DNA of 39,842 nt from an uncultured beta proteobacterium (GTDB lineage: Bacteria > Pseudomonadota > Gammaproteobacteria > Burkholderiales > Burkholderiaceae_A): the NCBI GenBank assembly GCA_902586195.1, contig CACIGF010000007.1:1-39842 (forward strand), read 5' to 3'. The number at the start of each line of letters is the position of its first letter. The stretch's first letter is position 1. A program made the translations under genes and the position numbers. Positions 1 to 39,842 of the stretch are shown piece by piece. The notes beneath the pieces are model-generated. The model saw nothing but the letters and a program-made list of their open reading frames with translations. It did not search any database and was not told where the DNA came from.

Positions 1-549
1 GCTGTTGCTATAGAATTCATTCATACAGCAACGCTATTACATGATGATATAGTTGATGAATCCGCAATGCGGCGAGGTCAGCCAACCGCAAATTCACTTT
101 TCGGCAACGCACCGAGTGTTCTTGCGGGTGACTTTTTATACTCCAGGGCTTTTCAAATTATGACCGACGTTGGCTCGATGGAAATTATGAGTATTATGGC
201 TGATACTACTAACAAAATTGCTGAAGGTGAAGTGTTACAGTTGATGAATTGCAACAACCCCGAGGTCAGCGAAGAAGAGTATTTGAAGGTAATTTACTAT
301 AAAACAGCCATGCTTTTTAGAGCTTCATGCGCAATTCCTGCGATTCTCTCGAATCAAAGTCCTGAAATAATTGATACTTGTAAAAACTTTGGAGGACATA
401 TCGGAACGGCATTCCAACTCACAGATGATTTACTTGATTACAGCGGAACCGAGAGGGAAATAGGGAAAAGGTTAGGTGATGATTTAAGGGAAGGCAAGGC
501 TACGTTGCCTCTAATTAGACTCATGTCTACGGGTGACAAAAATACCACA
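1..549 (+). pseudogene. ispB: Octaprenyl diphosphate synthase, 5' cut by window edge and 3' part replaced by rpmA
   Basis: This is a trans-polyprenyl diphosphate synthase, which makes the side chain of ubiquinone. The frame is open from base 1, so the true start lies outside the window. The first aspartate-rich motif ([17 protein letters not shown]) lies at about bases 37-84 and the second (QLTDDLLDY) at about 415-441, so both Mg-diphosphate sites are present. The normal sequence continues to [17 protein letters not shown] (ending at base 540), the usual helix after the second motif. Roughly the last 120-130 residues expected for the family are absent, and the same frame continues as ribosomal protein L27. 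The family identity is certain. Whether the truncated enzyme works is doubtful, because the missing helices close the prenyl chain pocket. I infer a deletion, real or introduced during assembly. Confidence 0.9.
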
Positions 550-777
550 GGTCGAGATTCTGAGTCAAAGAGACTCGGGGTAAAAAGATATGGTGGTGAA
601 AAAGTTTTGCCGGGCAACATTATAGTTCGTCAGAGGGGAACGCGTTTTCATCCTGGGAAAAATGTCTCCATGGGGAAAGACCATACTATTTTCTCGTTGA
701 TTGATGGTTTTGTTAAATTTTCAAAACGTGGTCCACTCAGCAAAAAGGTAATTGATGTTGTATCGGAAAGTACTTAG
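550..777 (+). pseudogene. rpmA: Ribosomal protein L27 lacking its N-terminus, fused in frame to ispB
   Basis: From base 550 the frame reads [17 protein letters not shown], then [14 protein letters not shown] and MGKDHTIF, and ends after about 76 residues. These are hallmark blocks of bacterial L27, starting at about residue 14 of the normal protein. The absent part (start codon and the flexible glycine/lysine-rich N-terminus) is the segment known to reach the peptidyl-transferase centre. No start codon and ribosome-binding site lie at the proper place, so this L27 could only be made as the tail of an IspB fusion. In betaproteobacteria the usual order is ispB, rplU, rpmA, obgE. Here obgE follows as expected, 67 bases downstream, but rplU is gone. 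The L27 identity is secure; the cause of the fusion is not. Confidence 0.9.
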
Positions 778-844
778 GAATTTCCTCACCTAAAGTCTTT
801 ACCAAAGATTAAGGTTCCCTAGAGCGGGCCTACAGAGTATTCTG

Positions 845-1933
845 ATGAAATTCATCGATGAAGCGACAATTCGCGTTAGAGCCGGAAATGGCGGAAATGG
901 TGTAGCCGCGTTTCGCCGCGAAAAATATATTCCTAAGGGGGGACCCTCCGGAGGCGATGGTGGTGAGGGGGGTTCTGTTTATGCTGCTGTTGATAAGAGA
1001 TTAAATACATTACATTCCTACAGGTTCGCCAAAGTTTACCAAGCAAATGCTGGAGGTCATGGAAGCGGGAAAGACCAATATGGAAAAAATGGAAGTCATT
1101 TAGTTTTGTTGTTTCCCCAAGGCACGCTAATTTTTGATCGAAAGTCGGGCGATTTAATAGCTGACTTGAAAGATGAGTCTGATAAGATTTTATTAGCCTC
1201 AGGAGGCAAGGGAGGTTTAGGAAACCTCAGATTTAAATCCAGCGTAAATCGTACACCTCGGCAATATACTTTGGGGGAAGAAGGGCAAGTCATAGATTTA
1301 CGGTTAGAGTTGAAGCTTTTAGCTGATGTTGGACTCATTGGTTTTCCAAATGCAGGTAAATCAACGTATATTGGCAAAGTGACAGCCGCAAAACCAAAAA
1401 TAGCGGATTATCCTTTTACTACTCTTGTACCTAATTTGGGGGTAATGAGTTTAGAAGACGTCCACAACACAATCGTTGTTGCAGATATTCCAGGGTTAGT
1501 TAAAAATGCTTCTGTCGGGGCAGGCATGGGGCTACAATTTTTGCGTCACATACAGAGGACTAAATTACTTTTACATTTTGTCGACATCTCAACAGATATC
1601 CAAACAGGTAAAATTGATTTTGAAACATATACACAAGAGGGCGTAGATAACCTTATGACATATATAGAAATTCTCGAAAAAGAACTTTATTCTTTTAATA
1701 AAAAACTTTTGGATAAGCCGAGGTGGATTGTATTTAACAAGATTGATTTTTTATCTCCATCGGCAAAAAAGAACATTAATAAAATTGTACGTACTCATAC
1801 TAATCTTCCTTTTTTTTTTATATCTTGCTACACAGGGGAAGGACTGGATTTACTTAAAGCTGAATTAGGAAAATTGTTTTATAAAGAAGGCAAAAAACTT
1901 GATGATCCATGGATTGAGCCAAATGAAGTCTAA
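845..1933 (+). CDS. obgE: GTPase Obg/CgtA (ribosome assembly)
   Basis: Obg-family GTPase that acts in 50S subunit maturation and stress signalling. The glycine-rich Obg fold covers about residues 1-158 (AGNGGNGVAAFRREKY, then GGPSGGDGGEGG). The G domain follows, with the P-loop GFPNAGKS at 166-173, the TT switch I element (FTTLVPNLG) at 191-199, DIPG at 214-217 and NKID near 297. The 362-residue length is normal and there is no long C-terminal extension. It follows the rpmA remnant as in most proteobacteria. No strong ribosome-binding site is seen. Its last 11 bases overlap the preferred proB start, suggesting translational coupling. Confidence 0.97.
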   Translation: MKFIDEATIRVRAGNGGNGVAAFRREKYIPKGGPSGGDGGEGGSVYAAVDKRLNTLHSYRFAKVYQANAGGHGSGKDQYGKNGSHLVLLFPQGTLIFDRKSGDLIADLKDESDKILLASGGKGGLGNLRFKSSVNRTPRQYTLGEEGQVIDLRLELKLLADVGLIGFPNAGKSTYIGKVTAAKPKIADYPFTTLVPNLGVMSLEDVHNTIVVADIPGLVKNASVGAGMGLQFLRHIQRTKLLLHFVDISTDIQTGKIDFETYTQEGVDNLMTYIEILEKELYSFNKKLLDKPRWIVFNKIDFLSPSAKKNINKIVRTHTNLPFFFISCYTGEGLDLLKAELGKLFYKEGKKLDDPWIEPNEV

Positions 1934-3131
1934 TTTGAAAGTCAATATTGATAAAGCAGACCTCAAACGAGGAGTCAGGCTAGTCGTCAAAATCGGGACT
2001 TCAGTTATAACAAACAATAAAAATGCTGTTTGCGAAAAGATGATAAGTGCTTTAGCATCCCAAATCGCAACTCTACAAAAAGAAGGGTTGAAAGTTATAA
2101 TTGTCTCTAGCGGGGCTATTGCTGCGGGAGTTCACAGAATGGGCTGGAAACAAAAACCAAAAAAAATCTCCCATCTACAAGCAGCAGCAGCAGTTGGCCA
2201 AGTGTCTTTAGTTGAGGCATATGAGAAGGAGTTTAAAAAGAATGGCTTGACCACTGCTCAAGTGCTAATAACTGGGGAAGACTTTAGTTCCAGGAAAAGA
2301 TATCTAAACTCTCGGGCAACTTTCGAGACACTTCTCAATGAAAATATTCTTGTTATTGTTAATGAAAATGATACTGTCTCAACAGATGAGATAAAAGTTG
2401 GAGATAATGATACACTTGCGGCCTCAATTGCTACTGCAATTCAAGCAGATTTATTTGTGATCTTAACTGACCAGAAAGGCTTGTTCACTGAAAACCCAGT
2501 ATCGTCTTCGCGGGCGGACTTGATTCGGTCTATCGACGTAGATGATGACATACTTTCCAAAGTGGCCTCCAAATCCCATTCAGAGTTTGGTACAGGGGGG
2601 ATGAAGACGAAAATTAAGGCGGCAAGAATGGTTGCGAGATTAGGAATTGACACCATTATTGCAAGTGGTTTCGAAATCGATATTTTATTGAAAATAAAAA
2701 GCAAAAATTTTGTAGGCACGACAATACTTTCCGGCAAAAAAAACAAATCTATTAGTGCAAGGAAACAATGGATGCTCAATCATATTAAAGCGAAAGGGAA
2801 GCTATATCTTGATTCTGGTGCAATTAACGCTCTTGTTCAATATAATAAGTCCCTACTACCAATCGGTATCGTTAAAATCGATGGTAGGTTTGACAGGGGA
2901 GATTTAGTTGTTTGCATGACTGATGAGGGTGTAGAAGTAGCTCGCGGCTTGATAAACTATTCTTCGCTTGAGGCTGAAAAAATTTCAGGGTTGGCTTCGG
3001 GGCAAATCGAAAAGGCACTCGGGTATATGGAAGAGCCCGAAGTAATTCATAAAGATAACTTAATTTTGATATCCTCTAGTTTTGAAGATTCAAACACTAT
3101 CGGAGCCAACTCCAGTAAAGCTGAACAATAA
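1923..3131 (+). CDS. proB: Glutamate 5-kinase with C-terminal PUA domain
   Basis: Catalyses ATP-dependent phosphorylation of glutamate, the first step of proline synthesis. The amino-acid kinase domain is shown by LVVKIGTSVITN near the N-terminus, VSSGAIAAG, NENDTVSTDE, GDNDTLAA and GTGGMKTKI; a PUA domain follows (DSGAINALVQYNKSLLPIGI onward). The ATG at 1923 is preferred because homology begins just after it; an upstream in-frame ATG at 1899 lies deeper inside obgE. The conserved end is normally near EEPEVIHKDNLIL, but here about 20 more residues follow, and they run across the end of rppH on the other strand (85-base convergent overlap). The extension looks like a lost stop codon. ProA is not in the window. 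Confidence 0.95.
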   Translation: MKSNLKVNIDKADLKRGVRLVVKIGTSVITNNKNAVCEKMISALASQIATLQKEGLKVIIVSSGAIAAGVHRMGWKQKPKKISHLQAAAAVGQVSLVEAYEKEFKKNGLTTAQVLITGEDFSSRKRYLNSRATFETLLNENILVIVNENDTVSTDEIKVGDNDTLAASIATAIQADLFVILTDQKGLFTENPVSSSRADLIRSIDVDDDILSKVASKSHSEFGTGGMKTKIKAARMVARLGIDTIIASGFEIDILLKIKSKNFVGTTILSGKKNKSISARKQWMLNHIKAKGKLYLDSGAINALVQYNKSLLPIGIVKIDGRFDRGDLVVCMTDEGVEVARGLINYSSLEAEKISGLASGQIEKALGYMEEPEVIHKDNLILISSSFEDSNTIGANSSKAEQ

Positions 3132-3559
3132 ACATGTTTCTTAAACTGAACTACCATGTTGGGCGCTTCGGAAAATTCAATCCATTTCCACGCGTCAAAC
3201 TCAGACTCTCTTGATCGCGGAAAAATTATATTTGTGTCAAGACCATTAAAACGCAAGAGGAACCAAATTTGTCGTTGGCCCTTATAAAAAGACCGATTTT
3301 CTTTTTTTATTAAATTCTTTGGAACGTCGTAGTAATGCCAGGTCTTTGTTCTACCCAAAATTTCAACATCGGCATTTCCAATTCCAGTTTCTTCTTTTAA
3401 TTCTCTATACATTGCAAGTTCGATGGATTCACCTTTCTTTATCCCCCCTTGTGGGAACTGCCATGCATCCTTACCGTTTCTTTTTGCCCAAAAAACTTGC
3501 TTTCTGTCATTTATAATAATAATTCCGATATTGTATCGGTACCCATTTTCATCGAGCAT
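3047..3559 (-). CDS. rppH: RNA pyrophosphohydrolase (Nudix)
   Basis: RppH removes pyrophosphate from the 5' triphosphate end of mRNA, which starts RNase E-dependent decay; older names are NudH and YgdP. The N-terminal MLDENGYRYNIGIII is typical. A perfect Nudix box lies at residues 38-60 (GG-IKKGE, then YRELKEETGI). The segment TWHYYDVP and the later QIWFLLRF also fit the family. The length of 170 residues is close to that of E. coli RppH. It diverges from proS with a 70-base spacer, and its 3' end lies inside the proB reading frame. The rppH-proS pairing is common in beta- and gammaproteobacteria. Confidence 0.95.
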   Translation of the reverse strand: MLDENGYRYNIGIIIINDRKQVFWAKRNGKDAWQFPQGGIKKGESIELAMYRELKEETGIGNADVEILGRTKTWHYYDVPKNLIKKENRSFYKGQRQIWFLLRFNGLDTNIIFPRSRESEFDAWKWIEFSEAPNMVVQFKKHVYCSALLELAPIVFESSKLEDIKIKLSL

Positions 3560-3629
3560 GATAATAATTGCTTAAATGTCTAAAATTAAAGGTTAATTGA
3601 TTTAAAAAAAAAAGGTTAGGAAATTACGA

Positions 3630-5357
3630 ATGAAAGCTAAAGATTTTCATTTTAAAAGCGTAAAAGAAAGTCCCTCTGAAGCTGAAATTCCAAGTCATAA
3701 ACTACTGATACGTGCTGGAATGATAAGGAAGATTGGCTCGGGTATCTATGTACTGCTGCCATTAGGCCTCTTAGTTTTACAAAAAATCGAAAGAATTATT
3801 CGAGAGGAAATGTCATCCGTCGGAGCACTCGAAATGTTAACCCCAATGGTACAACCCGCGGAGTGTTGGAAAGAATCTGGAAGGTATGAAGTCATGGGAG
3901 AGGAGTTAATGCGAATAGAGGATAGGCATGGACGACCATTTGTATTACAGCCAACCTCGGAAGAGATATTCGTTGAAATAGCAAAATATGAATTAAAAAG
4001 TTGGAAAAGCTTACCTAAAATATGGTTCCAAATTCAGACTAAGTTTCGAGACGAAAGACGCCCTCGTTTCGGATTATTACGAGCGAGAGAGTTTATAATG
4101 AAGGATGCATATTCTTTTGATGTGGACGAGATAAGCGCACAGAAGACTTATGAAAGAATGTTCAATGCTTACGAGAATATATTTTCTCGAATCGGGTTAA
4201 ATTACAAAATAGTTTTAGCGGACTCTGGTAATATCGGCGGGAAGCTCAGCCATGAATTTCACGTTTTAGCAGACACTGGAGAAGATGAGTTAGGCTTCGC
4301 AGAGAATTCCGATTTTGCGGCAAATTTGGAACTTATACCACTAAGCAAAAAATCATCTTTAGAGACCAGTGTGGCTCTGAAGAAATTTTCTCTTCGCGAC
4401 ACCCCTGGGGTAAAAACATGCGCAGAGGTCGCAAAATTTCTAAAGGAAGATATTTCTAATATTCTTAAATCTCTCTTATTTTCTGTGCTTGTCGACGGGG
4501 AACAAAAGTTTGTGATGGTGCTGTTAAGGGCCGATAGAAGGCTCAATGAACTAAAGTTGAAAAAACTTGAATTATTCGCTGGTAACTGGAGGTTTGCATC
4601 CGAGGATGAGATTAAAGCTTGTTGTGGAGCTTCCTCAGGATTTATTGGCCCAAAATTTAGCGAGAGTAATTTAATAATAATCGCAGACTATGAAGTATTA
4701 GAAATGGCTAATTTTGTGATTGGTGCCAATATAGATGGCAAGCATTTTGTTGGCTCGAATTGGGGGCGTGATATTAAAAATCCTCACATTGAGGCTGATC
4801 TTAGGTACGCAGAGAACGGGGATTGCTCCCCTGACGGCGCTGGGAAAATTTTTATCAAAAGAGGAATAGAGGTTGGTCATACGTTCTTTCTAGGTAAGAA
4901 ATATTCTGATGTTATGGATGCACGTTTTTCAACGCAAGATGGAACTAATAAACCATTCGAAATGGGATGTTTTGGAATTGGGGTTAGTAGGATTATAGCG
5001 GCAGCAGTGGAACAGAAGAATGACGAAAAGGGTATAGTGTGGCCTTTCTCGATAGCTCCATTTTTGGTCGTTTTGTGTCCCATCAATTATCATAAAAGCT
5101 CAATCGTCAAAGAGGAAAGTGATAGGTTGTATTCCAAAATCTTGGCCCACCATTACTCAGTTTTGTTGGACGATAGGGGTCAAAGAGTGGGTGTGATGTT
5201 GGCTGAATGGGAGCTAGTCGGCATACCTATACGTATATTGATTAGCACGAAACTCGTTGAAGCTAATTCAGTAGAAGTTTTTTGTAGGCGAAGTTTAGAA
5301 ACTCACACGGTGGGCATAGAAAAGTGTATCGACCATATTAGATCAATGTCCAAATAA
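3630..5357 (+). CDS. proS: Prolyl-tRNA synthetase (bacterial type with editing domain)
   Basis: Class II aminoacyl-tRNA synthetase that charges tRNA-Pro. Motif 1 is near the N-terminus (SHKLLIRAGMIRKIGSGIYVLLPLG), motif 2 is FRDERRPRFGLLRAREF, and motif 3 is EMGCFGIGVSR followed by an alanine-rich helix. Between motifs 2 and 3 is a long YbaK-like insertion domain (about residues 225-385) that in this family edits Ala-tRNA-Pro. The anticodon-binding domain is C-terminal. The 575-residue length is normal. The ATG at 3630 is preceded by TTAGGAAATTACGA, a usable ribosome-binding site. Only six bases separate its stop from that of ffh on the opposite strand. Confidence 0.97.
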   Translation: MKAKDFHFKSVKESPSEAEIPSHKLLIRAGMIRKIGSGIYVLLPLGLLVLQKIERIIREEMSSVGALEMLTPMVQPAECWKESGRYEVMGEELMRIEDRHGRPFVLQPTSEEIFVEIAKYELKSWKSLPKIWFQIQTKFRDERRPRFGLLRAREFIMKDAYSFDVDEISAQKTYERMFNAYENIFSRIGLNYKIVLADSGNIGGKLSHEFHVLADTGEDELGFAENSDFAANLELIPLSKKSSLETSVALKKFSLRDTPGVKTCAEVAKFLKEDISNILKSLLFSVLVDGEQKFVMVLLRADRRLNELKLKKLELFAGNWRFASEDEIKACCGASSGFIGPKFSESNLIIIADYEVLEMANFVIGANIDGKHFVGSNWGRDIKNPHIEADLRYAENGDCSPDGAGKIFIKRGIEVGHTFFLGKKYSDVMDARFSTQDGTNKPFEMGCFGIGVSRIIAAAVEQKNDEKGIVWPFSIAPFLVVLCPINYHKSSIVKEESDRLYSKILAHHYSVLLDDRGQRVGVMLAEWELVGIPIRILISTKLVEANSVEVFCRRSLETHTVGIEKCIDHIRSMSK

Positions 5358-5363
5358 AATTAG

Positions 5364-6788
5364 TTATCTTTTTCGCTTCTTTTTTAGACGGTTTTTTTGT
5401 TTGCGGTTTTTCTTCCTAATTTGGGTATTTGCTGATTTAAAATTTGGGGCACTACCCATGATATTTTTGCCGATACCGCCTCCCTGTCTCAGCATCGATT
5501 GCATGGTGCTAAATTGATTTAATAATTGGTTGACTTCAGGAATAGTTGTTCCCGATCCGAGGGCAATCCTTTTTTTTCTATGGGCCTTTATTATTTCTGG
5601 GGCTAGACGTTCTTTTTTTGTCATCGAAGAGATAATTGCATCTTGCTTTTTTACATTTTTTTCAAGATTTAGTGTGTCAAGGTTTTGAGCCTTATCTCTG
5701 ATGGCAGATGGTAAATAATTCAGGATTGATGCAATACCCCCCAATTTATTTACTTGAGACAACTGCTTACGGTAGTCGTTTAGGTTGAACTTCTTCCCTG
5801 ATTTGAGTTTCAACGCCAGCTTCTCAGAGTCCTCAGTCTCAATCGATTCTTGAGCCTTTTCTACCAAGCTTAGAATATCACCCATCCCTAAAATTCGATC
5901 GGCAAACCTTTTTGCATCAAACAATTCAAGTCCATCGAGCTTTTCTGAGTTGCCGACGAATCGGACGGGGCATCCTGTAACTGACTGAACTGATAGCAAG
6001 GTTCCTCCTCTGCTATCTCCGTCGACTTTAGTCAAAACTACACCGCTTAGTTTGACTGATTTGTTAAATTCTGCTGCTACTGTAAGGGCGTTCTGGCCCT
6101 GCATTGAATCAACCACGAATAATGTCTCCGATGGTTCGAGAGTGGTTTGCAGGTCCTGTAACTCGCTCATCATTGCTTCATCTAACGAAAGTCTTCCAGC
6201 GGTATCAATTAAGAGGTAGTCGTAAAGATATTTTTTTGCATAGTTGAGAGCATTTTCTCCAATTTGAACAGGCGCACTTTTTGTGTTTTTGTGTTCATAA
6301 AAATCAATATTGACTGAATCGGCTAAGATCTTTAACTGTTCCGCAGCCGCTGGTCGATACGTATCGCAAGAGGTAAGAAGAACTTTCGCTTTTCTTTTTT
6401 TTGAAATCCAAAGCCCAATTTTTCCTGTAGTTGTTGTTTTACCTACTCCTTGTAGTCCTGCCATAAGTATAGTTTGAGGCTCATTCGGATTTTGATGCTG
6501 TAAAAAAGGTTTCTCATCATCGTCTTTACTTAATAAGGTTATCAACTCTTGATTTACAATTTGAACAATAGTTTGACCAGGGGTAAGACTATGGATAACT
6601 TCCTTCCCAAGGGACCTCTCTTTGATATTTGCTATAAAGTTTTTAACAACTGGCAATGCTACGTCAGCTTCTAAAAGGGCATATCTAATCTCAGCAAATA
6701 TTTCAGCCGAATTTTCCTCTGTTATCTGGGCTTCCCCCCTAATTCCCTTGATTATGGAACTGAATTTTTTCGTAAGGTTCTCTAACAT
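5364..6788 (-). CDS. ffh: Signal recognition particle protein Ffh (SRP54)
   Basis: GTPase subunit of the signal recognition particle, which targets nascent membrane proteins to FtsY and the Sec translocon. It has an N-terminal helical bundle, then a G domain with P-loop GLQGVGKTT at residues 111-119, DTYRPAAAEQL, DTAGR and TKVDGDSRGG. The methionine-containing M domain follows (LGMGDILSLVEKAQ onward, with MTKKERL and the SGT-TI-EVNQLL RNA-binding helix). The C-terminus is strongly basic. At 474 residues it is slightly longer than E. coli Ffh. It diverges from a CcsA-like gene with a 28-base spacer. The 4.5S RNA is not in this window. Confidence 0.97.
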   Translation of the reverse strand: MLENLTKKFSSIIKGIRGEAQITEENSAEIFAEIRYALLEADVALPVVKNFIANIKERSLGKEVIHSLTPGQTIVQIVNQELITLLSKDDDEKPFLQHQNPNEPQTILMAGLQGVGKTTTTGKIGLWISKKRKAKVLLTSCDTYRPAAAEQLKILADSVNIDFYEHKNTKSAPVQIGENALNYAKKYLYDYLLIDTAGRLSLDEAMMSELQDLQTTLEPSETLFVVDSMQGQNALTVAAEFNKSVKLSGVVLTKVDGDSRGGTLLSVQSVTGCPVRFVGNSEKLDGLELFDAKRFADRILGMGDILSLVEKAQESIETEDSEKLALKLKSGKKFNLNDYRKQLSQVNKLGGIASILNYLPSAIRDKAQNLDTLNLEKNVKKQDAIISSMTKKERLAPEIIKAHRKKRIALGSGTTIPEVNQLLNQFSTMQSMLRQGGGIGKNIMGSAPNFKSANTQIRKKNRKQKNRLKKKRKR

Positions 6789-6816
6789 ATTTCATTTCCT
6801 TGATAAACTAAGCTTT

Positions 6817-7611
6817 ATGACAATAATCGAAAACAACTTATCTATCTTGCATGCATTTGGCTACATTTTACTTGCTATCCTTTTGTGGAAAACGAGCGGG
6901 AAGGTTTTCCTATCCATAATGTTATCAGGAAGCCTAGTTGCATTGCACGGAATGGGTTTGTTGTTACCATGGTTTACTTCTATCGATTTTGAGTTTGGTC
7001 TATTAAAAGCATTTGTCTGGATTATGTGGCTTGCCGCTATCCTTGTTTGCTGCGAAGCCTTTTTTCGGAAAATTATTCCAAAAATAATGCCTCCTATTTT
7101 TATGTTGACAGGATTGTCAATAATTTTGGATTCAATGTACCCTTCCTCCAATCTGGCTAATGACCTTAGTATTACCTTTCGATTTCACATTTTGATTGCA
7201 ATGTTGTCCTATTCCTGCCTCGTTTTTACTTCTGTAAGGGCATTAACGATTCACTTTCAGGAAAACTCATTACGAAATCCAAAAATAAGAACGCCTGACT
7301 TGAGTCTCCCTTCTCTTATTGAATTAGACGCTTCATTGCACAGGCTGCTTTTAGTAACTTTCGCTTTGCTGAGCGGAACAGTTTTAAGTGGTGTTGTCGT
7401 TAATCTCGAAAATGGAAGGATACCACTAGTTTTTGATCATAAGACGTTTTTCTCTCTACTGGCATGGCTGTTAATCAGTTGCATAGTCTTCGGCAAACTT
7501 TTTTTTGGTTGGAGAGGAAGAATGGTCGCAAAAATGACAATGATTGGCAGTTTTTTAGTCATCTTGTCTTACCTAGGAACTCAATTTGTCATTGATGTTG
7601 TTTTGGCATAA
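6817..7611 (+). CDS. CcsA/YpjD-like cytochrome c assembly family membrane protein
   Basis: Predicted inner-membrane protein of 264 residues with about eight hydrophobic helices. It belongs to the CcsA/HemX-type cytochrome c assembly family (YpjD branch): the order of helices, the short soluble loop (IRTPDLSLPSLIELDASLHRLL) and the closing GWRGRMVAKMTMIGSFLVILSY segment (shown here in part) fit. The ATG at 6817 is chosen because the reading frame upstream of it runs through ffh on the other strand and has no homology. In beta- and gammaproteobacteria this gene commonly sits beside ffh. YpjD's biochemical role is unproven, so haem handling is only a family-based suggestion. It ends 9 bases before ampD and the two are probably cotranscribed. 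Confidence 0.85.
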   Translation: MTIIENNLSILHAFGYILLAILLWKTSGKVFLSIMLSGSLVALHGMGLLLPWFTSIDFEFGLLKAFVWIMWLAAILVCCEAFFRKIIPKIMPPIFMLTGLSIILDSMYPSSNLANDLSITFRFHILIAMLSYSCLVFTSVRALTIHFQENSLRNPKIRTPDLSLPSLIELDASLHRLLLVTFALLSGTVLSGVVVNLENGRIPLVFDHKTFFSLLAWLLISCIVFGKLFFGWRGRMVAKMTMIGSFLVILSYLGTQFVIDVVLA

Positions 7612-7620
7612 TGGACTGTA

Positions 7621-8223
7621 ATGAGTCTCGGGAAACATAGGAAAAGGCTTGGTTTTTCTGAGAACGGTTGGTGTGAAGGGGGCTCGAAATGTCGAATATT
7701 AAAGTCTCCCAATTTTGATTCCAGGCCACAAAATACAACAATTGATTTACTTGTTCTTCACAATATTAGCGTACCCGAGGGCATCTTTGGAGGCACGGAG
7801 ATTGAAAATTTATTTTTAAATCAATTGGATGCATCAAAAAAAATATTTAAACCGTTACTAAATTTAAAAGTGTCTTCTCATTTTCTTATAAAAAGAACCG
7901 GTAGCCTTGTTCAGTTTGTCTCTTTGCGTGATCGAGCATGGCATGCAGGGAAGTCATCATTTTTGGGGAGAGTTGGATGTAACGATTTTTCGATCGGGAT
8001 AGAAATTGAGGGTACTGACTTTGAGAAATTTAACGATGCTCAATACGATACCCTAGGAAATTTAATCATATCAATAAAAAATTTCTTGCCTGCGTTAAGT
8101 GCTGTAACGAGCCACTCTTTCATTGCGCCAGGAAGGAAAACAGATCCCGGCCCATATTTTGATTGGAATAGGGTTAGGGAAGCTATTGAAACTGCTGAGA
8201 AAAATATTTTTTTATTCCCTTAA
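7621..8223 (+). CDS. ampD: 1,6-anhydro-N-acetylmuramyl-L-alanine amidase AmpD
   Basis: Zinc amidase that cleaves the stem peptide from 1,6-anhydro-MurNAc during peptidoglycan recycling in the cytoplasm. Zinc ligands are visible as H47 in LLVLHNIS, H165 in TSHSFIAPGRKTDPG and D175 in the same motif; K173 and the GIEIEGTD segment (acidic catalytic residue) are also present. RDRAWHAGKSSF matches the substrate loop. The 200-residue length suits the betaproteobacterial form. It has no signal peptide, as expected for AmpD rather than for secreted AmiD. Mpl and AnmK elsewhere in the window act in the same recycling route. Confidence 0.95.
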   Translation: MSLGKHRKRLGFSENGWCEGGSKCRILKSPNFDSRPQNTTIDLLVLHNISVPEGIFGGTEIENLFLNQLDASKKIFKPLLNLKVSSHFLIKRTGSLVQFVSLRDRAWHAGKSSFLGRVGCNDFSIGIEIEGTDFEKFNDAQYDTLGNLIISIKNFLPALSAVTSHSFIAPGRKTDPGPYFDWNRVREAIETAEKNIFLFP

Positions 8224-8235
8224 TGTAAATAAAGA

Positions 8236-8264
8236 TTGCAACGAATTTTTTCCGGGATTACAAT
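8236..8264 (+). promoter_or_regulatory. Candidate sigma-70 promoter for nrdAB
   Basis: TTGCAA (8236-8241) and TACAAT (8259-8264) are separated by 17 bases, giving four of six and five of six matches to the -35 and -10 consensus. The predicted start of transcription, near 8271, falls inside the first of two NrdR-like palindromes, which is the classical layout for repression. The prediction is from sequence alone. Confidence 0.6.
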
Positions 8265-8266
8265 TT

Positions 8267-8282
8267 CTACTAGTTATAGTAT
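8267..8282 (+). promoter_or_regulatory. NrdR box 1 (proximal to the -10)
   Basis: The sequence contains TACTA-N4-TAGTA (8268-8281), which resembles the NrdR consensus CACTA-TATA-TAGTG. It sits just downstream of the candidate -10 and begins exactly 30 bases before a second copy of the same arms. NrdR is the ATP/dATP-sensing repressor of ribonucleotide reductase genes. The nrdR gene itself is not in the window. Confidence 0.65.
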
Positions 8283-8296
8283 ATTAATAAAAAAAA

Positions 8297-8312
8297 ATAC
8301 TAAATTTAGTAT
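8297..8312 (+). promoter_or_regulatory. NrdR box 2 (perfect palindrome)
   Basis: TACTAAATTTAGTA (8298-8311) is a perfect palindrome with the same TACTA-N4-TAGTA arms as box 1. A run of A before it and of T after it extends the dyad to about 8292-8317. The 30-base start-to-start distance, near three helical turns, fits paired NrdR boxes. Alternatively it could be a weak AT-only terminator for ampD, but the shared arms with box 1 and the position before nrdA favour an operator. Confidence 0.7.
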
Positions 8313-8351
8313 TTTTTGGCAACATTTTCACAGTAATACAGGGAAGCAATA

Positions 8352-11270
8352 ATGCAGCGAGATTCAGCAGAACAACATAAAGATCACATTTCAAATTTAA
8401 TGAGCAACGAGATAGATGAGCTAGAAGACAGAAAAAATCAATCAATTTTAGAGGGTGATTCCCTAGGTGTGAGGGCAAATAGCTCTGATATTAAAGTGTT
8501 GAGAAGAAATGGCGCCGTTGTTCCATTTGAGGCTTCGAAAATTTCCATAGCTATGACAAAGGCATTTCTTGCGGTGCAAGGAGGAACCAGTGCTGCCAGC
8601 GCGAAAGTTAGACAAATGACCGAAGAATTTACTGCGCGGGTGGAAAAAGCTTTACTTAGAAGGCTACCATCCGGTGGAACAATTCATATAGAAGAAATTC
8701 AAGATCAAGTTGAATTGGCATTAATGAGAGCCGGAGAGCACGAAGTTGCCAGGTCATATGTTCTTTATCGAGAGGAACGAGCGAAAGAAAGACGTGAAAA
8801 ATCAGAAGGAGATTCAAAGCCTGATGAACTAATTAGAATAAACGTTGACGGTGAATTAAAGTTTCTGGACGAAAAATGGCTCAATCAGATTATTGAAGAA
8901 GCGTGCAGAGGATATACAGACCACGTAGAACCAAAAAAAATTTATAACTCTGTTTTTAAAAATTTATATGATGGCATCAAGGTCGACGATTTGATCAAGA
9001 CTTTAATAATGACTAGTAAAACATTTATTGAAAAGGATCCACTATATGCAAAAGTTACAGCACAGTTGCTCCTGTACGCGATTCGTAAGGAAGTGCTCGG
9101 GCGTCATGTACAAGCGAGCGAAGCAAAGGAGACGTATAAAAGTTATCTCCCACGATTTATTGAGAAGGGGATACAAGTTGGCGTCTTAAGCTCAGAGTTA
9201 AAAAGCTTCGACCTTGAATTTCTTGGAGAGACAATTAATCCCGAAAGAGACTTCCAGTTTGGATATTTAGGTTTACAGACGCTTTATGATCGATATTTCC
9301 TTATAGATAGAAACGACAGCTTTAGCAAGGAAGGAAAAAGAATAGAGCTTCCGCAAATATTTTTTATGAGAGTAGCAATGGGGTTAGCAATCAGGGAAAA
9401 AAATAAGAGCAAGAGGGCGGCAGAGTTTTATAATTTACTGTCAAGTTTTGATTTTATGAGTTCTACCCCAACGCTATTTAACAGCGGGACTAATTTTTCT
9501 CAGTTATCGTCCTGCTACTTGTCTACAGTGGAGGATGATTTAGATAGGATATATGAGGCTATAAAAGAAAATGCATTGTTGGCGAAGTATGCAGGTGGTC
9601 TCGGGAATGATTGGACTCCCGTACGCGCGTTAGGAAGTTTCATTAAAGGTACGAATGGGCATAGTCAAGGAGTCGTGCCTTTTTTAAAAGTGGTAAACGA
9701 TACTGCAGTTGCTGTCAATCAGGGAGGAAAGAGAAAAGGAGCAGTTTGTACTTACCTAGAATCTTGGCATCTTGATATTGAAGAATTTTTGGAATTAAGA
9801 AAAAATACGGGTGATGACCGTCGTCGGACTCATGACATGAATACCGCAAACTGGATTCCTGATTTATTTATGAAAAGAGTTATGAACGATGAAAAGTGGA
9901 CTTTGTTTTCTCCCGACTCTGTTCCAGACCTTCACGATAAATATGGTGAGGAATTTGAGAGAGCTTACGTATCATACGAAATAAGGGCTAAGAACGGAGA
10001 TTTGAAGCCTACTAAAGAAGTTTCCGCTATCGCGCTATGGAGGAAAATGCTGTCAATGTTATATGAAACTGGTCATCCGTGGATTACGTTTAAGGACCCT
10101 TGCAACATTAGAAGCCCGCAAAAACACGCTGGTGTGGTGCACAGTTCAAATCTTTGTACTGAGATCACTCTTAATACGGGCCCATCGGAAATTGCGGTTT
10201 GTAACCTTGGTTCTGTAAATTTACTTAACCACCTAGTGAGTGATGAAAAAGGGGAGTTTTCAATTGACCAGGGACGCCTCAATCGCACAGTTAAAACAGC
10301 AATGAGAATGTTGGATAATGTTATAGATATCAATTTTTATGCTGTAAGCAAGGCAAGAAACTCAAATTTATCTCACAGGCCTGTTGGATTAGGAGTTATG
10401 GGTTTTCAGGATACACTTCATGCCTTGAAAATTCCTTATTGTTCAGATGAGGCAGTTGAGTTTGCTGACAAATCAATGGAAATGGTATCCTATTTTGCAT
10501 ATACAGCCTCAAGCGAATTAGCGGAAGAGAGAGGCTCATACGAGACTTTCAAGGGTTCATTATGGGATCAAGGTATTCTCCCGTTGGATTCGATGAGACT
10601 CCTTGAACAGGAGCGGGGAAGAAAAATAGATGTAGATAAGAGTTCTCAACTCGACTGGGAAGCACTAAAAAGAAAAATAAAGAAAAACGGCATCAGAAAT
10701 TCAAATTGTGTGGCGCTGGCCCCTACAGCAACAATTTCCAACATAGTGGGTGTCTCTGCCTCGATTGAACCAACATTTCAGAACTTATATGTAAAATCTA
10801 ATTTGTCAGGGGAATTTACAATGGTTAGCGAGATGATGGTTAGGGATCTCAAGAGAGTTGGGCTTTGGGATGAAGTAATGGTAGCTGATTTAAAATACTT
10901 TGATGGTAGTTTGGCCAAAATTGACAGAGTTCCTGCTGAGTTAAAAAAACTGTATGCAACAGCATTTGAAATTGATCCTATGTGGATTATAGATTGCGCT
11001 GCAAGAAGACAAAAATGGATCGATCAGGCCCAGTCACTAAATATTTATTTATCTGGTGTATCAGGAAAGAAAATTGATGAACTATACAAAGCAGCATGGT
11101 TAAAGGGTTTAAAAACAACATATTATCTAAGAACCATGGGTGCTACGCATGTTGAAAAATCTACAACAAACTCTCGTGAACTAAATGCTGTTAAAGACGG
11201 ATCAATTCAAAGCAGCGATTCGGAAAATGTATGTAGCATTACAGATCCTGGTTGCGAAGCTTGTCAATAA
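8352..11270 (+). CDS. nrdA: Ribonucleoside-diphosphate reductase class Ia, alpha subunit
   Basis: Large subunit of aerobic ribonucleotide reductase. After a divergent leader of about 45 residues comes an ATP-cone (VLRRNGAVVPFEASKISIAMTKAF begins it), and a second degenerate cone-like segment seems to follow before the barrel (LDEKWLNQIIEEACRGY onward). The ten-stranded barrel shows SSCYLS (redox cysteine), SNLCTEI (radical cysteine with flanking Asn and Glu), AGGLGNDW and PTATISNI. The C-terminal tail ends GCEACQ, the swinging cysteine pair recharged by thioredoxin or glutaredoxin. The 972-residue length matches the betaproteobacterial form. An AGGGAAGC ribosome-binding site lies upstream of the ATG at 8352. 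It is followed after 30 bases by nrdB. Confidence 0.97.
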   Translation: MQRDSAEQHKDHISNLMSNEIDELEDRKNQSILEGDSLGVRANSSDIKVLRRNGAVVPFEASKISIAMTKAFLAVQGGTSAASAKVRQMTEEFTARVEKALLRRLPSGGTIHIEEIQDQVELALMRAGEHEVARSYVLYREERAKERREKSEGDSKPDELIRINVDGELKFLDEKWLNQIIEEACRGYTDHVEPKKIYNSVFKNLYDGIKVDDLIKTLIMTSKTFIEKDPLYAKVTAQLLLYAIRKEVLGRHVQASEAKETYKSYLPRFIEKGIQVGVLSSELKSFDLEFLGETINPERDFQFGYLGLQTLYDRYFLIDRNDSFSKEGKRIELPQIFFMRVAMGLAIREKNKSKRAAEFYNLLSSFDFMSSTPTLFNSGTNFSQLSSCYLSTVEDDLDRIYEAIKENALLAKYAGGLGNDWTPVRALGSFIKGTNGHSQGVVPFLKVVNDTAVAVNQGGKRKGAVCTYLESWHLDIEEFLELRKNTGDDRRRTHDMNTANWIPDLFMKRVMNDEKWTLFSPDSVPDLHDKYGEEFERAYVSYEIRAKNGDLKPTKEVSAIALWRKMLSMLYETGHPWITFKDPCNIRSPQKHAGVVHSSNLCTEITLNTGPSEIAVCNLGSVNLLNHLVSDEKGEFSIDQGRLNRTVKTAMRMLDNVIDINFYAVSKARNSNLSHRPVGLGVMGFQDTLHALKIPYCSDEAVEFADKSMEMVSYFAYTASSELAEERGSYETFKGSLWDQGILPLDSMRLLEQERGRKIDVDKSSQLDWEALKRKIKKNGIRNSNCVALAPTATISNIVGVSASIEPTFQNLYVKSNLSGEFTMVSEMMVRDLKRVGLWDEVMVADLKYFDGSLAKIDRVPAELKKLYATAFEIDPMWIIDCAARRQKWIDQAQSLNIYLSGVSGKKIDELYKAAWLKGLKTTYYLRTMGATHVEKSTTNSRELNAVKDGSIQSSDSENVCSITDPGCEACQ

Positions 11271-11300
11271 TATTAAATAACTAAGAAAAGGTAATAAAAA

Positions 11301-12431
11301 ATGATAAATTGGGAAAATAATGCCGTCAATCAAAGCGAAAAAGATAGAATTTTAATCGATTCAATGGCTAATAAAATTGAACAAAAACCGGATGAAATTA
11401 AGGATGAATTAGTTAGAAGAGTCAAGGTTGAAGACAAAAGAATTATTAATGGGGGAACAGATGTCAACCAACTTGTTCCTTTTAAATATAAGTGGGCTTG
11501 GGAAAAGTATTTATCAGGGTGCGCGAATCATTGGATGCCGCAAGAAATAAATATGTCGAGAGATATTGCGTTGTGGAAGAGCTCAGACGGACTTACTGAA
11601 GATGAAAGACGTTTAGTTAAACGGAATTTAGGTTTCTTTGTTACCGCTGATAGTTTAGCGGCTAATAATATCGTCTTAGGAACTTATAGACATATAACTG
11701 CGCCAGAGTGTCGGCAATATTTGCTCAGACAGGCTTTTGAGGAAGCGATTCATACTCACGCATATCAGTATATAGTGGAGTCTCTTGGACTTGATGAATC
11801 AGAAATCTTCAATGCATATCATGAGATTCCATCTATACGTGATAAAGATGAGTTCCTGATACCTTTTATTGACACATTAACTAACCCGAATTTCAAAACC
11901 GGCACTCAAGATGGAGACCAGCAGTTACTTCGCTCATTGATTGTTTTCTCTTGTTTAATGGAAGGTTTATTTTTTTACGTTGGTTTTGTGCAGATTTTAG
12001 CTTTAGGCCGCCAAAACAAGATGACAGGTTCAGCAGAACAGTATCAGTATATATTACGTGATGAGTCTATGCACTGTAACTTTGGTATTGATCTTGTAAA
12101 CACCATCAAATTAGAAAATCCTGATTTGTGGACTAACCAATTTAAGGAAGAAATCGTAAGCATATTTCATGAAGCAGTTAGTTTAGAGTATAGGTATGCT
12201 GAAGATACAATGCCAAGGGGAGTATTAGGATTAAATTCTTCTATGTTTAAAACATATCTTCGGTTTATAGCTAACCGCAGGGCTCAACAAATTGGTTTGC
12301 CAAAATTATTTGATTGTGAAGAAAATCCATTTCCATGGATGGCAGAGATGGTTGACTTGAAAAAAGAAAAGAATTTTTTTGAAACAAGAGTTATAGATTA
12401 TCAAGTGGGCGGAGCTTTACAATGGGATTAA
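11301..12431 (+). CDS. nrdB: Ribonucleoside-diphosphate reductase class Ia, beta (radical) subunit
   Basis: Small subunit that houses the di-iron site and the stable radical used by NrdA. The motif EEAIHTHAY holds the iron ligands E148 and H151 and, four residues on, Y155 at the radical tyrosine position; a likely Asp ligand is D117 in [10 protein letters not shown]. The second ligand set is in DESMHCNFG. The C-terminus [10 protein letters not shown] is the tail that docks to the alpha subunit. The 376 residues fit the family. Because Tyr is retained, this looks like a conventional tyrosyl-radical enzyme and not the Phe-containing chlamydial (class Ic) type. An AAAAGG ribosome-binding site precedes the ATG. 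The intergenic run downstream shows no clear terminator. Confidence 0.96.
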
Positions 12432-12461
12432 ATCACTTATAATTTTTTTGTAAATAATTCT

Positions 12462-12490
12462 TTGTGTACCTGGAAGAAATTAATTACAAT
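12462..12490 (+). promoter_or_regulatory. Candidate promoter for the histone H1-like gene
   Basis: TTGTGT (12462-12467) and TACAAT (12485-12490) are 17 bases apart. The -10 has five of six consensus matches, and the same TACAAT hexamer occurs in the nrdA promoter. The -35 is weak. It would give a leader of about 50 bases before the ATG at 12549. Confidence 0.4.
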
Positions 12491-12548
12491 ATATAAGTAT
12501 TTTTCATATAATTAATGAAATTAATAACATGGTTTGAAGGAGACAAAA

Positions 12549-12947
12549 ATGGCAACTAAGAAAAAGAAAAAACCAGCAGTTAAGAAAAAAGCGGTTGTAA
12601 AGAAGAAAAAAGCCGTAGTTAAAAAGAAAAAACCAGTAGTTAAGAAAAAAGTAGCAGCTAAAAAGAAAAAAGTAGCAGCTAAAAAGAAAAAAGTAGCAGC
12701 TAAGAAGAAAAAACCTGTAGCTAAGAAGAAAAAAGTAGCAGCTAAGAAGAAAAAACCTGTAGCTAAGAAGAAAAAGCTAGCAGCTAAGAAGAAAAAGCCA
12801 GCAGCTAAGAAGAAAAAGCCAGCAGCTAAGAAGAAAAAAGCAAGCAGTTCTTCCGCGGTAAAGAAAAATGCTCCAACTTCGACTTCGGTATTTAGCTCAT
12901 CCTCGTTAAGTAGTACATGGCCTTTCCCATCAGGAAGTAGGCCATAA
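12549..12947 (+). CDS. Lysine-rich histone H1-like DNA-binding protein
   Basis: A 132-residue, extremely basic protein. Residues 1-34 are irregular K3-5 blocks with VV/AV/PV spacers; residues 35-97 are nine consecutive heptads of the form VAAKKKK, PVAKKKK, LAAKKKK or PAAKKKK. The tail (98-132) is Ser/Thr-rich and ends in WPFPSGSRP. Such proteins resemble the C-terminal tail of eukaryotic histone H1 and the bacterial HctB/BpH1/AlgP group; a copy just after nrdB is common in betaproteobacteria. A role in coating or compacting DNA is inferred from charge and family. The ATG at 12549 follows a strong GAAGGAG site (12536-12542); a TTG at 12534 in frame is less likely. The gene has its own candidate promoter and a strong terminator. 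Confidence 0.9.
   Translation: MATKKKKKPAVKKKAVVKKKKAVVKKKKPVVKKKVAAKKKKVAAKKKKVAAKKKKPVAKKKKVAAKKKKPVAKKKKLAAKKKKPAAKKKKPAAKKKKASSSSAVKKNAPTSTSVFSSSSLSSTWPFPSGSRP
12651..12839 (+). repeat. Nine tandem 21-base units encoding (V/P/L)(A/V)AKKKK
   Basis: The 21-base units encode nine heptads without interruption. Units differ mainly in the first codons (GTA GCA, CCT GTA, CTA GCA, CCA GCA) and in AAA versus AAG. This in-gene repeat is prone to copy-number change; it has no spacers and is not a CRISPR array. Confidence 0.9.
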
Positions 12948-12971
12948 GTCAATAAATCGGTGGATCCAGGT

Positions 12972-13004
12972 AAGCCCCCCTAAAGTTAGTGGGGGCTTTT
13001 TTTT
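12972..13004 (+). terminator. Rho-independent terminator of the histone H1-like gene
   Basis: AAGCCCCC (12972-12979) pairs with GGGGGCTT (12991-12998) around an 11-base loop and runs into eight T residues (12997-13004). It is by far the clearest intrinsic terminator in the window. On the other strand the hairpin lacks a T tail, so it is a poor terminator for the converging minus-strand operon. Confidence 0.93.
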
Positions 13005-13022
13005 ACAATTTTGATTTAAAGA

Positions 13023-13964
13023 TTAACTATTGTGTGAAGATACGATAGATATGATTTTATTCAAATCAGTCTTGTGGTTTTGCGCTCCACTGCTTTGGAC
13101 TTTTATATAGCCCATAGCATTACCAAATTTTACTGAATCTTGAATACTTCTTCCGTGATTAAACCCATAAAGTAAACCTGCTCTAAATGCATCACCACAA
13201 CCTGTGGGGTCAACTTCATTGCTCGTTTTTAAGGCAGGGAGATAGAATATCTCGTTTCTAATAAATACATTGACACCTTTGCATCCTAAAGTTTGTATCA
13301 GCGAGCTTGTCTCATGTCCAGTCAACCGCTGAGCGATCGACGTTAAACTTTCACCCAAAATATCACACAACATATCGCTTTCATGTTCATTTACGGCCAC
13401 CCAGGATGATAGATCGATAAATTGACAGATATCTTCTTTGGAAAACATCGGCAAAGCTTGTCCAGGATCAAAAATAAACGGTATACTTTTTTCACTGAAT
13501 TCCTTTGCGTGTCGAACCATTGCATTGTGACTGTTTGGAGAAACAATTCCAAAGCTTGTAATCGTATCAGAAATACCAAGTCGTCCAGCGGAACCCATAG
13601 CCCCAGGATGAAAACTAGTTAATTGGTTACCGTTTGTATCGGTTGTAATAATCGCTTGAGCGGTAAACAGTCCATCATTAATTTCACACAAATCGGTATT
13701 GATGCCAGATTCTTTTATTTTCTTTAAATATTCTTTTCCATCAGAGCCTACTGAGCCTAACAGAATACATTCTTGCCCGAGAAGTCTCAGATTATATGCA
13801 ATATTGGCGGCACATCCACCAAACTCTCTTTTCATCCCAGGGCAAAAAAAAGATAAACTTAGAGCACTATCGGAATCATAAACCAGGTTTTCTTTAAAGT
13901 TTCCTTGAAATTGCAAGATAGTATCAAAGGCTATTGATCCACTCACTTGAATTGATTTTCCCAT
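13023..13964 (-). CDS. PfkB-family carbohydrate/nucleoside kinase
   Basis: Ribokinase-like sugar or nucleoside kinase of 313 residues. The first PfkB signature is represented by EFGGCAANIA (47-56), and the second by DPTGCGDAFRAG (252-263), with D258 as catalytic base and the anion-hole glycines beside it. The N-terminal GSIAFDTILQF is typical of bacterial proteins annotated as adenosine kinase. Which substrate it uses cannot be read from sequence; an adenosine/ribose-type nucleoside is the family-based guess. It is the last gene of a tight minus-strand operon, nine bases after prmA. In many Burkholderiales a zinc-ribbon DUF3426 gene lies between prmA and this kinase; none is present here. Confidence 0.88.
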   Translation of the reverse strand: MGKSIQVSGSIAFDTILQFQGNFKENLVYDSDSALSLSFFCPGMKREFGGCAANIAYNLRLLGQECILLGSVGSDGKEYLKKIKESGINTDLCEINDGLFTAQAIITTDTNGNQLTSFHPGAMGSAGRLGISDTITSFGIVSPNSHNAMVRHAKEFSEKSIPFIFDPGQALPMFSKEDICQFIDLSSWVAVNEHESDMLCDILGESLTSIAQRLTGHETSSLIQTLGCKGVNVFIRNEIFYLPALKTSNEVDPTGCGDAFRAGLLYGFNHGRSIQDSVKFGNAMGYIKVQSSGAQNHKTDLNKIISIVSSHNS

Positions 13965-13973
13965 AAAATTTTC

Positions 13974-14861
13974 CTACCTATAAGTAATCTGCACACACGC
14001 CCACTGTTGCATGCGTAACTCAACTATCTTAATTAACTTCTTCTCCGTATGTTCTTCATATGATTTCAGCAAACTTTCAACTTGATCAATTAAGATTCCG
14101 CTAAGGAAAACCTGCCCTCTACTCTTTACCTTGGAATTGATCGTTTTAGCCATATTTTTGAGTGGATTTAGCAGTATATTAGCAAAAATATAGTCTGCTT
14201 TCTTTGAACTCTTGGTCAAGGCGGACGTTATTTTATGTTCGACCTCCTGACAACTGTTTTTTATTATATTTTCTCTTGCTATTCCTAAAGCAACAAAATC
14301 ATTATCAATAAAAGTTACACTTTTTGCTCCTTTTTTCGCACATGCAATCCCCAAAATACCACTCCCACAACCAAAATCTATCACATTTTTATTTGACAAT
14401 GGCAATCTAGATATCAATTGGAGACACATCTGTGTTGTTGGGTGTAATCCAGTACCGAACGCCATACCTGGATTAATACGAATTACAGAGAGTTCTTTAT
14501 TTTCTTTAGGTGCTTTAATCCAGTCTGGCGCGATAAAAAAACTATTACTTATAACAATCGGTTTAACCGAATCTTTATATGACTCCACCCAGTTTTTAGA
14601 ATTTATAAGTCTTAGTTCATCTAAATTCGTGATTCTTGTAAGTGGTTCAAAACACTTCTTCACTTGGCTATTATGTATTTTTCCGTCTACGATAATCTCT
14701 ATATGTTGTAGTGGCTGATGCAACTCGTTATCTCCAGAGATATTCGAAACAGACAAGCATCCAATCGCAATTAATTTGTCAGAGATTAACGAGAAAAGGA
14801 TTTCTTGTTCTATTCGATTTACTCCCTGGTAATTCACTTGAACAATGAGCTTTTTTAACAT
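13974..14861 (-). CDS. prmA: Ribosomal protein L11 methyltransferase
   Basis: SAM-dependent enzyme that trimethylates ribosomal protein L11. The N-terminal L11-recognition domain (about 1-80) is divergent. The catalytic domain shows the family-specific GMAFGTGLHPTT at 132-143, SAM motif I VIDFGCGSGILGIACAKKGA at 160-179, the acidic FIDND after it and NILLNPL, which takes the place of the NPPY-like motif. The 295-residue length is normal. It lies 12 bases after accC, an association conserved in proteobacteria. Confidence 0.95.
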   Translation of the reverse strand: MLKKLIVQVNYQGVNRIEQEILFSLISDKLIAIGCLSVSNISGDNELHQPLQHIEIIVDGKIHNSQVKKCFEPLTRITNLDELRLINSKNWVESYKDSVKPIVISNSFFIAPDWIKAPKENKELSVIRINPGMAFGTGLHPTTQMCLQLISRLPLSNKNVIDFGCGSGILGIACAKKGAKSVTFIDNDFVALGIARENIIKNSCQEVEHKITSALTKSSKKADYIFANILLNPLKNMAKTINSKVKSRGQVFLSGILIDQVESLLKSYEEHTEKKLIKIVELRMQQWACVQITYR

Positions 14862-14873
14862 AGGAAAAGCACA

Positions 14874-16217
14874 TCACATAAATTTATTTTCAAGATAATT
14901 GATACTGAAGTCACCCGAAATGAAGTTTTCATCACTCATTAATTCCCTGTGTAAAGATATGTTCGTATTAATACCCTCCACGATTGTTTCCGACAGAGCC
15001 ACCTGCATCTTAGATATTGCCTGCTCTCTATTATTTCCATAAACAATAATTTTCCCTATCAATGAGTCGTAGTTAGGCGGAACTGTATAATTTACGTAAA
15101 CGTGAGAATCGACTCTCACTCCAAATCCCCCCGGAGCATGCCAGTTGGTGATTTTTCCGGGAGAGGGGATAAAAGAATTGGGATCCTCAGCGTTAATTCT
15201 GCATTGGATAGCATGACCACTCAATAAAACGTCATCCTGGGAATGCCCTAACTCCTTCCCTGATGCAATTAAAATTTGTTCTCTAACTAAATCTATTCCT
15301 GTCACAGCCTCTGTAACTCCATGCTCTACCTGTATTCTTGTGTTCATTTCGATAAAATAAAATTTACCATTCTCAAAAAGAAACTCAATCGTACCTGCTC
15401 CCACATACCCCAATTGTTTACATGCTTTGGTACAAACCTTTCCTATTCTTTCCCTTTCTTCCGGTTCAATTACACAAGCAGGAGTTTCTTCAATAATTTT
15501 TTGATGTCTTCGTTGCAAAGAACAATCTCTTTCCCCGAGGTGGATGCAATGACCATGCATGTCAGCTAAAATTTGAATTTCGATATGTCGTGGATTTTGC
15601 AAAAATTTCTCTAGGTAAACTTCGGCATTACCGAATGCCAACTTTGCTTCGCTTCTAGTTATTTGAAGGTCGTTTAACAAATCCTCTTCCCTACTAACAA
15701 CTTTCATTCCCCTTCCGCCACCACCCCCAGCTGCTTTCAGCATAACTGGAAAACCAACATCCCTAGCAATACTTAATAACTCCCGTTCGTCATTGGGAAG
15801 GTTTTTCGCATACCCGGGCACACAAGGAACACCCTTACTAAGCATTTCAGCTTTTGCTGTAATTTTATCTCCCATTAGTCTGATGACTCCTGGAGGAGGG
15901 CCAATAAATGCAAAACCACTTTTTAAAACCTGTTCGGCAAAATCAGCATTTTCGGAAAGAAATCCATAACCAGGATGAATGGCCTCTGCTCCTGTTACTT
16001 CTGCAGCGGCAATTATGGCTGGAATATTCAAATAGCTTTCTCTTGGAGGAGCAGGACCAATACAAACAGCTTCATCAGCCAGTTTCACATATTTTGCATC
16101 AACATCTGCGGTGGAGTAGACTGCGACGGTTTTAATTCCTAACTCTCTGCATGCTCGTTGGACTCTTAAAGCAATTTCGCCCCGGTTAGCAATTAAAATT
16201 TTGTTAAAACACGGCAT
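14874..16217 (-). CDS. accC: Biotin carboxylase subunit of acetyl-CoA carboxylase
   Basis: Carboxylates the biotin on AccB using ATP and bicarbonate, the first half-reaction of malonyl-CoA synthesis. The N-terminal domain ([18 protein letters not shown]) is followed by an ATP-grasp domain with the glycine-rich loop [11 protein letters not shown], the [12 protein letters not shown] segment, [10 protein letters not shown] with catalytic Arg, and a C-terminal domain containing CRINAEDP. The 447 residues match the family. An oddity is EHGVTE in place of the nearly invariant EHPVTE; the codon is clearly GGA. It follows accB by two bases, so the pair is translated in step. Confidence 0.97.
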
Positions 16218-16219
16218 CG

Positions 16220-16678
16220 TTAGCCTATTCGAAAAAGTATTTGTCCATATTCGACAGGCTGCCCATTCTCCACTAGTACTTCACGAATTACCCCAGTTTT
16301 GTCAGAGGGAATTTCGTTCATCAATTTCATAGCCTCCACGACACAAAGAGTTTGACCTTCTTTGATTTCGTCCCCAACGGAAACAAAAGGTTTGGAATTA
16401 GGAGATGGGGCCCTATAAAATGTTCCAACCATCGGAGAGAGAATTGTAGAGCTTCCATCCTTAGCATGCTCGTTCTCCCCTAGCATAACGTCTTTTTTAT
16501 CTCCATCTGTTTGCCGGTCCATAACGTAATAATCTTCGCTTTTCCCAATATGAGTTTCTTTTATGGCTTTTAAAGATTTTACGATTTTGACTTTGTCAGG
16601 CCCTTCAGATATTTCTAGTTCAGAAATATCTGATTCTGAAACCAGATCAATTAAACTTTTAACTTTTCTTAGATCCAT
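16220..16678 (-). CDS. accB: Biotin carboxyl carrier protein of acetyl-CoA carboxylase
   Basis: Small carrier protein of 152 residues. The N-terminal helix ([18 protein letters not shown]) is typical, followed by a low-complexity linker and the biotinyl domain, which starts at [13 protein letters not shown]. The biotin acceptor is K118 within [10 protein letters not shown]. The start at 16678 overlaps the end of aroQ by 20 bases. Upstream aroQ and downstream accC form one operon, as in many proteobacteria. AccA and AccD are not in the window. Confidence 0.97.
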
Positions 16679-17129
16679 TTATCTTTTGCAGTAGAAATTG
16701 AAATCCATAGATGTAACCATGATGGCCGCATCCACTAATAATTGAATCAGCTACGCCAGCGATAAACGATGTGTGTCTGATCTTTTCTCTCTTGAAAATA
16801 TTACTTAAATGTACTTCAACTATAGGTACATTTTCCTTTGTTAATAATGCATCCCTAAGAGCAATACTCGTATGAGTATAACCACCCGCGTTAATAATGA
16901 TTCCCCTGAGGTTGCCTTTGTCCGAACTTGCATGTATCTTGTCGATTAATTCTCCCTCATGGTTTGACTGGAAACACTCTAAACCAATCTGATTTTTTCT
17001 AGCAATATCTTTTAGTATTCCATCAATTTCTTCCAGGGTTGTGGACCCGTAGATATGAGGTTCTCGAAACCCCAGTTTATTTAAATTGGGACCATGAAGA
17101 ACAAGAAAAAAATTTTCTGTTTCCGCCAA
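16659..17129 (-). CDS. aroQ: 3-dehydroquinate dehydratase, type II
   Basis: Catalyses the third step of the shikimate pathway. Type II features are LVLHGPNLNKLG near the N-terminus, the catalytic loop REPHIYGSTTL with Y27, the IINAGGYTHTSIALRDAL segment and VHLSNIFKREKIRHTS. The 156 residues fit the dodecameric type II enzyme. Linkage to accBC is conserved in many gamma- and betaproteobacteria. It follows the thioredoxin-like gene by three bases. Confidence 0.97.
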   Translation of the reverse strand: MAETENFFLVLHGPNLNKLGFREPHIYGSTTLEEIDGILKDIARKNQIGLECFQSNHEGELIDKIHASSDKGNLRGIIINAGGYTHTSIALRDALLTKENVPIVEVHLSNIFKREKIRHTSFIAGVADSIISGCGHHGYIYGFQFLLQKINGSKKS

Positions 17130-17132
17130 AAT

Positions 17133-17651
17133 CTATCTTTCTGCAGTATTTACCCAATATAATAGCTCATTTAACGTTAATTTTCCTAATTTTATTTCTA
17201 GTAAATCATAGTTCTCATCAAACATTATCGTGAATGGCAAGGAATTTGATGGATTTAGTCCAATCTTCTCCATGATATTAGTACCCTTACCTCCTGCGAC
17301 GAGGAGGTGATGATCAACTTTAATTTTTTGTAAAAACTCCTTAACGTTCTTCTCATTATCAATAGCTAGTCCTATCACCGAGATCCCTTTCTTCTTTGTT
17401 TTATTGTGAAACTCGGAAAGCATTGGCATCTCTTCAACACATGGCGCACACCATGTCGCCCAAAAGTTCAAAATAGTATATCTCTTCCCGGAAACGTCGT
17501 TTATTTCAAACATTCTTCCATCAATGTCGGACAGTTTTTCAGAGGCAATCCAAGAGATATTTGTAGCTTTTTTAGTTGTTAAAAGAAGGTTTATAGCCAA
17601 CCCCATTAAAAAAATAAAAATTAAGACCAAAATAAGATCTTTTTTTCTCAT
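17133..17651 (-). CDS. TlpA/ResA-like membrane-anchored thioredoxin
   Basis: Periplasm-facing thiol-disulfide protein of 172 residues. Residues 5-25 form one hydrophobic segment after a basic start (MRKKD), fitting an uncleaved signal anchor. The thioredoxin fold carries the redox pair in NFWATWCAPCVEEMP (C68 and C71), and a cis-Pro-like segment SLPFTIMFD occurs near residue 140. TlpA and ResA relatives reduce apocytochrome c or CuA-site cysteines, but the partner here is unknown. Its start codon overlaps the stop of the upstream hypothetical gene (ATGA), indicating translational coupling. This position before aroQ is conserved in betaproteobacteria. Confidence 0.9.
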   Translation of the reverse strand: MRKKDLILVLIFIFLMGLAINLLLTTKKATNISWIASEKLSDIDGRMFEINDVSGKRYTILNFWATWCAPCVEEMPMLSEFHNKTKKKGISVIGLAIDNEKNVKEFLQKIKVDHHLLVAGGKGTNIMEKIGLNPSNSLPFTIMFDENYDLLEIKLGKLTLNELLYWVNTAER

Positions 17652-18229
17652 ATGTCTCCTCTAACTTCATTCTTAATTATCTGTTGAAGGGTATTTATCG
17701 ATAAACCTTTAGAACACAAGTTTTTATCGCCGTAGTTGAGACAGTAGACTATAACCTCATGGCCCTCCCATTGACAACCTAACGCTTCAACCTTATGCCT
17801 ATAGAACGGGTGTTTGAGTTGTAAAACTTCAGTGGCGATATCAATTTCTAAAAAGTGCATCAATACCTCCTTTGAGGAGTCGGAAAAAACACATATTCGT
17901 AATATGGTGTATTCCGTCGCTATATCCCTACTCAACTCACCAATAAGAATAGGTCCAAAGCCTTCTAACTCTCTCATTAAATTTATTGCTAATTTGCGCA
18001 GGAAGTTAACCCTATTATTCAAATCTTCCCAATAAAACATCTTAAGGTATTCCCTGACAGATTTTTCAATCTCTAGGTTTGTCGGAAAGTTATTTGACCT
18101 GGTCTTTTGCCGTTTATTAGGTTTCAGCATGCTTCCAGCCTTTTGTTTAGCTTCTGAGTAATTAAACCCTTCTTCAACTATCAATCTGGTGGTAATTTGC
18201 AATATGTCTTCTTTAAAATTAGTCATCAC
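17648..18229 (-). CDS. Conserved hypothetical protein (Mpl-adjacent family)
   Basis: A 193-residue soluble protein with no signal peptide or membrane helix. The first 50 residues (LIVEEGFNYSEAKQKA) look like a helical, possibly nucleic-acid- or protein-binding region; the middle (LMRELEGFGPILIGELSRD) and the segments VLMHFLEIDIATEVL and VEALGCQWEG suggest a mixed alpha/beta domain. I recognise a family found between tlpA and mpl in betaproteobacteria, sometimes labelled nucleotidyltransferase, but no GS-x10-DxD catalytic motif is visible, so I assign no function. It is the first gene of the seven-gene minus-strand operon and diverges from mpl with 28 bases between start codons. Confidence 0.8.
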   Translation of the reverse strand: MMTNFKEDILQITTRLIVEEGFNYSEAKQKAGSMLKPNKRQKTRSNNFPTNLEIEKSVREYLKMFYWEDLNNRVNFLRKLAINLMRELEGFGPILIGELSRDIATEYTILRICVFSDSSKEVLMHFLEIDIATEVLQLKHPFYRHKVEALGCQWEGHEVIVYCLNYGDKNLCSKGLSINTLQQIIKNEVRGDI

Positions 18230-18257
18230 AGCCCTTACTTATCAGTAAAATACTAGT

Positions 18258-19646
18258 ATGCATATACATATTATCGGAATTTGTGGAACTTTTATGGCTG
18301 GGCTTGCAGTTTTGGCCAAAGAATTAGGGTTTAAGGTTTCCGGTTGTGACGCGAAATACTATCCACCAATGAGTGATCAATTAGAAGCAAATAAAATAGA
18401 GTGTATTAAAGGTTTTGATTTAGCCAACATGAAGATACATCCTGACTTATGGATAATAGGAAATGTTGCAACTCGAGGAATGCCTGTGATAGAAAAAATA
18501 ATTGCGGATAAGAAAAACTATATGTCCGGTCCAGAGTTCCTATCAAAGAAAATTTTAAAAGATAGGCCGATTATCGCAGTAGCAGGCACGCATGGAAAAA
18601 CCACAGTGACATCGATAATAACATGGCTTCTTGAATGTGCCGGAATTAAACCAGGTTTCTTGATTGGCGGGATTCCTATGAACTTCGGAATATCTGCTAG
18701 AGTTGGTAAGCCAAATTCCCCCTTCGTGATAGAGGCGGACGAATACGACACTTCTTTCTTCGATAAACGTTCAAAGTTTCTACATTATGCAGCTGATTAC
18801 GTTGTTTTAAATAATCTTGAATTCGATCACGCTGATATTTTTGATGATTTAGACGCAATTAAGAGGCAGTTTCATCACTGGATAAGGACTCTTGGCCAAA
18901 GCACGGTAATCTACTCAAACCGTAAAAGCAATGCTCTTGATGATGTTTTATCTTTTGGAGTTTGGAGTAATGTTAAAGGTTTTAACGATAAGCAACAGTT
19001 GCGTCTGGACTGGTCCAATACAAATGGAAAAAATAGTTTTCAGGTTTTCAATGGTACAAACAAACTAGGGTTTGTCGATAGTCCAATCTTTGGTGAACAT
19101 AACGCAAGTAATTTTCTAGCGGCGTACGGTATAGCGTCTGAATTTGGAGTAAGTTTTAACCAAACTGTCAGACATTTTAAAGAATTCAGAGGAGTCAAAC
19201 GTAGATTAGAACTTATAGCAAATATTTCTGACATAAAAGTTTATGATGATTTTGCCCATCATCCGACTGCAGTTAAAAAAACTATCGAAGCTCTAAGAAA
19301 TACGTCAAAAAGATTGGGCACTGCTAACGTAAATAGGCTGATCGTAGTTTTCGAACCAAGATCAAACAGCTTAAAACTCGGATATGGTAAACACCAACTC
19401 GCTGAGTCATTTAAGGGTGCTGACATTGTTCATGTTTATGATGGGTCTGTAAACTGGGATGTAAAATCGGCATTAAATAGCCTTGGACAGAAAGTTTATG
19501 TTGACAGTAATGTCCAACATATTCTTCAAAGATTGTCATCTCAAATATGTAAAGGAGATACTGTTGTATTTATGTCTAATGGAGATTTTCAAGGAATTTT
19601 ACAAACATTCGTCGAAATTCTTGCTTTAAAGAAATCCCAACGATAA
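18258..19646 (+). CDS. mpl: UDP-N-acetylmuramate:L-alanyl-gamma-D-glutamyl-meso-DAP ligase
   Basis: Murein peptide ligase that joins recycled tripeptide to UDP-MurNAc. It is a Mur ligase with N-terminal Rossmann-like HIIGICGTFMAGLAVLAKELG, the ATP site AGTHGKTT at 109-116, the Mpl-type EADEYDTSFFDKRSKF segment, NLEFDHADIF and a C-terminal domain with DDFAHHPTA and FEPRSN. The ICGTFMAG rather than GIGGxGM start and the 462-residue length separate Mpl from MurC. Together with AmpD and AnmK in this window it supports an active peptidoglycan recycling pathway. aroE follows 12 bases later. Confidence 0.96.
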   Translation: MHIHIIGICGTFMAGLAVLAKELGFKVSGCDAKYYPPMSDQLEANKIECIKGFDLANMKIHPDLWIIGNVATRGMPVIEKIIADKKNYMSGPEFLSKKILKDRPIIAVAGTHGKTTVTSIITWLLECAGIKPGFLIGGIPMNFGISARVGKPNSPFVIEADEYDTSFFDKRSKFLHYAADYVVLNNLEFDHADIFDDLDAIKRQFHHWIRTLGQSTVIYSNRKSNALDDVLSFGVWSNVKGFNDKQQLRLDWSNTNGKNSFQVFNGTNKLGFVDSPIFGEHNASNFLAAYGIASEFGVSFNQTVRHFKEFRGVKRRLELIANISDIKVYDDFAHHPTAVKKTIEALRNTSKRLGTANVNRLIVVFEPRSNSLKLGYGKHQLAESFKGADIVHVYDGSVNWDVKSALNSLGQKVYVDSNVQHILQRLSSQICKGDTVVFMSNGDFQGILQTFVEILALKKSQR

Positions 19647-19658
19647 GGTTTTTTGGAT

Positions 19659-20525
19659 ATGACTTCAAGCGAAAAATTTGCCGTTATAGGAGATCCGATT
19701 TCCCACTCAAAATCACCACAATTACATAATAAATTTGGAGACGAATTCAAAGTCAAGTTATCGTACGATAAAATCCATACGCACGCATCTGAATTAGAGG
19801 CTCGTGTAGATAGTCTTATTGAAAAGGGTTATCGAGGATTCAACGTTACATTACCCCTTAAAGAAGCGATGTATAAAATTGGTAATTTGAGAGGGTATGA
19901 TCTTTCTGAGAGATCCATACGTGCACAAAGTGTAAATACAGTTTTAATTAGAAAAGAAAAAATTTTTCTCGATAATACAGACGGTACCGGCTTTATAAAA
20001 TCAATGAATTATCCTCATTATTTTGACTTGCATAAAAAAAACTTGCTCATCATAGGCGCGGGTGGGGCTACTAAGGGTATACTAGGGCCAATCCTAGATG
20101 TTTATCCTGCAAGTATTACCATTTCAAATAGGTCTTTTGAAAAGATTGCGTTATTAAGAGAGCGGTTTAATAGCCCCTTGTTGTCGTTTAATCTATTGAA
20201 AGATTTAAATAGCGAGAGTAATTTGAATGAGTATGAAAATACTGGTTCATTTGACGTCATAATAAACGCGACCTCATCAAGCGTCTCAATGGAAGATTCT
20301 TTAATCAATCCAAAATATTTTAAAAAAGCGAAGCTTATAATTGATTTATTCTATGCCAAAAAACTGACGAGCTTCTTAAGAGTCGCTAAGGAGTATGGGT
20401 GTAATAATGTAATGGACGGTTTTCCTATGCTAGTTGAACAGGCAGCTGAGAGTTTTTACATTTGGACGGGTTTAAAGCCGGACACGAACAGGATAATTGC
20501 TAAAAGAGACGTCTTTTTTGAATGA
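19659..20525 (+). CDS. aroE: Shikimate dehydrogenase
   Basis: NADPH-dependent reduction of 3-dehydroshikimate. Shikimate binding is shown by GDPISHSKSP and NVTLPLKE with catalytic K68, and by NTDG with D108. The nucleotide-binding loop is GAGGATKGI, and the C-terminal signature is DGFPMLVEQAAESFYIWTG. The ATG at 19659 is chosen over an in-frame TTG two codons upstream; AAGG lies about ten bases before it. The protein has 288 residues, a little longer than E. coli AroE because of inserts near residues 185-200. No terminator is evident in the spacer that follows. Confidence 0.96.
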   Translation: MTSSEKFAVIGDPISHSKSPQLHNKFGDEFKVKLSYDKIHTHASELEARVDSLIEKGYRGFNVTLPLKEAMYKIGNLRGYDLSERSIRAQSVNTVLIRKEKIFLDNTDGTGFIKSMNYPHYFDLHKKNLLIIGAGGATKGILGPILDVYPASITISNRSFEKIALLRERFNSPLLSFNLLKDLNSESNLNEYENTGSFDVIINATSSSVSMEDSLINPKYFKKAKLIIDLFYAKKLTSFLRVAKEYGCNNVMDGFPMLVEQAAESFYIWTGLKPDTNRIIAKRDVFFE

Positions 20526-20722
20526 TCACTTTGAGAGAACTCCCTTAATGTTATTTTTAGGCTTTCTTGCTACCGAAACTCGAAAATGATTAAACGTATG
20601 GCGCCGAGACCGGGTGCCTGGAGGTAAATTGTGTGGTTCGAATACTGCAAATTGTCACTCAGCCACTATGAACAACGAATTTAGTAATTAGGATGTCAAA
20701 AAAAAGCTATTCGAGTATATAT
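20526..20722. other. Unassigned spacer between aroE and moaC
   Basis: 197 bases between converging genes. The centre (about 20600-20625) is much richer in G+C than its surroundings and can form a hairpin, GGCGCC with GGTGCC around a 7-base loop. On the minus strand a start-less reading frame of 42 codons (20526-20654) contains LPPGTRSRRHTFNHFRV, which looks protein-like but matches nothing I can name. An 11-base direct repeat AAAAAGCTATT occurs at 20701-20711 and again at 20725-20735 across the end of moaC. I find no tRNA: the GGTTCGAAT at about 20635-20643 has no matching stem. It may be a small RNA, a gene remnant or an interspersed repeat. Confidence 0.5.
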
Positions 20723-21214
20723 TTAAAAAGCTATTGGTCTTTCCCACCTACCTGATTTCCCTCCCTCTTTTAAGAGAAGACAAATTTCTCCGATACTCAT
20801 GTTTTTATCGATCGATTTTCCCATATCGTATACAGTGAGCAAGCCAATAGACACAGCAGTTAGTGCTTCCATTTCAACTCCAGTCTTGCTTTCAGATAAG
20901 CATGTGACAATTAATTCGATCGAAAGGGAGGATGGACAATTTTTGAACTCAATATCTATGTGAGAAATCGCAATAGGATGACACAGAGGAATTAAGAAAC
21001 TGGTTTGTTTTGAGCCTTGAATTGCAGCAAGCCTCGCCACAGATAGCACGTCGCCTTTCTCTATCTTTCCTGCTAAGATAGTTTCAAATGCTAGTTTATT
21101 CATAAATATTTTGCCCGAGGCAATCGCCTTTCTATTGGTTATAGCCTTTGAACCGACATCTACCATGTGCGCTTGCCCGTGCTCGTTAAAATGACTCAAT
21201 TTTTTACTGTCCAT
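20723..21214 (-). CDS. moaC: Cyclic pyranopterin monophosphate synthase MoaC
   Basis: Second enzyme of molybdenum cofactor synthesis, acting after MoaA. Signature blocks are MVDVGSKAITNRKAIASG, IPLCHPIAISHIDIEF (substrate pocket), TGVEMEALTAVSIGLLTVYDM and the C-terminal GGKSGRW. The 163 residues match the family. Its presence implies Mo-dependent enzymes elsewhere in the genome; no other moa or mo gene is in the window. The start codon at 21214 lies only four bases from the divergent protease start at 21219, so each promoter must lie in the neighbouring coding sequence or the two must share one compact region. Confidence 0.96.
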   Translation of the reverse strand: MDSKKLSHFNEHGQAHMVDVGSKAITNRKAIASGKIFMNKLAFETILAGKIEKGDVLSVARLAAIQGSKQTSFLIPLCHPIAISHIDIEFKNCPSSLSIELIVTCLSESKTGVEMEALTAVSIGLLTVYDMGKSIDKNMSIGEICLLLKEGGKSGRWERPIAF

Positions 21215-21218
21215 TTTT

Positions 21219-22748
21219 ATGTTTACCTCAATAATTAGCCGCTTACAGAAAGTAAAAGGTATATTCGCTTCCCTTGCAATAAATATTTTGATGGCGTTAC
21301 CTTATACAAACCTTGCGTATGCAGATACTTTGCCCTCTCTGGGAAGCGAACCTGGCAACATATCTCTTCATGATGAGTATGCAATCGGCAAGAAAGTTTT
21401 CGTGCGAATAAAATTATCTCAATCTTATCTTGACCACCCAGAATTGGAGGATTTTATCATGAATAGAATAAGTCCGATTTTGACTGATCAAACTTTTATT
21501 GAGGCGCAAAAATATTCGGATTTTCAAGCAGTCAATAAAATTAGACTATTTTTTATTGATGATCCAAGTTTAAATGCTTTCGCTTTACCTGGAAATTTCA
21601 TCGGTATTAATAAAGGTCTCATTGCAAGCATCGACGACCACCGTGAACTTTTGGCTGTTTTTTGCCATGAATTAGCTCATCTAACCCAACGTCATCTTTC
21701 TCGTCTCTACAAAAGTCAAAAGGATTCGTCGGATATTATGTTGTTGACATTATTGTCAGCCATTATCTTAGGAGTTGCTGAGCCTGATGCCGCCGCCGGA
21801 ACCTTATCATTAGGACAGACGCTCGCTTTGAAAAAACAGATGAGTTTTTCTAGACACGCTGAAAATGAGGCTGATCAAAAAGGTATCAAGTATTTGGAAA
21901 TACTATCTGTAAGTCCAAAATACATGATCAGGATCTTACGCAGAATGCAAGAGAAAAGTGCTCTTGAGGGGGTAGGTTCTGGAGTTTCTTGGCTACGAAC
22001 CCATCCCTTGACTGTCGAAAGGCTTGCAGGGATTGATGGAAGAATAAATAATAAACCGCAAGAAACAATACCTTTGGAAGTTGACGAGAATGAAAAAATC
22101 TTTGATTTTCTCCGTGCCACACTAACAAAAAGTGATATCGAACCGCTTAAAACAGAATTTAACTCAGAGCTGGAAAAAACCTTTTATGAGTTTTGGAATG
22201 CTTTTAGTAATGAAAAGTATGTTGAAGCAGGACTTTTACTTAAAAAGTTGAATGAGCTGAAGAGTAATTCTCGTGGAAGTTTAAATGAAGCTATAGAAGA
22301 TATTATTTCTATGAGCGAGATTAAATTTTTCTTAAAAATCGGAGAACTTGATAAGGCTGACTCACTGATCAAGGCGTTTAACCACGATGCTCCGGTAGAT
22401 TGGCTTATGAGAGAGCTAAACAGATTAAGGTTACGCGTACTTTATTCATTAGAACAGGTAAAAGAGTTTGAGGTAATCGCACGAAAAGCAGTAAAACTTT
22501 ACCCTAAAGATGACTGGTTTTGGAAAAAAAGAGCTAGTATGGAGTTTCGGAAAGGTAATGCAGCAAGGGCTCACTTTTTTGTTGCGAAAGGTTTTCTGGC
22601 AATTGGAAATGAAGCCGGAGCAATAGAACAGTTGACGCTGGCACGTGCAGTGGAAAGTAAGCAACAGAAAATATTAAAGTTAAAAATAGAAGCCGAACTC
22701 GATAGGTTAAGAAGATCTATGAGCGGTTATCTTTCTCCACTCGGATAA
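21219..22748 (+). CDS. Periplasmic M48 metalloprotease with TPR tail (BepA-like)
   Basis: Zinc endopeptidase of the BepA/YfgC type, which helps assemble or degrade outer-membrane proteins such as LptD. A signal peptide is visible (basic start, hydrophobic 14-28, likely cleavage after AYA at residue 35). The catalytic motif HELAH lies at 150-154, and the third zinc ligand is in ENEAD near 215. A hydrophobic loop follows the active site, then RTHPLTVERL. The C-terminal 240 residues are helical repeats of TPR type (AIEDIISMSEIKFFLKIGEL onward). The 509 residues are close to BepA. The signal peptide supports this start although no good ribosome-binding site precedes it. Its end overlaps the zinc-finger gene by 32 bases. 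Confidence 0.9.
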   Translation: MFTSIISRLQKVKGIFASLAINILMALPYTNLAYADTLPSLGSEPGNISLHDEYAIGKKVFVRIKLSQSYLDHPELEDFIMNRISPILTDQTFIEAQKYSDFQAVNKIRLFFIDDPSLNAFALPGNFIGINKGLIASIDDHRELLAVFCHELAHLTQRHLSRLYKSQKDSSDIMLLTLLSAIILGVAEPDAAAGTLSLGQTLALKKQMSFSRHAENEADQKGIKYLEILSVSPKYMIRILRRMQEKSALEGVGSGVSWLRTHPLTVERLAGIDGRINNKPQETIPLEVDENEKIFDFLRATLTKSDIEPLKTEFNSELEKTFYEFWNAFSNEKYVEAGLLLKKLNELKSNSRGSLNEAIEDIISMSEIKFFLKIGELDKADSLIKAFNHDAPVDWLMRELNRLRLRVLYSLEQVKEFEVIARKAVKLYPKDDWFWKKRASMEFRKGNAARAHFFVAKGFLAIGNEAGAIEQLTLARAVESKQQKILKLKIEAELDRLRRSMSGYLSPLG

Positions 22749-22917
22749 ATGATGTTCCGCAATAGGGACATTTTACTTCGTTGTCATGACTTAGATTAAG
22801 GAAGACTCTAGGGTGGTGGTTCCATTTTGAATCACCTTCATCAGGGCAAGATGCAACATCTGCAGTTTTTTCTAACACACGAGGTTTTTGCTCTCTAGGT
22901 TTGCTATTGTTTGACAT
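22717..22917 (-). CDS. Small zinc-finger protein (zf-CHCC, NDUFS6-like)
   Basis: A 66-residue protein with likely zinc ligands C24 in ASCPDEGD, H35 in HHPRVFL, and C50/C53 in CPYCGTSF. This CHCC pattern is shared with the mitochondrial complex I subunit NDUFS6. The bacterial copies beside ilvE are common in beta- and alphaproteobacteria; their role is not established. It overlaps the end of ilvE by 14 bases, so it is probably translated from the same mRNA, and it converges on the protease gene. Confidence 0.9.
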   Translation of the reverse strand: MSNNSKPREQKPRVLEKTADVASCPDEGDSKWNHHPRVFLNLSHDNEVKCPYCGTSFIRVEKDNRS

Positions 22918-23836
22918 AAGTTAGCCACTTTTTATAGGACTTATTATTGCCATTGACAATTTCGAAGAAGAAGTCCTGCAGTTTCTCGGTTATGATTCCA
23001 CGGTTTCCTGTTCCTATTACCCGATCATCCAAAGAAACTATAGGAGTAATTTCGGCGGCCGTTCCTGTGAAAAATGCTTCTTCTGCGCTGTAAACTTCAT
23101 CCCGGGTGATTCTTTTCTCTATAATGCTGATGCCTAGTTCCTTCGCTAACGAAATAACAGTATCTCTGGTAATACCTTCCAAACAAGTGGATAAATCCGT
23201 CGTGATCAAGTTACCTTTCCTTACAATAAAGATATTCTCTCCTGCTCCTTCGGAAACGTAACCATCGGTATCCAAAATAAGTGCTTCATCATAGCCGTAA
23301 CGAGCAGCTTCCTGGTGCGCGAGTATCGAGTTAATGTAATAACCACAGGCTTTTGCTCTTACAAGTGCAGAGTTGACATGATGGCGGTTGAAGGAGGATG
23401 TTTTCACCTTGATGCCGTGACGCAGTCCATCGTCACCTAGATAGGTTCCCCAGGGCCAGGCGGCTATGGCTACGTTAACTGAACACCCTTTTGTACTTAA
23501 CCCCATTTTTTCGGATCCATAAAACACTAGCGGTCTGATATAACAAGACTTCAGCGAATTTTTTATGATTAAATCTAAAACTGCATCATGAATACTCGTT
23601 TCGTCATGCGGAATTGTTATTTCAAAAATTTTAGCTGAATTAAATAGACGTTCAATATGATCTGCTAGTCGGAAAACTGCCCCTCCATTCTCAATCTGAT
23701 AACACCTTATCCCTTCAAATACTCCCATCCCGTAATGCAAGGTGTGAGTTAAAACATGAACTGAGGCATCTCTCCATGGCACAAATTCTCCATTCATCCA
23801 TATCAATCCATCACGATCACTCATTGATTCTGTCAT
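22904..23836 (-). CDS. ilvE: Branched-chain amino acid aminotransferase
   Basis: PLP fold-type IV aminotransferase for valine, leucine and isoleucine. It starts with the typical WMNGEFVPWRDASVHVLTH, then HYGMGVFEGIRCY. The PLP lysine is K162 in LVRAKACGYYINS, and the cofactor-phosphate region is EGAGENIF followed by LEGITRDTV. The 310 residues are standard. Two ATG codons are possible, 23836 and 23824; the second begins MSDRDGLIW, which fits homologues better, and neither has a clear ribosome-binding site. It lies 30 bases after glnE. Confidence 0.95.
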   Translation of the reverse strand: MTESMSDRDGLIWMNGEFVPWRDASVHVLTHTLHYGMGVFEGIRCYQIENGGAVFRLADHIERLFNSAKIFEITIPHDETSIHDAVLDLIIKNSLKSCYIRPLVFYGSEKMGLSTKGCSVNVAIAAWPWGTYLGDDGLRHGIKVKTSSFNRHHVNSALVRAKACGYYINSILAHQEAARYGYDEALILDTDGYVSEGAGENIFIVRKGNLITTDLSTCLEGITRDTVISLAKELGISIIEKRITRDEVYSAEEAFFTGTAAEITPIVSLDDRVIGTGNRGIITEKLQDFFFEIVNGNNKSYKKWLTYVKQ

Positions 23837-23866
23837 TTTTTTTGTTTTTTGTTATAAACCTTGATT

Positions 23867-26512
23867 CTACTGTAACTTAGAATGGATTTGATTAAGAGGC
23901 CGTATTTTTTTCGGACAATTCTGAAATGCAATTTCCCAGAGTTCATTAACTTTTTCTCTTTCTTTGGTAATAATTTCTGACTTAACTAGACCTTCAGAGT
24001 TGTTAAGTCTATTTTTGTGAATTAATTCTCTGTACTTTACGAATATTTTAGAAACCTCTCCTGTCAATGAAGCTGGCAATAACTGTAAATCTCCTATGAC
24101 TCCTAAAAGGGCGAAGTTACCTATATTCTCGCAAAGCTTTGGATACATTGAAGCATTCGCGAGGATAATATACTGGACTAAAAATTCTATATCTATTAAT
24201 CCACCTTTATCGTGCTTAATGTCTACAACGCTATGCTTTCTCATTTTTTTCCGTCTCTCTTCCATTAGAAAACGCATGGATAATACTTCCTCTTGTAACG
24301 ATTTAGAGCTTCTGTGTTGCATTAACACTTCTGAACGTAGATTGTTAAATTTCTCGTTTATTAAACCACTTCCTAATAAGAATCTAGCTTTTGTTAATGC
24401 TTGATGTTCCCAGCACCACGCCTTGCTTTTCTGATAGTCCATGAATGAATTTATGGAAGAAACCAGTAATCCAGTAGCTCCATTTGGACGGAGTGCAGTA
24501 TCTATTTTAAAAAGGCTTCCCGAAAAAGTCCGTAACTCAATCCAAGAGATAAAGCGTTTAATTAATTTATAAGTGTTTTCTTGATGGATTGCATTTAACT
24601 TATTTGTGAGAAAAATCAAATCTAAGTCCGAACCGATATCCATTTCTTTAGTCCCGAGCTTTCCGTAGGCGATAATTGCTAACTCATCTTTCAACCATTC
24701 CATCTTAGAAGCTCGTAAAGAGAAATCAAAAGTGATATTTAAAATAACTTCTGTTAGTGATGTCAAATTATCTGAAATTTGAACAATTGATTTGCTGTTT
24801 TTTAAACCACTCGCAAGTATTTTGAATAAATTAAGGTGGTAAACATCTCGTATTACATTTAAACTTTGTTCTATGTCAGAAGAATAAGCGTTGTGAATTC
24901 TTTCGATTTCATCTTTTGCTTGTTCAGTTAGTTCAGGAAGATTTATCTCTTCATAAAAAAAATTATCATCAAGCATTTGATCGATCAATTTTGGATACTG
25001 GATAATAAAATCCCCAATCCATGGAGAGGTTTTATTAATTCTTACAAGTTTTTGTTCAATTTCAGGTTTCTCAGCTAATAACGAAATATACGACGACCTT
25101 CCTTGAATCTTCTCATAAAACTTTCTTAGATAAAGGTCTTTTTCCTCCACATTTTCTGGTCGAAGTTTTTGGGCAGTAACCTCCGGTTTCTCAATGAGGC
25201 CTATTTCATTTTTATATAAATTCGGGTTGTCAGAAAAAATTGTCTCATAAATTGACTTTACTTTCTCAACATGATTTCCAAATTGACTTTTGAGAGCCTC
25301 AAAAGTATCAAAATCAAGTATCTTCAGGAAAGATTTTATACACGGAAGATCACCTGTAAAAATATGTGTTTGTCTATCTTCCTGGTATTGAATAAGGTTT
25401 TCTAACCGACGGAAAAGAGTATACGCATTTAAAAGATCAGCACAGTCTTGATGCTCTATTAGTTTGTTTCTATCTATCTCCCTCAAAGCAACCCTTAATG
25501 AAGTTGTTTGAAGTTTCCTATGATATCCACCTTTGAGTAACTGGAAGTATTGCACTATGAACTCAACTGTACGAATACCTCCAAAGTCTTTTTTTAAATT
25601 AAAAGAAAATCCTTGTCTTATTCGCCTATTTTTGTTGTTGCTAATGATTTTTCTATTCATTTCTCTTAAAGATTTCACTATCTGAAAATCAGCAAAGGGG
25701 CGAAACAAGAAGCTACTGATTACATTTTCTAATTCGTTTTTGAACCTTCGAAAAGTTATTCTGTCGAGAAATATGTGCTCGGTACAGACTCTGGCTTTTA
25801 TCCATGCGTATCTTTCCCAGTCCGAAGCGGTTTTGAGGAAATATGAATTTAAAGAGTTCAGAGAAACAACTTTAGGTCCTGCGGCACCATACGGACGAAG
25901 GCGCATGTCAACTCTGTAAACAAAACCATGATCAGTGATAGTAGAAAGATTATTTATAAACCGAGTTATTACCTTATCCCAAAATTTCTCAAATTTTGCT
26001 AGTGTAGTAGCGTTCCTTCCTAATTCATCTTTGTAAGGAGAAAAAAAGATTATATCTATATCAGAGGAGGCATTAAGTTCTCTTCCTCCTAACTTTCCCA
26101 TAGCAATAATGAATAATTCGCTTTTTTCTCGATCGCTTTCAGGCATCATATTTAACTCTTTTGCATAATACGTCATCGAGTCAACTATTGAGGTTTGTAT
26201 ACAAATTTCCGCCAGGTAGCTGAGGCTGCCTAGGTTTTCTTCTAGCGTTGCTTTAGAATCAATATCCCTTTTAATAATGGATATGAAACTAGTTTTTTTG
26301 AAGAGGCGCAAATTTTTAGTGACATTCTCAAGATCACTACCTAGGGGCTTTGGAAAAAATTTTTCTCTCTGTTTTAATAATTCTTCTTTTCCAATCCTAT
26401 TCGAATCATTTATCAATAAGTCCGATTTTTTGAAAAAATAGTAATCTCTTTCAAACCATGATGAACCGGTAAGAAAGTCACCGTCCTTATCTCCTAGGTT
26501 AGTTTCTGTCAT
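23867..26512 (-). CDS. glnE: Bifunctional glutamine synthetase adenylyltransferase/deadenylase
   Basis: GlnE adds and removes AMP on glutamine synthetase in response to PII state. The N-terminal nucleotidyltransferase domain has GKLGGRELNASSDID at 139-153 and RLRPYGAAGP; the C-terminal one has YGKLGTKEMDIGSDLDLIF and ALRPNGATG. The helical spacer and GlnD-UR-like end (RHSVVDIKHDKGGLIDIEFLVQY in part) are present. At 881 residues it is shorter than E. coli GlnE (946), mainly by a reduced N-terminus. It leads the glnE-ilvE-zinc-finger operon and diverges from yhdP with 18 bases between the outermost starts. Confidence 0.96.
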   Translation of the reverse strand: MTETNLGDKDGDFLTGSSWFERDYYFFKKSDLLINDSNRIGKEELLKQREKFFPKPLGSDLENVTKNLRLFKKTSFISIIKRDIDSKATLEENLGSLSYLAEICIQTSIVDSMTYYAKELNMMPESDREKSELFIIAMGKLGGRELNASSDIDIIFFSPYKDELGRNATTLAKFEKFWDKVITRFINNLSTITDHGFVYRVDMRLRPYGAAGPKVVSLNSLNSYFLKTASDWERYAWIKARVCTEHIFLDRITFRRFKNELENVISSFLFRPFADFQIVKSLREMNRKIISNNKNRRIRQGFSFNLKKDFGGIRTVEFIVQYFQLLKGGYHRKLQTTSLRVALREIDRNKLIEHQDCADLLNAYTLFRRLENLIQYQEDRQTHIFTGDLPCIKSFLKILDFDTFEALKSQFGNHVEKVKSIYETIFSDNPNLYKNEIGLIEKPEVTAQKLRPENVEEKDLYLRKFYEKIQGRSSYISLLAEKPEIEQKLVRINKTSPWIGDFIIQYPKLIDQMLDDNFFYEEINLPELTEQAKDEIERIHNAYSSDIEQSLNVIRDVYHLNLFKILASGLKNSKSIVQISDNLTSLTEVILNITFDFSLRASKMEWLKDELAIIAYGKLGTKEMDIGSDLDLIFLTNKLNAIHQENTYKLIKRFISWIELRTFSGSLFKIDTALRPNGATGLLVSSINSFMDYQKSKAWCWEHQALTKARFLLGSGLINEKFNNLRSEVLMQHRSSKSLQEEVLSMRFLMEERRKKMRKHSVVDIKHDKGGLIDIEFLVQYIILANASMYPKLCENIGNFALLGVIGDLQLLPASLTGEVSKIFVKYRELIHKNRLNNSEGLVKSEIITKEREKVNELWEIAFQNCPKKIRPLNQIHSKLQ

Positions 26513-26530
26513 TTATCTAAAAAATGTTAA

Positions 26531-29500
26531 ATGTTACAAAAATTCGGTAAAATAATACCTCGAATTAATAATATATACGCTATGCAAAAGAATATAGAAA
26601 GTATTCTTGTCCGCTTATTAAAACTAGCGTTAAGTGCTGTTGTGTTGTTTTTTGTCACAACAGCCATAATACTGGCGTCAGTAAGGCTTTGGCTGGGTCC
26701 CGAATTAATAAGGTTTGTAAATGATTCGCAGAAACTGGAAACCTTCTTATCGCGTTTTGAAGAAGCAAGCACTATCGATCTAACTCTAACTAATGCCAAC
26801 CTAAGTTGGGAAAAGTGGCTGATTCCTGAATTAAAAATTTCGATGCTGACGATTTCCGATAAGGAAGACAAGCTAAACATTGCTATATTAGAAAATTTAA
26901 AAGTTAGCTTGGGTGCGAGAAGTTTAATAAAAAACCTACTAGGAGAAACCGCATTTGACTTGGTTTACCTCGACTCATTAAAAATTTATCTTAAAAGAAA
27001 TTGGACTGAGAATTTAAAGAATGTGGGCTTCACCAATTCCCATGGAAGCTCTAAGGCCCTACTTATATTATTAAAAAACATAGGAAGAGCCACCGTTGGA
27101 AAAACTGAGATAGTTGAAGTATACAAAAATGAATTTTGGAAACAAAATCTTTTGCTTAAATTAGGCAGTATAGATTTGGAACAATTGGACGAAGAAACCT
27201 CTCTGACGTTCAAAAAAGTGGAGAGCGAAGAGTTATTGCCAATATTAGAATACTTTGACTTAGCATTAGAAAGTTTCCATGACTACAGATTCAAGGGAAT
27301 GTTTGAAGAAATAAATTTTTCGTTTCGTGGTAATCATTTTGTTAAGGATACTAATTTTGATTCGAAAGCTTTCTTAGATGGGTTAGTAATTACAGGTTTG
27401 TTTTCAAACATCAGCATTGAAAAAATGGAAAAAAAATTATTTTATCTGAATAATCTTGCGGGTAATTTTGTTGTTAAAGAGGGCTCTATTAAAGTCAAGA
27501 TTGGTGGCAGTGAGAGCATATTAAATGCTCCGAAATTTTTTCCATCTGGGGAATTATACTTTTCAGGGATCGAGGGGGAATTACAAAACTTAGATTTCTC
27601 ATTCCATAGACCAGGTGCGTGGAAAACAAAAAAGCTAATTTTTAATTTAGAAAATTTTAAATTCGAAAATCCAGACCTTGTTTTATTTGTCAACGGAGAT
27701 ATTTCGTTATTAAAAGGTGAAGTCTTTAGTAAAGTTGAGGGTGATATTCTTTTTAAAGATCCTCAGGTAATAAGTCATTATCTTCCAAATGCAGTTGGAC
27801 CTAAAACGCGCAATTGGATGAAAAGAGCTTTTCTTTCTGGTGAAACAATCAAAGGAACTTTTGAATATAGCGGTGTTATCGGAAAACCCCACATTAAAAA
27901 AAACAGGAAGGTGAAGTTTAATTTTTTCCCCACTAGCCTAAATCTACTTTTTTCTAAGAGGTGGCCCGCGATCTCTAGCTTGCGAGGAGAAGTTGAAATT
28001 GAAGGAAGATCTTTAAAAATTAAAAATGTTTCTGGAGATTTTGCTGGAAATAAAATAGGAAATATTAATGGTCAAATATCTAATATGAAAAGTGATGCTC
28101 CTGTTCTCAAGTTAAATGGTATTTTAAACGGTGATTTGCAAAGAATTATAAATAGTGCGAACAAAAGCCCAGTAGAAAAATGGCTAAAGAACTTTACAAC
28201 CGATATGAAAGGTAGGGGCTCAGCGGATCTCGACTTATTTCTTACTATCGATCTCAAAAATTTTCAAAACTCTGATGTGTTTGGAAAATTGACTCTAAAA
28301 AATAACGAGATATCACTTAAGGATTTTCTTCCTGAATTCACGATCCATAACGGGGAGGTTATATTTAGTAAAAATAAACTCGTGGAATTGGATTTAAAAG
28401 GTACAAGCCTCGGAGGAAACTTTAGTATCTCAGATCGCGAAGATGATGGGAGTGAGAACTTAAATCTGGCAATGACTGGTTCTTTTGATTCAAATGAGTT
28501 TGTAAAATGGTTATTTAAAATTAGAAATCCTTACAAAAGTAATACGTTCAAGGGGGTTGTTGACTATAAACTGGACATTAATTTTCAGAACAATACGTTG
28601 AGTGTACTAGGGTACTCTGATCTTGCAAAGTTAGGCATTGATGTACCACACATCTACGCTAAAATATCCGGAGAAAAAAGTAACCTTTTTTTAGAATATA
28701 GACTTAAGAAGAAAGCTGATAATGTTAGCAGTGGTTGGGCGCTAAATATTAAGTCTCCTCGCGAGAAGTTTGCATTACTAGTTAAAAAAAATCTGTTCAA
28801 TGAGTTTGGAAATAAGGATGCAAACAGCGGTTCTGCATATTACAAACTCCATATTGGTGATAGTAAGAACACTGAGGGTAATGTAATCAAATCTGTTGAA
28901 GAGCAGAAAAAAATAAAAGATAACAATATCGTTACTATTTCTACGGACAATTTGTCTCTGGATAAGCTTTATGATTTCGTAAAAACTCAGAAAGAATTCT
29001 TTGCCACAAATGGCAATGCTAAGCTTTTTAATCTTTCGACTATGATTGACGTATCAAGTAAGAGGTTAATTTGGCAGAATAACGAGTTTCGTAATTTCAA
29101 AGGATTATTTTTTATGGGACTAGATGGTTTGTCTGGTGATATAAAAGCCGATCAAGCAAGTGGCAAGGTAACCTGGTATCGAGATACAGAAACTATTGAT
29201 TTAGATTTTGCAAAATTGGAACTTCAGCAAATACTTTCTGCTAAAAAGTCCTCAAACTCAAGTATTGCTGGAAATGACATTGGCATACCTATTACACTAA
29301 AACTCAAAGTAGATGAATTTACTAATAAATTTGGCAAGTTAGGTAAGATTAAGCTTAGTATAAAGTCTGAGCCGGAATTAAAAACATGGTTTGTCAGGGA
29401 CCTTTCTATGTTTTCAGATGACTTCCAGCTCTTTGCTAGTGGTTTTTGGAAGATAGTAGAAGACCCAAAAAGTTATCCATTGCTATACGGTGAGAGAACT

Positions 29501-30202
29501 GAAGCAGGTGAGACTATGAAGCTCACAGAAATAAACTTTCGATTGGATACTGATAACATCCAGGCATTAATGGATAAGGTTGGTTACCCTGGATTGTTTG
29601 GTCAAGCCGAGGGAATTTTGTCAGGGCAATTAGCATGGGCAGGAAATCCTCTCAATTTTAATTTAGAGAATATGTATGGAGGTGTTTACGTTGATATCTT
29701 GGATGGTAAATTTATTCCTGCGGAGCCAGGTTTGGGAAGACTGATAGGTCTTTTTAATCTTCAATCACTCTCCAAGAGATTAAAACTAGACTTCGGAGAT
29801 GTTTTTAGCGAAGGTTTCTCTTTTGATAGAGTAAGAGGAGATGTAAAGTTAGAAAGGGGTGTTGCCCAAACTAGTAATTTACGGGTTCTAGGGACCCAGG
29901 CAACCGTTTTTCTAGAAGGGTTTATCGACCTAGGGGAAGAAAAACAAGACCTTAGAGTTTTAGTGTTACCAAATTTCAATGCAGGTTTAGCATCTTTGGG
30001 TTATGTTCTAGTTAATCCAGCCGTTGGGCTGGGTAGCTTTTTAGCACAATATATTTTGCGTGACCCCCTTCAAAAAATACTGGCTTTTGAATACAAAATC
30101 TCTGGCAATCTTTATACACCTGAGGTTGAGAAAAATTCATTAAGGAGTTTTAATCAATCAAAACAACTAGAATACAATGAGACGAGGAAGGTTATTGAAT
30201 AG
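26531..30202 (+). CDS. yhdP: YhdP-family AsmA-like envelope protein
   Basis: A 1223-residue protein with one N-terminal membrane helix (about residues 28-50) and a long beta-rich periplasmic part. The opening after the helix (VRLWLGPELIRFVNDSQKLETFL) and the C-terminal block (GQAEGILSGQLAWAGNP, DGKFIPAEPGLGRLIGLFNLQSL, then FDRVRGDVKLERG) match the YhdP/TIGR02099 group. In E. coli YhdP, with TamB and YdbH, carries phospholipid to the outer membrane. The ATG at 26531 is the longest option; the ATG at 26582 would leave a more usual short cytoplasmic leader and more room for divergent promoters. It overlaps the nitrilase gene by 26 bases. Confidence 0.92.
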   Translation: MLQKFGKIIPRINNIYAMQKNIESILVRLLKLALSAVVLFFVTTAIILASVRLWLGPELIRFVNDSQKLETFLSRFEEASTIDLTLTNANLSWEKWLIPELKISMLTISDKEDKLNIAILENLKVSLGARSLIKNLLGETAFDLVYLDSLKIYLKRNWTENLKNVGFTNSHGSSKALLILLKNIGRATVGKTEIVEVYKNEFWKQNLLLKLGSIDLEQLDEETSLTFKKVESEELLPILEYFDLALESFHDYRFKGMFEEINFSFRGNHFVKDTNFDSKAFLDGLVITGLFSNISIEKMEKKLFYLNNLAGNFVVKEGSIKVKIGGSESILNAPKFFPSGELYFSGIEGELQNLDFSFHRPGAWKTKKLIFNLENFKFENPDLVLFVNGDISLLKGEVFSKVEGDILFKDPQVISHYLPNAVGPKTRNWMKRAFLSGETIKGTFEYSGVIGKPHIKKNRKVKFNFFPTSLNLLFSKRWPAISSLRGEVEIEGRSLKIKNVSGDFAGNKIGNINGQISNMKSDAPVLKLNGILNGDLQRIINSANKSPVEKWLKNFTTDMKGRGSADLDLFLTIDLKNFQNSDVFGKLTLKNNEISLKDFLPEFTIHNGEVIFSKNKLVELDLKGTSLGGNFSISDREDDGSENLNLAMTGSFDSNEFVKWLFKIRNPYKSNTFKGVVDYKLDINFQNNTLSVLGYSDLAKLGIDVPHIYAKISGEKSNLFLEYRLKKKADNVSSGWALNIKSPREKFALLVKKNLFNEFGNKDANSGSAYYKLHIGDSKNTEGNVIKSVEEQKKIKDNNIVTISTDNLSLDKLYDFVKTQKEFFATNGNAKLFNLSTMIDVSSKRLIWQNNEFRNFKGLFFMGLDGLSGDIKADQASGKVTWYRDTETIDLDFAKLELQQILSAKKSSNSSIAGNDIGIPITLKLKVDEFTNKFGKLGKIKLSIKSEPELKTWFVRDLSMFSDDFQLFASGFWKIVEDPKSYPLLYGERTEAGETMKLTEINFRLDTDNIQALMDKVGYPGLFGQAEGILSGQLAWAGNPLNFNLENMYGGVYVDILDGKFIPAEPGLGRLIGLFNLQSLSKRLKLDFGDVFSEGFSFDRVRGDVKLERGVAQTSNLRVLGTQATVFLEGFIDLGEEKQDLRVLVLPNFNAGLASLGYVLVNPAVGLGSFLAQYILRDPLQKILAFEYKISGNLYTPEVEKNSLRSFNQSKQLEYNETRKVIE

Positions 30203-31064
30203 AGAAACATGCAAGTGTAAAGTGGCAGCAATACAGATGGTCTCTACCGATTCAGTGGATACCAATCTCGCAACCATGTCGGCGCAAGTGAGACTTGCTG
30301 CTAATATGGGAGCCGAGCTCGTCGTATTACCTGAGTACTTTTCGTTTATAGGGCAGTCAGAGGATGAGAAAGTTAAATGGGCTGAAGAGGATAATTATGA
30401 ATCAGGTGCTAATGCGCAAAAAATTCAAACTGTTCTTAGTAATGCTGCAAAGGAAAATAGTGTTTGGTTAATTGGTGGGACGTGTCCAATCTTTGCCGAA
30501 TCTGAGGATAAAGTGTGTAATGCAATGTTTGTATTTGATCAAAAGGGAAACAGAAGAGCTAGATATGACAAGATTCATTTGTTTAAATACAAGAATGGAG
30601 TTGAGAGTTATGATGAAAGTGCATTTTGCGAAGCGGGGAATCAACCCTTAATGGTTGATACACCAGCAGGCAAAACTTTTTTATCAGTATGTTATGACCT
30701 GAGGTTTCCTGAATTATATAGAAAAAGACTTCCTGAGGATGCTTCACCAGATGTAATAATAGTTGCAGCTGCATTCACAAGAACTACCGGGGAAGCACAT
30801 TGGGAGGTTTTGTTGAGGGCCAGGGCAATTGAAAATCAGGCTTATGTCATTGCTAGTGCGCAGGGAGGTGAACATAATTCTGGTAGGGAAACGTGGGGGC
30901 ATAGTATGATTATAGATCCATGGGGAGATATAATAGCAAAGTGTAACTTTGGCGAAGATATAGTTTTAGGGGAAGTTAATATGAAAAAACTACAAACCAT
31001 CAGAGCAAACCTTCCCGCCCTAGAACATCAGGAATTTAATTTGAGAAAGAGATTATCATGTTAG
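30177..31064 (+). CDS. Carbon-nitrogen hydrolase (Nit1-like amidase)
   Basis: Nitrilase-superfamily amidase with the full Glu-Lys-Cys triad: E53 in VVLPEYFSF, K132 in RYDKIHLF and C172 in SVCYDLRFPELYR. These contexts match the Nit1/NitFhit branch, whose members hydrolyse deaminated glutathione; the substrate here is inferred from that branch. The C-terminal segment HSMIIDPWGDIIA is also typical. About ten non-conserved residues precede the fold, so a later start is possible. It is placed between yhdP and tldD with overlaps at both ends (26 and 7 bases), an arrangement conserved in betaproteobacteria. Confidence 0.92.
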   Translation: MRRGRLLNRETCKCKVAAIQMVSTDSVDTNLATMSAQVRLAANMGAELVVLPEYFSFIGQSEDEKVKWAEEDNYESGANAQKIQTVLSNAAKENSVWLIGGTCPIFAESEDKVCNAMFVFDQKGNRRARYDKIHLFKYKNGVESYDESAFCEAGNQPLMVDTPAGKTFLSVCYDLRFPELYRKRLPEDASPDVIIVAAAFTRTTGEAHWEVLLRARAIENQAYVIASAQGGEHNSGRETWGHSMIIDPWGDIIAKCNFGEDIVLGEVNMKKLQTIRANLPALEHQEFNLRKRLSC

Positions 31065-32533
31065 ACAAAGTGAAGTCAGATCCATTTGATATCGCAAAAC
31101 AGAATTTAATTGAGCCATATGGACTTACTGAAGAAAATTTATTCGATCTTCATAATCAGCTGGAAGTTAAGGGTGTCGATTTTGCAGATATTTACCTTCA
31201 ATCAACTATATCTGAATCATGGAATCTTGAGGAAGGCATTGTAAAGGGAGGCGCTTTCTTGATAGATCAAGGTTTTGGTGTTCGTACTGTTTCAGGAGAC
31301 AGAACATCTTTTGCATTTTCAGATACCATCAGTCAAAAGACTTTGGAAGAAGCAGTCAAAAACACGCTATCGATTTCCAGAACATCAACTGAAAAGAAGA
31401 AATCAATTTATTTGGATGGAAAGAAAAACAGTCCAAAATCCGGTCAAGCGAGTTCGCTTTACGATTATGACAACCCGGTCGATGCTATGTCTTCCCAAGA
31501 AAAGGTTGAACTTTTGCAAGAAATTGAAGCTTTGGCTAGGAAAAAGGACCCTAGGATTTCTCAGGTAATGGCTTCAATTTCGGGTAGCTTTAGCATTGTG
31601 ATGATCGTAACTGATAGAGGTCTGATTACAGACTTGAGGCCCCTTGTGCGACTTTCTGTTACCGCAATAGCAGAGGAAAAAAACCGAAAAGAATATGGTG
31701 TAAGTGGCGGCGGTGGTCGATTCGCTATGAATAGTTTCTCTGGTTCAACATTAGAAACTTATGTCAATGAAGCTACTAGGCAAGCTTTGATAAATTTAGA
31801 GTCTAGGCCCGCACCAGCGGGCCTAATGTCCGTAGTTTTAGGTCCTGGATGGCCCGGAATCTTGTTGCATGAGGCAGTGGGACACGGTTTGGAAGGGGAT
31901 TTTAATAGAAAAGAATCATCTGTTTTTTCTGGCAGAATTGGAGAGAGAGTTGGAGCGCCTGGTGTAACTGTTGTCGACAACGGAACAATCTCGAACCGGA
32001 GAGGTTCGCTGAATGTCGATGATGAGGGAAATACTTCGCAAAATAACGTTCTAATTGAAGATGGGATTTTGAGGGGATATATGCAAGATCGGCTCAATGC
32101 AAGATTAATGAAAACAAATGTCACCGGTAATGGGCGCCGAGAATCATTTGCTCATTTACCAATGCCAAGAATGACAAATACATATATGCTTCCTGGTAAA
32201 CATGATCCGAAGGAGGTGTTAGAAAGTCTTGAAAAGGGGATTTATGCAGTAAACTTTGGCGGGGGACAGGTAGATATTACAAACGGTAAATTTGTTTTTT
32301 CCGCTTCAGAAGCTTACTGGGTTGAGAAAGGACAAATTAAATACCCTGTCAAAGGCGCAACCTTGATAGGAAACGGTCCTGATGCACTGACAAAAATAAA
32401 GATGGTGGGTTCAGACCTTAAACTAGACTCAGGTGTGGGGACTTGTGGAAAGGATGGTCAGAGGGTCCCGGTTGGGGTTGGCCAACCTACAATCTTGATA
32501 GAAGGGTTAACCATCGGCGGCACCGCGGAGTAG
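31058..32533 (+). CDS. tldD: Metalloprotease TldD
   Basis: TldD forms a heterodimer with TldE (PmbA) that degrades unfolded peptides and processes some RiPP precursors. The zinc motif HEAVGH lies at 271-276 in LLHEAVGHGLEGDFNRK, and the third ligand region is FVFSASEAYWVEKG near the C-terminus. DQGFGVRTVSGDRTSFAFSD and GNGRRESF are further family marks. The 491 residues are normal. TldE is not in the window. It overlaps the nitrilase gene by seven bases and leads directly to aroG. Confidence 0.96.
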   Translation: MLDKVKSDPFDIAKQNLIEPYGLTEENLFDLHNQLEVKGVDFADIYLQSTISESWNLEEGIVKGGAFLIDQGFGVRTVSGDRTSFAFSDTISQKTLEEAVKNTLSISRTSTEKKKSIYLDGKKNSPKSGQASSLYDYDNPVDAMSSQEKVELLQEIEALARKKDPRISQVMASISGSFSIVMIVTDRGLITDLRPLVRLSVTAIAEEKNRKEYGVSGGGGRFAMNSFSGSTLETYVNEATRQALINLESRPAPAGLMSVVLGPGWPGILLHEAVGHGLEGDFNRKESSVFSGRIGERVGAPGVTVVDNGTISNRRGSLNVDDEGNTSQNNVLIEDGILRGYMQDRLNARLMKTNVTGNGRRESFAHLPMPRMTNTYMLPGKHDPKEVLESLEKGIYAVNFGGGQVDITNGKFVFSASEAYWVEKGQIKYPVKGATLIGNGPDALTKIKMVGSDLKLDSGVGTCGKDGQRVPVGVGQPTILIEGLTIGGTAE

Positions 32534-32538
32534 CTTTA

Positions 32539-33609
32539 ATGGGTGATAATTTAACAGATGATGTACGAATCAGAGAGATAGAAGAAGTTATTGCGCCAAA
32601 ACGGATTATCGATGAGATTCCAGTTTCTGAAGAAGTCTCTGAATTAGTTGTTAGTACTCGGGAAAATATCAGAAAAATTATTCACGGGTTAGACGATCGT
32701 TTACTGTTAATAGTTGGTCCGTGTTCTATTCACGATCCTGAGGCAGCCATTGATTATGCAAAGAGGTTATTGGCGGAACGGGACAAATATAAAGATAGCT
32801 TGGAACTTATAATGAGGGTTTATTTTGAAAAACCTCGTACTACGGTTGGGTGGAAAGGATTGATCAATGACCCTGATTTAAATAACTCTTTTGATATCAA
32901 CAAGGGTCTTAGAGTTGGAAGGCGACTGCTTTTTGAGATAAACAATTTAACGATGCCGGCAGGAGTAGAATTTTTGGATGTGATTTCTCCGCAATATATT
33001 GCTGACCTTGTTTCTTGGGGCGCTATTGGTGCGCGTACGACAGAATCTCAAATACATAGAGAATTAGCATCTGGATTGTCATGCCCGGTCGGATTTAAGA
33101 ACGGTACAACAGGAAACGTTGGTATTGCCGTTGATGCTGTTAGAGCTTCCAGCCACTCACATCATTTTCTGTCTGTAACTAAGTCAGGGCAGTCGGCAAT
33201 TGTAAAAACAGCGGGAAACTCCGATTGCCATGTTATTTTACGAGGTGGGAAGAGTCCTAATTATGATGTTGACACTATTGCGGGACTCGTCAAGGAACTC
33301 AACCAAAACGAAGTATCTCCAAAAGTTATGGTTGATGCTAGTCATGGAAACTCCAACAAAAAACCAGAAAACCAACATATTGTGGTTGACAGCTTGTGTG
33401 AAAGAATCTCCTCTGGGGATAAGAGTGTTTTTGGAGTCATGATTGAAAGTAATATTATTGCGGGTAGGCAAGATCTCGGAAGTGTTACCGACATATCAAA
33501 ATTGGAATACGGTAAGAGTATTACGGATGCATGCATATCATGGCCTGAGACTGTGGGAATTTTAGAGAATTTGTCTAGCGCAGTCAAAGAGAGGAGATCT
33601 AATCCCTGA
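32539..33609 (+). CDS. aroG: 3-deoxy-7-phosphoheptulonate synthase (DAHP synthase, type I)
   Basis: First enzyme of the shikimate pathway, condensing PEP and erythrose 4-phosphate. Type I (AroFGH) features are LLLIVGPCSIHDPEAAIDYA, MRVYFEKPRTTVGWKG, GARTTESQIHRELASGL, GFKNGTTGN, VMVDASHGNSNKKP (metal and substrate ligands) and a C-terminal SITDACISW. The protein from the ATG at 32539 has 356 residues; an upstream in-frame start lies inside tldD and has no homology. GGAG at 32527-32530 is a good ribosome-binding site. Which aromatic amino acid inhibits it cannot be told. It converges on the adenosyltransferase with 24 bases between. Confidence 0.96.
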   Translation: MGDNLTDDVRIREIEEVIAPKRIIDEIPVSEEVSELVVSTRENIRKIIHGLDDRLLLIVGPCSIHDPEAAIDYAKRLLAERDKYKDSLELIMRVYFEKPRTTVGWKGLINDPDLNNSFDINKGLRVGRRLLFEINNLTMPAGVEFLDVISPQYIADLVSWGAIGARTTESQIHRELASGLSCPVGFKNGTTGNVGIAVDAVRASSHSHHFLSVTKSGQSAIVKTAGNSDCHVILRGGKSPNYDVDTIAGLVKELNQNEVSPKVMVDASHGNSNKKPENQHIVVDSLCERISSGDKSVFGVMIESNIIAGRQDLGSVTDISKLEYGKSITDACISWPETVGILENLSSAVKERRSNP

Positions 33610-33633
33610 TATTATGCAAATAAAGGTGAAAAT

Positions 33634-34233
33634 TTATTTATTTTTTCTTTTTTTTCTGGTCTCCCACGTTTGTTCATCTAATTTATAGAGTCTGTCCAAT
33701 CGTCTACTTAAAACAAAAAAAAAGTCGGACAATCTATTGATAAACGGCAAAACTGGGCTTTTTTGAAATTTTTCGTATTCGGGGTTATTTTCGATTAAAT
33801 TCATTAACGATCTTTCTGCCCTCCTGCACACAGTTCTTGATACATGGGCTTTCGCTCCCAATTGACTTCCACCTGGTAGGACGAATTCTCTTAGAGGAGG
33901 TAAATCTTGATTGATTTCGTAAATAATATTTTCTAGAAATATGACAGCCTTCTCATCAAAAATTTCTATGTCCTCTGAACATACAGCACCTCCAATATCG
34001 AATAATGTATGTTGTATACGAGTTATCCAACCGTATATATCCCTAAGTGAATCTTCTGTTGAATTAATAATGAACAAATCTGCTTTTAAAGTGCCTATAT
34101 AAGCATTTAGTTCGTCTAAATCGCCGAGAAAGTTAACGATATTGGAATTTTTTGAAATTCGCTTGTTTGGATTTATACTAGTCATTCCGGAATCTCCGCT
34201 TTTTGTAACTATCCGGTCTAATCTGTTTTTCAT
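33634..34233 (-). CDS. PduO/MMAB-type cob(I)alamin adenosyltransferase
   Basis: Transfers adenosyl from ATP to corrinoid. The N-terminal ATP-binding motif is TKSGDSGMTSI (residues 10-20), then NFLGDLDELNAYIG; the helical core carries VLPGGSQLGAKAHVSRTVCRRAERSL and ends FINRLSDFFFVLSRRLD, all typical of the PduO/MMAB group and unlike CobA. The 199 residues are normal. No adenosylcobalamin-dependent enzyme or cobalamin synthesis gene is in the window, and nrdAB is the B12-independent class, so the user of the cofactor lies elsewhere. It diverges from glcD with 18 bases between starts. Confidence 0.95.
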   Translation of the reverse strand: MKNRLDRIVTKSGDSGMTSINPNKRISKNSNIVNFLGDLDELNAYIGTLKADLFIINSTEDSLRDIYGWITRIQHTLFDIGGAVCSEDIEIFDEKAVIFLENIIYEINQDLPPLREFVLPGGSQLGAKAHVSRTVCRRAERSLMNLIENNPEYEKFQKSPVLPFINRLSDFFFVLSRRLDRLYKLDEQTWETRKKRKNK

Positions 34234-34251
34234 AAGTTAGGGCACGTTTGT

Positions 34252-35703
34252 ATGGATAAAAATTTGTTGAAAGAATTACAATCTTTTTTGAAAATCGACC
34301 AAATTATAACAGATAAGTCCAGCATTCAAGTTTATCAACGGGACGGTTTGTCGGGATATTCTGGGATTCCGGGTATGGTGCTTCTTCCAGAATCTGAAAA
34401 TGATATCGTTAAAATCGTTAAAATTTGCTGCAAATACAATACTCCTGTTGTTACAAGGGGGGCCGGCACCGGTCTATCTGGTGGAGCTGTTCCAACCGAC
34501 GGGTCAATAGTGTTGTCAACATCTAGATTGAATAAAATACTGAAAGTTAATCCTGAACAAAGAACGGCTGTTGTTCAGCCTGGGGTTAGAAATATAGTCA
34601 TATCGGAAAAAGCAAAGGAGTTTAATCTTTTTTATGCGCCGGATCCCTCTTCGCAAATAGCGTGTTCCATCGGGGGAAACGTTGCTGAGAACTCTGGTGG
34701 GGTACATTGTTTAAAGTATGGTCTAACACTGCACAATGTAGTCAATGTTCGCGCTGTAGACTGTGAGGGTAGTGTTATAGATCTTGGGTTGGACTCTTTT
34801 GATTTTCCAGGCTTAGACCTTTTATCCCTTATAGTGGGGTCAGAGGGAATGTTAGCAGTCATAACTGAGATAACCGTAAGGTTATTACCTCGACCATGCT
34901 CTGCAAAAGTGATTATGGCCTCTTTCAATGCCGTAGAAGACGCTGCTAATGCAGTTGCAGGTATTATTTCAGAGGGAATAGTACCCGCCGGACTTGAAAT
35001 GATGGATGGGGGAATGGTTCAGGCTGTGGAAGATTTCGTACATGCGGGGTATGATACGGAGGCGGCAGCGATCCTCCTTTGCGAATCCGACGGGATGGCT
35101 GCGGAAGTCGATGAGGAAATTGATCTAATGGTAGGAACTCTAAAAAAGTTTGGTGCATCGAAGTGTCTGGTTTCAGCTAATGATCATCAACGAGATTTGT
35201 TTTGGTCGGGTAGAAAGAATGCGTTCCCAGCGTCTGGGAGACTTTCACCGGATTATTATTGTATAGATGGCACAATACCGAGAAAAAAGGTTGGAGCTAT
35301 GTTGCGAGAGATCGAAAGAATGGAAGAGTTTTATAATCTTCGGTGCATCAATGTTTTTCATGCAGGAGACGGTAACTTACACCCTTTAATTTTATTTGAT
35401 TCTTCAAAACCGGGTGAGTTTGAAAAAACGGAAAAGTTTGGCGAAGAAATTTTAGATTTGTGTGTAAAGTTTGGGGGCACAATAACTGGAGAGCATGGAG
35501 TCGGTTTAGAAAAGTTAGGTTCTATGTGTGTTCAATTTACTGAAGAGGAGAGAAATACTTTTTCTGCGGTGAAGCTCGCTTTCGATAAAAATAACCTCTT
35601 TAATCCTGGAAAAGTAATTCCTATTCTTTCGAGGTGTGTTGAAAAAGGTAGGAAACATGTTCATAAGGACAACAGGGAGTTTAAAGAGATTCCTAGCTTT
35701 TAA
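34252..35703 (+). CDS. glcD: Glycolate oxidase FAD subunit GlcD
   Basis: FAD-linked 2-hydroxyacid dehydrogenase subunit. The PP-loop is TRGAGTGLSGGAVP (68-81), with DPSSQIACSIGGNVAENSGG as second FAD contact and SEGMLAVITEITVRLLP at the end of the FAD domain. The C-terminal FAD-oxidase domain shows NVFHAGDGNLHPLILFD (metal-site His) and GTITGEHGVGLEKL. The 483 residues and the glcE neighbour favour GlcD over D-lactate dehydrogenases. It lies 24 bases before glcE. Glycolate oxidation also needs the iron-sulfur subunit GlcF, which is not next in line. Confidence 0.93.
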   Translation: MDKNLLKELQSFLKIDQIITDKSSIQVYQRDGLSGYSGIPGMVLLPESENDIVKIVKICCKYNTPVVTRGAGTGLSGGAVPTDGSIVLSTSRLNKILKVNPEQRTAVVQPGVRNIVISEKAKEFNLFYAPDPSSQIACSIGGNVAENSGGVHCLKYGLTLHNVVNVRAVDCEGSVIDLGLDSFDFPGLDLLSLIVGSEGMLAVITEITVRLLPRPCSAKVIMASFNAVEDAANAVAGIISEGIVPAGLEMMDGGMVQAVEDFVHAGYDTEAAAILLCESDGMAAEVDEEIDLMVGTLKKFGASKCLVSANDHQRDLFWSGRKNAFPASGRLSPDYYCIDGTIPRKKVGAMLREIERMEEFYNLRCINVFHAGDGNLHPLILFDSSKPGEFEKTEKFGEEILDLCVKFGGTITGEHGVGLEKLGSMCVQFTEEERNTFSAVKLAFDKNNLFNPGKVIPILSRCVEKGRKHVHKDNREFKEIPSF

Positions 35704-35727
35704 ATAGAATTAGGGTTTTTTCTTTAA

Positions 35728-36891
35728 ATGGAAAATAGTTTCATCACAGATTCTAGACAGTTGGTAGAAGAGGCTCGGAATCGAAAATCTAATCTAGTCA
35801 TTACAGGACATAATTCAAAGAAGTTTTATGGAAATCCTGATATAAGTCCTCACATGGAATTAAATACAATAAAAAACGATGGCATTATTGATTACGATCC
35901 TTCTGAGCTCGTTGTAAGAGTGCGTTCTGGTACAAGTATTGTTAATTTGGAAAAGGAGCTTTTTTCGAGAAACCAGTTTTTAAACTTCGAGCCGCCTAGG
36001 TTTAAGACAAAAACAAAACCTGGAGCAGAAGATAGAATTGGCACTGTCGGAGGAATGATAGCATCCGGGTTAAGTGGCCCGGGCCGGTTTTTTTATGGTG
36101 GTTGCAGAGAATCAGTTTTGGGTTTGACTATTATGGATGGTACTGGAAAATTATTACGGTTTGGAGGCTCTGTAATTAAAAATGTTGCGGGATACGATAT
36201 CTCCCGTCTGAATGTTGGAGCGCTCGGTTGTCTTGGGTTAATCACCGAGGCCTTTTTGAGAACATACCCTCAACCAGTATCTGAAACAACGGTTGAGCTT
36301 GCAGCCTCTCGAAAAGAGTTATCAGAAATAGTAAAGTTTTGTTATAAGGAGCAATTACCTATATCTGGCTCATTTTGGACGAATTTGGAGACAGAGGAAT
36401 TATCTAAAAAAGAAAGACTTTATATCAGGCTTTCTGGTAAAGAAGCACTGACTAGTCTTGCTATAAAAAAAATTTCAGAAAAATTTACAAACTATACTGT
36501 AATGGGTAATGACACTACAAGGTTTTGGAATAGTATTAGGGACCAAAATTTAAAATTTTTTACAGATAAGATTAGTGGCAGTAATATCCTCTGGCGGATA
36601 TCTGTGCCTTTGGCTACAGATATCGATCTAGTTTTTGGTGAGGATATGATTTTCGAATGGATGGGCGCACTACGATGGATAAAGAGCAAAGAGTCTCCTT
36701 TGGTAGTTAGAGAAAAGGTTGCGCAGGCAGGGGGTCACGCAACAATTTATCATGCGTCACAATCCGCTAAGGAGAAGTATGGAAGTTTTTCTCAATTAGG
36801 GTATGCAAGTAAAAGGGTGCATTTAAACTTGAAAAAAGTTTTTGACCCGGAGAACATATTTAACAAAGGCCGGCTTTATCACTTTATGTAA
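35728..36891 (+). CDS. glcE: Glycolate oxidase FAD-binding subunit GlcE
   Basis: Second FAD-binding subunit of glycolate oxidase. It has the FAD_binding_4 fold with DRIGTVGGMIASGLSGPGRF, ESVLGLTIMDGTGK, VIKNVAGYDISRLNVGALG and a C-terminal VFDPENIFNKGRLY. Unlike GlcD it lacks the FAD-oxidase C-terminal domain. At 387 residues it is somewhat longer than E. coli GlcE (350). It ends three bases before the stop of anmK on the other strand, leaving no room for glcF, which usually follows glcE in betaproteobacteria. Confidence 0.92.
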   Translation: MENSFITDSRQLVEEARNRKSNLVITGHNSKKFYGNPDISPHMELNTIKNDGIIDYDPSELVVRVRSGTSIVNLEKELFSRNQFLNFEPPRFKTKTKPGAEDRIGTVGGMIASGLSGPGRFFYGGCRESVLGLTIMDGTGKLLRFGGSVIKNVAGYDISRLNVGALGCLGLITEAFLRTYPQPVSETTVELAASRKELSEIVKFCYKEQLPISGSFWTNLETEELSKKERLYIRLSGKEALTSLAIKKISEKFTNYTVMGNDTTRFWNSIRDQNLKFFTDKISGSNILWRISVPLATDIDLVFGEDMIFEWMGALRWIKSKESPLVVREKVAQAGGHATIYHASQSAKEKYGSFSQLGYASKRVHLNLKKVFDPENIFNKGRLYHFM

Positions 36892-36894
36892 TTA

Positions 36895-37974
36895 TTATGC
36901 AGTTATTGCTCCGGATACCCCGATAGAATGGGAACCAGTTATTTTTCTCAAATCTAAATCATTTCCGAGATATGTTTGTAAAGCTAACCAGCCGAAACAG
37001 CAAGATTCTATACACATCGGCGCCCATCCAATCGCTTCTGTAGATTCAACAGTTTTTGTTGTGTGAACTTTTATTCTTTCTATTAAATAAGAGTTTTTAA
37101 AACCGCCCCCACAGATATATATTTCTTTGCATGATCTTGGTATCGATTTACAAATTACTGTGGCTGTAAGTTCGGTTAATGTTGCTTGTATATCTCGGCT
37201 GGGAATTTCAGTCTTAAAGTTTCTTAGTTTTTTTTCTAGCCATTCAGGGCCGAAATATTGTGTGCTTGTTGATTTTGGGAATTTTTTTTTAAAAAAAACA
37301 TCACTTTGAAGTATTCTTAATAACCCGAAGTTAATATTGCCCTTCTTAGCCCAGTTTCCATTGAAATCAAACGCTCGATTCTTGATCTTCTTAATCCACA
37401 AGTCAATTAAACAATTTCCTGGTCCCACATCAAAACCACGTGTCGTTTTTTTCGTTATGATCGATATATTAGCGATTCCCCCAATATTTACGAATGCGGT
37501 TTCAAAGTCTCTAGGCGCTATTTGAGAGTGAAATAATGGAGCAAGCGGAGCTCCTTGTCCTCCTCTAACTATATCTCTGTTTCTAAAATCAAAAACAACC
37601 CTTAGTCCTGTTAACTCTGCGATCAGGTGGGGATTGCAAATTTGGTAACTAAAGCCGTTTTGTGGGTTATGTGCAATGGTTTGTCCATGCACTCCGCATA
37701 CAATTATCCTGGATTTATAGCCGTTTTTTCTTAAAAAAATATTTATATTGTTGGCAAGCTCCCGGGAAAATTTGTTGGTAATTTTAGCTAAAGTCTGAAT
37801 GTTTGTTATATTAGGAGTGGCGAGAGATTTGATGTCGCTTTTCATCTTTTGAGGAATTTTTTTGCTATAGAAGTCGACAAGTTTGAAAGGTAAATTTTTT
37901 TTTATTTGAAGAAGTGCTATGTCAATTGCATCTAAGCTAGTTCCAGTCATCACTCCAATTACAAGTCCGTTCAT
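36895..37974 (-). CDS. anmK: Anhydro-N-acetylmuramic acid kinase
   Basis: Converts 1,6-anhydro-MurNAc released by AmpD and NagZ into MurNAc 6-phosphate. Family blocks are GVMTGTSLDAIDIALLQI at the N-terminus, CGVHGQTIAHNPQ, DFRNRDIVRGGQGAPLAPLFH, NIGGIANIS, GFDVGPGN and CGGGFKN. The 359 residues are normal. It diverges from tyrS with 16 bases between start codons, a pairing widely conserved in proteobacteria. Confidence 0.96.
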   Translation of the reverse strand: MNGLVIGVMTGTSLDAIDIALLQIKKNLPFKLVDFYSKKIPQKMKSDIKSLATPNITNIQTLAKITNKFSRELANNINIFLRKNGYKSRIIVCGVHGQTIAHNPQNGFSYQICNPHLIAELTGLRVVFDFRNRDIVRGGQGAPLAPLFHSQIAPRDFETAFVNIGGIANISIITKKTTRGFDVGPGNCLIDLWIKKIKNRAFDFNGNWAKKGNINFGLLRILQSDVFFKKKFPKSTSTQYFGPEWLEKKLRNFKTEIPSRDIQATLTELTATVICKSIPRSCKEIYICGGGFKNSYLIERIKVHTTKTVESTEAIGWAPMCIESCCFGWLALQTYLGNDLDLRKITGSHSIGVSGAITA

Positions 37975-37990
37975 TTTGAGGTCCTAATAT

Positions 37991-39244
37991 ATGTCAAATG
38001 ATTCTACTGAAAAGGATAACCTAGATTCCACAAATATTGATAATGAACAGGTGAAAGAAATATTTGAAATTATCCAAAGAGGCACTGAAGAAATACTTGT
38101 TGAAGGCGATTTAAAAAGAAAGCTCACATTCTCTTTGCAAGAAGGGAAACCATTAAATATTAAGTTAGGCCTTGACCCAACATCCCCGGATTTGCATTTG
38201 GGGCACACTGTAGTTCTAATGAAACTTCGAGAGCTACAAAAGTTAGGACATAAAGTTACTCTTTTAATAGGAGATTTTACGGCTAAGATTGGTGACCCCA
38301 GTGGACGAAATACTACACGGCCCGTTTTAACAGACGACGAAATAGAAGAAAATTCTCGAACCTATTTCGAACAGGTCGGTCTCATTCTTGATATGAATGC
38401 TCTTGTAATAAGAAATAATTCAGAGTGGGCCAATACGTTATCCTCATCTGAGATGATAAGGTTAGCTGGAGTCACGACTGTAGCTCGGATGTTAGAACGA
38501 GACGATTTTACGAAACGGTATCAATCCGGAAAATCAATTTCCCTGCATGAGTTCTTATACCCCCTGATGCAAGGTTATGATTCTGTTGTTGTAAATTCTG
38601 ACCTAGAGCTAGGTGGAACTGATCAAAAATTCAATCTTCTTATGGGAAGAGATGTCCAGCGTTTTTTCGGACAGGACGTGCAGTGTATCTTGACTATGCC
38701 GATTCTTGAGGGATTAGATGGCGTGGATAAAATGAGCAAATCGAAGAATAATTATATAGGGTTGAAGGATGAAGCCACTCAGATGTTTGGAAAAATTATG
38801 TCTATATCAGACGAGCTGATGTGGAGATATATTGATCTTTTGACCTTCAAGAGTGATGACGAGAAAAAGAGGCTTAAGCAAAGTGTTTTAGAAGGACAAA
38901 ACCCGAAAAATATTAAAATAGAATTAGCATCTGGTATAGTCGAGAGATTTTACAATCGGGAGACAGCGCTAAAAGTCGCCAATGATTTTGAAGAAAGATT
39001 CAAAAATAATAAAATCCCCGAATTTATTGACGAAAAGGTTTTCAAAGGTGAGAGTTTTGATATAGTGTTTTTGTTAAAAAATACAGGGTTAGTCAGATCG
39101 ACCTCAGATGCGTTTAGATCCATTCAACAAGGAGCTGTTCGGGTTGACGGACAAAAGGTGCTCGAAAGGGAACTGGTTCTGAAAAATGGATGTTATGTTT
39201 TACAAGTCGGGAAGAGAAGTTTTATAAGAGTAAGGGTGGAATAA
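37991..39244 (+). CDS. tyrS: Tyrosyl-tRNA synthetase (TyrZ-like, with S4 domain)
   Basis: Class I synthetase that charges tRNA-Tyr. The ATP signatures are HLGH at 69-72 (PDLHLGHTVVLMKL) and KMSKS at 247-251; the tyrosine pocket is in YPLMQGYDSV and LGGTDQKFNLLMGRD. An S4 RNA-binding domain ends the protein (STSDAFRSIQQGAVRVDGQ). The 417-residue length and the PTSPDLHLGH context are those of the TyrZ-like subgroup of proteobacteria. A GAGGT ribosome-binding site (37978-37982) precedes the ATG. It ends in two consecutive TAA codons, directly followed by the ATG of ctaA. Confidence 0.96.
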   Translation: MSNDSTEKDNLDSTNIDNEQVKEIFEIIQRGTEEILVEGDLKRKLTFSLQEGKPLNIKLGLDPTSPDLHLGHTVVLMKLRELQKLGHKVTLLIGDFTAKIGDPSGRNTTRPVLTDDEIEENSRTYFEQVGLILDMNALVIRNNSEWANTLSSSEMIRLAGVTTVARMLERDDFTKRYQSGKSISLHEFLYPLMQGYDSVVVNSDLELGGTDQKFNLLMGRDVQRFFGQDVQCILTMPILEGLDGVDKMSKSKNNYIGLKDEATQMFGKIMSISDELMWRYIDLLTFKSDDEKKRLKQSVLEGQNPKNIKIELASGIVERFYNRETALKVANDFEERFKNNKIPEFIDEKVFKGESFDIVFLLKNTGLVRSTSDAFRSIQQGAVRVDGQKVLERELVLKNGCYVLQVGKRSFIRVRVE

Positions 39245-39247
39245 TAA

Positions 39248-39842
39248 ATGCAGAATTTTAACCCCAGAGTTTCTGGTTTATTTTTACTTTGTTTGGTTTT
39301 GGTTTACATTGTTATCCTCGCAGGAGGTACTGTGAGGGCTACCGGGGCTGGAATGGGTTGTCCAGATTGGCCTTTATGTTTCGGTAAGTTTATACCTCCA
39401 ACTAGTGAGGCGGAATTACCTGAAAATTGGAAAAATTTTTTACATGGTTCTCAGGCTGAAAGTCCTAGTTTTAATCCTGTGCATACATGGACGGAATACC
39501 TTAACAGATTGGCCGGCGCTCTTTTGGGTCTTGTATCGCTAACTCTGGTATTTTTTTGTTCTGTTAGCAATAAGGCAACGAATAAAACATTATATTTTGC
39601 TATCGGAGCTCTACTGTCAGTAATTTTTAACGGTTGGTTAGGATCCCAGGTAGTGGCTTCCGATCTCAGACCGTTTCTTGTTTCATTACACATGATGGGA
39701 GCTTTTTTGGTACAAATGTTTTTAATCTTAGGGTTTATCAATTCTCGCACATCTAACGTATTCCCTACCATTTCCATGGCTTACAAAAAATGGGCAAATA
39801 TCTACATCGGCCTGTGTGTATTGTGTTTGGTTTTTCAAATTG
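39248..39842 (+). CDS. ctaA: Heme A synthase CtaA/COX15, 3' end beyond window
   Basis: The first 198 codons of a polytopic membrane protein. A helix at 10-27 leads to AGGTVRATGAGMGCPDWPLC with the paired cysteines of the first extracytoplasmic loop, then FGKFIPPTSEAELPENW, the haem-ligand region HTWTEYLNRLAG, GWLGSQVVASDLRP and a second His in SLHMMG. This is heme A synthase, which turns heme O into heme A for cytochrome aa3 oxidases. The PTSE-ELPENW and HTWTEYLNRL wording resembles Bacteroidetes-type CtaA more than the usual betaproteobacterial GLGCPDWPGCYG type. It begins three bases after the tyrS stop and is probably cotranscribed. Confidence 0.88.
   Translation, partial: MQNFNPRVSGLFLLCLVLVYIVILAGGTVRATGAGMGCPDWPLCFGKFIPPTSEAELPENWKNFLHGSQAESPSFNPVHTWTEYLNRLAGALLGLVSLTLVFFCSVSNKATNKTLYFAIGALLSVIFNGWLGSQVVASDLRPFLVSLHMMGAFLVQMFLILGFINSRTSNVFPTISMAYKKWANIYIGLCVLCLVFQI

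Follow-up and report, generated by a model that had tools for sequence, protein, structure and literature searches.

A probable NrdR operator upstream of nrdAB in an uncultured beta proteobacterium, offset from its promoter and accompanied by a Leu26 NrdR

The window, that is, the whole stretch of 39,842 nucleotides analysed here from an uncultured beta proteobacterium, carries the genes of both subunits of a class I ribonucleotide reductase (RNR), preceded by ampD (Table 1). In the gap between ampD and nrdA, a sigma-70-like promoter sequence is followed by two boxes, then by nrdA and nrdB. Further upstream, positions 6622-7611 encode a protein similar to the cytochrome c biogenesis protein CcsB (41.7 bits, below the family cut-off of 187.6). 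A first-pass annotation had pointed to two TACTA-N4-TAGTA palindromes in this gap. Both are indeed present as exact copies (TACTAGTTATAGTA, 8268-8281, and TACTAAATTTAGTA, 8298-8311), with starts 30 bp apart, and they are the sole exact copies found by a motif search of the window. A C and a G nine bases apart are conserved in each of the two boxes. In box 1 the arms alone are palindromic, the centre being GTTA. Box 2 had been placed in a longer AT-only dyad; the dyad is perfect over 26 bp, but each half contains one C or G. The promoter proposed upstream of the boxes, TTGCAA-N17-TACAAT, was recovered with its 17-nucleotide gap; the two strands of 8180-8420 together hold five such promoter-like matches to the consensus, this one included, where shuffled sequences give a mean of 1.4. 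From this -10 hexamer, transcription is predicted to start at about 8271, so that the operator overlaps the start site as had been suggested, if this is understood as the predicted start of transcription and not as the start codon, at 8352.

Table 1. Features of the ampD-nrdA gap and its neighbouring genes (window positions)
Feature	Position	Strand	Remark
ampD, upstream neighbour	7621..8223	+	NF008758 above cut-off; ends 12 bp before the -35
-35-like hexamer TTGCAA	8236..8241	+	TTGCA equally far from box 1 in relatives G001 and G005
-10-like hexamer TACAAT	8259..8264	+	N17 after the -35; present in G001 and G005 too
NrdR box 1, 16-mer CTACTAGTTATAGTAT	8267..8282	+	contains predicted transcription start (from the -10)
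Inter-box spacer, 14 bp	8283..8296	.	between the 16-bp boxes
Perfect 26-bp dyad enclosing box 2	8292..8317	.	outer part not conserved in G001/G005
NrdR box 2, 16-mer ATACTAAATTTAGTAT	8297..8312	+	
nrdA, class I RNR large subunit, 972 aa	8352..11270	+	NF005544 and TIGR02506 above cut-off
nrdB, small subunit, 376 aa	11301..12431	+	NF005550 above cut-off

The layout was compared with NrdR operators described previously. The box centres are about three helix turns apart, as anticipated for an NrdR pair, but the spacer, 14 bp at a distance of 30 bp, is shorter than the usual 15-16 bp (PMC12051234) and stands at the short end of the 14-17 bp spacer class. In that study, each of the four NrdRs tested binds across the range 14-17 bp, with the strongest binding at 15, 16 or 17 bp, and for each the KD at 14 bp is above those at 15 and 16 bp (2 versus 1 nM for Listeria); in vivo, 15-17 bp spacers were efficiently repressed, in a passage that does not mention 14 bp (PMC12051234). 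At Escherichia coli nrdAB, NrdR binds boxes 1 and 2, which there too lie in the downstream part of the promoter region; the spacer is 15 bp versus 14 bp here, and box 2 has the same TACTA left arm, by our reading of the printed oligonucleotide (PMC12176259). The Streptomyces coelicolor nrdRJ operator (7P3F) also has a pair of boxes with about three turns between them, and a single tetramer occupies both (PMC9110341).

Short dyads could arise by chance in AT-rich DNA. In favour of such an origin, the window shows no enrichment of TACTA-N4-TAGTA when up to two mismatches are allowed (23 matches versus 17.6 expected), and the 1.13-Mb assembly has a single site for a looser pair (CTA-N4-TAG, gap 17-23), just as it has one for the reversed control pattern. 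As the loose motif is not enriched and the control matches equally, the case is made by the exact arms, their position and their conservation, and not by genome-wide rarity. Dinucleotide shuffling of 8224-8351, repeated 20,000 times, gave one exact copy or more in seven cases and two exact copies in none; the pair score of the window, 34.3 for a maximum possible of 41.6, was equalled in 0 of 5000 shuffles of the same region. Moreover, the pair is conserved in relatives (below), which already contradicts chance, and we regard this explanation as having a negligible probability.

To follow the pair upstream of nrdA, the first 249 residues of NrdA were used as query. Matches were obtained in 57 of 61 genomes, own genome included, and in none of G003, G006, G034 and G049. 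Upstream regions were taken from 55 genomes, 56 in all because G041 gave two; excluded were G043 and G044, whose matches are weak (E about 1e-8 to 1e-10), the other weak second matches and, in G054, a short second match lying in a frame of 117 aa. A second set of named genomes comprised 78 of 80 listed loci (587 relatives found), L070 and L124 being dropped for their short upstream sequence; among the matches listed, these are mostly Burkholderiales or other betaproteobacteria by title, which places the organism itself, by inference, in Burkholderiales. Some genomes may be common to both sets, and those that are related do not count as independent. Boxes were scored against a consensus, with weights of our own choice. 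When any distance from 17 to 47 bp was allowed, the top-scoring pair stood 30-32 bp apart in 53 of the 56 relatives' regions, the window's own included, compared with 2/56 shuffled and 3/42 coding controls, and in 65 of the 78 listed named regions (shuffled 12/78, coding 4/78); it stood at other distances in 3 and 13 regions, respectively. When pairs of these nrdA regions were limited to 29-33 bp, all four conserved C/G were found in 128/134 (exceptions L053, L169, L098, L101, L111 and L122), and 11 of the 128 have the 30-bp distance.

Within the taxonomic family, nrdA is present in 24 of 26 genomes. All 24 have their best pair at 30-32 bp (30 bp in 2, 31 bp in 11, 32 bp in 11) with the four C/G kept, and both boxes occur in all six same-genus genomes where nrdA was found (of eight), which is the conservation in close relatives that had been asked about. 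The arms had been viewed as a local change from CACTA/TAGTG to TACTA/TAGTA. This did not hold: 24/24 family members have TACTA as the left arm of box 1, and both arms are exact in both boxes in 6/24. A new specificity conferred by altered arms was likewise ruled out, TACTA being the family norm.

The same comparison bears on the possibility that the dyads act as RNA, forming hairpins or a terminator between ampD and nrdA. The segment 8286-8325 does fold at -8.0 kcal/mol (z -4.4), but the longer leader 8265-8351 barely beats its shuffles (z -1.5, 14/200 as good). The outer dyad is not conserved; the box arms and the 30-32 bp spacing are, even with an asymmetric box centre. No terminator-like site was found in 8180-8420. 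The weak leader fold, the lack of such a site and the unconserved outer dyad rule this function out for practical purposes, and we consider it very improbable.

The position of the operator relative to the promoter was then compared. In a search for TTG[CG] within the taxonomic family, 21/24 members have the start of the -35 at 19-20 bp upstream of box 1, so that the -10 falls inside the box; in the remaining three, the window, G001 and G005, this distance is 31 bp. Among the 54 relatives' regions with four C/G, 46 have a TTG[CA] that starts 18-20 bp upstream of box 1, four have it at 31 bp, and the last four have none at 15-36 bp; the fourth region at 31 bp is L031, from outside the taxonomic family. 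For the 74 listed named regions with four C/G, the figures are 43 at 18-20 bp, three at other distances and 28 where TTG[CA] before box 1 is absent. Bases 5-10 of box 1 mostly hold a -10-like hexamer, TAGAAT (35/54) or TACAAT (5/54) in the relatives and TATACT (24/74), TAGAAT (22/74) or TACAAT (8/74) in the listed named regions. In the window, G001 and G005, TACAAT is upstream of box 1, and inside it stands TAGTTA or TAGTTT. These three group together in a tree of 14 NrdA fragments (94/90, just below the 95/80 mark; three more rows, being too short, were omitted), in which G002 forms a long branch. The simplest reading of these sequences would be that a single slide of about 12 bp, roughly one helix turn, took the operator off the -10; as start sites are predicted, this slide rests on consensus promoter sequences. 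A literature search for NrdR together with a betaproteobacterial nrdA promoter, which did not cover older subscription papers, found none, and we do not claim the layout with the -10 inside box 1 as unreported.

An operator of this type calls for its repressor, and nrdR, which had been suggested as a check, was found in the genome (G000; 1,126,355 bases, 70.7% complete), on contig C12. It encodes 156 aa scoring 167.3 bits (TIGR00244 cut-off 124.65) and matches five distinct solved NrdR sequences, with a best E of 1.3e-43 (9fzf). The gene that follows it we take to be ribD-like. In the zinc ribbon, both CxxC motifs, D15 and R17 are all present; in the S. coelicolor protein, base specificity has been linked to the latter two (PMC9110341). 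In S. coelicolor, nrdR lies inside the regulated operon (PMC9110341), whereas in G000 it is on another contig than nrdAB and no box pair precedes it. Within 250 nt upstream of nrdR, no good pair was found in the eight resolved loci of 40, own genome included, where pairs at 30-32 bp score 19.9-24.1 (maximum 41.6) versus 34.3 for the window pair. Autoregulation of nrdR is thus not indicated in these eight loci and was set aside.

Among relatives, nrdR was matched in 57 of 61 genomes, in 56 above the TIGR00244 cut-off, and residues were read in 58 loci of 57 genomes (G007 twice, G013 as a fragment). D15 is replaced by Glu in 7/58. Residues 26-29 are RRRR in 53/58 loci, LRRR in four (G000, G001, G003 and G006) and MRRX in one, where a base is ambiguous and the genome has 7% contamination; the frequency of Leu26 thus refers to the 58 loci of these relatives. 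The G000 protein (L002:281-748, G000:C12) therefore departs from RRRR while still standing above the family cut-off. Arg26, the residue found in E. coli NrdR, is named among the residues indispensable to DNA recognition (PMC12176259); its contact is with the DNA backbone (PMC9110341). In a tree of 14 chosen NrdRs, the four LRRR proteins fall into a single clade (99/97); their Leu26 codons are CTA, CTT, CTT and CTG. In the comparison with G000, 39 of 148 codons of the G001 gene differ synonymously and 2 non-synonymously; the figures are 30 and 2 for G006, and 80 and 10 for G003. Synonymous differences being far above non-synonymous ones, nrdR is maintained under purifying selection.

Leu26 and the 30-bp spacing coincide, within the taxonomic family, in G000 and G001. 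G003 and G006 lack an nrdA match, so that this link rests on two close relatives. The 30-bp distance also occurs elsewhere (L033 and eight listed named regions), and a linkage of Leu26 to this spacing was not retained. G003 and G006, of the same genus, have nrdR and show neither an RNR large subunit (PF02867) nor a match to window 7600-8420; as both genomes are incomplete (76% and 85%), this is probably an assembly gap. As separate observations, G004 (6% contamination) has two RNR large-subunit matches (L182 and L186) and no nrdR match, and G007 (7% contamination) has two NrdR loci (L176 and L177), one of them with ambiguous bases.

The 14-bp spacer and the presence of LRRR instead of RRRR in 4/58 loci raise the possibility that the boxes, although inherited as an NrdR operator, now serve repression weakly or not at all. 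However, exact arms are kept in both boxes of G001, where the DNA over 7600-8410 has 86% identity; nrdR is under purifying selection, and Leu26 itself is kept through the three codons CTA, CTT and CTG. We therefore find such a decay unlikely. With nrdR in the genome and the box pair conserved in relatives, as the first-pass annotation had anticipated, we conclude with high confidence that the boxes are the NrdR operator of the nrdAB operon, at which NrdR would bind and repress. The operator itself is ordinary; it has two small lineage-specific features, the promoter offset and Leu26.

By extension from studied NrdRs, the operator may function as follows. The tetramer loaded with dATP and ATP binds two boxes about three turns apart, kinking the DNA at each (PMC9110341). 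At high dATP, NrdR in this form would thus bind both boxes through its paired zinc ribbons and bend the DNA sharply over the transcription start, and the bent DNA would prevent RNA polymerase from initiating or from escaping. A fall in dATP would shift NrdR to its non-binding form, and nrdAB would be expressed. Since in the subclade of the window the operator lies downstream of the -10 and not over it, repression would be exerted at the start site and over the first part of the transcribed DNA, in much the same way as for E. coli nrdAB. As to the roles of the operator slide and of Leu26, we infer a possible co-change, which we hold to be rather doubtful: with the operator about one turn off the -10, the 14-bp spacer and the loss of Arg26, repression that once covered the -10 may now trap or block the polymerase at the start site, the bendable AT-rich boxes offsetting the lost backbone contact.

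The operator indicates that NrdR control of nrdAB extends to this lineage. A natural Leu26 NrdR with a conserved operator provides a test of the necessity of Arg26 in DNA recognition, and the slid operator a test of the freedom of a tetrameric DNA-bending repressor to shift relative to its promoter.
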